Shown here: positions 1 to 64,000 of the stretch, in pieces
Layout: every line of letters starts with the position of its first letter
How positions within the stretch are numbered: position 1 is the stretch's first letter
NCBI GenBank assembly: GCA_002456975.1
Contig: NTKA01000001.1
Coordinates: 59,520 to 123,519, forward strand
Length of the DNA stretch: 64,000 nt
DNA from: Halieaceae bacterium MED-G27
GTDB lineage: Bacteria > Pseudomonadota > Gammaproteobacteria > Pseudomonadales > Halieaceae
Direction: 5' to 3'
Made by a program: the position numbers and the translations under genes
Notes under the pieces: model-generated
Seen by the model: only the letters and a program-made list of their open reading frames with translations
Databases searched by the model: none
Told to the model about the DNA's origin: nothing

Positions 1-911
1 TTGCTATTTCTATTTCGATCTCCGCCCTCATCGAGTCGGGAGATATTTTGCATTACACGAGTGAGCACTTCGGCGACTTCGGTAGCGTCGGCGTATTCGA
101 GGTACATCACTCGCACATTGCCACTTTGCTCTAGAGGAATATCCAGATAAGCGATGAGGGTAAGGATTCGTTCGATACTCACTTCATCGGCTGTAATGAT
201 GACGCTATTGGAACGCTTATCGGCCACCAGCGTTGCCTCTTCGTTTGCATCGCCGTCACGCGCCCGCGACTTCTCAAGGGTTTTCAGCATTTCTACGACA
301 TCAGTCGCCACGCCGTACTTGAGTGTTACCAATTCCGTCTTTTTGACGGCCGATTGATCCATGTTGTCAATAATCTCAGCGATTCGCTGAATGTTGGCTC
401 TGATATCCGAAATGATAATGGCATTACTCGGGGTGTATGCCGCCATGTGTGCTTGCTGCGGTACAAGCGGCCTAAGTACCGGGATCAGCTTTGCAGCGGA
501 CACGTTCTCCAAGCGGATAACCTGTGTAACGTATTCGTCGTTTATCAGGGAGGCAGTGCCAGACACGACATCGACCGGTGCTGATCGTGCGTTCTTATTA
601 GGGATGACGCGAACAATCCCACCACTGCGCACCGCGGTGTAGCCATGAACATCGAGAATAGACAGGAACAAGTCGTACAGCTCTGCCTTGGTCACAGGCT
701 TACTAGAGACAACTTTCACCTTACCCTTCACCGAGGGGTCTACTACGATCGTAGTGCCAGTAACATCGGACACAAATTGGATGAGCTCCTGAATGTCGGT
801 GTCTTTTAAGTTAACTGTGAACTCTTGAGCAACTGCGACTTTCGTCGCTACCACACCCGACGCCACAAGAAGTGCGAGAGTAAGCGCTCTAATTACTGAC
901 TTAATGCGCAT
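1..911 (-). CDS. gspD: Type II secretion system secretin GspD, N-terminal part (runs off window start)
   Basis: Reverse-strand frame open from ATG at 911 to the window edge: MRIKSVIRALTLALLVASGVVATKVAVAQEFTVNLKDTDIQEFIQFVSDVTGTTIVVDPSVKGKVKVVS..., secretin N0/N1 domain pattern; lies directly downstream of gspC. Confidence 0.92.
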   Translation of the reverse strand, partial: MRIKSVIRALTLALLVASGVVATKVAVAQEFTVNLKDTDIQELIQFVSDVTGTTIVVDPSVKGKVKVVSSKPVTKAELYDLFLSILDVHGYTAVRSGGIVRVIPNKNARSAPVDVVSGTASLINDEYVTQVIRLENVSAAKLIPVLRPLVPQQAHMAAYTPSNAIIISDIRANIQRIAEIIDNMDQSAVKKTELVTLKYGVATDVVEMLKTLEKSRARDGDANEEATLVADKRSNSVIITADEVSIERILTLIAYLDIPLEQSGNVRVMYLEYADATEVAEVLTRVMQNISRLDEGGDRNRNS

Positions 912-931
912 GAATTCAGTTGCTCCTAATC

Positions 932-1951
932 CTAGTTGCTCAAGCTTACGCTTATTGTGAGCGCGCTGCCCCCGCGCTCGATATCAAAGGTGGCCCCAGT
1001 GGCCTCTCGCATTAACTGGTAGAGACGAACTGTATTGCTGGGATCACTCAGAGAATACCCATTCACCGCCGTAACGATATCACCCGGCTCAAATCCCAAG
1101 GCCGCAAACTTACCTCGATCCCGACCGGGAGTAATCCGGTACCCGCGAAGGCCATTGTCGCCCTGCACTGCACTGATCGATACCAGTGATGCCAACGATT
1201 GTGGATCATCATAAAGCTGCTGGCGATAACCGGAAGCCAATTGATTCGCCTCACCCTGATCTACTTGCCGCGCCTGCACTGCTGGTCGACTGCTGCTCGT
1301 CTGAGCACGTGGCGTCACGGTGGGTGTGGCAGGTGTAGGCAGTATTCCAACGATGCCGTTGTCATCAAATAAGGTGAGTAACTCATAGGTTCCATTGTTA
1401 TCGATCACTACCTGCTTCGCCAAAATTTTGGCAAGTGTCACCTTACCGTTGGCCGGCAGGGCATCCCCCACCGAGTAGAGCGCCTGTCGCTTTTTGGCTT
1501 CTATCATCGCGCTACCGAGACCATCGTCGGTCGATGACACAATCCCGGTCAATACCAGTGCCAACGACGTTTCTTTGGCACCGTCCTCAATCCCCTCTCG
1601 CGGGTTGCTAACGGTCGACGTTGGAGAGGTAGTCGAAAGTGCCGACCCATCAACCGACCCAAAGATGTTGAGGCCCATGATCGACGACACATCGATAACT
1701 TCGAGTTCCGCCGGAGAAGCGCTCGTAATTTCGGGTGGGTTAATGATTGCAGTGGGCGACACGGTTACAGCTGGAGCGCGGTAAAACGACCACAGTAGCG
1801 ACGACGCGCTGCTGATCACCCAAAGCGAAGCCAACATAATCATTCCAAGCTGCAATCGAGCAAGACGCTCGGGATCCGCCAGCCAGCGGATGGCGGCTCG
1901 ACTTCGTTGCTCCAAATTCGCCGAAGCGGCAAGGTTAGCCCAATCGGTCAT
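932..1951 (-). CDS. gspC: Type II secretion system protein GspC with C-terminal PDZ domain
   Basis: 339 aa; N-terminal TM, homology region (MGLNIFGSV...LVLTGIVSS...AMIEAKKRQALYSVGDAL), C-terminal PDZ (GKFAALGFEPGDIVTAVNGYSL); adjacent to gspD. Confidence 0.9.
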   Translation of the reverse strand: MTDWANLAASANLEQRSRAAIRWLADPERLARLQLGMIMLASLWVISSASSLLWSFYRAPAVTVSPTAIINPPEITSASPAELEVIDVSSIMGLNIFGSVDGSALSTTSPTSTVSNPREGIEDGAKETSLALVLTGIVSSTDDGLGSAMIEAKKRQALYSVGDALPANGKVTLAKILAKQVVIDNNGTYELLTLFDDNGIVGILPTPATPTVTPRAQTSSSRPAVQARQVDQGEANQLASGYRQQLYDDPQSLASLVSISAVQGDNGLRGYRITPGRDRGKFAALGFEPGDIVTAVNGYSLSDPSNTVRLYQLMREATGATFDIERGGSALTISVSLSN

Positions 1952-2033
1952 CGATTTACTCGACCTATTACTCAGTAGTTAAGTGTAACGGATACCAGAC
2001 CTTTTCTGATGACGTTGCGATGAACAACGTCGC

Positions 2034-3110
2034 TTATTCATCCGCTTCTGTCGCGACCGAGGGGTCTCCCGCCGCCACATCGTTATCGGCTTCCTGTAAT
2101 AACTCAGCGGCAATCTCCACGGCATCACCCGACCCCAACTGCTCCACTGAGCACAGGCGGAAACCACGCTGAACATTGAGTTCCACCATGCCGCCGGCAC
2201 CATCATCGATCATTTTGCCGTTCAGCCCCTGATGCCAGCGAGTGACGATCGCCGGAACACTCTCCTCGGGCGCATCAACGACCATGATGCCAAAGGAATT
2301 GAGGCCAATACGTCCAACCGAGTCCGTATCACGCAACCCTGCCGCGATTTGACTCGCAGCACCACGTAATACCCGGCTTTGAATATGCCGTTGAGATAGA
2401 TTATTCATGTGCTCCAGCCCCGATAGTCGCAGCACCACGACCAATGGCGGACGCTTATTGCGCCTTGCGCGATTTATCTCTCGCTCCAGATCTCGAATCA
2501 GTCCGGCTCGGTTGGCCACGTTGGTGACGGGATCAAGTAGTACAAAATCACCGATGCGATTCATTTCGATGAGTCGATTTATGAGCAGCGGGACCTTAGC
2601 GACAAAGCTCTGCAAGGCTTCAAGTTGTCGCTCGTCGGTCATCACCAGTGTTCGCGGATTTGCGACATGGATACTGCCGACCAACACGCCCTGATCCTCC
2701 ACGGGTATCAGCATCGACTGCTCAACCGTCTCGGCGTTCTCGAACAATTCAATATCTTTGTAAACACCGCCCGGAGTTCGATCCCAAGAAGGCTCTTCCG
2801 AATAGAGATTCATCAGGTCAAAACTGTCGGTAAGCAACCTCACCTTGCCAGATACGACTCCGACAGGATCGAAATGTCGATCGAGTTCATCGACAGGGTC
2901 ATGGAGCCAAAACTCCACAAAGCTTCCGCTCGCTAACTGACGAACACCCGATAGAGCGAGATCGAGTAAATCATATAGCTCCGTGGCGGTGATCATTTGG
3001 TGCTCTATCTTCGCCAGCTGCACCGTCGCGGCATCGGCTACGGGAGCCAGAGTGCCAGCGTCTTCGACGTACATTGTGCTGTCAGCCATCGCGCTTTCGG
3101 CATGAATCAT
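2034..3110 (-). CDS. GAF-like plus degenerate GGDEF domain protein
   Basis: 358 aa; LLDPVTNVANRAGLIRDLEREINRARR matches the GGDEF-domain entry (DPLTGLxNR); the signature site reads GRIGLNSFGIMV instead of RxGGDEF. Confidence 0.75.
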   Translation of the reverse strand: MIHAESAMADSTMYVEDAGTLAPVADAATVQLAKIEHQMITATELYDLLDLALSGVRQLASGSFVEFWLHDPVDELDRHFDPVGVVSGKVRLLTDSFDLMNLYSEEPSWDRTPGGVYKDIELFENAETVEQSMLIPVEDQGVLVGSIHVANPRTLVMTDERQLEALQSFVAKVPLLINRLIEMNRIGDFVLLDPVTNVANRAGLIRDLEREINRARRNKRPPLVVVLRLSGLEHMNNLSQRHIQSRVLRGAASQIAAGLRDTDSVGRIGLNSFGIMVVDAPEESVPAIVTRWHQGLNGKMIDDGAGGMVELNVQRGFRLCSVEQLGSGDAVEIAAELLQEADNDVAAGDPSVATEADE

Positions 3111-3211
3111 GCCGCCCCAATGTTGGTAGAGAGTTTTACAAAGCCAAGATGCCGCTGAACTCGCATCAGGTGCTCACCACAAGAGTTTAGATCTGTTAAA
3201 CTTAGATTTAA

Positions 3212-3293
3212 ACCTGCGGGGTGGCATTAGCCTGAGATACGTTGTCGTAAACCCGTTGCACCTGAACCGGATAATGCCGGCGTAGGAACAGGT
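3212..3293 (+). ncRNA. TPP riboswitch (THI element)
   Basis: ACCTGcGGGGTGGCattaGCCTGAGAtac...ACCCGTTGCACCTGAACCGGATAATGCCGGCGTAGGAACAGGT; conserved THI-box blocks and a closing P1 stem (ACCTG/CAGGT). Confidence 0.96.
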
Positions 3294-3317
3294 CAGCTCG
3301 TCAGAGCGTTACTCCTT

Positions 3318-3349
3318 ATCCTTGCTGTCTGATTCCCTATCGCAAGGAT
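3318..3349 (+). promoter_or_regulatory. Putative SD-sequestering hairpin (riboswitch expression platform)
   Basis: Perfect 8-bp inverted repeat ATCCTTGC (3318-3325) / GCAAGGAT (3342-3349); the 3' arm contains the AAGGA Shine-Dalgarno about 10 nt before ATG at 3360. Confidence 0.65.
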
Positions 3350-3359
3350 TGAAAGCCCA

Positions 3360-5441
3360 ATGCGTCCATATCAACAACTCATGGTCGTGACCGCCATCAG
3401 CACAAGCGCTGTGTGGGTCACAGCATCGCCCTTAGAGGAAGTCATCGTCGAGGCCACACTGCTCGCATCGGATACCCAGACTATCAGTCTCACCACCCTC
3501 GACAAGGAGGTATTGGATCAGCGCGGGACTACCCATCTAGAGGATGCGCTGACCCTCGCGGCAAATACTAATGCATCAGCTGGCGCGTCTCGCCAGCGTT
3601 TTTTTCAGATCAGAGGTATCGGTGAGCGAAGCCAGTTCATCGAGCCCAATAACCCCTCGGTCGTGGTGATGCTAGATGGCATCGATATCAGTGGACTTGG
3701 GGGCGCCTTAACGAGCTATGACCTAAAGAAAATTGACGTACTACGAGGCCCTCAGGGGTCGAGAATGGGCGCTGGTGCGCTCGCTGGTCTAATAAATTTG
3801 ACGACACAAAAACCCAGCGAAGCATCGGGAGTTAGCGCCAGCTTCGGAGCCGAGAGCTATGGTGGTAGCCGCGCCTCGGCTGCCATCAACGGCGCTATTG
3901 GTGGTGGCATTAACGCAAGGCTCGCACACCAGCAATATCGGTCTGATGGCTGGTCAAAAAACACCCATCTCAATCGAGAAGACACCAACGCGCGCGATGA
4001 GCAAACAACCCGCTTGGGACTGCAATATCAAAAAGATCAGCAACAGCTTGACCTTGGGATTCATCATCTCGATATCGACAACGGCTACGACGCGTTCTCG
4101 CTCGACAACACTCGCACGACACTCAGCGATGAACCCGGTGAGGATTCTCTTGATTTGACTGCCGCACGACTCGCCTGGCAATACTCAGGAGTTGTTCTCG
4201 ACCACACGATGCAACTCAGTAGCGTGTCAGCGGACAGCGTTTACAGCTACGACGAGGACTGGAGTTTCGTCGGCATCGCACCGGGCTGGGAATACAGCTC
4301 TTTCGACGCCTATCTTAGATCTAACGATCGCTCAGCATTCGAATGGCGCAGTTCGCAAAGTAGCGATAGCAGAGACTGGGTGGCCGGTATTTATCTTCGG
4401 CAGGACGAAGAGCAACTGACTCGAAACTACACCTATCTCAGTGCACCGTTTTATAGCCGCAATAAGGTAGAAACAAGGGCCATTTTTGGTCAGCTACGAC
4501 AGTCACTCGCCCGAAGTATCGATGTCTTCACAGGGGCGCGCATCGAGCAACGAGGGCTTGATTACAGTGACTCCATCAATGTCAGGGAGAGCCTCGACAA
4601 AAAATATTGGACCGGCCACCTTGGCATCCGGTGGCAGGCCAATGTCAATAACCAGCTACGCGCATCAATATCGAGAGGCTTGCGCGCCGGCGGCGTGAAC
4701 GCCAACCTCTCATCGTCGCTGTCTGCACTCGAGGCCGAAATCGATACCACGCGCTATCAGACCGCGAAATTTTTTGATGCAGAGAGTCTTATCAACTTTG
4801 AACTTGGCTGGCGCTTCCGAAACACAGCTGAAACCTTAACGTCTTCGCTAACAGTGTTCGATATGTCGCGGGACGACCAGCAAGTTAAAGGCTCGCTAGT
4901 TATCCAGCGGGAGGATGGCAGCTTTTCATTTACGGACTTTACTGACAACGCTGCCAGCGGCTCGAATCGCGGGCTAGAGTGGTCTCTCGGCTGGCAAGCC
5001 ACCCGCAGTATCAATGTTGACTTAATGATGGCCACACTAGATGCTGTGTTCGACAATTACGTGAATATCGATGGTTCTAATTTATCTGGTCGCGATCAAC
5101 CGCAAGCGCCTGCGTGGCAGTATAGCCTCGCGATGAATTGGCAAGCCACCCCACAGATAACTACCCGAATCGAACTGACCGGGCGTGACGACTATTTTCT
5201 CTCCGATCGGCATGCCGTTCGATCACCTCAGGCCACCTTGGTAAACGTCTACGCAGACTGGACCAAGCATGACTGGACTGTTGCCCTGTGGGCTCGCAAT
5301 CTAACCGATGAGGAGACGGTCACTCGTGGTTTTGGCACCTTCGGTAATGATCCGCGTAAAGAGTACATTACCGAGCCGTATTACCAGTTTGGTGAGCCTC
5401 GCGTAATCGGTCTAACACTGAACCACCATTTCGGGAGGTAA
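3360..5441 (+). CDS. TonB-dependent outer membrane receptor, probable thiamine (precursor) uptake
   Basis: 693 aa; plug domain (FFQIRGIGERSQFIEPNNPSVVVMLDGIDIS...KKIDVLRGPQGSRMGAGALAGLINLTTQKP), C-terminal beta-barrel ending in F-G-R; directly downstream of TPP riboswitch. Confidence 0.9.
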   Translation: MRPYQQLMVVTAISTSAVWVTASPLEEVIVEATLLASDTQTISLTTLDKEVLDQRGTTHLEDALTLAANTNASAGASRQRFFQIRGIGERSQFIEPNNPSVVVMLDGIDISGLGGALTSYDLKKIDVLRGPQGSRMGAGALAGLINLTTQKPSEASGVSASFGAESYGGSRASAAINGAIGGGINARLAHQQYRSDGWSKNTHLNREDTNARDEQTTRLGLQYQKDQQQLDLGIHHLDIDNGYDAFSLDNTRTTLSDEPGEDSLDLTAARLAWQYSGVVLDHTMQLSSVSADSVYSYDEDWSFVGIAPGWEYSSFDAYLRSNDRSAFEWRSSQSSDSRDWVAGIYLRQDEEQLTRNYTYLSAPFYSRNKVETRAIFGQLRQSLARSIDVFTGARIEQRGLDYSDSINVRESLDKKYWTGHLGIRWQANVNNQLRASISRGLRAGGVNANLSSSLSALEAEIDTTRYQTAKFFDAESLINFELGWRFRNTAETLTSSLTVFDMSRDDQQVKGSLVIQREDGSFSFTDFTDNAASGSNRGLEWSLGWQATRSINVDLMMATLDAVFDNYVNIDGSNLSGRDQPQAPAWQYSLAMNWQATPQITTRIELTGRDDYFLSDRHAVRSPQATLVNVYADWTKHDWTVALWARNLTDEETVTRGFGTFGNDPRKEYITEPYYQFGEPRVIGLTLNHHFGR

Positions 5442-5445
5442 TGTT

Positions 5446-5706
5446 GTGAAGATGGCTGCTGAACTCAGCTTATACCCCTTGGATAGCCCCCTTGAGAAAA
5501 CCGTCTGGGGTTTTATAGAAACGCTAATCGACGACAACTCAGTCACTGTTGCCACCAACTCAATGAGCACACAAATCACCGGTGATAGTGCCGACGTTTT
5601 TCGAGTGATAAAGACCGCGCTGGAGTCGAGCTACGCCGAGTTTGGTCGCCAGGTATTGGTGGCGAAATTCATTCCCGAGCACGTCACAGAGATTGGGGCG
5701 ACTTAA
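5446..5706 (+). CDS. Small YkoF/MTH1187-like thiamine (HMP)-binding protein
   Basis: 86 aa; MAAELSLYPLDS...FIETLIDDNSVTVATNSMSTQITGDSADVFRVIKTALESSYAEFGRQVLVAKFIPEH resembles the thiamine-binding YkoF family; in TPP-riboswitch operon. GTG start at 5446 or ATG at 5452. Confidence 0.7.
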   Translation: MKMAAELSLYPLDSPLEKTVWGFIETLIDDNSVTVATNSMSTQITGDSADVFRVIKTALESSYAEFGRQVLVAKFIPEHVTEIGAT

Positions 5707-5711
5707 GGGTC

Positions 5712-6272
5712 ATGGCGTGGATCGAACCGGTCGCCGTAATTTTGGCTATTGGCTACTTGCTCCTCGCTATCGCACAAAAGCGCGCTTGCTGGGTGGCGGC
5801 TCTAATCAGCTCGGTATTATTCTTGGTGTTATTTGCCGATGCAAAACTCTACATGGAGTCTGCACTTCAGGTCGTTTATGCCGTCATGGCGATTTTAGGC
5901 TGGATACGATGGCAGAGTGATGACTCCGGCCAACGCTTAGCCATCTCCTCTCGACCCCGGGTATTTCACGCGGCGTGCATCCTATCGATACTCGGGGCTT
6001 CATGGATCGTCGGTTATCTAATGTCACAGTACACCGATGCCGCGCGACCATTTATCGACGCAGCAACAACAGTAGCGGCGCTGGTAACAACCTGGATGGT
6101 GGTCGAAAAAATTATTGAGAACTGGCTCTACTGGATCGTAATTAACAGTGTGTCGGTCTGGCTATTTTTTGATCGGAACCTGGATATGACCGCTTTTCTA
6201 TTTTTGGTCTATATCCTGCTCTCTTTTGTCGGTTATTTATTTTGGCGACGCCAGCTTCCAAAGCAGTTTTAG
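5712..6272 (+). CDS. PnuC-family transporter, probable thiamine transporter PnuT
   Basis: 186 aa, multiple TM segments, PnuC-like (ALISSVLFLVLFADAKLYMESALQVVYAVMAILGWIRWQ); TPP-riboswitch operon context. Confidence 0.85.
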   Translation: MAWIEPVAVILAIGYLLLAIAQKRACWVAALISSVLFLVLFADAKLYMESALQVVYAVMAILGWIRWQSDDSGQRLAISSRPRVFHAACILSILGASWIVGYLMSQYTDAARPFIDAATTVAALVTTWMVVEKIIENWLYWIVINSVSVWLFFDRNLDMTAFLFLVYILLSFVGYLFWRRQLPKQF

Positions 6273-7084
6273 CTCGCTACCAAGAGTTGCTCGCCACCAC
6301 TGCGACCTCGACTAGCGGCGACATTAGCGGCGCAACTGACGTCGATCAGTTAATTGGAGTGGGCACGGCGCACCAAGTATTTTCATTGGTGGGTGAGCCT
6401 AAGTGGGTATTGCGTGCGCGCATGACTAACGCACCCACCCCACCTGCGCACCTCAAACTTGAGTGTGAAGCATCGCGCCTAGCCGCTGAGCGGCATCTCG
6501 CGCCAGCTGAGGCGCTGCGAACCCACGACGGGCTTAGCATATGCCAGCGGGTGCTCATGCTGTCGCCAGCATGGAATGAACATGCCGATTTGATGAGAGC
6601 GATACACGAACTACCAACAACTCAATTGAAAGCTACCGAGGAAAGCTTGTCACTGGCTGATCACGCTGTCTATTACTGGGAGCAACTGACTCGAGAACAG
6701 CTGTCAAAACGCGCCCTATCGCCGCTGATATCGCCGATCCAAGACGACTTTGCGCGCCTCGAGTCGAGCGCTAAAGCGCTTTGCCACAATGATCTAACCC
6801 CCAACAATATCGGTAGCCTCGAAGGCCATTGGGTGGCCTTGGATTGGGATTACGCTGCCATTTCCAGTCGCTATTTCGATGCCGCTGTCGCTTCGGCGCA
6901 CCTACCTCAAAGCCTTCGACATCGATTTGCCCGACGTGTCATTGGTGATAGCTTTTGCCCCGACACGTGGCAAGCCGCAAAACGGACTGCTTTACTGATC
7001 AACCATCTGTGGTCACTCGCGGAATTGAAGACATTACCGCCCGCGTTGCAACGAGAGCGGTTGCAAGTACTCTGGACCGCATGA
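6242..7084 (+). CDS. Choline/thiamine kinase-like phosphotransferase (ThiK-like)
   Basis: 280 aa; LCHNDLTPNNIGSLEGHWVALDWDYA = Brenner-type catalytic loop and metal-binding DxD of APH/ChoK family; overlaps pnuT and is in TPP operon. Confidence 0.75.
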   Translation: MATPASKAVLARYQELLATTATSTSGDISGATDVDQLIGVGTAHQVFSLVGEPKWVLRARMTNAPTPPAHLKLECEASRLAAERHLAPAEALRTHDGLSICQRVLMLSPAWNEHADLMRAIHELPTTQLKATEESLSLADHAVYYWEQLTREQLSKRALSPLISPIQDDFARLESSAKALCHNDLTPNNIGSLEGHWVALDWDYAAISSRYFDAAVASAHLPQSLRHRFARRVIGDSFCPDTWQAAKRTALLINHLWSLAELKTLPPALQRERLQVLWTA

Positions 7085-7983
7085 TGAATTCGACTTGGCA
7101 TGTCCTTGGTACGGGTGCGATCGGAGGCTTATTTGCCTGCAGGCTCAAAGATGCCGGCGCCACCGTCGTTCTCTGCTCGCGCGACGCAAAAGTGACCGAG
7201 CAGAGCATCGTGCTTCGCGAAAACGATGAGCCCCGCTCTCACCGCTTCACGAGTGAGCCGGTTACCGCGGCGACTCCCATCTCACATCTGTTACTTACAA
7301 CCAAAAGTTACGACGCCATCAATGCCATGAACAGCGTGGTGCACCGTTTCACAAAAGATACTGTGATCGTAGCCATGATGAATGGCATGGCGCATGTTTC
7401 GTCATTCCCCGCAATCGCCCCTCAGTCCAATGTTGTCTTTGCTACTACCACTGCGGGCTGTCATCGCACCGGTGACGAATGGATTCCCGCGGGCAACGGG
7501 CAGACGCTACTGGGGGCCCTCGACAAAAATCCAACCGCTCCGGCATGGCTAGCCACCTGGCAATCGGCCATGCCCAATGTCTCCTGGAGGATTGATATCG
7601 AACAACGCCTTATCGAGAAGGTGGCGATCAATGCCTGTATCAATCCACTCACTGCGGCAAATAATATTCGCAATGGAGAGTTATTGACGCCCCAATACCG
7701 GCCGTTGCTCGATCAGATCATCGCAGAAGTCCAAATCATCCTCACAGCAATCAACGAAACAGCGATGGTGATGACCCTAAAATCTAGCGTTTATCGGGTG
7801 ATATCGGACACAGCCGATAACCGCTCATCGATGGCAACCGATGTCCAAAGTAAACGGAAAACGGAGGTCGATGAAATAATTGGGTGGCTCATCAATCGCG
7901 ATGCGATACACGAAACGAAAGCAGACCTGCCATTGCTTCATCAACTCAATGAGTCAATAAAATCGATCGAGCCAGTTCGCTGA
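7081..7983 (+). CDS. 2-dehydropantoate 2-reductase (ketopantoate reductase/ApbA) family
   Basis: MMNSTWHVLGTGAIGGLFACRLKDAGATVVLCSR Rossmann motif; KVAINACINPLTAANNIRNGELL and SSMATDVQSKRKTEVDEIIGWL are PanE-like; ATGA overlap with upstream kinase gene supports start 7081 rather than the longer ORF at 6955. Confidence 0.85.
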   Translation: MMNSTWHVLGTGAIGGLFACRLKDAGATVVLCSRDAKVTEQSIVLRENDEPRSHRFTSEPVTAATPISHLLLTTKSYDAINAMNSVVHRFTKDTVIVAMMNGMAHVSSFPAIAPQSNVVFATTTAGCHRTGDEWIPAGNGQTLLGALDKNPTAPAWLATWQSAMPNVSWRIDIEQRLIEKVAINACINPLTAANNIRNGELLTPQYRPLLDQIIAEVQIILTAINETAMVMTLKSSVYRVISDTADNRSSMATDVQSKRKTEVDEIIGWLINRDAIHETKADLPLLHQLNESIKSIEPVR

Positions 7984-9241
7984 CTGCCATCTCCCAGCTC
8001 CTTTGATCGCCGCTGGCAGCCAGAGAAACCTTATGCCCACACTCGGAATAACCCTCCGACGTCTCGCTATGACGTAATTCTAGATCGCATGAACCATAAG
8101 AGCAGATCACATCGACGCTCGCGCCCTCGAGTGCAGTCACGCCAAAAGCCTCGAGATTAGTTTGCAAAGAACTCGCAAGCCAATCAGCGTCAAACACCTC
8201 AGGAAGCTCTGTGACCGCTTGCACCCTCGAGACATCAACAGTGACTTCAACAGGCGCAGCCACCGGCCGATAAGCGACAATACCGAGGGAAATGAGGACT
8301 ACTCCAAGCATCGTCCATTTAGTCTGTCCAACGGACTTTTGACTGGCTGGTTCCGGAAAATCAAAGGGCGTCGACCCCGAAAGACTTGGCGGCAGATTTC
8401 TCTTGGATACGCGCTCGAGTGACTCACGATCAAGGGCATTGAGCCACCGAAAATCTCGATTTAATCGATCAAGAATCTCTCGAGCGGAGGGGCGCAGTGA
8501 TGCGTCTACCCGAACGCAACGAGCTGCAATATTGGCCAGATCGGCGAACTGACTGGGCACATTGTCGATCGCTGGCAGCCCTATAATTGCTCGGCCCGAA
8601 TCATCATGGTTGATCGTGGGCGTCAAGCCAGTTATCAACCAGAACATCAATGCCCCCAATGAATAAATATCGATTGAAGGCAGTGCTACGCTCTCGGTTG
8701 CCAACTCAGGAGCCACAAACCCTGGCGTGCCTGAGACAGTCAAACCAAAACCCACCTGATGGCAGAGTTCGAAATCCAACAGCCGTGTCTGCCCGCTGCC
8801 ATCGAGCACCAAATTAGCCGGCGATAAGTCACAGTGCACCAGGTTACATCGCTCCAAACAGACCAAGGCTTCGAGAATATCCTTTACCACTTGTACCCGA
8901 CTCTCCCAGCTCAGCTGGTCCGCGCAGACATGAAGCGTTGCACCACTGACATACTCCCCAACCAGCCACAGTTTTCGTCCGTCAGGGATGACGCCAAATA
9001 ACTTCGGGATACTCGGTGACTGGATATCCGCTCGCGCTCGGATGCTGTGCCCGGCGGCGGGTCTATTGTTTTCGATTTTCCACGGCAATCGCTTGATTGT
9101 GACGACTCGGTCCAAATGCTTATCCTTTGCGAGCCAAACATCGCCCTGGCCACCTGAGCCCAGTTTCGACAAGAAGAAAAAGTGCTTACTAGGCCCTCTT
9201 ATGTGAAGCCGTCGAATCAAATTGAAAACGTGGCGCCTCAT
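7946..9241 (-). CDS. Serine/threonine protein kinase with C-terminal TM and extracytoplasmic tail
   Basis: 431 aa; glycine loop LGSGGQGDVW, VAIK-like VVTIK, HCDLSPANLVL catalytic loop, DFE in place of DFG, GTPGFVAPELA; TM KWTMLGVVLISLGIVAYRP. Confidence 0.88.
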   Translation of the reverse strand: MRRHVFNLIRRLHIRGPSKHFFFLSKLGSGGQGDVWLAKDKHLDRVVTIKRLPWKIENNRPAAGHSIRARADIQSPSIPKLFGVIPDGRKLWLVGEYVSGATLHVCADQLSWESRVQVVKDILEALVCLERCNLVHCDLSPANLVLDGSGQTRLLDFELCHQVGFGLTVSGTPGFVAPELATESVALPSIDIYSLGALMFWLITGLTPTINHDDSGRAIIGLPAIDNVPSQFADLANIAARCVRVDASLRPSAREILDRLNRDFRWLNALDRESLERVSKRNLPPSLSGSTPFDFPEPASQKSVGQTKWTMLGVVLISLGIVAYRPVAAPVEVTVDVSRVQAVTELPEVFDADWLASSLQTNLEAFGVTALEGASVDVICSYGSCDLELRHSETSEGYSECGHKVSLAASGDQRSWEMAVSELARSILLTH

Positions 9242-10734
9242 CGATCCTGCTCCAATCGAAGTAAGCGCTGCTGTATTGCTCGCCGGGAAACACCCGCGAA
9301 TTGACTGATTCGATTTGCATCATTACCGAAGCGAGCTACCAGCGCGACCAACTCGTGATCGCTGACCTCGGCGGCGATGCGAGTATTGGGTAATTTATTC
9401 AGTCGCCGGTATATCGCTTGCCTGGACAGGGACAGTCGGCGCGCGGTCTCAGCCACTTCATAGTCACAAGCGCGATGCACTGCCAATAGTTGTTCGTCGT
9501 CGACATATTTGGTTTGTTCCGCAAGTGCCGCGGACGAGGTCGCTGAGCCAAAACGTTGATCATCGCCTACTTCGAGAGCGTATCGCCGGATGGCTAATTT
9601 CAGCTCCCTCACGTTGCCAGTCCATGTCCGATGCAGGGCTTTATGGAAAAACTGTCCCCAGGCAGCAGCTAAAAGCGGTGATCGGCCAAGGTCGCCGAAT
9701 AGATTTTCCTCCCCTTTTTCGGTGCATCCAATGTCTATCGACCGAGCGAGAGGACCTATATCTTCACGTCGTTCGGACAGATTGGGGATCTTGATGACGA
9801 TCCCACTCAAGCGGTGCAACAGCGACTGCCGAAACCCTTGGCCCTCGGAGACGCCGAGCTCAGTGGCGGCAATCAGTCGGACATCTACAGCACGGCTGCG
9901 ACCACCGACTACCGGGATTTCACCCTGCTCGAGAACACGCAGTAATTTGGGCTGTAGGAAAGGTGCAGTATCGCCAACCTCATCGAGAAAGATCGTTCCA
10001 CCGTGAGCTCGGACAAAAGCACCGTCACGCTCAATTGCACCAGTAAAAGCCCCTTTACTCGTTCCAAATAGCTCCGCTTCAGCCAGGCTATCGGGGATAC
10101 TCGCCATATTCAGGCGTTCAAACGATCGTCCGCTTCTTTCACTGAGCCGGTGGATGGCATTTGCCGCTACGTCTTTACCTACGCCCGTGTCACCCAGTAG
10201 CAATACAGGTAAATCACTACGGGCCGCCAAGGCAATAAGTCGGCGCACCTGTTTGGCTTGGTCAGACACTCCAAGGAATTCATGACGAAGCGGACTACCG
10301 GCATCGGTTCCGCGCCGAGGAACCAGCCTGACGAATCCAACTACAGCGTGCCCAAACCGTAAGCTAACCCCCTGCTTCAACTCATCGAGTGTGAGCGACA
10401 TCGATGGCGCATCATCGGGACCGAGCCGAGTCGGTGAGGTCTCCGAAAGATTGTTTAACCGGAGACCGCTTGAATGTTTGGAAATTCCGAGCGCACGACG
10501 ACTGATGTGTGCTTCCGAAAGGGGCTTGTCATCGTCGAGACTGGGGCTGTTGCGTCCCAGCACAGTCGTAGACAACAAAAACCCGTGATCGCCAGTCCAT
10601 GTGCCCAGCGAACGCGATGCACCAATACGCTCAAGATCTGGATGAAACACCACGGTCAGCCTCAAATCCCAGGCTTCGGTGACGGTATCACCCAAAGAAC
10701 GCAAGGCCTGCCTAGTCTTGGCAGCGGCCTCCAT
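9238..10734 (-). CDS. Sigma-54 interaction AAA+ regulator with FHA-like N-terminus and two C-terminal HTH motifs
   Basis: 498 aa; Walker A GDTGVGKD, ELFGTSKGAFTGA, Walker B GGTIFLDEVGD, RTWTGNVRELK; N-term LGRNSP...EAHISRRALGI...LRLNNLSETSPTRLG FHA-like; Fis-type HTH at C-term; ATGA overlap with kinase gene. Confidence 0.88.
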   Translation of the reverse strand: MEAAAKTRQALRSLGDTVTEAWDLRLTVVFHPDLERIGASRSLGTWTGDHGFLLSTTVLGRNSPSLDDDKPLSEAHISRRALGISKHSSGLRLNNLSETSPTRLGPDDAPSMSLTLDELKQGVSLRFGHAVVGFVRLVPRRGTDAGSPLRHEFLGVSDQAKQVRRLIALAARSDLPVLLLGDTGVGKDVAANAIHRLSERSGRSFERLNMASIPDSLAEAELFGTSKGAFTGAIERDGAFVRAHGGTIFLDEVGDTAPFLQPKLLRVLEQGEIPVVGGRSRAVDVRLIAATELGVSEGQGFRQSLLHRLSGIVIKIPNLSERREDIGPLARSIDIGCTEKGEENLFGDLGRSPLLAAAWGQFFHKALHRTWTGNVRELKLAIRRYALEVGDDQRFGSATSSAALAEQTKYVDDEQLLAVHRACDYEVAETARRLSLSRQAIYRRLNKLPNTRIAAEVSDHELVALVARFGNDANRISQFAGVSRRAIQQRLLRLEQDR

Positions 10735-10824
10735 GTGTCCCCCAGATTGTTTTTTTATTATGGGTACAGATTAGACCAAACCGCTGAACAAATCACGTCT
10801 GTCTATGTTTTATCGCGAAACAGG

Positions 10825-11622
10825 CTAGATAAGCGTGATGAGCGAAATAACTGCTAACCAGGCGTAAAGACTGTTCTCCAGCACCTTGAAAACTCGCCTC
10901 AGTCGGGGCTCTGGTGACTCCGGCGCCTCGGAAGATTTTCGGCAGGCATCAGACAAAAATTCGGCGGGATCATCATCGAAGTCCAGTGCTCTGCTTTTGA
11001 TCACTGCAGCGGTCTGCTCAGCGTCACCGATGATGGCAAACGACACCGCCAATAGCCGGGAGGGCAACCAATCGATTAAACGAACAGCGATGGTAGGCAC
11101 TGGGCTAGCAGTAGTCTCTGCCATCATGACTAAGCGGTAAGCTACAGCCGCTACCGGCCCCAGCAATACAAAATAAATTGCAGGTCCGAACCATCGGCGC
11201 ATGGCCATGTGTAGGAAAAACTCGGAGGCCTGATCAGCAAACGCATCGACATCGTCAGCTGCGACCTTAACGCCAGACTCCTCGAGTATCATCGAGCCAC
11301 CGTGATGGTCACCCGCTGATACACGAGACAAGAAGCGTTGACTCAAGGTCGGGAAGTCCTCGCGACCGAAAGCAAAGAACAACGCGGCGGTGCCGACTAT
11401 CAGTGTGTTTAAGCCACCGAATAAGCCACCCAATAGGTGATAAATGAGGGCGAGAGCGATGGCTGGGCCGATAACGAGGACAAACAACGCGTACAGCGAG
11501 GCCCCCTCGGATTCATCGACATAGGCTTTGAGCCTGCCGTACCAGGTGTCTTTGTGTAATGGACCACCCGGCCCCAACACCAAATACAACCCAGTAGCCA
11601 GTATGAACGCCAAATAGCTCAA
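10825..11622 (-). CDS. ampE: AmpE-like integral membrane protein
   Basis: 265 aa; multi-TM, CobD/AmpE-like (RRWFGPAIYFVLLGPVAAVAYRL, DWLPSRLLAVSFAIIGD); immediately downstream of ampD. Confidence 0.85.
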   Translation of the reverse strand: MSYLAFILATGLYLVLGPGGPLHKDTWYGRLKAYVDESEGASLYALFVLVIGPAIALALIYHLLGGLFGGLNTLIVGTAALFFAFGREDFPTLSQRFLSRVSAGDHHGGSMILEESGVKVAADDVDAFADQASEFFLHMAMRRWFGPAIYFVLLGPVAAVAYRLVMMAETTASPVPTIAVRLIDWLPSRLLAVSFAIIGDAEQTAAVIKSRALDFDDDPAEFLSDACRKSSEAPESPEPRLRRVFKVLENSLYAWLAVISLITLI

Positions 11623-11658
11623 CGCTACTTTCTCCTTTTAAATCCCCCGAACTACCAA

Positions 11659-12240
11659 TTAAATTCCCGGTAGCCCTGCCACCGCAAGCCGTCGCTCCAA
11701 TTCCCGCCAATCAAACGCAGGTCCCGGATCCGTCTTTCTGCCAGGCGCGATATCACTATGGCCTACGATAGCATTCTCATGAATCGCGGGAAGCGCATTG
11801 CGGCAAATTACAAGCAATTGCTCCAATACGTCGTACTGCGCCTCACTGTAGATATCGGTGTCGGTGCCCTCTAATTCAATACCAATCGAAAAATCATTGC
11901 AGCGATTGCGACTTCGCCATTCAGATACGCCAGCGTGCCAAGCACAATTATCTATTGATACAAATTGCACCACCTCGCCATCGCGACGGATAAAGAAGTG
12001 AGCCGACACCTCTAGCTGAGCGATATCTCCAAAGTAAGGATGTGCGTTCGGATCCAACGAATTGGTAAAGAGGCGTTCTACACTGTCTCCGCCAAATTCG
12101 CCGGGCGGCAGTGAAATATTATGAATCACCACCAGATCAACTGACTGGCCTTGAGCTCTGGGATGACAATTGGGGGATGGCACCTGCCGACATCCCGTCA
12201 ACCACCCCTGATGGAACGATCCTAAATTTTGGTTGGTCAC
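11659..12240 (-). CDS. ampD: 1,6-anhydro-N-acetylmuramyl-L-alanine amidase AmpD
   Basis: 193 aa; VDLVVIHNISLPPGEFGG, VSAHFFIRRDGEVVQFV, AWHAGVSEWRSRNRCNDFSIGIELEG, VGHSDIAPGRKTDPGPAFDW. Confidence 0.95.
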   Translation of the reverse strand: MTNQNLGSFHQGWLTGCRQVPSPNCHPRAQGQSVDLVVIHNISLPPGEFGGDSVERLFTNSLDPNAHPYFGDIAQLEVSAHFFIRRDGEVVQFVSIDNCAWHAGVSEWRSRNRCNDFSIGIELEGTDTDIYSEAQYDVLEQLLVICRNALPAIHENAIVGHSDIAPGRKTDPGPAFDWRELERRLAVAGLPGI

Positions 12241-12310
12241 GAGCCCTCCAAGCGCAGGCTGTGTTTCAATACGCGCAGTATATCAAGGACCCCTCCGGTC
12301 AGAGGCCTAA

Positions 12311-13141
12311 GTGTTAGATCAAGAGTACATCGACGCGCTAGTGAACCAAGCGCTCAGTGAGGATATTGGCAGCGGCGACATTACCGCCGAACTGGTCGGG
12401 GTCGAGGAAATACTGCAGGCGCGAGTGGTTACTCGTGAGTCAGGGGTGCTCTGTGGCCGCGCCTTTGCTGACACTGTTTTCGCCGCTGTCGATGCGTCAC
12501 TTGCCGTGACCTGGCATTGTGCTGATGGCGAGGAGCTCGCGCCCGATGACCTGCTGTTTGAAGTGTCGGGAAATGCACGAAGTATTCTCACCGCCGAGCG
12601 CACCGCCTTAAATTTCTTGCAGCTACTCTCAGGAACAGCCACCTACAGCCGATCGCTCGCCGCATTGGTCGCAGACTTACCCGTGCGACTGCTGGATACT
12701 AGAAAAACCATCCCGGGACTGCGGCTCGCACAGAAGTACGCCGTCACCTGCGGCGGTTGCTATAACCATCGTATCGGCTTGTTCGACGCCTTTCTCATTA
12801 AAGAAAATCATATCGCCGCTTGTGGTGGCATTGAATCCGCAATTAGTACTGCGAAAACCAAGGCACCGGGTAAACCCGTCGAGGTAGAGGTTGAATCCTT
12901 GCACGAATTCCAGCTTGCGATAGATGCGGGCGCCGACCGAGTAATGCTCGATAACTTCTCTCTCGACGCTATGCGTGAGGCTGTCGCCCTTGCTGCTGGA
13001 CGATTAGAGCTCGAAGCGTCGGGTAACGTTAATGAAGAGACACTGCGAGCTGTAGCCGAGACAGGGGTGGATTTCATCTCAATCGGAGCGCTAACCAAAG
13101 CGGTCACTCCACTCGACCTATCGATGCGGTTTATCGACTGA
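12311..13141 (+). CDS. nadC: Nicotinate-nucleotide pyrophosphorylase (carboxylating)
   Basis: 276 aa; [71 protein letters not shown] start. Confidence 0.96.
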
Positions 13142-13627
13142 TTACTCGGTCAAGAAAGGCGTCTTGTTGATTAATACGCCATTGGTATCCGCCGCGAGGA
13201 ATTGACCCGGTTCGACAGAAAAATCGACTCCCTCGAACTTAAGCGCTACATCACGCTCACCGCGACCGAGCTTTTCTGTTTTGATCGGCGAGGTACCCAG
13301 CGCGAACACGGCAAAATCAAAAGTATCGATTACCTCAACATCGCGAATAGCGCCGATAATGACCATACCCGCCCAGCCATTCTCCATGGCGCTCGCGGCC
13401 ACAAGATCGCCGGTCAGAGCTCGGCGGAGAGAGCCGCAGCCATCTACCAACAGTATGCGCCCGTGACCGGGCTCTGATACGGCTTCTTTGACTCGTGAGT
13501 TGTCCTCAAAGCAAGCAACGGTAGCGATCGGACCCTGACAGCTTATCCTGCGGCCGAACTGTTGAAATTGAAATGGCAGCGCCTGTGCGCCGGGATTCAA
13601 ATCAGACAGGTCTGGCGTTTTCAGCAA
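13142..13627 (-). CDS. rraA: Ribonuclease E activity regulator RraA family
   Basis: 161 aa; FGRRISCQGPIATVACFEDNS, LLVDGCGSLRRALTGDLVAASAMENGWAGMVIIGAIRDV. Confidence 0.92.
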   Translation of the reverse strand: MLKTPDLSDLNPGAQALPFQFQQFGRRISCQGPIATVACFEDNSRVKEAVSEPGHGRILLVDGCGSLRRALTGDLVAASAMENGWAGMVIIGAIRDVEVIDTFDFAVFALGTSPIKTEKLGRGERDVALKFEGVDFSVEPGQFLAADTNGVLINKTPFLTE

Positions 13628-13639
13628 ACCGTGTAATAC

Positions 13640-15403
13640 CTACAGCCAGTCCGAAGCGTAGCCATTGAGCTCTTGCAACGGTGACAAAATGGCATCGGCG
13701 TGAGCGCTGCCTCGCGGCAACAATCGATGCAGGTAGAACTCGGTGGTAGCTATTTTTCGTTGGCAGAATGCTGTTTTCTGATCTTTTGCTAGTAGCTCAA
13801 GGGCGACCAAGGAACTCGCGGCAAGATGCCAACCGCCGAAAAGATAACCGGTTTGCATCATGTAATCGAAAGACGCGCCGAGCGCCATCGAGCGATCAGT
13901 CTTGAACAGATCGAGAAGCGTTTGGGTGGTCATCACATGAGCTGACAAGGCATCGGCCAGGGCTGCTCCCATCGACGCCAGTCGGTCGTCGCTTGAGCCT
14001 GCCAGGGCGTCCGCGACCGCACGAATTTCAGAGTGCATTGCCTCCATGGTGGCACCGCCATCCCGGGCGAGCTTACGGTTAACAAGATCGGCCGCCTGAA
14101 TACCATTGGTACCTTCATAAATAGGAGTGATTCGAACGTCGCGCAAATACTGAGCAGCCCCAGTCTCCTCGACATAGCCCATGCCACCGTGCACCTGAAC
14201 CCCCAGCGAACAGACTTCCTGCCCCACCTCGGTCATCCAGCCTTTGATTACGGGAATCATGAGATCGAGCCGAGCCTTCCACTGGCCACGCTCATCGGGA
14301 GCGGCACCATGCGATAAATCCATGGTGAGTGATTCGATATAAGCAAGCGCTCGCATTGCCTCGTTAAGCGCCCGCATAGTCATGAGCATTCTTTTTACGT
14401 CGGGATGCTCGATAATGGGCACACCACCTTGTACCCGCTCGCGCGCGTACCCTACTGCTTTTTGATAAGCACCCTCGGAGGCGCCAAGCCCCTGCAGCCC
14501 AACTTTTAGACGCGCCTCGTTCATCATGGTGAACATACAAGCGAGTCCGTTGTGTTCCTCACCGACTAAGTAGCCTGTAGCACCACCGTTATCGCCATAA
14601 GCCATGACGCAGGTCGGGCTGCCGTGGATACCGAGCTTGTGCTCTACCGAGACCGGAAATACGTCGTTGCGCTCCCCGATACTGCCGTCTTCGTTCACCA
14701 TGAACTTAGGCACTAAAAACAGTGAAATGCCTTTACTGCCAGCTGGCGCATCGGGCAAGCGAGCTAACACCAGATGAATAATATTGTCGGTAGCGTCGTG
14801 GTCACCCCAGGTGATGTAAATCTTTTGGCCGAAAATTTTATAGTGGTCACCGTGTCGCTCGGCACGTGTTTTCATTGGCCCCAAGTCGGACCCTGCTCCC
14901 GACTCGGTCAAATTCATGGTCCCTGACCAGACGCCTGCGTTGATGTTGGGCAAGTATTTTGTTTTTAACTCGTCACTGCCATGCGCAGAGATCGCAAGTG
15001 CTGCACCCGAACTGAGAAACGGCTCCAATGCGAAAGCCATATCGGCACTGTTCCACATCTCGCAAGCAGCGGTGCCGTAAAGCTCGGGGAGCCCCTGACC
15101 ACCTTCATCGCCACGCGCGGCGATGCCAACCCAACCGCCCTCGCCGAGAGCCCGGATTGCCTCCCCGTACCCGGGTGAAATCGATACCTCGCCATCTGCA
15201 CAGCGAGCCGGCTGCTGATCGCCAACACGCCGCAATGGTGACACCATGTCAGCAGCGAGCTTACCCGCCTCCTCCAAGAGTGCAGTGGTTAAGTCAGAGC
15301 CCACGTCGAGCCCTTCGAATCGACTCAGCGGCCCAAGACGATCGCCCGCTTTGCAAACGTCATCGATTAAAAACTGCATGTCATCAAGGGGTGCTTTATA
15401 CAT
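13640..15403 (-). CDS. Acyl-CoA dehydrogenase (FadE-like, about 590 aa type)
   Basis: 587 aa; SGTMNLTESGAGSDLGPMKTRAERHGDHYKIFGQKIYITWGDHD, LGVQVHGGMGYVEETGAAQYLRDVRITPIYEGTNGIQAADL. Confidence 0.93.
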   Translation of the reverse strand: MYKAPLDDMQFLIDDVCKAGDRLGPLSRFEGLDVGSDLTTALLEEAGKLAADMVSPLRRVGDQQPARCADGEVSISPGYGEAIRALGEGGWVGIAARGDEGGQGLPELYGTAACEMWNSADMAFALEPFLSSGAALAISAHGSDELKTKYLPNINAGVWSGTMNLTESGAGSDLGPMKTRAERHGDHYKIFGQKIYITWGDHDATDNIIHLVLARLPDAPAGSKGISLFLVPKFMVNEDGSIGERNDVFPVSVEHKLGIHGSPTCVMAYGDNGGATGYLVGEEHNGLACMFTMMNEARLKVGLQGLGASEGAYQKAVGYARERVQGGVPIIEHPDVKRMLMTMRALNEAMRALAYIESLTMDLSHGAAPDERGQWKARLDLMIPVIKGWMTEVGQEVCSLGVQVHGGMGYVEETGAAQYLRDVRITPIYEGTNGIQAADLVNRKLARDGGATMEAMHSEIRAVADALAGSSDDRLASMGAALADALSAHVMTTQTLLDLFKTDRSMALGASFDYMMQTGYLFGGWHLAASSLVALELLAKDQKTAFCQRKIATTEFYLHRLLPRGSAHADAILSPLQELNGYASDWL

Positions 15404-15581
15404 TGCTACTCTCCAAACCCAGCCAAAATGTCTTCTGCTAAACCGGTTAACGCCCTTCGTGCTTACGCCAAAGATAAACTTAACGGCACGCGATCATGAA
15501 TACGCGGCGCATTGTAGCTGTTCGGTGCCGGAGACCAAGCCCAAATCCAAATTTTGAAACGGGATGACTTTGCTTTATGCT

Positions 15582-15596
15582 ATTCACTTCATGAAT
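15582..15596. promoter_or_regulatory. Candidate LysR-type operator (T-N11-A dyad)
   Basis: ATTCA-CTTCA-TGAAT perfect dyad located just upstream of lysR-type gene in divergent intergenic region. Confidence 0.45.
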
Positions 15597-15621
15597 AAAG
15601 GTGCTAGCGAGGATTTGCCCC

Positions 15622-16560
15622 ATGTCGAGGCTTAATCGCGTAGACCTCAATTTATTGGTCTACCTCGACGCATTGTTGCGCGAACGCAATGTGACACAAG
15701 CGGCTCACAGCCTGGGGTTATCCCAGCCCGCCATGAGTAACGGACTCAAGCGTCTTCGAGAAGTATTCAACGACCCACTCCTCATCCGAACCTCGGATGG
15801 CATGACGCCCACGGCAAAAGCAGAAGAGCTCGAGCCACAATTACGCGAAATCCTGACCGGCGTTGACCAAGCTCTGCAGCCAACTGACGAGTTTATGCCC
15901 GCCCGCGAAAACCGCGTGGTTCGATTGATGGCAAGCGATTACGCTGAATCGACGCTACTGCCGGCAGTGCTCCATGAGCTCCGCGAGCAGGCACCCGGGG
16001 TAACGCTTGATATTATGAACCCCTCGGATGTCAGCTTCCTCGATGTAGAGCGCGGTAAGGTGGATCTAGTCATCAACCGCTTTGACCAGATGCCTCAGTC
16101 ATTTCACCAGATCACATTGTGGCAGGACTCGTTTTCCTGCCTATTGAGTCCGGACAATCCAATACTCGAAAACTTCACGCTCGACAGCTACCTCGCAGCC
16201 GATCATATCTGGGTGAGCAAAACGGGCATGGGCGTCGGCGTGGGGGTTAACCCCGATGACGTTCAGCGACTGGGCTGGGTAGATTCCACCTTGGCGAGTT
16301 TGGGAAAAAAACGGCGCATTCGTGTGTTTACCCGGCACTACCAAGCGGCAATGACATTGGCTGAACAGAATGATCTAATCGCGACATTACCGACTCGTGC
16401 GACGTATCTAAAGCGTGACAACCCGAGGGTGGTTGTACGTGATGTCCCCTTCGATATGCCCGCAATGGAATTGAAAATGGCCTGGAGCCCGCTTCTTCAG
16501 CATAATCCTGGACATCGTTGGATTCGGCAGCTCATTACGCAAGTAGCGCGGTCGATTTAA
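15622..16560 (+). CDS. LysR-family transcriptional regulator (NodD-like subgroup)
   Basis: MSRLNRVDLNLLVYLDALLRERNVTQAAHSLGLSQPAMSNGLKRLREVFNDPLLIRTSDGMTPTAKAEEL; ATG at 15622 preferred over GTG at 15601. Confidence 0.93.
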   Translation: MSRLNRVDLNLLVYLDALLRERNVTQAAHSLGLSQPAMSNGLKRLREVFNDPLLIRTSDGMTPTAKAEELEPQLREILTGVDQALQPTDEFMPARENRVVRLMASDYAESTLLPAVLHELREQAPGVTLDIMNPSDVSFLDVERGKVDLVINRFDQMPQSFHQITLWQDSFSCLLSPDNPILENFTLDSYLAADHIWVSKTGMGVGVGVNPDDVQRLGWVDSTLASLGKKRRIRVFTRHYQAAMTLAEQNDLIATLPTRATYLKRDNPRVVVRDVPFDMPAMELKMAWSPLLQHNPGHRWIRQLITQVARSI

Positions 16561-16577
16561 TCATCGAGGACGGTGCC

Positions 16578-18245
16578 ATGAGCGAAACGATTGAACTCAA
16601 AGGTCAGTACGAAGCCGCGACCGTGTACTCAAATGAGCCAGTTGTTGCGGTGCGAGATAATGTGATCTCGCCTATCGAATGCCTCTATCTCATCGAACTG
16701 GCGAAACCTCACATCAAGCGCGCCGGTGTTGTACTCGATGATGGGTATCGCGAGAGCGATGGGCGGACAGGTTCGAACCATTGGCTGAAATATGAGGAAG
16801 ACGATGTCGTCAAATCGATCGGTCAGCGACTTGCCGATATTGTTGGCTTACCGCTGACCAACGCGGAATCGATGCAAATCATCCACTACGGCCCCACCCA
16901 GGAGTATCGACCCCATTTCGATGCATTCAACCTAAGTCAGCCGCGGGGTCAGCGGGCCGCAAAGTGGGGTGGACAACGCTTGGTGACGGCTTTGGTCTAC
17001 CTGAATCAGCCCGAAAGTGGTGGCAGTACCGAATTCCCCAAGCTCGGGATCAAGGTCCCAGCACTACCCGGCCGCATGGTGATCTTTCACAACACCGACG
17101 AGGACATGAGTGGCCCGCACCCCCTCAGCCTGCACGCAGGCATGCCCGTCGAGGCCGGTGAAAAATGGGCCTTCAACCTGTGGTTTCGCCACGGCGAGAC
17201 GAGCAAGTCCTATTCGATCACTGCAGACGACGATCTTCCGAAGGTCAAGTTCTCTACTGGCGCGGCTGCAAAAGCGCAATCACCGACGTTAGCCGATCCA
17301 TCCACGCACTCAGATGTCCCCAATCGGCTGACCGTGATTAGTAATCGCGCTGAAGGCCTATGGCAAGAAGCGGTCGCCAACCTCAAGCGCCGACACGGTG
17401 ACAGCCTTGAAGCCGCCCACGTCAGCTACTGGGATAGTTACGGTAATAACGAGGCCCCTGAGGCACCGACGGGATTTTCAGCGCCGATCTACAGCACCGC
17501 TAGTCGAAGCGTCCTGAATCCGCTGTCTGATCAACGAGAGTTTTCGCGCTTATTGAAACAAACCGGATGTGCCTCGATCGCACCCGCAACGTACGAATCG
17601 ATCGAGGACGTCAAAACCACTCAACCCGACCCTCAGCAACTCTGGTTTATTAAGTCGCGCATGCGATCAGCCAAGGACAACACACTCTGCGTGCCAACGG
17701 CAGTGCTACTCGCAGCCTCACTGCCGGCTAATCACGTAGTTCAAGCAGGTGTTAGCAATATTGAGCTCATAGCGAATCGTAAGTTCACTTACCGCTGCTA
17801 CCTCGTCATGGTGGATGGCTGCTTACACGCCTTCCAAAATGGCGTCGTTTTCGTCCACGGCGCACCCTATGTGCCCACACAGGCCGACTTTACAAGTCAG
17901 GTTGATAACAAAAGCTATCGCGAGCCCGATTCGGGTATCGATGTATTGCCCATGACTGACACTGAACATGCGGAGGCGCTGCTTGCTGGTACTGCTTCGC
18001 TGGCCAAAGCTATGCAGCCCGCATTGTTGGCTCTCAGCAATGAATGCAAAGGCCAGAAATTCGCCATTTTAGGGCTCGATACCTTGTTAAAGCGGGACGG
18101 TCAGCTATCACTCATCCGCGTGCATTCATTCCCGAACTTCGTTATGACCCGGGACATAAACGATGCGGTTCATTTGCCGTTATTTGAAAATATCCTCAAG
18201 TTAATGGTGGGGCGTAACTCCGATTTACTCACCCCACTCCAGTAA
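16578..18245 (+). CDS. Prolyl 4-hydroxylase-type 2OG-Fe(II) dioxygenase fused to a TTL (tubulin-tyrosine ligase)-like ATP-grasp domain
   Basis: N-term: MQIIHYGPTQEYRPHFDAFN...LVTALVYLNQPESGGSTEFPKLGIKVPALPGRMVIFHN...HAGMPVEAGEKWAFNLWFR (HxD...H...K). C-term: LWFIKS...HVVQAGVSNIELIANRKFTYRCYLVMVDGCLHAFQNGVVFVHGAPY...FAILGLDTLLKRDGQLSLIRVHSFPNF follows TTL domain order. ATG at 16578 preferred; 17 nt after lysR stop. Confidence 0.85.
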   Translation: MSETIELKGQYEAATVYSNEPVVAVRDNVISPIECLYLIELAKPHIKRAGVVLDDGYRESDGRTGSNHWLKYEEDDVVKSIGQRLADIVGLPLTNAESMQIIHYGPTQEYRPHFDAFNLSQPRGQRAAKWGGQRLVTALVYLNQPESGGSTEFPKLGIKVPALPGRMVIFHNTDEDMSGPHPLSLHAGMPVEAGEKWAFNLWFRHGETSKSYSITADDDLPKVKFSTGAAAKAQSPTLADPSTHSDVPNRLTVISNRAEGLWQEAVANLKRRHGDSLEAAHVSYWDSYGNNEAPEAPTGFSAPIYSTASRSVLNPLSDQREFSRLLKQTGCASIAPATYESIEDVKTTQPDPQQLWFIKSRMRSAKDNTLCVPTAVLLAASLPANHVVQAGVSNIELIANRKFTYRCYLVMVDGCLHAFQNGVVFVHGAPYVPTQADFTSQVDNKSYREPDSGIDVLPMTDTEHAEALLAGTASLAKAMQPALLALSNECKGQKFAILGLDTLLKRDGQLSLIRVHSFPNFVMTRDINDAVHLPLFENILKLMVGRNSDLLTPLQ

Positions 18246-18519
18246 AACGGGCATAGGCCAACTCTTTAGTCTGTCACCCGACAAAGGACTCGATGACCTA
18301 CCATCGCATGTGCTCTACCACACGCGCTAATCGACTGCGGCTGGCACACAGGCAGTGAGCTCGTGTCGCGGTTTACGACAGCGGCCGGATCATAAAAATT
18401 CCATATACCCCAGCGTCTAATCATCCATGAAAGTTATAGCGGTCATTAATACCGAGCCGTTCAGCTGACTCAGAAAGAGCACCACAATAGCGCTTTTCTA
18501 TCATCGGTAGTGTGCTGCT

Positions 18520-20703
18520 ATGACTAAACGTATCGAATGCTCAGGCTTGCAGGTGGATCCTGTGATTCATGCCCTACTCGAACAGGAAATCGTTCCTGGC
18601 TCTGGTCTCAGCGCCGATCAATTTTGGCAGGCTCTCGCGGACATCGTTGAGCGGTTTACGCCGAGAAATCGGGAGCTTTTAGGCATCAGAGACTCGATGC
18701 AAGCCAAGATCGATGATTGGCACCGCGCCAACCCGGGTCCTGATTACGACCGAAGCGCATACAAATTATTTTTGGAAGAAATCGGCTATCTCCTACCACA
18801 GCCTGAGCCATTCAACGTTGTCACACAGAATGTCGATCCAGAAATCGCTCAAGTCGCGGGACCGCAACTGGTAGTTCCCGTCATGAACGCGCGCTATGCG
18901 CTCAACGCTGCTAACGCCCGCTGGGGTAGTCTCTATGATGCGCTGTACGGTACCGATGTCATCTCAGAAGAAGACGGCGCAGAGCGAGCTGGGAGATATA
19001 ACCCTGTCCGCGGCGATAAGGTTATTGCTTGGGCGCGTGGCTTCCTCGACAAACACTTCCCGCTGACCCATGGCAGCCATAACAAGGCAGCGCAATACGC
19101 AGTGCTCGATGGCGGCCTAGTGATTAATCAGATCGATGGCAGTTTGAGTATGCTAGCAACGCCTGATCAGTTCGCAGGTTACATGGGTGATGCCGATGAT
19201 CCTAGCGGCGTGCTCTTCAAGCACAACGGCCTCCACGTGGAGATCCAGATCGATCGCGAGCACTCGGTGGGCAGTACCGATGCTGCCGGTGTAAAAGATG
19301 TTTACCTCGAGTCTGCCTTGACCACGATTCAGGATTGCGAAGACTCGGTCGCCGCCGTCGATGCCGCTGATAAGGCTGTGGTCTATCGAAACTGGCTGGG
19401 TCTGATGAAAGGCGATCTCGAAGAGAGCGTTAACAAAGGCGGCAGCACGCTTACACGCACCTTAAATCCAGATCGCGAGTTCATTGACGCAAATGGCGAG
19501 ACCTTCAGCTTGCCTGGGCGCAGTGTCATGTTCGTCCGCAATGTAGGGCATTTGATGACCAACCCAGCCATTCTCGACAGCGACGGCGATGAGATATTTG
19601 AAGGCATCATGGACGCGCTGTTCACCACCGCGTGCTCACTTCACGATATTCGTGGCGATGGCGCGCTCAAAAACTCCAAGACGGGCTCGATTTACATTGT
19701 TAAACCAAAGATGCATGGGCCGGATGAGGTGAGCTTTACCGACGACTTGTTTGCGGCCGTAGAAAATGCATTCCAGCTCCCCAAGAACACCCTGAAAATG
19801 GGGATCATGGACGAAGAGCGACGAACCACGGTTAACCTCGCCGAGTGTATCCGCCGAGCCTGCAATCGGGTGGTGTTCATCAACACCGGCTTCCTGGATC
19901 GCACCGGTGATGAAATCCACACCAGCATGCATGCCGGCCCAATGATGCCCAAGACCCGAATGAAAGAAGCGCTCTGGATCAATGCTTACGAAGACTGGAA
20001 TGTTGATGTTGGCCTCGCGAGTGGCCTTCGCGGGCGAGCCCAAATTGGGAAAGGCATGTGGGCCATGCCTGACCTCATGAAGGCTATGATCGATGCCAAA
20101 CTGGGTCATCCCACAGCGGGTGCGAATTGCGCTTGGGTGCCATCACCCACCGCCGCCACCTTGCATGCTACCCACTATCACGATGTGAATGTTCAGTTAG
20201 TTCAGGCAGAACTCGAAGGCAATGCTCGACGCCAAGTCGAGGACATACTTGATATACCTCTTTACGACTGCAGCACATTGTCGGCCGACGACATCGAGCG
20301 CGAGCTCGACAATAACGCTCAAGGTATTCTGGGTTATGTCGTGCGCTGGGTAGATCAAGGCGTTGGATGCTCAAAAGTGCCTGATATCAATAACGTGGGA
20401 CTAATGGAAGACCGAGCCACGCTCCGAATTTCGAGCCAGCACGTTGCCAACTGGTTGCATCATGGCATTATCACAGAATCGCAGGTCTCAGCCTCACTAA
20501 CCAAAATGGCAAAGGTGGTAGACGAGCAAAATGTCATTGACTCCAGCTACCGACCACTTATCGCTGCAGATAAACCGAGCTTAGCGTTTGAGGCTGCCTT
20601 GTCCTTAGTGACTGATGGCGTGGTAGAATCAAGTGGCTACACAGAACCTTGTCTGCACAGAATGCGACAACTATTTAAATCAAACGACAGCAGTTCGAAC
20701 TAA
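18520..20703 (+). CDS. glcB: Malate synthase G
   Basis: 727 aa; [115 protein letters not shown]. Confidence 0.97.
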
Positions 20704-20747
20704 GTCTCTCAAGCCCTTTTTTGACCTCTGCAAACCATCGCCCACAA

Positions 20748-20780
20748 CTGACAAAATCTGTCACTATCTGCCAAAATCTG
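20748..20780 (+). promoter_or_regulatory. Tandem repeat CTGmCAAAATCTG, candidate enhancer (PilR-like) sites upstream of pilA
   Basis: CTGACAAAATCTG (20748-20760) and CTGCCAAAATCTG (20768-20780), one mismatch, 20-bp period, about 150-180 bp upstream of the sigma-54 promoter. Confidence 0.4.
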
Positions 20781-20924
20781 CGCTAGCGATCTCTTAGTCG
20801 CCAATCTTAGGCTCGCGATCATTCGGAGCCTCAGTCCTATTTAACTAAGCTAATGATGCAATAAGCGCGAAAATGGGGTTTTTAAGAAGCGAATTGTGCT
20901 TTTTTAGACGACCTCGCTAGACAT

Positions 20925-20940
20925 TGGCATGGCACATGCA
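20925..20940 (+). promoter_or_regulatory. Sigma-54 (-24/-12) promoter of pilA
   Basis: TGGCATGGCACATGCA: GG-N10-GC spacing matching TGGCACG-N4-TTGCA; 47 nt before the pilA ATG. Confidence 0.75.
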
Positions 20941-20986
20941 AGGTAGTGAGTGGCGGGCACATCACTCAGCCCGAAAAGGAGAAAAA

Positions 20987-21427
20987 ATGTCAATTCAAAG
21001 TCTAGCCAAAAGATCAGAGCAAGATGGCTTCACCCTTATCGAGTTAATGATTGTAATTGCAATAGTTGGTAGCCTGGTGGCGGTAGCTCTGCCCTCTTAC
21101 ACCAATTACACAAAGAGGGCAAAGTTCGCAGAAGTTATCAACGCCACCCAAGCGGTTCGTGGCGCCATAGACTCTTGTTACCAAATCGGTGGTGCTATCG
21201 CATCATGTGATGCCGTCGACGATATTAACGTCAGCATTCTGGTCGGTGACACGGTTGAAGGCACATTCGTCTCAACGCTCGCGGTAACAGAAAACACGGC
21301 GGTGATTACAGCCACGGGTACAAGTGACGTAGACGGGGCGACTTATATCCTTACCCCTACCGCGGCCAACAATACGCTCACTTGGGCAGTAACAGGCACC
21401 TGCTCGGCAACCTACGGACTTTGCTAA
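20987..21427 (+). CDS. pilA: Type IV major pilin PilA
   Basis: RBS AAAGGAG then MSIQSLAKRSEQDGFTLIELMIVIAIVGSLVAVALPSYTNYTKRAKFAEV; class IV prepilin signal and C-terminal Cys pair. Track ORF starts too far upstream (20924). Confidence 0.93.
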   Translation: MSIQSLAKRSEQDGFTLIELMIVIAIVGSLVAVALPSYTNYTKRAKFAEVINATQAVRGAIDSCYQIGGAIASCDAVDDINVSILVGDTVEGTFVSTLAVTENTAVITATGTSDVDGATYILTPTAANNTLTWAVTGTCSATYGLC

Positions 21428-21500
21428 GTAGTAAACTTGAGCAGAAAGGAAAGTTAGGTTGGCTGAGCAAAAGCACCTCAGCCGGCTTCGCCTCATTTCA

Positions 21501-21533
21501 AAACCTCGGACAATTGTTTCCGAGGTTTTTTTT
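21501..21533 (+). terminator. Rho-independent terminator after pilA
   Basis: AAACCTCGGA-CAATTGTT-TCCGAGGTTT stem followed by a T run. Confidence 0.9.
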
Positions 21534-21626
21534 ATCAATGTGCACCTATGATAATGTAGGCCTGCGAGTAAATAGGCCGCAAAGCAGGTTAGGCTTGAGG
21601 CAATCGATCAGGTTAAAACGCTTACG

Positions 21627-23363
21627 ATGAACTCCAAAGCAACGACTGATACGGCGCAAATTTCTTACTCGGGACTTTCTCAGCGCCTGGTCAGTGAACA
21701 GTTATTGTCTGCCGCGAGTGCGGCTGAGATTGTCAAAACAGCCAGGGAATCTGGCGTCACCCTAGTAGAAGAACTCGTTCAGTCAGGTCACGTCCCCAGT
21801 CAGCCGCTAGCCCGCCTTGTCTCTGAAGAATACGGCGTACCCATGTTTAATCTTGATCAAATGGTGCCCGAAGAGTTCGCCACTCATTTAGTACCGGCAA
21901 GCCTAATCCGAAAACATCGTTCGCTACCTTTATTCAGACGGGGTAATCGTCTTTTCATTGCTTTATCGGATCCGACTAACAAACCCGCAGTGGACGAATT
22001 TAAGTTTGCAACGGGCATTGCGACCGAAACGATCGTCGTCGATCACGAGCAACTTGGCCGAGTCATTGACGATGTGATCGCTAAGCAAGATGAAGTATTC
22101 GATGGCGATATCGAGGACTTCACCTCTGCTGAAGACTTTCTTCCTGACATGGATGTCGAGGACGAGGCCGAAGAGCTTGATCTTAATTCGCTGGCTGACG
22201 ACGCGCCCATCGTAAAGTTTGTAAACAAAGTTTTATTCGACGCCATCAAGATGGCGGCCTCCGATATTCATTTCGAGCCATACGAAAAGGAGTACCGAAT
22301 TAGAATACGCTCGGACGGCATTTTGCGTGAGGTAGTGCGTCCACCGAAGGGCTTATCACCCCGCCTTGCGGCCCGCCTAAAGGTCATGGCCCGTTTAGAC
22401 ATCTCCGAGCGCCGCGCCCCTCAAGATGGTCGAATTCAACTGAAGCTATCAAAGAATCGATCGATCGATTTTCGAGTCAGCACGCTCCCCACACTATTCG
22501 GGGAGAAAATTGTATTGCGAATTCTGGATCCTAACTCGGCTCGCATGGGTATCGATGCGCTGGGATACGAGGAGGATCAAAAGACACTATATCTCAGTGC
22601 ACTTGAAAAACCTCAAGGCATGATCCTGGTGACTGGGCCAACCGGTTCTGGGAAAACGGTATCGCTCTACACGGGGCTCGACATTCTGAATGAGCCCGAG
22701 CGCAACATTTCTACCGCGGAAGATCCGGTAGAAATCAACATGGAAGGCGTTAACCAGGTTCACGTTAATCCCAAAGTGGGCTTGAACTTTGCACAAGTGT
22801 TGAGGTCATTTTTGCGTCAGGATCCGGATATTTTGATGGTCGGAGAAATCCGAGACTTAGAGACCGCTGAAATCGCGGTTAAAGCAGCTCAAACAGGTCA
22901 CCTAGTCCTCTCCGCGCTGCATACCAATAGCGCGCCCGAGACCATCAATCGACTGCTCAACATGGGAATACCGGCCTACAATATCGCGTCCTCAGTATCG
23001 CTTATCATTGCGCAACGACTCGCAAGACGACTCTGTGAAAATTGCGCTGAGGATGAAACCAACGTGCCGACAGAGGCGCTTCGTGAACTTGGCTTCACTG
23101 ACGAGTTATTAGCAAATGCCACCATCAAAAAGCCCGTTGGTTGTAACCAATGTCGCAAAGGCTACAGCGGGCGAGTTGGCATCTATGAGGTTGTCGCGAT
23201 AACCAAAGAGATATCGTCGGTCATTATGGATGGCGCGAATACAACCACGCTTGAGAAGACTGCGCGGGACGCCGGCTTCTACAGCCTTAGAGCAGCAGCA
23301 CTCAAGAAATGTGCGGCGGGTATTATAGGGCTCGACGAGGTGACACGAGTCACTGTTGACTGA
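21627..23363 (+). CDS. pilB: Type IV pilus assembly ATPase PilB
   Basis: 578 aa; GPTGSGKTVSLYTGLDILN, STAEDPVEINMEGVNQVHVNPKVGLNFAQVLRSFLRQDPDILMVGEIRDLETAEIAVKAAQTGHLVLSALHTN; CxxC...CxxC. Confidence 0.97.
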   Translation: MNSKATTDTAQISYSGLSQRLVSEQLLSAASAAEIVKTARESGVTLVEELVQSGHVPSQPLARLVSEEYGVPMFNLDQMVPEEFATHLVPASLIRKHRSLPLFRRGNRLFIALSDPTNKPAVDEFKFATGIATETIVVDHEQLGRVIDDVIAKQDEVFDGDIEDFTSAEDFLPDMDVEDEAEELDLNSLADDAPIVKFVNKVLFDAIKMAASDIHFEPYEKEYRIRIRSDGILREVVRPPKGLSPRLAARLKVMARLDISERRAPQDGRIQLKLSKNRSIDFRVSTLPTLFGEKIVLRILDPNSARMGIDALGYEEDQKTLYLSALEKPQGMILVTGPTGSGKTVSLYTGLDILNEPERNISTAEDPVEINMEGVNQVHVNPKVGLNFAQVLRSFLRQDPDILMVGEIRDLETAEIAVKAAQTGHLVLSALHTNSAPETINRLLNMGIPAYNIASSVSLIIAQRLARRLCENCAEDETNVPTEALRELGFTDELLANATIKKPVGCNQCRKGYSGRVGIYEVVAITKEISSVIMDGANTTTLEKTARDAGFYSLRAAALKKCAAGIIGLDEVTRVTVD

Positions 23364-23414
23364 TAGGCAATAAATTGGGTCTAGGGGAAATCTAGCTTGC
23401 AGGGGGGGGCATCG

Positions 23415-24623
23415 ATGGCGGGCAGTGAGATTACATTTGTCTGGTCTGGCAGCGACCGTACCGGCAGAAGTGCGCAGGGTGAAATAAACGCACCGAGTGT
23501 CACCATTGCTAAAGCCCAGCTTAGGCGCCAAGGCATCAAGGCAAAGAGGGTCAGAAAGAAGCCACAGCCGCTGTTTAGCTTTGGTCAGGCCATCAAGCCC
23601 GCTGATATCGCAGTCTTCACGCGTCAACTAGCGACCATGAGCAAGGCCGGTGTAACGATGGTGCAAGGAATAGATATCGTCATGGAGGGCACCGATAAAG
23701 CCCCTATGAAAGACCTCATCAGGCAAATACGAAATGATGTGTCGGGCGGCGCTCCAGTGGCACTCTCGATGAGCAAGCACGATAAGTACTTTGACGACCT
23801 GTATTGCAGCTTAATTTCCGCGGGCGAAAATTCGGGCACTTTAGAGGTCATGCTCGATCGAATTGCTATCTACAAGGAAAAAACTGAGGCGCTGAAAGCT
23901 AAGATCAAAAAGGCTTTGACGTATCCGATAGCCACCATGGTGGTTGCAGTGGTAGTTACCGGGATTTTGCTTATCAACGTAGTACCTCAATTTGCCGTGA
24001 CTTTCGAGAGCTTTGGCTCCGACCTGCCCGCGTTTACTCAGTTGGTCGTCGCCATATCAGAGTCGGTACAAGAATGGTGGTTACTAATCTTGGGGGGCAT
24101 GGGCGGCTCGATATTCTTATTCAACCGGCTGATGCGCACCTCACAGGCCTTCAGCGACAGAATCGATGCATTGTTGCTTAAGGCGCCGCTCTTTGGAGAG
24201 ATTGTTAAAGACTCGGTTATTGCGCGCTACTCAAGAACCCTATCCACTACTTTCGCCGCCGGAGTCCCCTTGGTGGAAGCGCTTGATGCCACTGCAGCAG
24301 CCTCGGGTAACGCTGTGTATGCCAGAGCCATTAAACGGATGCGAGACGATGTCACCTCGGGCTTATCGCTCTATCAGGCTACTAGAGCCTCTGGCTTGTT
24401 TCCCATGTTTTTGCTGCAAATGACTACGATAGGTGAGGAATCGGGAACCCTCGATGAAATGCTTGGGAAGGTAGCCGATCAGTTTGAACAACAAGTCGAT
24501 AATGCGGTCGATTCGATCAGCACATTAATCGAGCCACTCATCATGTCCATCTTAGGCGTTTTGATCGGTGGTCTCATGATAGCCATGTATCTGCCGATCT
24601 TTATGCTCGGCACCGTTATGTAA
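23415..24623 (+). CDS. pilC: Type IV pilus inner membrane platform protein PilC
   Basis: FTRQLATMSKAGVTMVQGIDIV, two GspF/PilC repeats, TIGEESGTLDEMLGKVADQFEQQVDNAVDSISTLIEPLIM; ATG at 23415 preferred (TTG at 23397 in track). Confidence 0.95.
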   Translation: MAGSEITFVWSGSDRTGRSAQGEINAPSVTIAKAQLRRQGIKAKRVRKKPQPLFSFGQAIKPADIAVFTRQLATMSKAGVTMVQGIDIVMEGTDKAPMKDLIRQIRNDVSGGAPVALSMSKHDKYFDDLYCSLISAGENSGTLEVMLDRIAIYKEKTEALKAKIKKALTYPIATMVVAVVVTGILLINVVPQFAVTFESFGSDLPAFTQLVVAISESVQEWWLLILGGMGGSIFLFNRLMRTSQAFSDRIDALLLKAPLFGEIVKDSVIARYSRTLSTTFAAGVPLVEALDATAAASGNAVYARAIKRMRDDVTSGLSLYQATRASGLFPMFLLQMTTIGEESGTLDEMLGKVADQFEQQVDNAVDSISTLIEPLIMSILGVLIGGLMIAMYLPIFMLGTVM

Positions 24624-24624
24624 C

Positions 24625-25482
24625 ATGGACCCGCTCGAGGAATTGATCAGAGCTCAGCCGGGCCTATCGATCACACTCTTGGCTTTTGGGCTGGTGGTCG
24701 GCAGTTTTCTTAATGTTGTCATCCACCGGCTCCCCAAAATCATGGAGTCAGAATGGCGTAGAGACAGTGCAGAAATTCTGGGGCAGCCTGAGCCCGGGGA
24801 ACAGGCTCTATCTCTTGCATTCCCAGGATCCCAGTGTCCCGCCTGCGGCTGTGACATCAAGCCCTGGCACAACATCCCGGTCATTAGTTTCCTCGCCCTA
24901 CGAGGTCAGTGTGCCAACTGTAGCGCCTCGATTTCGGTCCGATATCCAATGGTCGAGGCAATAACTGCAGCCATCTGGATAGCCTGCGGCCTGGCATTTG
25001 GCGTGAGCTACGCATTGGTGGGCGCCATGATTCTTACCGCAGTGCTGATCTGCCTGACCGCGATCGATCTCGATACTCAGCTGCTCCCCGATAGCCTGAC
25101 GCTACCCCTGGTTTGGATTGGGCTTCTACTCAACCTCAGCGGCACTTACGCAACACTCGAGAGCGCCGTTTTAGGTGCAGTCGCAGGCTATCTGAGTCTG
25201 TGGTCGGTTTACTGGGGCTTTAAGCTACTCACCGGAAAGGAAGGTATGGGCTACGGTGACTTCAAGTTGCTCGCTGCCCTAGGCGCTTGGTTTGGTATGG
25301 GGGCTATCCCAACCCTAATCCTAGCCTCGTCCTTGGTAGGCGCTGTCGTCGGTATCTTGCTTATCGTTACTGGCCGTCAAGGCCGTGAAACACCTATGCC
25401 GTTTGGCCCGTTCTTAGCAGGAGCGGGCCTACTTCACCTCTTTTTCCCAAACTTGCTTGTAAGCTTGATCACTGGAGTATAG
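24625..25482 (+). CDS. pilD: Prepilin peptidase/N-methyltransferase PilD
   Basis: 285 aa; CPACGCDIKPWHNIPVISFLALRGQCANCSASISVRYPMVE, AIDLDTQLLPD, GKEGMGYGDFKLLAALGAW. Confidence 0.97.
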   Translation: MDPLEELIRAQPGLSITLLAFGLVVGSFLNVVIHRLPKIMESEWRRDSAEILGQPEPGEQALSLAFPGSQCPACGCDIKPWHNIPVISFLALRGQCANCSASISVRYPMVEAITAAIWIACGLAFGVSYALVGAMILTAVLICLTAIDLDTQLLPDSLTLPLVWIGLLLNLSGTYATLESAVLGAVAGYLSLWSVYWGFKLLTGKEGMGYGDFKLLAALGAWFGMGAIPTLILASSLVGAVVGILLIVTGRQGRETPMPFGPFLAGAGLLHLFFPNLLVSLITGV

Positions 25483-25486
25483 ATCG

Positions 25487-26089
25487 ATGTTTGTCGTAGG
25501 CATTACCGGTGGTATCGGAAGCGGTAAAACGGCGGTTACCGATCACCTAGAGACGTTAGGCATTGTAGTTGTGGATGCAGACAAGGCCGCCCGAGTAGTC
25601 GTGGAGCCGGGAACACCTGCACTCGCTGAAATTGCTGCGCATTTCGGTTCAGAGATCCTGCTCGATGATGGAGCGCTTAACCGGGCAGCACTGCGCGAGG
25701 TTGTTTTCAACGACAGCTCCCAGCGCCAAGTACTCGAAGGCATCACCCACCCCCGGATTAGGGAAGAAATAGCGCATCAATTAAGCGCTGCAACATCGCC
25801 TTATGTCGTTCTGTCCTCTCCGCTCCTGTTAGAGTCAGGTCAAAACAGCTTTGCTGATTATGTGGTGGTCGTGGACGTACCCGAAGCGGTACAAATCGAT
25901 CGCACCATGCGTCGCGATGACAACAGCGAATCGCTGGTAAAACAAATCATGGCAGCACAACTCGATCGTCAAACCCGGCTGTCGCGCGCAGACGAGGCCA
26001 TCAGTAACGATAGCACTCTCGAAGCATTGCACGCTGAAGTAGAGGCCCTGCATGAACGGCTGCTCGATCGAGCGCAAGCGGGTAACTAG
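25487..26089 (+). CDS. coaE: Dephospho-CoA kinase
   Basis: 200 aa; MFVVGITGGIGSGKTAVTDHLETLGIVVVDADKAARVVVEPGTPAL. Confidence 0.96.
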   Translation: MFVVGITGGIGSGKTAVTDHLETLGIVVVDADKAARVVVEPGTPALAEIAAHFGSEILLDDGALNRAALREVVFNDSSQRQVLEGITHPRIREEIAHQLSAATSPYVVLSSPLLLESGQNSFADYVVVVDVPEAVQIDRTMRRDDNSESLVKQIMAAQLDRQTRLSRADEAISNDSTLEALHAEVEALHERLLDRAQAGN

Positions 26090-26493
26090 ACGGTAGTTAG
26101 TAGTTTCCTGACCTCGGCCATAATCGGTGCATTCGCATCCGGCACCTCAAACTCATCAAGCGAGTCGATACCGACCCAGGCTAGTGGCTGACCTTCAACG
26201 CCTTTTGCTGTGCCTCGCCATTCAAGCACCCGGTGCACATCAAGCCACACCTGCTTATCACCATAATCATGCTTGACGTCAATCAATGGCGATGTAGCCA
26301 CGATTCGAATATCGAGCTCTTCTTTTAATTCTCGATCCAAAGCCTGCAAAACGGTTTCGTCGGGCTCGACCTTGCCGCCCGGGAACTCCCAGTAGCCGGC
26401 TAGATGTGTCCCTTTCAGCCGGCGACCCAACAGCACGTGCCCACTATCATCAATAATGACACCCACTGCGACATGGATAATCGTTTGAGTCAC
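26086..26493 (-). CDS. mutT: 8-oxo-dGTP diphosphatase MutT (Nudix)
   Basis: 135 aa; Nudix box GGKVEPDETVLQALDRELKEELDI; HLAGYWEFPGGK. Confidence 0.93.
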   Translation of the reverse strand: MTQTIIHVAVGVIIDDSGHVLLGRRLKGTHLAGYWEFPGGKVEPDETVLQALDRELKEELDIRIVATSPLIDVKHDYGDKQVWLDVHRVLEWRGTAKGVEGQPLAWVGIDSLDEFEVPDANAPIMAEVRKLLTTV

Positions 26494-27680
26494 GTCCGAT
26501 ATTCAGCGTTGATCTTGACGTAGTCGTAGGAAAAATCGGTTGTCCACACTACGGCGCCCTCGGTACCACGGTTGAGCACAACCTCAATCAGAAGATCAGA
26601 GGAAGCCATCGCTTGAACACCAGCTTCTTCGGAATAGCTAGAGGCTCGTGCGCCGTTCTCCGCAATCAGGACACCATTAATCGACAATGAGACCGCATCG
26701 ACATCAAGGCCCACCACACCTGCTCGACCAATCGCGGCCAGAATGCGTCCCCAGTTAGGGTCGGAGGCAAACAAAGCAGTCTTTACCAGAGGCGAGTGCG
26801 CAATCGTTCTTGCCACACCATCAGCCTCGGCACTGCTCTCTGCTTCCGATACAGCGATCTCAATAAACTTGGTGGCCCCTTCACCATCGCGGATGATGTC
26901 CTGAGCAAGTTCTAGACATAGCTCGTTCAATGCCTGCTGAAATGCCTTTGCATCAGCGCTCGTAATGTCATTGACAGCAAAAGAAGAGCGCCCAGTGGCA
27001 CTCAAGGTCACCGCATCGTTGGTGCTGGTATCGCCATCGACTGTGATTCGATTAAAACTCTGGTCAACAGCTGTAGTTAAAAAAGTCTGCAGCAGGCCCT
27101 TATCAATCGTTGCGTTTGTGGCGACAAAGCCCAGCATGGTCGCCATATTGGGCTGGATCATTCCAGAGCCTTTGCTCATACCGACAATCACGCAGCTGTG
27201 ACCCTCCGACTCGACTGTCTTGGACCGCAGCTTCGATCGGGTATCAGTCGTCAAAATAGCGCCTGCCGCCCTATCCCACCCACTAGCTGACAAATTTTCA
27301 GCACACTGCGGGATGGCTTTCGCGATAACATCAGCGGGTAGTACCTCACCGATGACACCGGTGGAAAATGGTAAAACCGTGTCCACGTCCACATCAAACT
27401 GGCTGGCTACTGACGCACAGGTATCCTTTGCCGCCGCCAAGCCCGGGGTACCTGTTCCCGCATTGGCGTTGCCGGAGTTAATCAACAGGTAGCGAACCGA
27501 TTGTTGGAGGTGCTGCTCAGCCACGACGACGGGGGCTGCACGAAACGCGTTTTGAGTAAAAACAGCGGCCGTTGTACTGCCCTCACATAGCTCGATCAGC
27601 GTCAGATCATCTTTATTCGGGTACTTGATACCCGCTTGAGCAACACCCAACCTCACGCCATCAACTGTAAGGGTGCTCAT
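26490..27680 (-). CDS. argJ: Bifunctional ornithine acetyltransferase/N-acetylglutamate synthase
   Basis: TQNAFRAAPVVVAEQHL, NSGNANAGTG, GMSKGSGMIQPNMATMLGFVATNA, RITVDGDTSTNDAV, DPNWGRILAAIGRAG; start ATG at 27680 preferred over 27704. Confidence 0.96.
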   Translation of the reverse strand: MSTLTVDGVRLGVAQAGIKYPNKDDLTLIELCEGSTTAAVFTQNAFRAAPVVVAEQHLQQSVRYLLINSGNANAGTGTPGLAAAKDTCASVASQFDVDVDTVLPFSTGVIGEVLPADVIAKAIPQCAENLSASGWDRAAGAILTTDTRSKLRSKTVESEGHSCVIVGMSKGSGMIQPNMATMLGFVATNATIDKGLLQTFLTTAVDQSFNRITVDGDTSTNDAVTLSATGRSSFAVNDITSADAKAFQQALNELCLELAQDIIRDGEGATKFIEIAVSEAESSAEADGVARTIAHSPLVKTALFASDPNWGRILAAIGRAGVVGLDVDAVSLSINGVLIAENGARASSYSEEAGVQAMASSDLLIEVVLNRGTEGAVVWTTDFSYDYVKINAEYRT

Positions 27681-27682
27681 AG

Positions 27683-30382
27683 CTAGCTGAGCGCTCCGTG
27701 GCATTGCTTATATTTCTTACCGCTGCCACAGGGGCAGGGATCATTTCGTCCGACCTTGGCACCACTGCGCACAACAGGTTGCTGTGGCTCTGAGGCTTTC
27801 TCTTCGGCGTCTGTACTTTCAGTGGGTACCGCTGATACATGCGCGTGCTGAAAGGCCAACTCTTGCTTGGCGGCTTGCTCGCGGCGCTGACGCTCAATCT
27901 CTTCCGCCTCATCCTGACGTTTGATTTGTAGCTGACTCAGAATTCTGATCACGTCGTGCTTCAATCGCTCGAGTAAGCCCTGAAAGAGCTCAAAAGCCTC
28001 TCGCTTGTACTCCTGCTTTGGATTCTTGTTGGCATAGGCGCGTAGATGAATTCCCTGTCGCAACTGATCCATAGTCTGCAAGTGCTCTTTCCAAAGGCCA
28101 TCAAGCACCTGAAGCATCACCTGCTTTTCAATTTCCCGCATGGCATCGCCCACGCCTTCGCCTTTCTCGTCGTAGGCGGACTGCGCGCTATCGACTATCC
28201 GATTGCGCAACGATTCCTCATGTAGCGAATCATCTTCCTCCAGCCATTGCGTTACAGGCATGGTAAGTCCGAACTCGCTTTGTAAATGGGCCTCGAGTCC
28301 TTCGATATCCCACTGCTCTTCCACACTCATCGGTGGGATATAACCGTCGACAGCACCGTGCAAGACGTCAGCGCGAATCGCTGTGACCATCTCGCCAATG
28401 TCCTCACCGGACAACAATTGATCTCGCTGGCTGTAGACAATCTGACGCTGGTCATTGGCGACATCGTCGTACTCGAGTAACTGCTTACGAATATCGAAAT
28501 TACGGCCTTCGACCTTTCGCTGTGCACGCTCGATCGATTTCGTGACCATGCCACTCTCGATGGCTTCACCTCGCTCCATACCGACGCGCTGCATGACACC
28601 TGCCATGTTGCCCATGAAAATGCGCATTAGGTTGTCTTCGATGGAGATGTAAAAGCGCGAGGCACCCGGGTCACCCTGTCGTCCTGCACGACCGCGCAAC
28701 TGATTATCGATCCGCCGGGATTCGTGACGCTCGGTACCTAAAATATGGAGGCCACCTGCATCGAGCACTGTTTGATGCCGCTCCTGCCAGGCCGCTCTCA
28801 CTGCATCATGCTGACTTTCATCTTCAACCGTTTTGAGTTCGGCCTCGAGATTGCCACCCAGCACAATATCCGTGCCGCGACCCGCCATATTGGTAGCAAT
28901 GGTCACCACGCCAGGCCTACCTGCCTGCGCGATGATCTCGGCTTCTTGCTCGTGGTATTTCGCATTCAACACCTTGTGCTCAATGCCCACTTTTTTGAAG
29001 TATTCCGATAGCTCTTCCGATGTTTCTACCGATGCTGTACCTACCAGAACAGGCGCCTGCTTCTCAATAAATTGCTTGGTTTCTTCCACGATCGCTTCGA
29101 GCTTCTCCTCCTGCGTCATATAAACCAAATCGTTCATATCTTTACGCTGCATCGGGATATTGGTGGGGATCACCACACACTCCAGCCCGTAAATCTGACG
29201 AAACTCGAAAGCCTCTGTATCGGCGGTACCTGTCATGCCACTCAACTTGTCGTAAAGACGAAAGTAGTTCTGGAAAGTGGTGGACGCCAACGTCTGACTC
29301 TCGTGCTGGATATTGACCCCTTCCTTGGCTTCGATCGCCTGGTGCAAGCCCTCAGATAAACGTCGTCCGGGCATGGTTCGACCGGTGTGCTCATCGATCA
29401 AAACCACCTGCCCCTGCTGGACGATATATTCCACGTTTTTATGGAACAGAGAGTGCGCTCGAAGCGCCGAATTCACGTGGTGTAAAAGTCCAAGATTAGT
29501 CGATGCATACAGCGAATCGTCTGCATTCAGCAAGTCCTCATCGATCAACAACCCCTCGATCAGCTCGTGCCCCTCTTCGGTTAACTCAATGGAGCGCTGT
29601 TTCTCATCGATTGAAAAATGACCCTCGGCCTCTTCGGTTTGCGCACTCAGCTTGGGAATGAGTTTGTTGATCTTTTTATACAGCTCGGAGCTGTCTTCGG
29701 CAGCGCCCGAGATGATTAGTGGTGTTCGCGCCTCATCGATGAGAATCGAATCCACCTCATCGACAATGGCGAAGGCGAGCTTGCCTTGTAATTTGTCAGC
29801 TGCGCTGAAGGCCATGTTGTCTCGGAGGTAATCGAAACCAAACTCATTGTTGGTCCCATAGACGATATCGCCGCTGTAGGCCTCGCGTTTTTCTTCCTGG
29901 CTTTGGCCCGCTTTCACAACACCCACTTTCAGCCCCAAGAATTCATATATCGGCCCCATCCAGGCTGCATCGCGGCTTGCGAGGTAATCGTTTACGGTCA
30001 CCAGGTGAACCATGTTGCCCGCTAGGGTATTTAGGTAGGCAGGTAACGTTGCAACCAGGGTTTTACCCTCACCGGTTCGCATCTCTGCGACGTTACCCTC
30101 GTGCAGAACAACACCACCGATCATTTGCACATCGAAGTGACGCATACCCATGGTTCGCACGCTTGCCTCACGAACCACGGCAAAGGCCTCAGGCAGTATG
30201 GCGTCTAGTGTTTCGCCATCAGATACCCGCTGTCTGAATTCATCGGTTTTGGCAGCCAGGGAAGCATCATCTAAGGACTGCAAACCCTCCTCGAGTGCTT
30301 TTATTTTCTTAACGGTTTTGTTGATTCGTCTGAGCACACGATCGTTTCGCGAGCCAAATATCACCTTCAGCGGATTAGCCAT
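27683..30382 (-). CDS. secA: Preprotein translocase subunit SecA
   Basis: 899 aa; [53 protein letters not shown]-terminal zinc motif [14 protein letters not shown]. Confidence 0.99.
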
Positions 30383-30470
30383 GATTTTTCCAAAAATAGT
30401 CTGATTGTTACTGCTTTATTGTGATCAATAAGGGGTTGGCGAGCCACGTCGCCAGAGGACAGAAGCAGTC

Positions 30471-31400
30471 TTAATTAGGCGTTCGCCTGAGATAGCTGGC
30501 AGGATCGACCGGACGGCCGTTTTTGAATACTTCAAAATGCACGTGAGGGCCAGTAGAGCGACCACTATTACCCATCAGCGCAATCACCTCGCCCCGACGG
30601 ACCATATCCCCAACCTTGACAGTATTTTCTTGGTTGTGGGCGTAGCGTGTGATGACGCCTTCACCGTGTGCTACTTCAACCATTTTGCCGTAGCCATAGC
30701 GCTCGCCGCTCCAACTCACGACACCACTAGCTACCGCGACAATGTCTGAGCCTTCTCGACCCGCGAAATCGACACCGTTGTGCCAAGCACGCTTGCCGGT
30801 AAAGGGGTCGAGTCGACTACCGTAATTCGATGACAACCAGCCAGACAAAACAGGACGCCCGGCGGGCGTTGCGTCGTTGCGAACCTGCTCACCTTGAATC
30901 AGATCCGACAAGATATCTAACTGAACTTCGCGGTCATCTAGCGCTCTGCTCAGGGCCAGTGCTTCGCTCTCGAATAGCGGCACCATATCGCTATCAGGGA
31001 CTGTTGGCACAGATATTGGGCCACCCAATGCAGGCGCCATGGTGAAATCAAATTCACCCGATTCAAGACCCGCGATATCGGTCAAATACATACCCATGGC
31101 ATCAAGCCGCGTCATGCGCCCTTGCAACTCGGCAAGGAGTAACGACATCGACTCTAGGCGCTTCTGCGCTGCACCCGCCATATCCGCAAGCGCTTCCGCT
31201 CGCTCTTTCGCGTCTTCCGTCGCCTGTGTTTCTTCTGCCGTTTCGGCCTTCGCGACTCCTTTGCGGATACCTAGCTCATAGCTCAACCCGGCGAACCCGA
31301 CAGGGATGCCGATCAAGACTGCGGATAACACGACCTTCGACCATCGACCAATTTCGATAGTTTTGGAGGGACCCGAGCTGTTGAGCACTATAAATTTCAA
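30471..31400 (-). CDS. M23 family (LytM-domain) metallopeptidase
   Basis: 309 aa; N-terminal TM, coiled coil, YGSRLDPFTGKRAWHNGVDFAGREGSDIVAVASGVV...GNSGRSTGPHVHFEVFKNGRPVDPASYL. Confidence 0.92.
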   Translation of the reverse strand: MKFIVLNSSGPSKTIEIGRWSKVVLSAVLIGIPVGFAGLSYELGIRKGVAKAETAEETQATEDAKERAEALADMAGAAQKRLESMSLLLAELQGRMTRLDAMGMYLTDIAGLESGEFDFTMAPALGGPISVPTVPDSDMVPLFESEALALSRALDDREVQLDILSDLIQGEQVRNDATPAGRPVLSGWLSSNYGSRLDPFTGKRAWHNGVDFAGREGSDIVAVASGVVSWSGERYGYGKMVEVAHGEGVITRYAHNQENTVKVGDMVRRGEVIALMGNSGRSTGPHVHFEVFKNGRPVDPASYLRRTPN

Positions 31401-31491
31401 GCGAGCGGCGCCAATTAAGTCAACGGTGCCACTATGCCAGACTTGGCTCTTTAGAAAAAGTTTTCAAGCGCTCAGTGGGGTTAGGAACGCT

Positions 31492-32412
31492 TTAAGCAGG
31501 AGCGTAGGTTAGAAAGGGCTGCGTATAGGAAATTGGCGCGTCGGCCACATCGTCAAAAGTCACCATCTCCCACGCATCTTTATCAGCAATTAACGCGCGT
31601 AATGCTTGGTTATTGAGCGCATGACCCGATTTGTAAGCTTGATACTCGCCGATCAGGCTATAGCCCAAGAGATAAAGATCACCAATGGCGTCGAGGACTT
31701 TGTGCTTTACGAATTCGTCATCGTAGCGAAGTCCATCGCTATTCAATACACGGTGGTCATCGATCACCACCGCGTTTTCCATGCTGCCACCACGGGCGAG
31801 CCCCTTGGATCGCAGATAGTCGATCTCCTCGACAAAACCAAAGGTTCTGGCGCGGCTTACTTCACGAACAAACGAGGTGGTCGAGAAATCAATTTCAGTG
31901 CGCGCAGCGCGGTGTTTAAAAACCGGGTGGTCAAAATCGATCCCAAAGGAAATCTTGAAACCCTCTAATGGTAAAAAGGTCGCCTCTTTATCGCCATCTT
32001 TCACCTCAACCCGCTTCTTGACTCGGATAAATTTTTTGGCTGCCGGCTGCTCGGTGATGCCTGCTGACTGTAAGAGAAAGACAAAAGGCGCGGCACTGCC
32101 ATCCATTATCGGAATCTCTGGCGCAGTGACGTCGACAAAAGCATTATCGACGCCAAGGCCGGCGATCGCTGACAAGAGATGCTCTACGGTGGAGACCCTG
32201 GTCTCACCTTGAATAAGACAGGTCGACATCGTCGTCTCACCGACGAGATCCGCTCGAGCGGGGATCTCGACGACAGGATTCAGGTCGGTGCGACGGAAAA
32301 CGATACCCGTATCCACTGGCGCGGGAGACAAAGTCAATAAAACCTTCTCGCCAGTGTGGAGACCGATACCGGTCGCCTTGATCGAGTTTCGCAATGTACG
32401 CTGTCGTATCAT
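31492..32412 (-). CDS. lpxC: UDP-3-O-acyl-N-acetylglucosamine deacetylase LpxC
   Basis: 306 aa; [67 protein letters not shown]. Confidence 0.98.
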
Positions 32413-32482
32413 CTATTCAACGCTCGGGCACCCACCACTCACAGCGAGCCAAGCACAACTCCTTTTGTTCTGACCAACAAGA

Positions 32483-33643
32483 TCAGTCCGCCTGCTTACG
32501 AAGAAAGGCAGGTATATCGAAATACCCTTCCTCTTCATTGGACTCAGCTGACATGGCATCACTGCCAACCGCAATTCGCTGGCGCGTTTGTGGGGGCAAA
32601 TCATACCCTTCGTAAGCCGCCGACGTCGATTGTGAAGCCCGCAGTGGTGCGACAGGTTCGACTTTTTTCAAGACAGTCCGATGCTGTTCCACACCCAAAC
32701 CGGTCGCCACAACCGTCACCTTCAACTCGTCAGTCATTTCCGGATCGATAACCGTACCCACCACCACGGTCGCATCATCACAGGCTATTTCCTCAATCGT
32801 TTCACCGACCTCGGAGAACTCACCGAGAGAGAGATCTAAACCCGCGGTGATATTCACAAGAAGGCCTTTGGCACCGCTGAGGTCAATATCATCGAGCAAT
32901 GGACTGTTAATCGCGCGCTCCGCAGCCTCTCGTGCTCGACCTTCACCGCTTGCCGAACCCGTTCCCATCATCGCCGATCCCATCTCGGACATGACCGTTT
33001 TCACGTCCGCAAAGTCGACGTTGATCATGCCGGGACGGATGATAAGGTCCGCAATCCCCTGCACCGCGCCGAAAAGGACATTGTTGGCTTCCTTGAAAGC
33101 GTGCAGAAGACTAGTACTCTTACCCATGACCTCCAACAATTTCTCGTTGGGTACGGTAATTAAGGAATCAACATGCTGCTCCAGCTCCTTGAGACCCTGC
33201 TCGGCAATAGCCAGCCGCTTCTTGCCTTCGAAGCTGAACGGCCGTGTCACCACTGCGACTGTCAAAATACCCATGTCGCGGGCGATTTCGGCAACGATGG
33301 GTGCTGCACCAGTACCGGTACCACCGCCCATACCAGCCGTCACAAACACCATATCGGCACCAAACAGCGCCTCGGCAATTCGATCACGATCTTCCAGAGC
33401 GGCCGCGCGACCCACCTCAGGGTTTGAACCAGCGCCAAGCCCCTTAGTAATGTCATTCCCAAGCTGAAGAATGGTTTTCGAATCGATATCTGCCAACGCC
33501 TGAGCGTCAGTGTTAGCACAGATGAAATCCACACCGTCCACGTCATGCTCAATCATGTGACGAACCGCGTTTCCGCCTCCGCCACCGACGCCGATCACCT
33601 TGATTACCGCGTTCTGCGGTGCGTTATCTACGAGTTCAAACAT
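32483..33643 (-). CDS. ftsZ: Cell division protein FtsZ
   Basis: IKVIGVGGGGGNAVRHM, GMGGGTGTGAAPIVAE, C-terminal peptide YFDIPAFLRKQAD; start at MFELVDNAPQ (33643) preferred over 33673. Confidence 0.98.
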   Translation of the reverse strand: MFELVDNAPQNAVIKVIGVGGGGGNAVRHMIEHDVDGVDFICANTDAQALADIDSKTILQLGNDITKGLGAGSNPEVGRAAALEDRDRIAEALFGADMVFVTAGMGGGTGTGAAPIVAEIARDMGILTVAVVTRPFSFEGKKRLAIAEQGLKELEQHVDSLITVPNEKLLEVMGKSTSLLHAFKEANNVLFGAVQGIADLIIRPGMINVDFADVKTVMSEMGSAMMGTGSASGEGRAREAAERAINSPLLDDIDLSGAKGLLVNITAGLDLSLGEFSEVGETIEEIACDDATVVVGTVIDPEMTDELKVTVVATGLGVEQHRTVLKKVEPVAPLRASQSTSAAYEGYDLPPQTRQRIAVGSDAMSAESNEEEGYFDIPAFLRKQAD

Positions 33644-33694
33644 AGTCTTTCTCCCCGTTATGTTTACCGGCAAGCCGGTTACTCCCCTGTAAAA

Positions 33695-34933
33695 TCAAAA
33701 GTTGCGACCCAACCAGTCGCGTAAACCACCGAGCACATTGCCCGCCTTCGATTGACGGTCCACAGCGAGCTGTGCCCCCTCCTGAAGTTCTTTTGCACCC
33801 GATACCAATAGCCCAACAGCTGTTGCATAAATCGGGTTGCGAATAATGTCGTTCATGCCGCGAGCGTATTGCGGCGCGCCGATCCGAACCGGCATATGGA
33901 AAATCTCTTCAGCAAGCTCTACGACGCCTTCCATCTTCGACGTACCGCCTGTCAAGATGACCCCCGCTGGCACCAGCTCCTCAAAACCAGACTTTCGGAT
34001 TTCTCCTTGGATCAACGTGAATAGTTCGTCGTAGCGCGGCTCAACCACTTCGGCCAAGGACTGCCGCGATAGGTCGCGAGGCGGTCGATCACCCACGCTA
34101 GGCACCTTGATGGTCTCCTCAGGTCCGGTTAATTGCGCTAACGCGCAGGCGTAGCGGATCTTGATCTCCTCGGCATGCTGGGTCGGTGTTCGCAACGCCA
34201 TCGCGATATCGTTCGTTACCTGATCACCAGCGACGGGAATGACTCCGGTGTGACGGATTGAACCCTCGGTGAAGATGGCAATATCTGATGTGCCACCACC
34301 GATATCGACCATACACACACCGAGATCACGCTCATCTTCAGTGATCACGGCATAACTCGAGGCGAGTTGCTCAAGAATGATGCCGTCGACTGCCAAGCCG
34401 CAGCGTTCAACGCATTTTTCGATATTTTGCGCGGCCGTCTCAGCGCATGTGACCAAGTGAACCTTGGCTTCGAGGCGCACACCCGACATGCCAAGAGGCT
34501 CTCGGATGCCCCCTTGGCTATCAATCACATACTCCTGCGGCAATACGTGAAGTATCTTCTGATCTGCTGGGATCGCCACCGCCTGTGCGGCGTCGATGAC
34601 ACGCTCAACATCGGCACGCTGTACCTCGCGATCTTTGATCGCCACGATGCCGTGGGAGTTCATCGATCGGATGTGGCTGCCGGCGATACCAACGTAAACC
34701 GAGTGGATCTGGCAGCCCGCCATGAGTTCTGCTTCCTCGATAGCGCGTTGAATTGCATTGACAGTTGACTCGATATTAACAACGACGCCCTTCTTCAAGC
34801 CTCGCGATGGATGAGAGCCAATCCCAACGACCTCGATGCTACCGTTGCTGTCAATTTCACCAACAACGGCGACGACTTTTGACGTCCCAATATCGAGTCC
34901 GACGATCATCTGCCTTTCTTCAGTTGCTGCCAT
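33695..34933 (-). CDS. ftsA: Cell division protein FtsA
   Basis: MAATEERQMIVGLDIGTSKVVAVVGE, MVDIGGGTSDIAIF, VILTGGTSKMEGVVELAEEIF; internal ATG at 34933 is the likely start. Confidence 0.97.
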   Translation of the reverse strand: MAATEERQMIVGLDIGTSKVVAVVGEIDSNGSIEVVGIGSHPSRGLKKGVVVNIESTVNAIQRAIEEAELMAGCQIHSVYVGIAGSHIRSMNSHGIVAIKDREVQRADVERVIDAAQAVAIPADQKILHVLPQEYVIDSQGGIREPLGMSGVRLEAKVHLVTCAETAAQNIEKCVERCGLAVDGIILEQLASSYAVITEDERDLGVCMVDIGGGTSDIAIFTEGSIRHTGVIPVAGDQVTNDIAMALRTPTQHAEEIKIRYACALAQLTGPEETIKVPSVGDRPPRDLSRQSLAEVVEPRYDELFTLIQGEIRKSGFEELVPAGVILTGGTSKMEGVVELAEEIFHMPVRIGAPQYARGMNDIIRNPIYATAVGLLVSGAKELQEGAQLAVDRQSKAGNVLGGLRDWLGRNF

Positions 34934-35738
34934 AACTGCCCCCTTGTGAGCGCACGGCTGACGCTCGAGCCCATTTCTCAGAAGCAGGCAGGACCGCAGC
35001 CCCCTGCTCGTAGCGCAAATCGATTTTGGCGATCTGCTCGTTACGCAAATCGCCACGAATTAAACGAATGAATCGAGACACGCGAACAGCGAAATCGCGA
35101 TCACCGAACTGCACCTCCATCCCGTTGGATAAAAAAGCGGATAACTGCCCTAGCTGGTCTTGTTGAAGCCCTGCTACCGACATCTCTTCGCTCATCAGAA
35201 CGGTCTGGAGGAGTTGATAGCGCTCAACCAAAGCGCCCGGCGATCGCCTGTCACTCCAGAGCTGGGGCATTTGCTGATACTCGGGGAGCACGTCGCCGTA
35301 GAAAATATCGCCACGAGCGTTGAGGTAGCCGACCTCCCCCCAGCGAGCAATAGGCTGCTCTTCAGAGACGATGACCAGCACAGTACCGGGCCAGCGTCGG
35401 CGCACATCGGCACGCTCGATCCAGGCGAGGCGCTCGAGATCATCACTAATTCGCTGAATATCGGTCCGTAGAAATCCTCGCTCGACACGCGGCTCGATAA
35501 TGACCGAGATGTCATCGCGCTTAACATGTTTCAAGTCACCACGGATGACAATCTCTTCAACCGGCAGCGACATCAGATAAGTCACAAAAACACCGGTCAC
35601 ACCTGCCATCACGATGACGCCAGCAATCGCCATCGCGCGCTGCAGCGCCCGTAGCCAAGATCGACCCTGTGATGATGGCGCTTTGCTACGCACAACTGTT
35701 TTCTCTTTGCGTGGTTTAGCAGCCATAGCGAGCCTCAC
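34920..35738 (-). CDS. ftsQ: Cell division protein FtsQ
   Basis: 272 aa; TM plus POTRA (VEEIVIRGDLKHVKRDDIS...LAWIERADVRRRWPGTVLVIVSEEQPIARW); alternative start 35726. Confidence 0.94.
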   Translation of the reverse strand: MRLAMAAKPRKEKTVVRSKAPSSQGRSWLRALQRAMAIAGVIVMAGVTGVFVTYLMSLPVEEIVIRGDLKHVKRDDISVIIEPRVERGFLRTDIQRISDDLERLAWIERADVRRRWPGTVLVIVSEEQPIARWGEVGYLNARGDIFYGDVLPEYQQMPQLWSDRRSPGALVERYQLLQTVLMSEEMSVAGLQQDQLGQLSAFLSNGMEVQFGDRDFAVRVSRFIRLIRGDLRNEQIAKIDLRYEQGAAVLPASEKWARASAVRSQGGSYGSN

Positions 35739-36639
35739 TACTTAAGTAGATTTCTGCTAAAAGGTCCTCAAAGCTCATGCCCGCGGCAGCGGCCGCCTTA
35801 GGAACCAAGCTCGTCTCGGTCATTCCAGGCACCGTATTGACTTCTAGCAACCACCAGCTACTGTCATCTCGCATGAGGTCTACCCTGCCCCAACCATGGG
35901 CACCCACGGCCTTAAAGGCAGCCAGCGCCAGCGTTTCGAGTTGACTAGTGTCATTGGGTAAAAGAGGTGCGGGACAAATAAACTCGGTTGTGCCTGATAC
36001 ATATTTCGCGTCGAAATCGTAATAACCACCCTGAGGAACAATCTGGATAGCGGGTAGTGCCCGATCTCCTAGAATTGCAACTGTTAGCTCGTCACCGACA
36101 ATCCGTGACTCAGCCATCAGAGGCATTGCATTCTCTGCAGCTGCGGCGCGAGCGCGCTCTAGATCATCTGCAGCATCGGCCGTGGCCAAGCCGAACGACG
36201 ACCCCTCAGCGACCGGTTTTACGAACACCGGTCCCAAGTCTTCTATCACCGAAGCGCTGTCGGTCTCCGCCTCGAGCATTACGAACTTTGGTGTGGGTAG
36301 ACCGCGGGCTTGCCATATGCGCTTGGTTTTATCTTTGTGCATGGCGATCGCACTACCCAATACGCCCGAGCCTGAATAGCGAATGCCCACAGTGTCCAGG
36401 GCTCCTTGCACACTGCCATCCTCGCCGCCAACACCGTGCAACATATTGAACACAAACGTATCCGACGATAATTGACTCAACCAATTGGCCGCCGCTGGAT
36501 CGACGTGTCTTACCCTCGCACCCGCTTGCTCCAAGCTGTTGGCCACTGCAGCGCCGCTCCGCAGTGAAATTTCGCGCTCCGCTGAGGTGCCGCCATAAAG
36601 CACGGTCACGTCCATATGACGAAAATCGACAGAGGTCAT
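35716..36639 (-). CDS. ddl: D-alanine--D-alanine ligase
   Basis: 307 aa; VTVLYGGTSAEREISLRSG, MLHGVGGEDGSVQGALDTVGIRYSGSGVLGSAIAMHKDKTK, LLEVNTVPGMTETSLVPKAAAAAG. Confidence 0.97.
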   Translation of the reverse strand: MTSVDFRHMDVTVLYGGTSAEREISLRSGAAVANSLEQAGARVRHVDPAAANWLSQLSSDTFVFNMLHGVGGEDGSVQGALDTVGIRYSGSGVLGSAIAMHKDKTKRIWQARGLPTPKFVMLEAETDSASVIEDLGPVFVKPVAEGSSFGLATADAADDLERARAAAAENAMPLMAESRIVGDELTVAILGDRALPAIQIVPQGGYYDFDAKYVSGTTEFICPAPLLPNDTSQLETLALAAFKAVGAHGWGRVDLMRDDSSWWLLEVNTVPGMTETSLVPKAAAAAGMSFEDLLAEIYLSSEARYGC

Positions 36640-38069
36640 AGCAGAGCCTCCAGATTGTTCGAGGAGGCGAGCTGCTTGGATAACCGGCCGATATTACCTG
36701 CACCCTGCATCAACAACAGGTCACCATCCTGCAAAATATGCTGAAGTCTCTCGGCCAGTAGAGCGGAGTTCGAAAGATGCACAGGGTCTAAGTTGCTGGA
36801 CTGACGGATTGATCGCGCCAAAGAGCGACTGTCGGCCGACGCAATTTCATCCTCGCCTGCTGAATAGACATCGAGCAACACCAGCGCATCGACTTCCGAC
36901 AACACTTCGACAAAATCGTCGTAACAATCTCGAGTGCGAGTGAAGCGGTGCGGCTGAAAGACCATCACCAGACGATTGATCGGGTATGCCTGACGTGCTG
37001 CTAATATGGTCGCCCGCAGCTCAGTAGGATGATGCCCGTAGTCGTCGAGTAAGGTCGCCTGACCACCATTCCAACTCAGCTGACCCAACAAACTGAAGCG
37101 ACGCCCAACACCGGCGAAGGCACCCAAGCCCTGCTTGATGTGCGAATCGGCCACACCCAATTCGGAACAAACGGCTACGGCAGCCAGCGCATTAAGTGCG
37201 TTGTGGGCGCCCGGCATTGGCAAATCGATTAGCAAGTCATTATCTTTACCCGGTCGGCTCACGCTAAAGCTACTAATACCGTCAGCAAAGCCCAGGGTGT
37301 TTAAGCGGAAGTCGGCGGCTGTCGACACCCCGTAAGTGATGACCTGTCGGGTCAACTGCGGAATTAACTCACGTACCCCCGCGTCATCGAGGCAGGCAAT
37401 CGCGACGCCATAGAACGGCAAATTCTGTACAAAATCGATGAACGCCTGATGATAGTTCTTAACGTCGCCCTCGTAGTGCTCCATGTGGTCGGGCTCTACG
37501 TTGGTAATCACCGACATCATAGGCAGCAAGTGAAGAAACGATGCATCACTCTCATCAGCTTCAACAACAAGATAGTCGCTGGACCCCAGTGCGGCATTGG
37601 TACCCACGCTATTTAAAACGCCGCCGACAACAAAAGTTGGATCTAAGTTTGCCGCCGCCATCACGGATGCAATCATGCTGGTTGTGGTGGTCTTACCATG
37701 CGTGCCCGCCACGGCGATACTAAAGCGGTAACGCATTAGTTCAGCGAGCATTTCTGCCCGAGGCACCACCGGAATGCGCATCGCTCTTGCCGCTGCTACC
37801 TCGGGGTTTGTCTCATTCACCGCGGAGGACACGACGAGAACATCTGATCCCTCTATATTGGCTGCGCTATGACCTATCTGCACTTCAACACCCAAGGTAC
37901 GAAGCCGATCAATTACGCTACTCTCATTAATGTCTGAGCCAGTCACCCGGTAATTGAGCCCAGCCAGCACCTCAGCAATACCGCTCATTCCCGAGCCACC
38001 AATACCCACAAAATGCACCCGACCGATTCGGTGCATCATGGGCTCACGTGTCAGTACGGGCGGCGCCAT
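36636..38069 (-). CDS. murC: UDP-N-acetylmuramate--L-alanine ligase
   Basis: 477 aa; VHFVGIGGSGMSGIAEVL, VAGTHGKTTTTSMIA, DDYGHHPTELRATI; start may be internal (38039, MMHRIGRVHF). Confidence 0.97.
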   Translation of the reverse strand: MAPPVLTREPMMHRIGRVHFVGIGGSGMSGIAEVLAGLNYRVTGSDINESSVIDRLRTLGVEVQIGHSAANIEGSDVLVVSSAVNETNPEVAAARAMRIPVVPRAEMLAELMRYRFSIAVAGTHGKTTTTSMIASVMAAANLDPTFVVGGVLNSVGTNAALGSSDYLVVEADESDASFLHLLPMMSVITNVEPDHMEHYEGDVKNYHQAFIDFVQNLPFYGVAIACLDDAGVRELIPQLTRQVITYGVSTAADFRLNTLGFADGISSFSVSRPGKDNDLLIDLPMPGAHNALNALAAVAVCSELGVADSHIKQGLGAFAGVGRRFSLLGQLSWNGGQATLLDDYGHHPTELRATILAARQAYPINRLVMVFQPHRFTRTRDCYDDFVEVLSEVDALVLLDVYSAGEDEIASADSRSLARSIRQSSNLDPVHLSNSALLAERLQHILQDGDLLLMQGAGNIGRLSKQLASSNNLEALL

Positions 38070-38070
38070 C

Positions 38071-39171
38071 TTAAACAGCCTCCATCACAATCTCGGCCAC
38101 GCGATCGGTTGCCGTCGGCTTTGACCAAGCGTGGGCCGCAGTCGACATGGCGCTGAGAAGCGCTGGATGCCGAATAAATTCCGAAACTTGCTCGGCCAAG
38201 GATTCAGCTGTTAATGAGTGTTGCTGAAGCACCCTAGCGCCACCAGCACCCTCGAGCGCCTGGGCATTGTGTAACTGATGGTTGTCGATAGCATTTGGCA
38301 GAGGAATCAAAAGCGCAGGTGTCGCCGTCACGGCTACTTCGCTGACAGTCAATGCGCCCGCGCGACAGATAGCCATATCAGCCCACTCGTAAGTACTCGC
38401 CATGTCGTCGATAAAAGGCCGTATCTCAAGCTGCGCAATACTTGTCTCACCCCAGAACGCCTCGGTCGTATCAGCATGACGATCGCCACACTGGTGGATC
38501 ACATGAATGACCGCCCGATCCAGAGCACTGAGTGTGGCTATCGCAGCTGGGCACAACTGGTTGAGCGCCAAAGCGCCCTGACTACCACCTAGTATCAATA
38601 GCCGCAGTGGTCGCTCCGATGAGAAGTTCAGGCTATCGGGCACGCTGGCGCCGACGGTTGCGATATCAGCGCGCAGTGGGTTACCGGTGACGGCCACCGG
38701 CACATCCTCGGAGAATGCACCCTCGAAGCCAGCGAGCACTCGACGCGCGCGCTTAGCTAGCAACCGGTTGGTGGTGCCAGCCACTGCATTCTGCTCGTGG
38801 ATAACCAGAGGTATTCGTAGGACCGATGCAACCAGACCCGCCGGGCCTGCGGCGTAGCCGCCAAAGCCAATGACGACCTGCGGACGGTAGTTGAGCAGAA
38901 TCCAAAAAGATTGCAGTGCCGCCATCAGTAACGACACGAGACCTTGAATTCGACTGACAAGACCTTTACCGCGCAAACCACGGGTCACCAGTGCATGTAA
39001 TTTGTAGCCATGGGATGGTGCTACCCTAGCCTCGATGCCGCGGTTAGTCCCCACCCATTCAACGACTATGCCGCGCTCGCGGAGCACCTCCGCCGTTGCC
39101 AGTGCCGGATAAACATGTCCGCCGGTACCACCGGCCATGACAAGCGCTTTTAGAGGTTTACGCTTCGACAC
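38071..39171 (-). CDS. murG: UDP-GlcNAc:undecaprenyl-PP-MurNAc-pentapeptide GlcNAc transferase
   Basis: 366 aa; LVMAGGTGGHVYPALA, VIGFGGYAAGPAGLVA, HEQNAVAGTTNR, LLILGGSQGALALN. Confidence 0.97.
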   Translation of the reverse strand: MSKRKPLKALVMAGGTGGHVYPALATAEVLRERGIVVEWVGTNRGIEARVAPSHGYKLHALVTRGLRGKGLVSRIQGLVSLLMAALQSFWILLNYRPQVVIGFGGYAAGPAGLVASVLRIPLVIHEQNAVAGTTNRLLAKRARRVLAGFEGAFSEDVPVAVTGNPLRADIATVGASVPDSLNFSSERPLRLLILGGSQGALALNQLCPAAIATLSALDRAVIHVIHQCGDRHADTTEAFWGETSIAQLEIRPFIDDMASTYEWADMAICRAGALTVSEVAVTATPALLIPLPNAIDNHQLHNAQALEGAGGARVLQQHSLTAESLAEQVSEFIRHPALLSAMSTAAHAWSKPTATDRVAEIVMEAV

Positions 39172-40309
39172 GTTTCCTCCTCACCCGTCGCTTGCTTGTA
39201 GGCTCACGATCTTTTTCGACGCGGAGCAATATGCCGAGCATCATGCAGCTGACAATCAAACTTGAGCCGCCATAGCTGATAAATGGCAGTGTCAGACCTT
39301 TGGTCGGCAACAACCCCGAACTCACACCCATGTTGACAAAAGCCTGCCCGGCAAAAATAAGGGCGAAGCCGAAGCAAAGATAACCTTCAAAGATTCTATT
39401 CTGGCCGAGCGCTTGGTAACCAATCCACATGATGCGAGCGACCAGAGCCGCAAAGATTGCGATCACTGCGACCGCACCGACGAGACCGGTTTCCTCAGCC
39501 CAGATAGAGAACACAAAGTCGGTATGGGCTTCGGGTAGATAAAATAACTTCTGAATGCTGTTGCCCAGACCCACCCCGAACCACTCGCCCCGGCCATAAG
39601 CAATGAGGGATTGAATCAATTGAAAACCACTACCGAATGGATCCGCCCAGGGGTCCTGATACGCCATCAATCGCTGCATCCGATAGGGCGCGGCGTAGAC
39701 CATTGCCACCATGCTTCCCAATGCAAGAGCCACCAAGCCGAGCACGTAAACTAGTCTCACCCCTGCCATAAACAGTAGTCCGAAGGCTGTGCCCAAAAGG
39801 ATTACCGTCGCACCAAAATCAGGCTCGGCAAGCAGGAGTAGCGCCAAGAAGAGAAGGACGGCGATTGGTTTAGCTAGACCCTTCCATGACTCTCTCACCT
39901 GATCACCTTGACGAACCAAAAAGCCCGAGAGCCACACCACCATTGCTAATTTCGCGAATTCAGAGGGCTGAAAATTAATCGGACCGAGCGGTAGCCAGCG
40001 CTGGCTCCCATTGACCATGCGACCCACGCCGGGTACCAAGACAGCCACCAACAAACCTATGGCGAGGAGCAATAGCCAAGGTGACGCTTTACGCCATACC
40101 GACAGCGGGGTAAAAAACGCGACACTCGCACAGATAAACCCAATCGACAGATACATCATGTGTCTTAGCGTTTGCCGCCACGGGTTGCCATAGAGATGTT
40201 CAGCGTGGCTTACCGATGCCGAGCTAATGGCCACCAACCCGATCGCCATAAGCGCCAGCGCTAACCACAGCAACGTAGTATCAAGGGATTGGCGTGACTG
40301 GCGATTCAC
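39158..40309 (-). CDS. ftsW: Lipid II polymerase/cell division protein FtsW
   Basis: 383 aa; SEDS family; PINFQPSEFAKLAMVVWLS, AHTDFVFSIWAEETGLVGA, GLTLPFISYGGSSLI. Confidence 0.97.
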   Translation of the reverse strand: MNRQSRQSLDTTLLWLALALMAIGLVAISSASVSHAEHLYGNPWRQTLRHMMYLSIGFICASVAFFTPLSVWRKASPWLLLLAIGLLVAVLVPGVGRMVNGSQRWLPLGPINFQPSEFAKLAMVVWLSGFLVRQGDQVRESWKGLAKPIAVLLFLALLLLAEPDFGATVILLGTAFGLLFMAGVRLVYVLGLVALALGSMVAMVYAAPYRMQRLMAYQDPWADPFGSGFQLIQSLIAYGRGEWFGVGLGNSIQKLFYLPEAHTDFVFSIWAEETGLVGAVAVIAIFAALVARIMWIGYQALGQNRIFEGYLCFGFALIFAGQAFVNMGVSSGLLPTKGLTLPFISYGGSSLIVSCMMLGILLRVEKDREPTSKRRVRRKRVEA

Positions 40310-41670
40310 GAAGTCGTCCCTCCAATCATCGCGGTAATACTCGCTTGGAAGGCTCGCCCGCGCTCCTCATAATTCTCAAACATATCGAAACTGGCACAAG
40401 CGGGTGACAGCAGCACTGCATCTCCGGAGCTAGCCGCGACCATCGCCTGATCCACCGCTTCGGACATGCTATTTGCTCGAGTGACAACTGTGTTTGGTGA
40501 CAAGGCGCCTGCGATCTCAGACGCTGCCTCCCCCATCAGAATGACTTGCTTGCAGAAGCGAGTGATAGGGTCTCGTAATACGGAAAAGTCCTGATTTTTA
40601 CCCTGTCCACCAGCAATCAGAACTAGATTACGACCGTTCTTAATGCCCGCAATAGCAGAGCAAGTCGCCGCAGTATTGGTGGCTTTGCTATCGTCAACAA
40701 AAATTACACCATCTAAGTCGGCAACTCGCTCGCAACGATGGGGCAGCCCTGTTAAGTGTGCGAGTCCACTGACCAAATTAGACAATGGAAAGCCAAGCGC
40801 GTGGCCGATACTAAGAGATACGATTGCATTGGCGACATTGTGCTCACCGACTAGTGGAATATCCTTTCGGCGAGCAAGTGGCTCAAAGCCGAAGCAAATC
40901 CAGTCCTCTCCATCGACTTCCCTCAAACCAAACTGATTGAAGTCGGGATCGCACAGCCGCCACGCTACTAGCGTCGCACTCCCCGCATTGATCGGTAACG
41001 TCAACGGGTCCTGGCAATTGACGACAACAGCTTCAGCACCCAAAAAGATACGGTGTTTTGCCAAGTGGTAAAGCGGCATGGTCTGGTGACGATCTAGATG
41101 ATCCTCGGATAAGTTCAATACGGTCGCCGCTGCAAGATTTAACTTGCCAGCGCGCTCAAGCTGAAAAGAGGATAGTTCCAACACTGCAATATCGATCGAG
41201 GAGTCGAGTAACTCCAGCGCGGGAGTCCCCAGATTGCCGCCAACGGCCACCGATTGTCCGCAATGAGTCAGAAGTTGCCCTACCATTGAGGTGACTGTGG
41301 ATTTACCGTTCGACCCCGTAATACCCACCACGGGCACGTCGATCTCATTGACGAACAAGTCAACATCCCCACAGATTTGAGCGCCTTTATCCTGAAGCCG
41401 TCGCACCCACGGGTGCGACAGCGCGATTCCTGGCGAGACGACCGCCAAGTCAATAGCATCCAAGGCAGTTTCATCGATGTCACCAAAGTGACACATCACA
41501 TTGGACAACTCACGACGCAGCTCAAAATCCTCAGCCAGCGAGACACGCGTGTCGAAAACCTCAAAGTGAAGCCCCCGACTTTGCCAAAACCGAGCAACCG
41601 AGCGCCCAGTCGCACCCATTCCAACGATGGCACGTCGGGTGGAACTGGAAATAAGCTCAGGCATCATCAC
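40306..41670 (-). CDS. murD: UDP-N-acetylmuramoylalanine--D-glutamate ligase
   Basis: 454 aa; VVGITGSNGKSTVTSMVG, NLSEDHLDRH, VFVDDSKATNTAAT, LLSPACASFDMFENYEERGRAF. Confidence 0.97.
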   Translation of the reverse strand: MMMPELISSSTRRAIVGMGATGRSVARFWQSRGLHFEVFDTRVSLAEDFELRRELSNVMCHFGDIDETALDAIDLAVVSPGIALSHPWVRRLQDKGAQICGDVDLFVNEIDVPVVGITGSNGKSTVTSMVGQLLTHCGQSVAVGGNLGTPALELLDSSIDIAVLELSSFQLERAGKLNLAAATVLNLSEDHLDRHQTMPLYHLAKHRIFLGAEAVVVNCQDPLTLPINAGSATLVAWRLCDPDFNQFGLREVDGEDWICFGFEPLARRKDIPLVGEHNVANAIVSLSIGHALGFPLSNLVSGLAHLTGLPHRCERVADLDGVIFVDDSKATNTAATCSAIAGIKNGRNLVLIAGGQGKNQDFSVLRDPITRFCKQVILMGEAASEIAGALSPNTVVTRANSMSEAVDQAMVAASSGDAVLLSPACASFDMFENYEERGRAFQASITAMIGGTTS

Positions 41671-41674
41671 TCTC

Positions 41675-42757
41675 CTACCTCAGCTTCAAAGATGCGAGAC
41701 CGAATAGGACAAGCATTGCCGTAATAATCCAAAAGCGGACGATGACACGAGGCTCGGGGCTTCCCATCAACTCGAAGTGATGGTGAATTGGCGCCATCTT
41801 AAACACCCGTTTTCCGCGGAGCTTGAATGAGCCGACTTGGATGATCACCGATAGTGTTTCGAGTACGAATACACCGCCCATGATCAGCAAGACCACTTCC
41901 TGTCTGATCAGAACCGCCACAATCCCCAATGCGGCACCCAGCGCCAAAGCGCCGACATCACCCATGAATACCATTGCGGGATAGGTGTTGAACCATAGGA
42001 ATCCCAAACCGGCCCCAGCGATCGCACCGCAGAACACAACTAGCTCACCGGCACCGGCGATATGAGGAATATTGAGGTAGTCCGCGAAATACAGGTGACC
42101 GGTCAGGTAGGCAATCATGCCCAGGCCAACCGAGACCATCACGGTGGGCAATATCGCGAGACCATCTAAGCCGTCAGTGAGATTGACGGCGTTGCTTGAA
42201 CCAACGACCACCAAGTAGGCCCAGGGAATGAACATAACTCCCATCACCAGTGCAAAGTCCTTCAGAAATGGCAGATACAGCGTCAATTCTGGTGGCTGCA
42301 CGCTGCTAGCGTAGAGGTAAGACACCGCCGCCAGCCCAATCACCGACTGCCAAAAATACTTCCAGCGTGCGGGTAGACCACGGGTGTCTTTCTCAACTAC
42401 TTTTCGGTAATCATCAACCCAGCCGATTGCTCCAAACCCAAGTGTTGTTAGCAGCGCGACCCACAAATAGCGACTCTGGAGATCACCCCAGAGCAAAGTA
42501 CCGGCAGCGATCGCTACAAGAATCAAGGCGCCTCCCATAGTGGGAGTTCCCGACTTACTCAAATGGGATTCAGGACCCTCGACGCGAACCGTTTGGCCTA
42601 TCTGTAGCTCCTTTAGCCAACGGATCATGAACGGCCCCACCAGCGTGGAGATGATGAGCGCGGTCATAGCCGATAAAATTCCGCGCAAGGTGATGTACTG
42701 AAAGACAGCAAACCCGGGGTCCAAAAACAGTAGTTGTTCTGCTAGCCATGTCAGCAT
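41675..42757 (-). CDS. mraY: Phospho-N-acetylmuramoyl-pentapeptide transferase
   Basis: 360 aa; [60 protein letters not shown]. Confidence 0.98.
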
Positions 42758-44112
42758 GCGGTAGCTCCAAACGGTTGAGTTAGGGCTGTCACTAAACGGT
42801 CGAGCCCGACACTCCGAGATCCCTTAATCAAAATCGTGCTGTTTGCTGGAAACTCAGGGAGATCAATGATCAGATGATCGACGGAATCAACATGAATCGA
42901 GGCTCCTTGTCGCGCATCAGCAATGCCTTTAGCAGCAGGCCCCACAGCAATCACTTGATCTATCGAGGCCAAATCAGTCGCCTTCCCGACCTCACTATGA
43001 AATCTCTGCGATTGATCACCGAGCTCCAGCATGTCACCCAACACAGCAATTCGGGGTGACGGTGCTTTTGCCAGGACATCAATGGAGGCCATGACGGACG
43101 CGGGACTCGCGTTGTAGCTGTCATCGATGAGATTTGCGCCGTTATCCAACTGCTTAAGCTCTCCCCGACCCGGCACCACGTCGGCGGTCTCAAGGCCAGC
43201 AACAACTAAATCCAGAGATACGCCCAAAGCGGTCGCCGCCGCAATTGTAGCGAGTGCATTCATAACACCAGCCCGCCCAGGCACACATATCGAGACCTCG
43301 AATCGGCGGCCGAAACTGTCAACACTGATTCGACTGCCGCGAACACCTTCATCTTCGATCTCCATGGCTCGAACATTAGCGTGCTCGGACATGCCAAATG
43401 TCACGATTCGTGCGGGCAGTGCTCGCTCGCACCATGCTTCGGTCCATGCTTGATCGGCATTGATCACCGCCACCTGATCCGCAGACAGCTCGTCGAGTAT
43501 TTCACCCTTTGCCTCTGCAATGGCATCGATGCCGCCGAACCGCCCTACATGAGCATCGAGTGCGTTGAGCAGAACCACTAAGTCAGGCTGCGCGAGGCTT
43601 TTTAGATAACGAATGTCGCCTAGTTGAGCAGCACCCATTTCAATGACCGCGTACTCAGGCTGTTGAAACAGCCGACTCAGAGTTAGAGGAACCCCAAGCT
43701 CATTGTTCTCATTACCAATGGTGGCGATGGTCGTACCTGCCCGCGACAGCACAGCAGATAGCAGCGTCTTCGCCGTTGTCTTGCCAGCGCTTCCGGTAAT
43801 ACCCACAACAGTCCCGGTAAAGCGCTGCCTCGCAAAACGACCAATCTCAGCACTAGCCGCTACCGTGTTTTCCACCTGCAGAACCGGCATATCAGTTGCG
43901 ATATTGCGTGAGACTAGCGCCGCGGCAGCGCCATTGTCGCGCGCGGTCTCAATGAACTCATGACCATCGCGTTGCGCCCCCTCAATGGCCACAAACAAAT
44001 CACCATCCACCACCTTTCGGCTATCGAGCGCCATACCAGTAATCGAGATATTACGACTAGCACCGGAGGAGCCCAGATACTGCGCAATTGACGATAATGG
44101 GATTCCGCTCAC
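42751..44112 (-). CDS. murF: UDP-MurNAc-tripeptide--D-Ala-D-Ala ligase
   Basis: 453 aa; [50 protein letters not shown]. Confidence 0.97.
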
Positions 44113-45584
44113 GCGCCCCTCCCTCTTATCTCGAGCGCTTCTTGAGCGACATCGCCGTCACTAAATGGCAGTCGCCGTCCAGCGACTAGCTGGTAGGGCT
44201 CATGACCCTTACCTGCGATCAAAATGGTATCGTCATCATCTGCGTTGAGGATGGCGTGGTGGATCGCAGCAGCTCGATCTAGCTGTATCGCTGGTGACTC
44301 GAGGCAACCACTGACAATGTCCTCAGCAATCTGCTGGGGCGACTCATGTCGCGGATTGTCGTTGGTGACAATGACGCAATCCGCATACTGCTCCGCGATC
44401 CGCCCCATGATCGGGCGCTTTCCCGTGTCTCTATCGCCACCGCAACCAAAGACAACCCAGAGCTTTCCGGACACAGATGATCGCAGTCCGAGCATTGCTC
44501 GCTGCAGCGCATCGGGCGTGTGGGCGTAATCAACCACCACCCGAGGGACAGCTCCCTGTCCAACAAGCTCCATTCGACCAGCGACTGGATGTAACTGATG
44601 ACTCGCTGAGCACAGCTCTGAGAAGGAGAAGCCCATACCAACCAGCGTGGCAATCGCTGCCGCCACGTTGAAGGCGTTAAAGGTCCCGTGTAAAGGCAGA
44701 TCTAAATGCTCGGTGCCGTATGGCGAATGAAGTTTGGCGCGAAGACCTTGAGAGTCCTCGGCTTCCAGCGCGACTAAGATGTCCGCCGATGAATCTGTCA
44801 GTGAAATACCGAGCGCCGGGCACTGTGCTATCGAGGCCACTTGGGCTGACATGGCATCGTCGGCGTTATAGACCGCTTTCGCCAAATCAAAGTCACGGAA
44901 TAACGCCAACTTGGCATCACAGTAAGCATCTATCGATCCGTGGTAGTCGAGATGATCGCGAGTTAAGTTAGTAAAAACCCCTGTATGAATGCTGAGTCCA
45001 TCCAATCGATGCTGCGCCAGCGCATGGCTTGAAGCTTCAAGAGCTACATATTGGATAGAGTCATCGCGCCACTGATCGAGTGTACGCGACAGTGTAAAAA
45101 TATCGGGCGTGGTATTCACAGCGTCACTGATTTCGCCACTCACCAACCGCGAACCCAGAGTTCCGATAATTCCAGCTGGCTGACCAAGAAGCCTCAGCAA
45201 CTGAGCAATGTAGTCGGTGACCGACGTTTTACCATTCGTACCAGTCACCGCGGTAAGCGTCATGTCACTCGAGGGGTTCCGATAGAACCTGCGAGCGATG
45301 AGACCGCAGTAGGCGCGCAAATTAGGGATTGCGATCACTCGAGGATCGTTGGACTCGAAGTCGCTAGCTTCGGCGAGCACCGACGACGCGCCAGCACCCA
45401 GAGCACCTTCAACAAAATGTCGCCCATCACCGTCGATGCCTGGAACCGCAACAAAAAGATCCCCAGCCTCAACCAAGCGGCTGTCTAACGCGACATCAGC
45501 AGGAGTGACTGTCGCGAGCTCAGCAGGCACGGGCGCTACGATATCCTTGAGCAGGGCGTCTAGAGTGAGACTAGGCACTCCCAT
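44109..45584 (-). CDS. murE: UDP-MurNAc-dipeptide--meso-diaminopimelate ligase
   Basis: VTGTNGKTSVTDYIAQLL, DYAHTPDALQRAM, TNDNPRHESPQQIAEDI; start at MGVPSLTLDALL (45584) preferred over 45698, which overlaps ftsI. Confidence 0.97.
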   Translation of the reverse strand: MGVPSLTLDALLKDIVAPVPAELATVTPADVALDSRLVEAGDLFVAVPGIDGDGRHFVEGALGAGASSVLAEASDFESNDPRVIAIPNLRAYCGLIARRFYRNPSSDMTLTAVTGTNGKTSVTDYIAQLLRLLGQPAGIIGTLGSRLVSGEISDAVNTTPDIFTLSRTLDQWRDDSIQYVALEASSHALAQHRLDGLSIHTGVFTNLTRDHLDYHGSIDAYCDAKLALFRDFDLAKAVYNADDAMSAQVASIAQCPALGISLTDSSADILVALEAEDSQGLRAKLHSPYGTEHLDLPLHGTFNAFNVAAAIATLVGMGFSFSELCSASHQLHPVAGRMELVGQGAVPRVVVDYAHTPDALQRAMLGLRSSVSGKLWVVFGCGGDRDTGKRPIMGRIAEQYADCVIVTNDNPRHESPQQIAEDIVSGCLESPAIQLDRAAAIHHAILNADDDDTILIAGKGHEPYQLVAGRRLPFSDGDVAQEALEIRGRGA

Positions 45585-47298
45585 CGGCAACCTCCGTCTC
45601 ATCCTGCCCTGCGTAAGCCTCGGTGGGCATTGCATGCTGTAACCGCAAAACTTCGCGGGTAATCCTCGAATAAACCGGAGCGGCCGCTGAGCCTCCACCG
45701 TATAAGTCTCCGCTCGGCTCGTCGATCACCACCACGGTGACGTAGCGAGGGGCTTCTACTGGGGCAATACCGGCGAAAAGCGCCACATAGCGGTCATCCA
45801 AGTAACCGCCCGCCCCCACTTTGTGAACAGTCCCTGTCTTACCGCCCACTTGATAACCAGGCACGGCCGCATGAAAAGCGGTACCGCCCAAACCAGTGGC
45901 GCGATGCAGGACTTCGATTACTCGCTCAGCCAGATCCGACGCTATGATCCGCCGAGACGACCCATCATCAGAGGGCGCAACAATAATGGTAAGAGGTGAC
46001 AGCTTACCGTCATTGGCGAAGATGGAATAAGCGTGCGCCATTTGCAGCGGTGTTGCCAAAAGGCCATAACCAAAGGCTGGAGTCACCTGATCGATCTCAC
46101 TCCAAAAGTCGTGATCGGGCAGTCGACCCGAGCGCTCACCCGGAAACTCTGCGCCGGTTACCCGCCCCAAACCAAAGCGTTGAAAGACCTTAAGAATGGG
46201 CTCGTGACCTATGTGCTGAGCCATTTTTGTGACGCCCACCTGACTGGATTTCTCAATCACTTGAGAGACCGACAACTCGCCGTAATTCCGTGGATCCGGC
46301 AGCACCTTGTCACCGACTCGAATCCGGCCGGGCGAGGTATCAATGACGCTATCCACGGAATATTCGCCGCTCTCAAGTGCAGCAACCAAGGTCAACGGCT
46401 TGACGATTGAACCAGGCTCAAAAACGTCAGTAACCACCCGATTACGCATTGCGCCGAGGTCAATACTTCCTCGCCGATTTGGGTTAAACGAGGGCACTGT
46501 GGTAATCGCGAGCACCTCCCCCGAATGCGCATCGAGGGTAATAGCTGATCCGCTTTTCGCCCCTGTTTCACTCACCGCCCGCAACAACTCTCGGTGCTGA
46601 ACATGCTGCAGCCTCAGATCGATACTAAGGGCGAGACTCTCGCCAGCCTGAGCCGCCTTGACGACACCGATATCTCGTATGACGTCACCGTGAAGATCTT
46701 TGATAAATTTTTTGCGGCCTACTTCACCCCGAAGCAGGTCATTAAAAGCAAGCTCAACGCCCGAAACCCCAGCGCCATCAACATCTGTCGTGCCAACGAG
46801 CTGCGATACCACCTCGCCAGCGGGATAAAACCGTCGATATTCCCGATCACCGTAGACACCTTTTATTCCCAACTGAAGGACCGTCCGTGCGCGCTCGGGC
46901 GTTAAGTGTCGAGCCAGATACATGAACTGCTTGTTTCGATATCGATGGAGACGCGATTGTAAATCTTGAACATTGGTATCGAGCGCGAGGGCCACCTGTA
47001 GCACCGCTTCGGAATCCTTAAGCTCCTGCGGGTTAATCCATAGAGTGACTACCGGCGTTGACACAGCTAGCGGCGTCCCGCGACGGTCGGTAATCTGACC
47101 TCGGAACGCTGGGATCTCGGCTGCCCGAACAGCTCTTAAATCACCCTGGTGCTTGAGGAAGTCGGCACCGTGCTGACTTGCGCCGACCTGTAACTGAACC
47201 AGGCGCAACACCAACATACCAAACAGCCCTGCCAATACAGCCGCCACCAGCAGGATGCGCCAACCATGCCTATTGCGAACCGACTCAGAGCGCGTCAC
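45571..47298 (-). CDS. ftsI: Peptidoglycan D,D-transpeptidase FtsI (PBP3)
   Basis: 575 aa; RGQITDRRGTPLAVSTPV, EPGSIVKPLTL (SxxK), EKSSQVGVTKM, QVGGKTGTVHKV (KTG). Confidence 0.97.
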   Translation of the reverse strand: MTRSESVRNRHGWRILLVAAVLAGLFGMLVLRLVQLQVGASQHGADFLKHQGDLRAVRAAEIPAFRGQITDRRGTPLAVSTPVVTLWINPQELKDSEAVLQVALALDTNVQDLQSRLHRYRNKQFMYLARHLTPERARTVLQLGIKGVYGDREYRRFYPAGEVVSQLVGTTDVDGAGVSGVELAFNDLLRGEVGRKKFIKDLHGDVIRDIGVVKAAQAGESLALSIDLRLQHVQHRELLRAVSETGAKSGSAITLDAHSGEVLAITTVPSFNPNRRGSIDLGAMRNRVVTDVFEPGSIVKPLTLVAALESGEYSVDSVIDTSPGRIRVGDKVLPDPRNYGELSVSQVIEKSSQVGVTKMAQHIGHEPILKVFQRFGLGRVTGAEFPGERSGRLPDHDFWSEIDQVTPAFGYGLLATPLQMAHAYSIFANDGKLSPLTIIVAPSDDGSSRRIIASDLAERVIEVLHRATGLGGTAFHAAVPGYQVGGKTGTVHKVGAGGYLDDRYVALFAGIAPVEAPRYVTVVVIDEPSGDLYGGGSAAAPVYSRITREVLRLQHAMPTEAYAGQDETEVADGSA

Positions 47299-47576
47299 TC
47301 GACCACCACTTTTATATCGCCCGTCTCGGGAGAATTCATGGCCAACAGCTTGCTGGATTCGCTACTCACTCGGTGCGGTGCCGATAAAGTCGACAATTCC
47401 AGGACCAAACGACTGTACTCCTCCTGCATCTGCCATCGCGATACTTCCAAGGCTTGTAGCTCACTGTAGAGAACCCGGCTTTGATGGGTGGAATTGACCA
47501 GCGACAAGGCAGACCAAACCACCAGCAAAGTAATCAGCAGCTGACCTCGGAATGAGTTTAGTTCTGTCCAACTCAT
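47295..47576 (-). CDS. ftsL: Cell division protein FtsL
   Basis: 93 aa; single TM plus coiled coil between rsmH and ftsI. Confidence 0.92.
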   Translation of the reverse strand: MSWTELNSFRGQLLITLLVVWSALSLVNSTHQSRVLYSELQALEVSRWQMQEEYSRLVLELSTLSAPHRVSSESSKLLAMNSPETGDIKVVVE

Positions 47577-48490
47577 GCGAGGCGCTCCGCAACTCGCATG
47601 ATGGCCGAGCGAGACCTCGGATTTGCCTCGATCTCGCGGGCCGAGGGCTTAACCGCCTTTCCCACCAAAGCTAACGATTTCTGTAAATCGCTATCAACAA
47701 CTGGTAAGTGCCTAGGCAGCGAAACGCCTCGCGCCTCGTTGCGCATAAACCGCTTAACAATCCGATCTTCTAAAGAGTGAAAACTGATGACGACGAGACG
47801 ACCACCAATCACCAACTTTGAAACCACAGTCGACAGCAACAACTCGAGATCATCGAGCTCGCGATTAATAAAGATTCGAATCGCCTGAAACGCGCGCGTC
47901 GCCGGATGCTTGTTGGGCTCCCATTTGGGGTTTGCCTCAGCAACGATAGTCGCTAACTGTCCGGTGGTTTCGATAGCACGCTCACGCCTCGCCGAAACAA
48001 TAGCGGCGGCCATACGCCGAGCGAATCGCTCCTCTCCGTAGGTTTTTATCACCTCTGAAATCTCAGTCTCTGGCGCCTCTGCAAGCCATTCAGCTGCTGT
48101 AATACCCTCCTGGGAGTTCATGCGCATATCGAGCGGGCCATTATCTCTAAAGCCAAAACCTCGGGAGGGATCGTCGAGTTGAGGTGATGACACACCAAGA
48201 TCTAACAAGACTCCGTCAAGCTGTCGCTCAGCAATGACATCATCCATCATCACAAAGCTACCCAAGACGAAGGCAAACCGAGAATCATCAGATAGCGACA
48301 GACTCTCACGAGCCGCCTCGGGGTCCTTATCAAAAGCGGTCAGTCGGCCGTTCGACCCCAAACTCTTCAGAATCCGACGGCTGTGCCCACCGCGGCCGTA
48401 AGTACCATCGACATAGTGGCCGTCGGGCGCGACGTTTAGCGCCTCAACAGACTCCTCGAGCAATACAGGTATGTGGCCGTTACCACTCAA
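47573..48490 (-). CDS. rsmH: 16S rRNA (cytosine1402-N4)-methyltransferase RsmH
   Basis: 305 aa; HIPVLLEESVEALNVAPDGHYVDGTYGRGGHSRRIL, LLDLGVSSPQLDDPSRGFGF, VISFHSLEDRIVKRF, NPRSRSAIMRVAER. Confidence 0.98.
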   Translation of the reverse strand: MSGNGHIPVLLEESVEALNVAPDGHYVDGTYGRGGHSRRILKSLGSNGRLTAFDKDPEAARESLSLSDDSRFAFVLGSFVMMDDVIAERQLDGVLLDLGVSSPQLDDPSRGFGFRDNGPLDMRMNSQEGITAAEWLAEAPETEISEVIKTYGEERFARRMAAAIVSARRERAIETTGQLATIVAEANPKWEPNKHPATRAFQAIRIFINRELDDLELLLSTVVSKLVIGGRLVVISFHSLEDRIVKRFMRNEARGVSLPRHLPVVDSDLQKSLALVGKAVKPSAREIEANPRSRSAIMRVAERLA

Positions 48491-48939
48491 AGCTTGAGCT
48501 CCATAAGCTCAGCGGGCATCTCTGCCTCACCGGCAGTTAACGCCTCCTCACACTCGGCAGCCCACAAGTCGTCAGACCACAACTCCAACTTATTGCCCTG
48601 CCCGACTAGCACCGCGCGCTTCTCAAGGCGCGCGTACTCTCGCAAGGCCGCCGGCAGGAGGACACGTCCATTACCATCGAGCTCAAGATCACTGGCATAG
48701 CCCAATACAAGCCGCTGGAAGCGCTTAACCGCCGGGTTTAGCGTAGGTAGCCCCTGGATATCGCGCTCGACCCGCTCCCACTCGGGGAGCGGATAGATCA
48801 CCAGGCAGTGGGTCTGGGTGTCTATGCTGACGACAACACGTCCCGCACCAATCTCGACGAGGCTCTCGCGCTGGCGCGCGGGGACAGATAGCCGCCCCTT
48901 TGCATCCAGATTGATGTGCTGAACTCCCCGAAACACCAC
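48487..48939 (-). CDS. mraZ: Transcriptional regulator MraZ
   Basis: 150 aa; MVFRGVQHINLDAKGRLSVPARQRESL, two SpoVT/AbrB-like repeats; first gene of dcw cluster. Confidence 0.96.
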   Translation of the reverse strand: MVFRGVQHINLDAKGRLSVPARQRESLVEIGAGRVVVSIDTQTHCLVIYPLPEWERVERDIQGLPTLNPAVKRFQRLVLGYASDLELDGNGRVLLPAALREYARLEKRAVLVGQGNKLELWSDDLWAAECEEALTAGEAEMPAELMELKL

Positions 48940-48975
48940 TTCCCTCCAAAATCACACTGAATCAGACAGGCTTTT

Positions 48976-48998
48976 CCCTAAAAACCCACTTTCTCCCA
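48976..48998 (-). promoter_or_regulatory. MraZ-box-like TGGGN repeats upstream of mraZ
   Basis: Minus strand reads TGGGAgaaagTGGGTttttAGGGA; three GGG blocks at 10- and 9-bp spacing, 37-60 nt upstream of mraZ start. Confidence 0.6.
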
Positions 48999-49261
48999 CA
49001 TATCACCACCTTAACAACGCTGTTGGGACCGGTCAACGAAAAAAACGAAAAATTCCTGTGATTTCAGAGTCTTATATGCGGACAGACGACTGGTTATTGC
49101 CGCGAAACGAGAGGTGCTTCGGGCGAACAAAAGTGACGATTAGTCATTGAATTAGAGACTTTAGCGATAAAAATTCTGATATAAATAGTATTTTTAGAAT
49201 AAAAAATATTTTTATATAACCAAAAAGCCTAAGTAAGCGCACCCCTAGCGCGGAGGTGTAA

Positions 49262-49606
49262 GGTGAGTTGGTCGATAAGCCGGGTTCTGTCGTGGACGAT
49301 CATTCATCTGCGACGAGCGTCGCCGCTCGCCTGTAGCGACCTACCCGGATCCGCCGAGGGTCACGGCCTAAGGATCCCTATTTGGTCTTGCTCCGAGTGG
49401 GGTTTACCATCGCCATGCTCGTTGCCGACCATGCGGTGCGCTCTTACCGCACCTTTTCACCCTTACCCAACCTCAGGGCTGGGCGGTTTCCTTTCTGCTG
49501 CACTTTCCGTAGGCTCGCGCCTCCCAGGCGTTACCTGGCACTCTGACCCGTTGGAGCCCGGACTTTCCTCTGCGCTGAATAGCACAGCGATCGCCTGACC
49601 AACTCG
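49262..49606 (-). ncRNA. rnpB: RNase P RNA (class A)
   Basis: Minus strand: GAGTTGGTC...GAGGAAAGTCCGGGCTCC...GCAGAAAGGAAACCGCC...GGGTGAAAAGGTGCGGTAAGAGCGCACC...GACAGAACCCGGCTTATCGACCAACTC; P1 GAGTTGGTC/GACCAACTC closes the molecule. Confidence 0.97.
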
Positions 49607-49641
49607 GGCCCAAGCTAACACTGCTCCCTAGGGAGGCTCAA

Positions 49642-50508
49642 CTACTGATCGTCATTCTTTCGGTTCAGGAGATGCTGATACAGAGCCTTAGCGTTCAGCT
49701 CGTAAGCTTGAGCCACCAACTGTGACGCGCGCTTGGGTGGCAACTCCAGAGACAAGGCCTCTAATAATTGCAACGCTCTCGGATCTGCTGGCGACTCGGT
49801 CTTTTTTGAATGCGGGGCGATAAGCACTACGATCTCACCTTTTTGCTGATTCGGATCACTGGCCACCCAGTGAGTGAGATTTGCTAGACGATCTCGCCGA
49901 ATGGTCTCGTAAGTCTTGGTCAACTCTCTTGCTAAGACCGCCTCGCGCTCGCCACCGAATACACCCTGAGAGTCTTCCAACAGGGCAACGATACGATGCG
50001 GCGCCTCATAAAGTATCAATGTGGCCTCGATATCGCTTAACTCTAGAAGACGCTTTCGACGTGCGGCCGACTTAGCTGGCATAAAGCCTGCAAAATAAAA
50101 GGCATGGGTAGGCAACCCCGCAACACTCAGCGCGGTGATAGCAGCGCACGCGCCGGGTAATGCTGACACTGGCAAATCCGCAGCGTGGGCAGCCTGAACC
50201 AAATCATAGCCTGGATCCGACACCAGGGGCGTACCCGCATCGCTTATTAATGCAACCACCTGCCCTGCGATGATTCTCTCTACTAATCCAGCAATGACGC
50301 CGTCACCACTGTGCTCATGAAAAGATACAAGGGGCGTCGCGATGTCATAATGCGACAATAGACGCCGCGAGTGTCGAGTATCCTCAGCGGCGATAACGTC
50401 AGCCGACCTTAGGACATCAAGCGCACGAAGCGTCACATCCTCGAGGTTACCGATTGGGGTCGGGACTATATAAAGGCCTGCTTTCAAATTCTGCTCCAAG
50501 CCGTACAA
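49642..50508 (-). CDS. rsmI: 16S rRNA (cytidine1402-2'-O)-methyltransferase RsmI
   Basis: 288 aa; GLYIVPTPIGNLEDVTLRALDVLRSADVIAAEDTRHSRRLL, ALISDAGTPLVSDPGYDLV. Confidence 0.97.
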   Translation of the reverse strand: MYGLEQNLKAGLYIVPTPIGNLEDVTLRALDVLRSADVIAAEDTRHSRRLLSHYDIATPLVSFHEHSGDGVIAGLVERIIAGQVVALISDAGTPLVSDPGYDLVQAAHAADLPVSALPGACAAITALSVAGLPTHAFYFAGFMPAKSAARRKRLLELSDIEATLILYEAPHRIVALLEDSQGVFGGEREAVLARELTKTYETIRRDRLANLTHWVASDPNQQKGEIVVLIAPHSKKTESPADPRALQLLEALSLELPPKRASQLVAQAYELNAKALYQHLLNRKNDDQ

Positions 50509-50525
50509 TCGAAGGTTACGGAATC

Positions 50526-52304
50526 GTGAATGATCACATGCACATTTATAGTCTCACTAATCCGCGCTCGCCGCACCGAACACTAGCAGCGTTCTCGCTA
50601 GCGAGCCTGTTATTCGGCTGCGCTACGACCCCGCCACCAGCCACCAGTCCAACTAGTATCGCTCAAACTCCGTCCGTATCGACCACACTCATCACGGAAG
50701 TAGAAAAACGTGGTGGTGCTCCAGAGAATGAGACTCTGGACCCCGTCATCATTGATTGGATAGGCACAATAGCTAGCGATTACGGTTGGTTGTTCGCACT
50801 GGGTGAACTCGGTGGGCTCGACGAGAAAACCGTCAACGACAGCACGCGAGACTTTGTAGCATCACAACTCGCCTGGCTGAGCGGAGATCTTGAAACCTCC
50901 GCCGACCTAATCAACCGTTTAGCGGTAACCGATCCACAGTCGGTGGCCTTAGTGATACGTGAAAAGCAACGAAAGCTCACACAGTCGGGCGACTTCCTCG
51001 GTGCGGCAAAACTCGCAGTAAACCGAGATACCCAGGGAGACCCAGCACTCGCGAGTTCAGGGACCGAGATTTTTGAACTTCTGTCCAATGCATCTCGATC
51101 GCAGTTAGAAGCTGCTACCCGTCGCGCCGCCCCTGAAAGCTTTTGGCACGGATGGCTCACACTCAATCTTGCCTATCGCGAAGGCAAACCTGCTGTAAGA
51201 ACGTGGCTGAACAAGAACCGAAACCACCCAGCCAATCAAGTAGCGCTGCCCGCTGGACTATCCCGCTGGTTGAATGAGCGACCACCCGCCCGGATAGCAG
51301 TCCTGCTACCCTTGTCTGGACGATTGAAGTCGGCCAGTGAAGAAACGCTTAACGGCATCGTACACGGCATCTACTCTCACTACCGAGCAGACGCTGAACG
51401 ACCCGATCTCATTACTATCGATACCGAGCTACTAGTCAATGGAGGCAATGCCTATCAGCTGGCAGTCGAATCGGGCGCAGACTTCGTCATTGGCCCTCTA
51501 ATCAAGTCCCGCGTTTCTGAGGTCGCCGCACTTCCTGAACTACCGATCCCGGTGCTTGCATTAAATCGCGCAGAATCACCACAAGCGGGCGACGCAAAAA
51601 CCAACCTACTGAGCCTGAGCCTTGCACCAGAGGACGAAGCCGCTCAAATTTCAGCACTCGCCTGGGGTAAAGGCCTGCGGTCTCCACTCATCATCGCGGA
51701 ATCCGGGCTGTGGGGCGCCCGGATGACAGATGCAGTCTCGACCACCTGGCAAAGACTCGGCGGCAGCAACCCTCAGAGCACTGCGCTTAACCCGGAGGTT
51801 GAAGACAACCAAATTGTTGCTAATGAAACAGGTACCGCCAGCAGTATCACCCGCATCCGCGCAATGGAGCGGGCTTTCGACGCACCCGTGGATACCCAAC
51901 CTAGGAAGCGAGACGATATCGATAGCATTTTTATCCTCATCGACTCCACAGAAAAAGCGAGAGAGCTGCGTCCACTTCTCAAGTTTAATTACGCCGGAGA
52001 TCTACCGGTGTTTGCGCCATCATCGATCTACCAAGTGCAATCTGGCGTCAATAACCGGGATCTCGATGGGGTTAACTTTGTTTTAGCACCCGGCCTCATG
52101 GGGACAGAAGGCAATCAAACGCAGCTATTCTTACTAGGGTTGGATGCCGCCCAATTTGTCAGTCATTTCAATCAGGCATTAACCACCCCTGCTACTGTCA
52201 TGCACGGCGAAACCGGTAGCCTGGCGCATGATTTGCGCGGTAATGTCTTACGACGATTGAATCCCGTGGTTTTTGCTAGAGGCCGAGTTCAAGCCAGTCG
52301 CTAA
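50526..52304 (+). CDS. lpoA: Penicillin-binding protein activator LpoA-like lipoprotein
   Basis: Lipobox SLLFGC; IAVLLPLSGRLKSASEETLNGIVHGIYSH periplasmic-binding-protein-like C-terminal domain; synteny rsmI/lpoA/yraN/diaA. Start GTG 50526 or ATG 50538. Confidence 0.88.
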   Translation: MNDHMHIYSLTNPRSPHRTLAAFSLASLLFGCATTPPPATSPTSIAQTPSVSTTLITEVEKRGGAPENETLDPVIIDWIGTIASDYGWLFALGELGGLDEKTVNDSTRDFVASQLAWLSGDLETSADLINRLAVTDPQSVALVIREKQRKLTQSGDFLGAAKLAVNRDTQGDPALASSGTEIFELLSNASRSQLEAATRRAAPESFWHGWLTLNLAYREGKPAVRTWLNKNRNHPANQVALPAGLSRWLNERPPARIAVLLPLSGRLKSASEETLNGIVHGIYSHYRADAERPDLITIDTELLVNGGNAYQLAVESGADFVIGPLIKSRVSEVAALPELPIPVLALNRAESPQAGDAKTNLLSLSLAPEDEAAQISALAWGKGLRSPLIIAESGLWGARMTDAVSTTWQRLGGSNPQSTALNPEVEDNQIVANETGTASSITRIRAMERAFDAPVDTQPRKRDDIDSIFILIDSTEKARELRPLLKFNYAGDLPVFAPSSIYQVQSGVNNRDLDGVNFVLAPGLMGTEGNQTQLFLLGLDAAQFVSHFNQALTTPATVMHGETGSLAHDLRGNVLRRLNPVVFARGRVQASR

Positions 52305-52331
52305 TAATAAGCCCCTAAACGAGGCAATCAT

Positions 52332-52685
52332 GTGAATCAGGGCGGGAAAAATGGCGAACGACGCGCGGTAAAGTTCCTGCTTAGTCACGGCCACAGCATC
52401 GTAGAGCGCAACTTTTCTTGTCGCTATGGTGAAATCGATATCATCAGTTTTGACGGCGGAGTTGTCTTTTCCGAAGTAAAGATGCGCTCCGTCGGCTCTT
52501 ATGGTGGCGCCTCGGAAGCAGTGACCAAAACCAAACAGCGAAAAATACTGAAAACAGCTAGGCTGCTCATTCAACAAAAACCTGAATATGGGTTATACGA
52601 CTGTCGATTCGATGTCATTGCCATAGAGCGGGAAAACCGGGACATTAGAATTACATGGATCAAGAGCGCATTCGTCGATAGCTAG
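52332..52685 (+). CDS. yraN: YraN/UPF0102 family putative endonuclease
   Basis: 117 aa; NGERRAVKFLLSHGHSIVERNFSCRYGEIDIISFDGGVVFSEVKMR; synteny. Confidence 0.93.
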   Translation: MNQGGKNGERRAVKFLLSHGHSIVERNFSCRYGEIDIISFDGGVVFSEVKMRSVGSYGGASEAVTKTKQRKILKTARLLIQQKPEYGLYDCRFDVIAIERENRDIRITWIKSAFVDS

Positions 52686-52694
52686 CAGACTATT

Positions 52695-53243
52695 ATGAAT
52701 AGCTACCAACAGATAACCCGATTGTTTCAGCAACACCTTGAAACACTCAGTCTTTCAGTCGATGAACTTGCCGATGCTATCGAGGTGATAGCGACCGCCA
52801 TCGTACAGACGAGCTTCGCCGAAAAGAAAGTATTTGTCGTGGGTCTGGGGTTTGATGGTATCTCAGCGCAATCACTTATTCATTCATTGGAAGCAGGGCT
52901 TGAGCGCGACCGTCCTGCCCTGCCCTGCATCGGTGTTAGTGATCTGCATCACGGCAGTCGTGGCTCAGCAATTCAATGGGCCTGCAACCGACTTAGAGCC
53001 TTGGGACAGCCAGCTGACATTGTTGTGGTATTCGGGCAGCAGTTAACGACCGAAGACCGTGACCTAATAGCCAAAGCCGCAACGCAACGTGATATGACAG
53101 CGTTATGGGTGCCGAACGAGGGCGGCACTGATTCCATAATGACAATGACAACTGCAGCACAGGCTCAGCAACAGATGACGGCCCTCGCTATCGGCTATCT
53201 AGTTGATGTATTGGCTTTTGGACCCATATCGAACGAGGCCTGA
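52695..53243 (+). CDS. SIS-domain protein, DiaA-like
   Basis: 182 aa; KKVFVVGLGFDGISAQSLIHSLEAGLERDRPALPCIGVSD; follows yraN as in the E. coli lpoA-yraN-diaA order. Confidence 0.75.
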   Translation: MNSYQQITRLFQQHLETLSLSVDELADAIEVIATAIVQTSFAEKKVFVVGLGFDGISAQSLIHSLEAGLERDRPALPCIGVSDLHHGSRGSAIQWACNRLRALGQPADIVVVFGQQLTTEDRDLIAKAATQRDMTALWVPNEGGTDSIMTMTTAAQAQQQMTALAIGYLVDVLAFGPISNEA

Positions 53244-53636
53244 CTACTTTACCAACCGCAACGACGGACGGGAGCTCGATGGCGGCGGCGGATCGGTCTC
53301 CGGTGGGTCGGGATCAAAGTTGAGATCAGACTCCTCATCAAAGATCATCCCCTGCCCGTTTTCTCTCGCGTAAATTCCAATGACACCTGCCACCGGCACC
53401 ATAATGTCCACCGGCACACCACCGAATCGACCTGAGAAGCTGACAGTCTCATTACCCAACTGGAGATTAACGACAGCGGAAGGCGACACGTTCAGTACAA
53501 TCTGACCATCAGTGACATAATCCTGCGGAACTTCTATGCCCTCTAACTCAGCATCTACCAGCAGGTGAGGAGTACAATTATTATCTACGATCCAATCATA
53601 GATCGCTCGGATGACATAAGGCTTACTCGGTGTCAC
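53244..53636 (-). CDS. sspB: ClpXP adaptor SspB
   Basis: 130 aa; KPYVIRAIYDWIVDNNCTPHLLVDA, ARFGG-like SFSGRFGGVPVDIMVPVAGVIGIYARENGQGM, C-terminal SLRLVK ClpX-binding tail. Confidence 0.95.
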   Translation of the reverse strand: MTPSKPYVIRAIYDWIVDNNCTPHLLVDAELEGIEVPQDYVTDGQIVLNVSPSAVVNLQLGNETVSFSGRFGGVPVDIMVPVAGVIGIYARENGQGMIFDEESDLNFDPDPPETDPPPPSSSRPSLRLVK

Positions 53637-53654
53637 AGCAGCCGTCTCGGAATG

Positions 53655-54308
53655 CTAGGCGCGCATCTCGCGCTCTTGAATAGACAAGCCTTCCTGAAAA
53701 GCCTCTCGACTAAACAATGTATCCATGTAGTTGAAGAGCGGTTTAGTCTGCTTAGTCAGCTTGATATCGACATCCAGCACCGGCAAACGCCATAAAATGG
53801 GAGCAATGCAGCAATCGACCAAAGTGAACTCTTCACTCATGAAGAACGGCTTTTCAGCAAAAATAGGTGCCAAGGCTGTCAGGCTTTCACGAAGATCGCG
53901 CTTAGCTTCAGCAGCGGCGGCAGCGTCACCACCTGACTGAATAGTGTCCACAAGTACACACCAGTCTTTCTCCACGCGATACATAAAGAGGCGGCTCTCT
54001 GCGCGCGCCACGGGGTACACGGGGAGTAATGGTGGATGAGGAAATCGCTCATCTAGGTATTCCATCATTACTTTTGACTCGTACAGCACGAGATCACGGT
54101 CGACCATGGTGGGGACTGATTGGTATGGATTGAGCTCCCCAAGTTCTGGAGACATCACACCCTCTTCGCACTCGATTAAATCAACAGTCACGCCCTTTTC
54201 CGAGAGCACAATGCGCACTCTGTGGCTGTAGTGGCTGCTGCTATCTGAGAACAAGGTCATTGAGGAACGTTTTGACACGATCCCAGACGCATCGTCGGCT
54301 AACTTCAT
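53655..54308 (-). CDS. sspA: Stringent starvation protein A (GST-fold)
   Basis: 217 aa; MTLFSDSSSHYSHRVRIVLSEKGVTVDLIEC, LNPYQSVPTMVDRDLVLYESKVMMEYLDERFPHPPLLPVYPVARA; start may be 54260. Confidence 0.95.
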   Translation of the reverse strand: MKLADDASGIVSKRSSMTLFSDSSSHYSHRVRIVLSEKGVTVDLIECEEGVMSPELGELNPYQSVPTMVDRDLVLYESKVMMEYLDERFPHPPLLPVYPVARAESRLFMYRVEKDWCVLVDTIQSGGDAAAAAEAKRDLRESLTALAPIFAEKPFFMSEEFTLVDCCIAPILWRLPVLDVDIKLTKQTKPLFNYMDTLFSREAFQEGLSIQEREMRA

Positions 54309-54330
54309 GCGCTACTCCGGCACTGGTGGT

Positions 54331-54362
54331 AAAAAACAAGCGGGTTGCACTTGCAACCCGCT
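54331..54362 (-). terminator. Rho-independent terminator after petBC fusion gene
   Basis: Minus strand AGCGGGTTGC-AAGT-GCAACCCGCT then TTGTTTTTT; perfect 10-bp stem between the fused cytochrome gene and sspA. Confidence 0.88.
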
Positions 54363-54383
54363 GATTATGCCTAGCTAGACAGC

Positions 54384-56390
54384 TTAGTGCACGTCTTTCC
54401 AGTATTCGCGATTGAGCGCCCAGGCCGCAATGAAAAAGATCGCAAGGAACATCATGACGCGATATCCGATTTCGATACGCTGCTGCTTGTAAGGCTCAGC
54501 AGTGTAGGCGAGGAAATTAACCAAGTCATACATCGCCGAATCGAACTCCGGCGTGGTCATTAAGCCTGCCGCGGCCACCTCGAGCGAGTCACAGCTGCCC
54601 ATATCGTGGTGATCATCGTCGGCGTGACCACCCTTCATGCACTGTGGCAAACCCTGAAGCTCCATGAGCACGTGTGGCATACCGACATCTTTGAACACCA
54701 GGTTGTTAACACCATACGGACGCGAATCATCTTGATAAAACGTTCTTAGGTACGTATAGAGCCACTCCGGCTGGCGCGCTCTTGATATTAGCGTTAAATC
54801 GGGAGGGGTCGCACCAAACCAGACTTTGGCTGTCGCTTTGTCCATGGAGTTATCCATCAGAGATCCGATCTTCTGGTCTGGATCGAACATTAGATTTTCC
54901 CGATACAGATCCTCTGGGATCCCTAAGTCTTTAGCTACACGGTTGTGCCGCGAATACTGTAATGAGTGGCAACCGCTGCAATAATTTGTATAGAGAGCGG
55001 CACCGTGCTGCAACGACGCCTGGTCGGAGGCATCTGCCGTGAACTCATCGCACGGGATTGTTCCACAGTCATAAGCCGATTCTGCACCGACCGCCTTGAG
55101 GGGCAACCACGTCAGCACCGCGACCACGGCAAGCGTAGCCATACTCTTACCAAGCCCCATTCCGCCATCCATGGTAATCCGGTCTGGCACCTCTGAGGTC
55201 TTATCCCAAGTAGACCACCAGTACATCCCTAGGAAAAACGCAAAGTAGTAGACAGTGCAGATCTGTGCCAACAATGTACGGTTCTCGGTTGGCGCCTTAA
55301 CACCTAGCACTCCGAGGATGATAAAGGAGACGACAAAACCCAACAGCATCACGCGATTCAAAGTACCGCGATAGCGCCAAGATCGAACAGGGTTTCTGTC
55401 TAACCAAGGCAGTGCAAAGGGAATAGCTACCGAAGCCGCAAAGGCTACGAAGCCCCAGAACTTGTCTGGCACAGCACGCAGCACCGAGTAATAAGGCGTG
55501 AAGTACCATACAGGTGCAATGTGCTCTGGCGTTTTTAAAGCATTCGCTTCTTCGAAATTGGCGAACTCGAGGAAGTAACCGCCCATCTCGGGTGCGAAGA
55601 AAATAATGCCGCAGAAGAAAAACATGAACACCGCAATGCCCTGCACATCATGTACTGAGTAATAAGGGTGGAACTTAATGCCGTCTAGCGGAACCCCGTT
55701 CTCGTCTTTGTGCTTTTTGATTTCAACGCCGTCTGGGTTGTTAGAGCCGACTTCGTGGAGTGCGAGAATGTGAAGCACTACCAAAGCGAGTAGGACAATT
55801 GGAAGTGCTACGACATGCAGGGCAAAGAAGCGGTTCAACGTAATCCCGGATAACAGGTAGTCACCGCGAATCCAAGTCACAATATCTTCACCAACAACGG
55901 GGATCGCGCCAAACAACGAAATGATGACCTGCGCGCCCCAATAGGACATTTGGCCCCACGGCAATACATACCCCACAAAAGCCTCGGCCATGAGAACAAC
56001 AAAGATCAGCATACCGAAGATCCAGATCAGCTCACGAGGCTTCTGGTATGAGCCGTACATCAGCGCACGCATCATGTGCATGTAAACGACGATAAAGAAA
56101 GCTGATGCACCGGTAGAGTGCATGTAACGGAGCAACCAGCCGTATTCGACATCGCGCATGATGTACTCGACCGAAGCAAACGCCTCTTCCGCGTTCGGGG
56201 TGTAGCTCATAGTGAGCCAAATCCCGGTCAGCAACTGATTGACCAGAACCAGAAGCGAAAACACACCGAAGAAATACCATAGATTGAAGTTTTTGGGGGC
56301 GTAGTACTCACCCATGTGGGTATTCCACGCACGGGTGATTGGCAGACGCGCATCAACCCATGAGACTAAACCGGTCAAAGCCTTTTCCAT
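54384..56390 (-). CDS. Fused cytochrome b / cytochrome c1 of the bc1 complex
   Basis: 668 aa continuous ORF: cytochrome b (YMHSTGASAFFIVVYMHMMRALMYGSY, FVGYVLPWGQMSYWGAQVI, PEHIAPVWYFTPYYSVLRAVPDKFWG) followed by a signal-like TM (MATLAVVAVLTWLPLKAVGAES) and cytochrome c1 (YTNYCSGCHSLQYSRHNR ... MPHVLMELQG ... C-terminal TM). Confidence 0.95.
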   Translation of the reverse strand: MEKALTGLVSWVDARLPITRAWNTHMGEYYAPKNFNLWYFFGVFSLLVLVNQLLTGIWLTMSYTPNAEEAFASVEYIMRDVEYGWLLRYMHSTGASAFFIVVYMHMMRALMYGSYQKPRELIWIFGMLIFVVLMAEAFVGYVLPWGQMSYWGAQVIISLFGAIPVVGEDIVTWIRGDYLLSGITLNRFFALHVVALPIVLLALVVLHILALHEVGSNNPDGVEIKKHKDENGVPLDGIKFHPYYSVHDVQGIAVFMFFFCGIIFFAPEMGGYFLEFANFEEANALKTPEHIAPVWYFTPYYSVLRAVPDKFWGFVAFAASVAIPFALPWLDRNPVRSWRYRGTLNRVMLLGFVVSFIILGVLGVKAPTENRTLLAQICTVYYFAFFLGMYWWSTWDKTSEVPDRITMDGGMGLGKSMATLAVVAVLTWLPLKAVGAESAYDCGTIPCDEFTADASDQASLQHGAALYTNYCSGCHSLQYSRHNRVAKDLGIPEDLYRENLMFDPDQKIGSLMDNSMDKATAKVWFGATPPDLTLISRARQPEWLYTYLRTFYQDDSRPYGVNNLVFKDVGMPHVLMELQGLPQCMKGGHADDDHHDMGSCDSLEVAAAGLMTTPEFDSAMYDLVNFLAYTAEPYKQQRIEIGYRVMMFLAIFFIAAWALNREYWKDVH

Positions 56391-56391
56391 T

Positions 56392-57018
56392 TTACGCTAC
56401 CTCCGAGTCAACGCCGATAACCAGCACGTTATCGCCTTCAAAAGAATATGGGGGAACAGTCAGATTGGCACTTGCGGGCACACCCTTGTAAACACGCCCT
56501 GCTAGATCGAACTTAGATCCATGGCAAGGGCAGAAAAAGCCACCTAGCCATTGATCGCCACCGAGATCCGCTGCGCCCACTTCGGGTCTGAACTTGGGTG
56601 CACAACCTAGATGCGTGCACAGCCCTACGACGACCAGATATTCGTCATTGAGCGAACGCAATGCGCCCTGGATGTACTCGGGCTGGTCGGCGCCGTCTGA
56701 GTTGGGATCTTTGAGATCGCCGTCTAGCGAAGGTAGACCAGCAACTTGGTCGGTCGTCCGACGCAACACGTACACGGGCTTGCCGCGCCACTCAACGACC
56801 ACCATCTGACCGGGCTCGATCTTACTGATATCAGCCTTTACCGGGGCTCCCGCTGCCTTGGCTTTCTCCGACGGGTTCCAAGACGCCATAAAAGGAACAG
56901 CCACGCCGACCATCCCCACTGCACTTACGCCTGTTGTCGCTGCTGTCAGGAACCGACGACGCGTCTGATCTGACGCGCGCTCTTGCTCAGCCACTGGGCT
57001 TGCTTCTGCTTCGCTCAT
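56392..57018 (-). CDS. petA: Ubiquinol-cytochrome c reductase Rieske iron-sulfur subunit
   Basis: 208 aa; Tat-like TRRRFLTAATTGVSAVG; CTHLGCAPKF...FFCPCHGSKFDLAGRVYKGVPA. Confidence 0.97.
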   Translation of the reverse strand: MSEAEASPVAEQERASDQTRRRFLTAATTGVSAVGMVGVAVPFMASWNPSEKAKAAGAPVKADISKIEPGQMVVVEWRGKPVYVLRRTTDQVAGLPSLDGDLKDPNSDGADQPEYIQGALRSLNDEYLVVVGLCTHLGCAPKFRPEVGAADLGGDQWLGGFFCPCHGSKFDLAGRVYKGVPASANLTVPPYSFEGDNVLVIGVDSEVA

Positions 57019-57203
57019 CTGGATCTTCTCCGAGTATCTCTGTTATTGACCGGTTTACGCGCCATCGACGCCACTGGCCGTTGTTAAAGCCGCGAAAGTT
57101 TAATCATCGACGACAGGCACAGCAACTAACCGCGAATCAAATTTGATTCGCAGGTAGGGTAAACGTGTTCAGTATTTTGACAGCCAGTATTTGAGCGGTG
57201 AAA

Positions 57204-57596
57204 TTATCGCTTGGAGAACTGTGGACGACGTCTCGCTTTGCGCAGACCGACCTTCTTCCGCTCAACTTCGCGGGCATCGCGAGTCACAAATCCTGCGCTT
57301 CGCAGCACACTGCGCAGCGACTCGTCGTATTCGAGGAGTGCGCGAGTCAGGCCGTGACGAATAGCGCCTGCCTGGCCGAAGCTTCCACCACCAGCGACCG
57401 TGATGTTGGCGTCAAACTTCTCAACCGTCTCAGTTAACTCAAGCGGTTGCCGAACAATCATTCTCGCGACCTCTCGACCGAAATACTCGTCGATGCCCCG
57501 ACCATTGATCGTGATAGCACCGCTGCCGCCCTTGAGAAACACGCGCGCCGTTGAAGTTTTGCGTCGCCCTGTGCCGTAGTACTGTACCGCTGCCAT
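57204..57596 (-). CDS. rpsI: 30S ribosomal protein S9
   Basis: 130 aa; [29 protein letters not shown] ... C-terminal [17 protein letters not shown]. Confidence 0.99.
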
Positions 57597-57605
57597 AGTA
57601 ATTCC

Positions 57606-58034
57606 TTAGATTGCCAGCGCTTCAGGCTGCTGTGCTTCGTGAGGATGCTCCGGTCCTGCATAGACCTTGAGCTTTTTGAACATTGCTCGCCCGAGCGGGT
57701 TGCGAGGCAGCATACCTTTCACGGCTCGCTGCAGAACACGCTCTGGGGCTCTGTCGATCAATTTATCAAATGAATAAGACTTGAGGCCTCCCGGATAACC
57801 GGTGTGATGGTGATACATCTTGTCGCTTGACTTGGCACCGGTGACGCGAATCTTCTCGCAATTCACCACAACAATATAATCGCCCATATCCATGTGGGGT
57901 GTGTACTCGGGCTTGTGCTTGCCGCGAAGGCGATGAGCGATTTCAGTCGCCAATCGGCCAAGTGTCTTGTCTTCTGCGTCAACGACGAACCAGTCATGCT
58001 GGATGTCGGATGCCTTGGCACTATATGTTTTCAT
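57606..58034 (-). CDS. rplM: 50S ribosomal protein L13
   Basis: 142 aa; [49 protein letters not shown]. Confidence 0.99.
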
Positions 58035-58114
58035 TCACTTAACTCAATAAGGCCATAAATAAAGGAGCGCGGAGATTACAGTACCGGGCCTGCGCTTTCA
58101 ATAGCTGAAAGACG

Positions 58115-59203
58115 CTATGGGCGATGTTCTCTTGCTAAGTAATCTTCCGACTGCATCTCAATCAAACGAGACAGCGTTCGCTGGAATTCAAAGGCGAGCT
58201 TGCGCCCGATATATAACGCGTCCATTGGGGCATCAGCAGCTAAGATTAGTTTGATATTGCGATCATAGAATTCGTCCACCATGGTGATAAATCGCCGAGC
58301 ACCGTCCTCCATCGACCCATCCATTTGTGGCAGCTCATCGATAAGCACCGCACTGTATTCTTTTGCGATTTGCGTGTAGTCGCTGGCGCTTCTCGACTGA
58401 AAACACAACACGTCGAACCCGCAATATAAAACCCCTTCAACCGCGCCCTTAACGCGGAGTGACCTTTTGTTAATCTCTATGTCACCCATCTCCGCCTTCT
58501 TGCCGCTGGTCAGGTCGCTAAAAATGCTATTCAGTCGATCGCTTGCATCACCATTGAGAGCGCAAAAATAAAGATCGGTTTGAGTCAATAATCGCAACCG
58601 ATAGTCGATGCCCGAATCCACATTCAGTACGTCTACATTAGCTTCAAGCGCCTTGATCGCGGGCATAAACTGCCCTCGTTGCAACCCATCCTTGTAAAGA
58701 TCCTGCGGCGGAATATTAGAGGTAGCGACCAGGGTAATGCCGCGATCAAATAACAATTGCATCAGGCCACCAAGTAGCATCGCGTCACCGATATCACTGA
58801 CGTAGAACTCGTCGAAGCATAATACATGGACCTCTTCAACCAGCTGATCTGCAATTACGGTGAGAGGATTTTTAACCCCAGCCAGTTTTGTAAGATCCTC
58901 ATGCACCCGCTGCATGAAGCGATTGAAATGCAGACGAGCCTTTTTCTCGATGGGTAAAGCATCGAAAAAAGCATCCATCAGATACGTTTTACCCCTGCCG
59001 ACGCCCCCCCACAAATAGAGGCCTGTAGTCGGCGGCAGCCGCCGGGTTCCGAATAGGCGCGCGCGCCAACTCCACGCTTGCTCCTGCCGCTCGACCACCC
59101 GGTAATAGAGCTGCTCCAAGGCTTCGACCGCCTGACGCTGCGCTGTATCAGGAAGAATCTGTTCGGCCTGCAAATCTCGTTCGTAGCGCTGAATCGGGGA
59201 CAT
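58115..59203 (-). CDS. zapE: Cell division ATPase ZapE (AFG1/LACE1 family)
   Basis: MSPIQRYERDLQAEQILPDTAQRQAVEALEQLY, GLYLWGGVGRGKTYLMDAFFDALP, LCFDEFYVSDIGDAMLLGGLM; internal ATG 59203 preferred over 59293. Confidence 0.95.
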   Translation of the reverse strand: MSPIQRYERDLQAEQILPDTAQRQAVEALEQLYYRVVERQEQAWSWRARLFGTRRLPPTTGLYLWGGVGRGKTYLMDAFFDALPIEKKARLHFNRFMQRVHEDLTKLAGVKNPLTVIADQLVEEVHVLCFDEFYVSDIGDAMLLGGLMQLLFDRGITLVATSNIPPQDLYKDGLQRGQFMPAIKALEANVDVLNVDSGIDYRLRLLTQTDLYFCALNGDASDRLNSIFSDLTSGKKAEMGDIEINKRSLRVKGAVEGVLYCGFDVLCFQSRSASDYTQIAKEYSAVLIDELPQMDGSMEDGARRFITMVDEFYDRNIKLILAADAPMDALYIGRKLAFEFQRTLSRLIEMQSEDYLAREHRP

Positions 59204-59364
59204 ATCGACTAAATTTCGTGAATTGATTGCAAATTTGAGACCGGATACGACGAACGCTCTGGCCTTAGCGGCGGTATACGACAATAATGCCATAAGAGTT
59301 CTTTCATTGACGTCGAGAACAACCGATCGAGAGATGATCGAAGTGCGCTCCCGCTGGAGAAATT

Positions 59365-59814
59365 ATGGATCAAGCCCTCAGTTTTATCGCTTATGCTGCA
59401 GCTGCGTCGCTACTCGTTGGCTTCGGGGTCGGATGGTGGGCTGCAAGCCAACGGAAGGACAACAGCGCTGACATCATCGAGTCCTTAAAAAAGGAGGTCG
59501 AAGCTGCGAAGGCCGCGCATCGCTCTTATGAGCAGTCTGTTACTGAGCATTTTGCTGGCACGGCTCAACTGCTCCATCGGATGCAAGACGATTATCGATC
59601 GATCTACAGCCACATCGCCTCCGGCGCCCAAACACTCTGCGACGGCGACCTCGGCGACCAATTAGCGCTTAACGAGCAACAGCGAAGCCATCAAAACTTT
59701 TTGGAGCCTGGTGAGCCCGCACCACCTCGCGACTACGCACCTAAGAAAAGTCCTGATGAGCGCGGTCAGCTAGCTGAGGATTTTGGCTTAGAGAAGTCCT
59801 ACGCTGACTCGTAG
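59365..59814 (+). CDS. YhcB/ZapG family (DUF1043) protein
   Basis: 149 aa; single N-terminal TM with coiled coil, GVGWWAASQRK..., HFAGTAQLLHRMQDDYRSIYSHIASGAQTLC; next to zapE as in E. coli. Confidence 0.85.
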   Translation: MDQALSFIAYAAAASLLVGFGVGWWAASQRKDNSADIIESLKKEVEAAKAAHRSYEQSVTEHFAGTAQLLHRMQDDYRSIYSHIASGAQTLCDGDLGDQLALNEQQRSHQNFLEPGEPAPPRDYAPKKSPDERGQLAEDFGLEKSYADS

Positions 59815-59849
59815 AGCATCACCATAGGCAATGGTGTCTCAGCAGTTGC

Positions 59850-60611
59850 TCAAGCCGGACTGTCGATGTCGATATATTGGTGTTCTATGCCTAGGTTCGC
59901 ACCTAGCCACTGGCCGATTGACTGCGGTCCAAAACGCTCGGTTGCATGGTGGCCTGCGGCAATAAATGCAATTCCCCGCTCGCGCGCAACGTGAACAGTC
60001 TGTTCGGATATCTCGCCCGACACGAAGAGATCGCAGCCGGCGTCAGCAGCCGCATCGATATACCCCTGACCGCCTCCGGTACACCAGCCAATCGACGACA
60101 CAGCGCCCTCGCCCACGAGCGTCACACTTCGACCCAGATTCTTCTCAAGTAAAGCGGCAACATCAGCTGCGTTAGTCACAGCCGGTGCATCACCGACGAA
60201 AACAGGCATCGAAGCATTGGACGGATCGAGCATGCCGAATACCTCTACTCCCATCGCACGTCCGAGACCCGCGTTATTGCCCATCGTCGGATGTATATCC
60301 ATGGGCAAGTGATAGGCAAAAAGATTGATCTCACGCTGCATCAGCGCCCTCACGCGAGCGGCCTTCATGCCAATTAACCGCGGGTCTTCACCACGCCAGA
60401 AAAATCCATGATGAACGAGAATTGCGTCCGCTTGTACTTCGACCGCGCGATCAATCAGCGCCTTACAGGCGGTGACACCAGACACTAAACTCGTCACGGC
60501 AGATGAACCTTCGACTTGCAAGCCGTTGGGGCAATAATCTTTTATCAGCTCCGGCTGCAACTCCTGATTGAGAAGCTCCAATACGGTCTCTCTCGTTACA
60601 GCCATCAGCAT
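59850..60611 (-). CDS. Nif3-like dinuclear metal centre protein (YbgI family)
   Basis: 253 aa; YCPNGLQVEG, DAILVHHGFFWRGEDPRLIG, AYHLPMDIHPTMGNNAGLGRAMG, AGHHATERFGPQSIGQWL. Confidence 0.93.
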   Translation of the reverse strand: MLMAVTRETVLELLNQELQPELIKDYCPNGLQVEGSSAVTSLVSGVTACKALIDRAVEVQADAILVHHGFFWRGEDPRLIGMKAARVRALMQREINLFAYHLPMDIHPTMGNNAGLGRAMGVEVFGMLDPSNASMPVFVGDAPAVTNAADVAALLEKNLGRSVTLVGEGAVSSIGWCTGGGQGYIDAAADAGCDLFVSGEISEQTVHVARERGIAFIAAGHHATERFGPQSIGQWLGANLGIEHQYIDIDSPA

Positions 60612-60693
60612 TGCCTAAAATATGATGAAAAACGCACATTATACGACGAGGATTGATTTACACTACCGGAAAAGAAGAACAAGCCACGCATCG

Positions 60694-61782
60694 ATGAAAG
60701 ACTGGTTCGCACAACTGATATGGCCTGCACTCACCGGCGTTCTCGCTGCGATCATCATATTGAACGCCGACACACTGCTTGACGCGGAGGCCAAGCGCGT
60801 GCCTAGGAGCTACAATGACGCCGTAGTCAAAGCGACGCCCTCCGTCGTCAACATATACACGGCAAAGCTAGTGGCTAACCAGCAACCGGCGTTAAATTCT
60901 CCTTTGCTTAGGCGATTTTTGAGTGGTGAGCGTCGACCGCGAGTGGAGCGATCACTTGGATCAGGCGTCATCATGTCCGCCCAGGGACACATAATCACCA
61001 ACAACCATGTCATTTCTGGCGCTGATGCTATACAAGTCCTGTTATCAGACGGTAGGACAGCATCTGCGATTGTGCTGGGCAGTGATCCAGAAACAGACTT
61101 GGCGGTCCTCAAAATTGATCTCCCTATTCTAATGCCTATCGAGCCCGCTGATTCCGATACCATCGACGTTGGCGACATTGTTCTCGCGATTGGAAACCCT
61201 TACGGCTTTGGCCACTCGGTATCACTGGGTATCATTTCAGGTCTCGAGCGGTATGGTTTACAACTGTCAGCCTTTGAAAACTACATTCAAACCGACGCCA
61301 GCATCCATCTCGGCAACTCTGGCGGTGCGCTCATTGACAACACAGGCCGCTTGGTAGGCATTAACACACTGATTTATTCAGGCGGCACTGAGGACAGTGA
61401 GTTCGGCAATGTTGTCGGCATCAACCTCGCCACGCCGAGTAATCTTGTTTATCTGGTGATGAATGATCTCATTGAATACGGCCGCGTTATCCGAGGCTGG
61501 CTGGGTGTGTCTGTTGAAATGATCATCGGGCTTGATGACTCAGGCCAGACATCGCGATCCTTACTGGTAACCGATACCGCACCATTCGGTCCAGCAAAAC
61601 GAGCCGGAATCGAAGCAGGTGACCTTATTGTCGCGTTGGATGATCAACCGGTAGATGACGTGCGCAGAGCGATGCAAACGATTGCGAGGCTGAGACCGGG
61701 CGAGCGGGTGCAAGTGGGATTACAACGGGCCGACGAAAAGCTGTCGGTTGATGCTATCGTAGCTTCTCGCCCCGACGGTTAA
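60694..61782 (+). CDS. degS: Periplasmic S1C serine protease DegS-like
   Basis: N-terminal TM; GSGVIMSAQGHIITNNHVISGA, SDPETDLAVLKID, ASIHLGNSGGALIDNTGRLVGINTLI, PDZ domain; ATG 60694 preferred over 60622. Confidence 0.9.
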   Translation: MKDWFAQLIWPALTGVLAAIIILNADTLLDAEAKRVPRSYNDAVVKATPSVVNIYTAKLVANQQPALNSPLLRRFLSGERRPRVERSLGSGVIMSAQGHIITNNHVISGADAIQVLLSDGRTASAIVLGSDPETDLAVLKIDLPILMPIEPADSDTIDVGDIVLAIGNPYGFGHSVSLGIISGLERYGLQLSAFENYIQTDASIHLGNSGGALIDNTGRLVGINTLIYSGGTEDSEFGNVVGINLATPSNLVYLVMNDLIEYGRVIRGWLGVSVEMIIGLDDSGQTSRSLLVTDTAPFGPAKRAGIEAGDLIVALDDQPVDDVRRAMQTIARLRPGERVQVGLQRADEKLSVDAIVASRPDG

Positions 61783-63089
61783 TTGGCGCCTTTGCGGATT
61801 CTAGCCGCTGCCGCGTGTGCGGAAAGTGATTCACTGTCTGCCAATACACCGGCAACCTCAGCTAGGGCCTCTGCACCTTTTCGTGACATCTCGATCACGG
61901 AAGTGCGCTTTTGAAAATCGTAGACTCCAAGGGGAGAGGAAAATCTAGCAGCCCCCGACGTAGGAAGTACGTGATTAGTGCCTGCACAATAGTCCCCCAG
62001 AGCCTCAGAGGAATAACCGCCCAAAAAGACAGCACCTGCACTGTCGATCTGCTCGAGTAGTCTTCGGGGTTCTGTCACCGCTAATTCGAGGTGTTCCGGA
62101 CCAAAGCGGTTGGACACCTGGGCTGCCTGCGCCAAGTCCTGTACTTTGATGAATGCGCCCCTGTTTTGCAGTGAAGCCTCGATAATCGCGCGACGCGGCA
62201 TTGTTCCCATCAGCTGTTCCAATGCCACTTCGACCGAGCGTAGGTAGGCGTCGTCCGGGCTGATCAAGACTGCTTGCGCCATTTCATCATGCTCAGCCTG
62301 AGACATCAGATCGAGGGCTATCCACTGCGGATCAACGGAACCATCGGCAATGATAAAAATTTCAGACGGGCCGGCGATCATATCGATCCCAACCCGGCCA
62401 AAAACCTGACGCTTAGCCTCAGCGACATACCGATTGCCAGGACCCACAATCTTATCAACCACTTGAACACTCTCTGTGCCATAAGCCAGCGCAGCCACTG
62501 CCTGTGCGCCACCGATAAGATAGACCCTGTCAACACCAGCCAAACCGGCGGCGGCAAGCACAACAGGGTTAACCTCACCGTTCGGAGCGGGTACGACCAT
62601 GGTTAGATCATCGACTCCCGCGACCTTCGCCGGTATCGCATTCATCAACACCGATGATGGGTAACTCGCCTTGCCACCAGGAACATAAAGCCCAACGCGC
62701 GATAACGCTGACACTCGCTGCCCCAATCTGCTGTCATGTGAATCAACGATAGACCAGTCAGCCGCTGTCATCTGCTGGCTGTGATAGTGCTTAATGCGCT
62801 CAGCCGCCGCGTCAAGCGCCGCCCTGCTACTGTCGTCGATTGCATCCAATGCTTGACTGAGATCCTCTCTGGACAATGTCAGCTCTGCGACAGTATTGAC
62901 CGGGTAGTGATCAAAGTCTCGGGTTAGCTGCAACAGGGCTTTATCGCCCTCTGCCATGATGCGCTGCAGGATCAAAGACACCGTCTGCGTGAGGTCAGGG
63001 TCAAGCTCGGCCATGGGCGCCTGCAGCGAGGTCAGTTGATCTTCAAAAGAAGCATCGTTAGCGTCAAGACGACGGATTGAAAACGTCAT
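61779..63089 (-). CDS. hisD: Histidinol dehydrogenase
   Basis: 436 aa; [78 protein letters not shown]. Confidence 0.98.
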
Positions 63090-63745
63090 GCGCGACCGCC
63101 TTGCTCGTCAACAGCCTTTGATAGGCGATCGATCAGCTCCGATATTTGAGTGTGCCGAGTCCGCATTGAAGCCTTGTTGACCACCAATCGAGATGAAATG
63201 TCGGCAATATGGTCTCTTGGACTCATGCCATTGGCGCGCAATGTGTTGCCGGTATCAACAATGTCGACGATCTCGTCGGCCAAATCCATCAGGGGCGCCA
63301 GCTCCATCGCGCCGTAGAGCTTAATGAGCTGAGCCTGTATACCTCTCGAGGCATAATGTTGTTTTGCGACGTTGATGAACTTTGTAGCCACGCGCACTTT
63401 AGCCTCGGATGGCTTACGGTCACTAAGCCCTGCGGTCATCAATCGGCAACGAGCAATTTCTAAATCAAGGACTTCGTATAAACCCTCGACACCAAATTCC
63501 ATGAGTAGATCCTTGCCCACGATACCAACGTCTGCCGCGCCATGGCGGACGTAAGTGGGCACATCAGACCCGCGCAACAGTACCAGTGATACTGCCGGCG
63601 AGTTTGTTTCGAACAGCAATTTACGGCTGCTACCGATAGACTCTAGCGGCTCAATACCGGCCTTAGCCAGTAGTGGCATAGTCTCAGCCAGAATGCGCCC
63701 TTTCGTCAGTGCGATCGTTAAGGTCGAGTTTTTGATCACTGTCAT
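63086..63745 (-). CDS. hisG: ATP phosphoribosyltransferase (short form) HisG
   Basis: 219 aa; [62 protein letters not shown]. Confidence 0.97.
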
Positions 63746-63748
63746 AAC

Positions 63749-64000
63749 CTATTCTGCATGCCGGGTAATAGCACCACCCAGCGCCTGCAACTTTTGTTCT
63801 ATGCGTTCATATCCACGGTCAATGTGATAGATCCTGTCGACCCTGGTCGCACCCTCGGCCGCTAAGCCTGCGATTACCAGACTTGCTGATGCTCGCAAGT
63901 CCGAAGCCATCACTCGAGCGCCTGTAATGCGCGCCCCGCCTAGCGTGGTAACGCTATGACTGCCTATGGCGATATCAGCCCCCATACGCGCCATCTCGTG
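63749..64000 (-). CDS. murA: UDP-N-acetylglucosamine 1-carboxyvinyltransferase MurA, C-terminal end (runs off window)
   Basis: [54 protein letters not shown]; frame stays open past 64000. Confidence 0.95.

Follow-up and report, generated by a model that had tools for sequence, protein, structure and literature searches.

What a hydroxylase might gain from being joined, in one polypeptide chain, to a domain with the fold of tubulin tyrosine ligase (TTL) but an altered ATP/Mg site is the question raised by a gene of Halieaceae bacterium MED-G27. The window analysed here, a stretch of 64 kb, comes from a genome of 2.02 Mb (75% complete) whose named relatives are Luminiphilus and other Halieaceae MAGs. 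The reading favored here, with a probability of about 0.6, is that the gene product is a cytosolic prolyl-4-hydroxylase (P4H), dependent on Fe(II), 2-oxoglutarate and O2, in which a TTL-fold pseudo-ligase would present a substrate or partner for hydroxylation. The first-pass annotation had not recognised the architecture as a characterised enzyme, and that impression holds: no NCBIfam model matched the protein, and no description of the P4H-ATP-grasp architecture, or of the P4H-GT60-ATP-grasp form taken up below, was found in the open-licence literature searched. The gene lies among the following features:

15601..16560, forward strand: LysR-type regulator gene (lysR), directly upstream (Pfam HTH_1 2.6e-16, LysR_substrate 5.9e-22)
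16566..16570, forward strand: GAGGA, Shine-Dalgarno-like, 7 nt 5' of the ATG (sequence as read)
16578..18245, forward strand: gene for P4H, linker and degenerate TTL-type ATP-grasp domain (ORF, 555 aa, Pfam)
18520..20703, forward strand: malate synthase G gene (glcB), the constant downstream neighbour (Pfam; synteny)

The open reading frame contains no internal stop, and a longer TTG frame of the same ORF opens at 16518. Translation is assumed to begin with the ATG at 16578, because GAGGA stands 7 nt before it and because the stop codon of lysR lies 17 bp before it; this same short distance makes it probable that the two genes form one operon. Scans of the locus for promoters and terminators gave no matches above chance.

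The N-terminal half is readily placed among known enzymes, and four of its features bear on its function:

16578..17192, forward strand: P4H domain of the collagen/algal/Bacillus type, residues 1-205 (PF13640 8e-16; matches to 2jig, 3gze and 3itq)
16914..16922, forward strand: H113-x-D115, Fe(II) ligands (alignment; invariant in 14 rows)
17133..17165, forward strand: H186, third Fe ligand, to K196, 2-oxoglutarate anchor (invariant in 14 rows)
17205..17327, forward strand: disordered, fast-evolving linker, residues 210-250 (pLDDT below 50 at 215-249; dN/dS 0.27-0.97)

The Pfam family 2OG-FeII_Oxy_3 (PF13640) covers residues 99-204, and phmmer matches Chlamydomonas P4H-1 (2jig) at 1.5e-27; for Bacillus P4H the values are 6e-26 to 7e-26. 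Foldseek with the full-length model likewise gives P4H structures (2jig, 3gze, 3itq, 5v7y). An intact-looking 2-oxoglutarate/Fe(II) hydroxylase had been noted from the sequence at the outset, and the alignments bear this out, as H113, D115, H186 and K196 fall at the Fe and 2-oxoglutarate positions and are retained in all of the P4H-ATP-grasp fusions. From these residues the domain is predicted to be an active hydroxylase. No signal peptide is apparent on the protein, which is for this reason taken to be cytosolic.

The C-terminal half is far more divergent, and its assignment depends on comparison of folds as well as of sequences:

17328..18242, forward strand: TTL-type ATP-grasp domain, residues 251-555 (PF03133; profile; AlphaFold; Foldseek)
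17427..17444, forward strand: YWDSYG, a conserved motif of the fused forms, N-terminal of the ATP-grasp core (YWD invariant in A1 and A3)
17655..17690, forward strand: SRMRSAKDNTLC, residues 360-371, degenerate site of the Gly-rich ATP loop (alignment; relatives have GTGGKG, GSGGK or GTAGQG)
17781..17795, forward strand: KFTYR, counterpart of TTL KFDLR (K and R in every family member)
18078..18080, forward strand: D501, retained counterpart of the first Mg-binding Asp of TTL (alignment)
18117..18125, forward strand: R514-V515-H516 in place of E-[IV]-N, the Mg ligands (alignment)

The Pfam TTL family (PF03133) matches the whole protein at 3.4e-5 (23.7 bits, with a cut-off of 20.1) and the C-terminal half alone at 3.4e-6. 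The window's C-terminal sequence by itself is weak against the PDB (PBY1, 0.24); a profile built from 12 family sequences reaches TTLL7 at 3.7e-12, PBY1 at 2e-9, TTLL6 at 9e-7 and TTL at 2e-6 to 2e-5. An AlphaFold model of the domain, made with 13 sequences, has a pLDDT of 91.8 and a pTM of 0.91, with confidence lowest where the Gly loop has been replaced (pLDDT 77 for that block). The structural comparison of this half that had been proposed with the initial annotation returns TTL and TTLL6 as the best PDB matches in Foldseek (E about 1e-15, TMq about 0.7), and in a viral library giant-virus TTL proteins are the best matches to the same model. In the full-length model the arrangement of the domains is unreliable (pTM 0.57). 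Thus the TTL-like character originally proposed for the segment is upheld by Pfam, AlphaFold and Foldseek, while its start, put at about 17490, has to be moved to about residue 251 (nt 17328). The YWD motif of the fused forms is absent from the plasmid and stand-alone forms.

Comparison of the active site with that of TTL, which rests on alignments, locates two losses. The replacement of E-V-N by R-V-H had already been read from the sequence; it is now seen at R514 and H516, and tabulation of the homologues finds R-[IV]-H in 13 of 13 clade sequences that reach the site (L012 ends before it at a contig end). The second loss, absent from the earlier reading, is that of the Gly-rich loop following the WFIK strand, where the window has SRMRSAKDNTLC and the Kordiimonas sediminis homologue has KAAGTGGKGMRC; in place of the GXGI-type loop of TTL and TTLL enzymes stands SAKDNTLC, and the loop is replaced in 14 of 14 clade sequences. 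The lysine of the WFIK strand is present in the window and is Arg in the other clade members, and the strand corresponding to KFDLR keeps K, F and R across the bacterial family, with D changed to T (L in the plasmid copy).

From the lost residues, the ATP-grasp domain of the window's clade is predicted to be inactive as a ligase. Some ATP-grasp and kinase-like folds nevertheless stay ATP-dependently active with non-standard residues. It might therefore be argued that the protein is still a two-step enzyme, its C-terminal half carrying out an ATP-dependent ligation or other transfer with R514 and H516 replacing the Mg ligands. The retention of D501 and of the K-F-T-x-R strand would fit such an enzyme, as would the strict conservation of R-[IV]-H, expected of residues with a job, and a purifying selection on the domain as strong as in relatives whose motifs are intact. 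Against it stand the joint disappearance of the E-x-N ligands and the Gly-rich loop, the long stem branch of the clade in the ATP-grasp tree and the observation that mutating the GEGI loop of human TTL to GAAA abolishes activity (authors' unpublished data, quoted in PMC3520985). On this balance a two-step activity in the window's own clade is unlikely. In another alternative, the C-terminal domain would be a regulatory sensor of a nucleotide or metabolite that gates hydroxylation, not a recruiter of substrate. The preserved ATP-grasp fold and the flexible linker are both compatible with such a sensor, and R514 could conceivably contact phosphate instead of Mg, but what has been lost is the Gly loop, whose usual role is to cover the ATP phosphates, and we regard a sensor as quite improbable.

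The direction of these changes can be approached through the relatives of the gene. The same fusion is found in 13 further genomes of the genus, two of them single-contig, which together with the conserved gene order rules out a fusion made by assembly; in all, 14 of the 58 genomes of the genus have the gene, and one more copy (G027) is cut at a contig end. Three genomes of a second Halieaceae genus carry the fusion with both motifs intact (LIEIN[AS]HPNF and KVGT[AS]G[QR]GVRC). EIN is also retained in fusions from a Chromatiales MAG (L033), a gammaproteobacterial MAG (L034) and Kordiimonas sediminis (L037), as well as in stand-alone ATP-grasp homologues of two genomes in the Kordiimonas order; the plasmid copy of Thioalkalivibrio K90mix has an intact Gly loop, and its E-x-N position is occupied by D-I-S. 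A tree of the ATP-grasp domain recovers the window's clade with 100/100 support and a stem length of 2.06 changes per site, adjoined by the Halieaceae genus with intact motifs (83/80); deep branches of the P4H tree have weak support. Since relatives keep EIN, and given the position of the clade in the tree, loss of E-x-N and of the Gly loop is most simply the derived state.

The family is rare, with members in two of 399 genomes drawn evenly across the phylum (the window's own genome included) and in one of 387 genomes of the class of the Kordiimonas genome, namely that genome itself; genome contigs were scanned with exact peptide patterns taken from the window protein, an approach that misses distant relatives. 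A gammaproteobacterial match at 1e-6 (G252) lies in an 847-aa frame.

Whether the altered domain is still of use to its hosts is a matter on which substitution rates are informative. Among close pairs of the window's clade, Nei-Gojobori dN/dS spans 0.01-0.05 in P4H, 0.27-0.97 in the linker and 0.09-0.21 in ATP-grasp, compared with 0.06-0.08 for P4H and 0.13-0.17 for ATP-grasp in the genus with intact motifs, usable pairs being few because synonymous sites saturate quickly. The degenerate domain is constrained about as strongly as its presumably active counterpart, yet evolves faster than its own P4H. That the ATP-grasp half is a non-functional remnant in decay, with only the hydroxylase mattering, would agree with the faster divergence (about 44% identity to clade members, against about 77% for P4H) but hardly with the dN/dS values, with complete copies free of stops and frameshifts or with the fixation of the same substitutions in all copies, and is very improbable. 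With dN/dS resembling that of the intact-motif genus, the domain looks like a maintained pseudo-ligase.

The first-pass annotation had left two readings side by side, a two-step hydroxylase and ligase or a hydroxylase that recruits through a pseudo-ligase domain. For this clade the second is favored, since two parts of the ATP/Mg site are lost clade-wide while fold and purifying selection persist; the first fares less well here, and remains plausible for the sister proteins with EIN and the Gly loop. Under the pseudo-ligase reading, an ancestral fusion with an intact ATP/Mg site would have arrived in the interval between lysR and glcB in one subclade of the genus. On the stem of that subclade E-x-N would have become R-[IV]-H and the Gly-rich loop would have been lost, with the core fold and the K-F-T-x-R strand kept. 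The TTL-fold domain, no longer a ligase and carried on a flexible linker, would then bind the substrate or a partner of the hydroxylase and present it for hydroxylation.

The genomic setting gives the proposed arrival a definite place. In all clade loci with readable flanks the order is acd, lysR, the fusion gene and glcB; the fusion gene is missing from genus members with a LysR of no more than 77-82% identity, and in five sampled relatives that could be read lysR directly adjoins glcB, leaving an empty site. Across the clade LysR itself shows 90-93% identity, a higher value than its neighbours reach; its gene and one for an acyl-CoA dehydrogenase are divergently oriented. Beyond malate synthase G the window continues with type IV pilus genes (20924-25482), of which pilB, pilC and pilD were named from sequence and the pilin by Pfam; the pilin is poorly conserved and has its counterpart on the opposite strand in one relative.

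A different elaboration of the architecture occurs in Kordiimonas sediminis (KCTC 42590), where one 875-aa chain (L037:5001-7628) contains P4H, a GlcNAc transferase domain (PF11397, 1.6e-65) and ATP-grasp with EIN; it is the only P4H-GT60-ATP-grasp protein found. We take PF11397 to correspond to CAZy GT60. No GT60 domain is present in the window protein by Pfam, and none was found in its own genome by a search that lacked a working positive control. The order of chemistry in the Kordiimonas chain suggests that of Skp1, which is hydroxylated and then glycosylated. In Toxoplasma, the Skp1 hydroxyproline made by PhyA receives GlcNAc from the GT60 enzyme Gnt1 (PMC6939170), and similar Skp1 hydroxyproline glycosylation is described in Dictyostelium (PMC3515798). 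The Kordiimonas protein suggests that bacteria may combine prolyl hydroxylation with the hydroxyproline-type glycosylation described for protist Skp1. A still broader proposal, speculative and on balance doubtful, is that of an undescribed cytosolic bacterial pathway in which one polypeptide hydroxylates proline, its GT60 domain adds GlcNAc and its TTL-like ATP-grasp domain ligates something further; in Halieaceae the hydroxylase would then have been preserved and the former ligase converted to a domain for reading or recruitment.

Origins as mobile cargo were considered and set aside. For phage, no ATP-grasp relative occurs in viral contigs within the reach of the peptide patterns, and the listed phage records match the P4H or GT60 part only. 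For plasmids, a homologous fusion exists on pTK9001 of Thioalkalivibrio, but the window copy stands in a conserved gene order. That conjugative plasmid's fusion (L074:7722-9590; strain K90mix) is annotated only as a 2-oxoglutarate-dependent dioxygenase. Stand-alone TTL-like ATP-grasp proteins with EIN intact (L081:3898-4839 and L082:49-1014) lie beside apparent nucleoside salvage or uptake genes, the translations indicating PNP, phosphoribosyltransferases, deoC-like and adenosine deaminase-like proteins and a permease.

Candidates for the substrate have likewise been weighed. The window's own genome has collagen-like matches, among them a GPQGPQGEVGP protein with an apparent signal peptide (L112:1197-1685), but none occur in two relatives that also possess the P4H gene, and collagen was set aside as a candidate. 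EF-Tu is a reasonable first candidate because it is modified both by the bacterial prolyl hydroxylase PPHD of Pseudomonas putida (PMC7864055) and, as the title of PDB entry 5v7y reports, by a Bacillus P4H. PPHD is a PHD-like enzyme, unlike the window's P4H, and what makes it comparable is that it is a bacterial prolyl hydroxylase acting on a protein.

Several known systems share parts of this design. Chlamydomonas P4H-1 (2jig, 3gze) and Bacillus anthracis P4H (3itq, 5v7y) have the same fold and Fe/2-oxoglutarate residues (TMt about 0.7-0.8), but these structures represent the P4H domain alone, whereas that of the window is fused to ATP-grasp. The Skp1 pair PhyA and Gnt1 is paralleled by the Kordiimonas relative, which joins P4H to PF11397; the window protein lacks GT60, and its P4H is closest to collagen/algal-type enzymes. 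Bacteria are not known to have Skp1. With TTL, TTLL7 and TTLL6 (PF03133) the domain shares a common fold, strand order and the K-F-x-x-R and G-x-D motifs, but it lacks E-x-N, the Gly loop and the HLTN motif and has KFT for KFD. No tubulin is to be expected in the host. As the architecture occurs both with an intact site (the other Halieaceae genus, the Chromatiales MAG) and with a degenerate one (the window's clade), natural pairs are available for testing how an enzyme turned into a pseudo-enzyme.

The nearest functional analogy, from which the recruitment role of the pseudo-ligase domain would follow, is offered by human TTLL12, in which a SET-like partner is fused to a TTL domain that has lost the Gly loop and kept EVN, and which its authors regard as a TTL-fold protein that may be inactive and serve in regulation (PMC3520985). 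Both proteins combine an enzyme-like domain with a putative pseudo-TTL whose Gly loop is gone, and in the window's clade, too, the site is lost and its substitutions are conserved under selection. The window protein differs in having P4H and R-V-H instead of a SET-like domain and EVN, and the likeness is one of working principle, with no orthology claimed.
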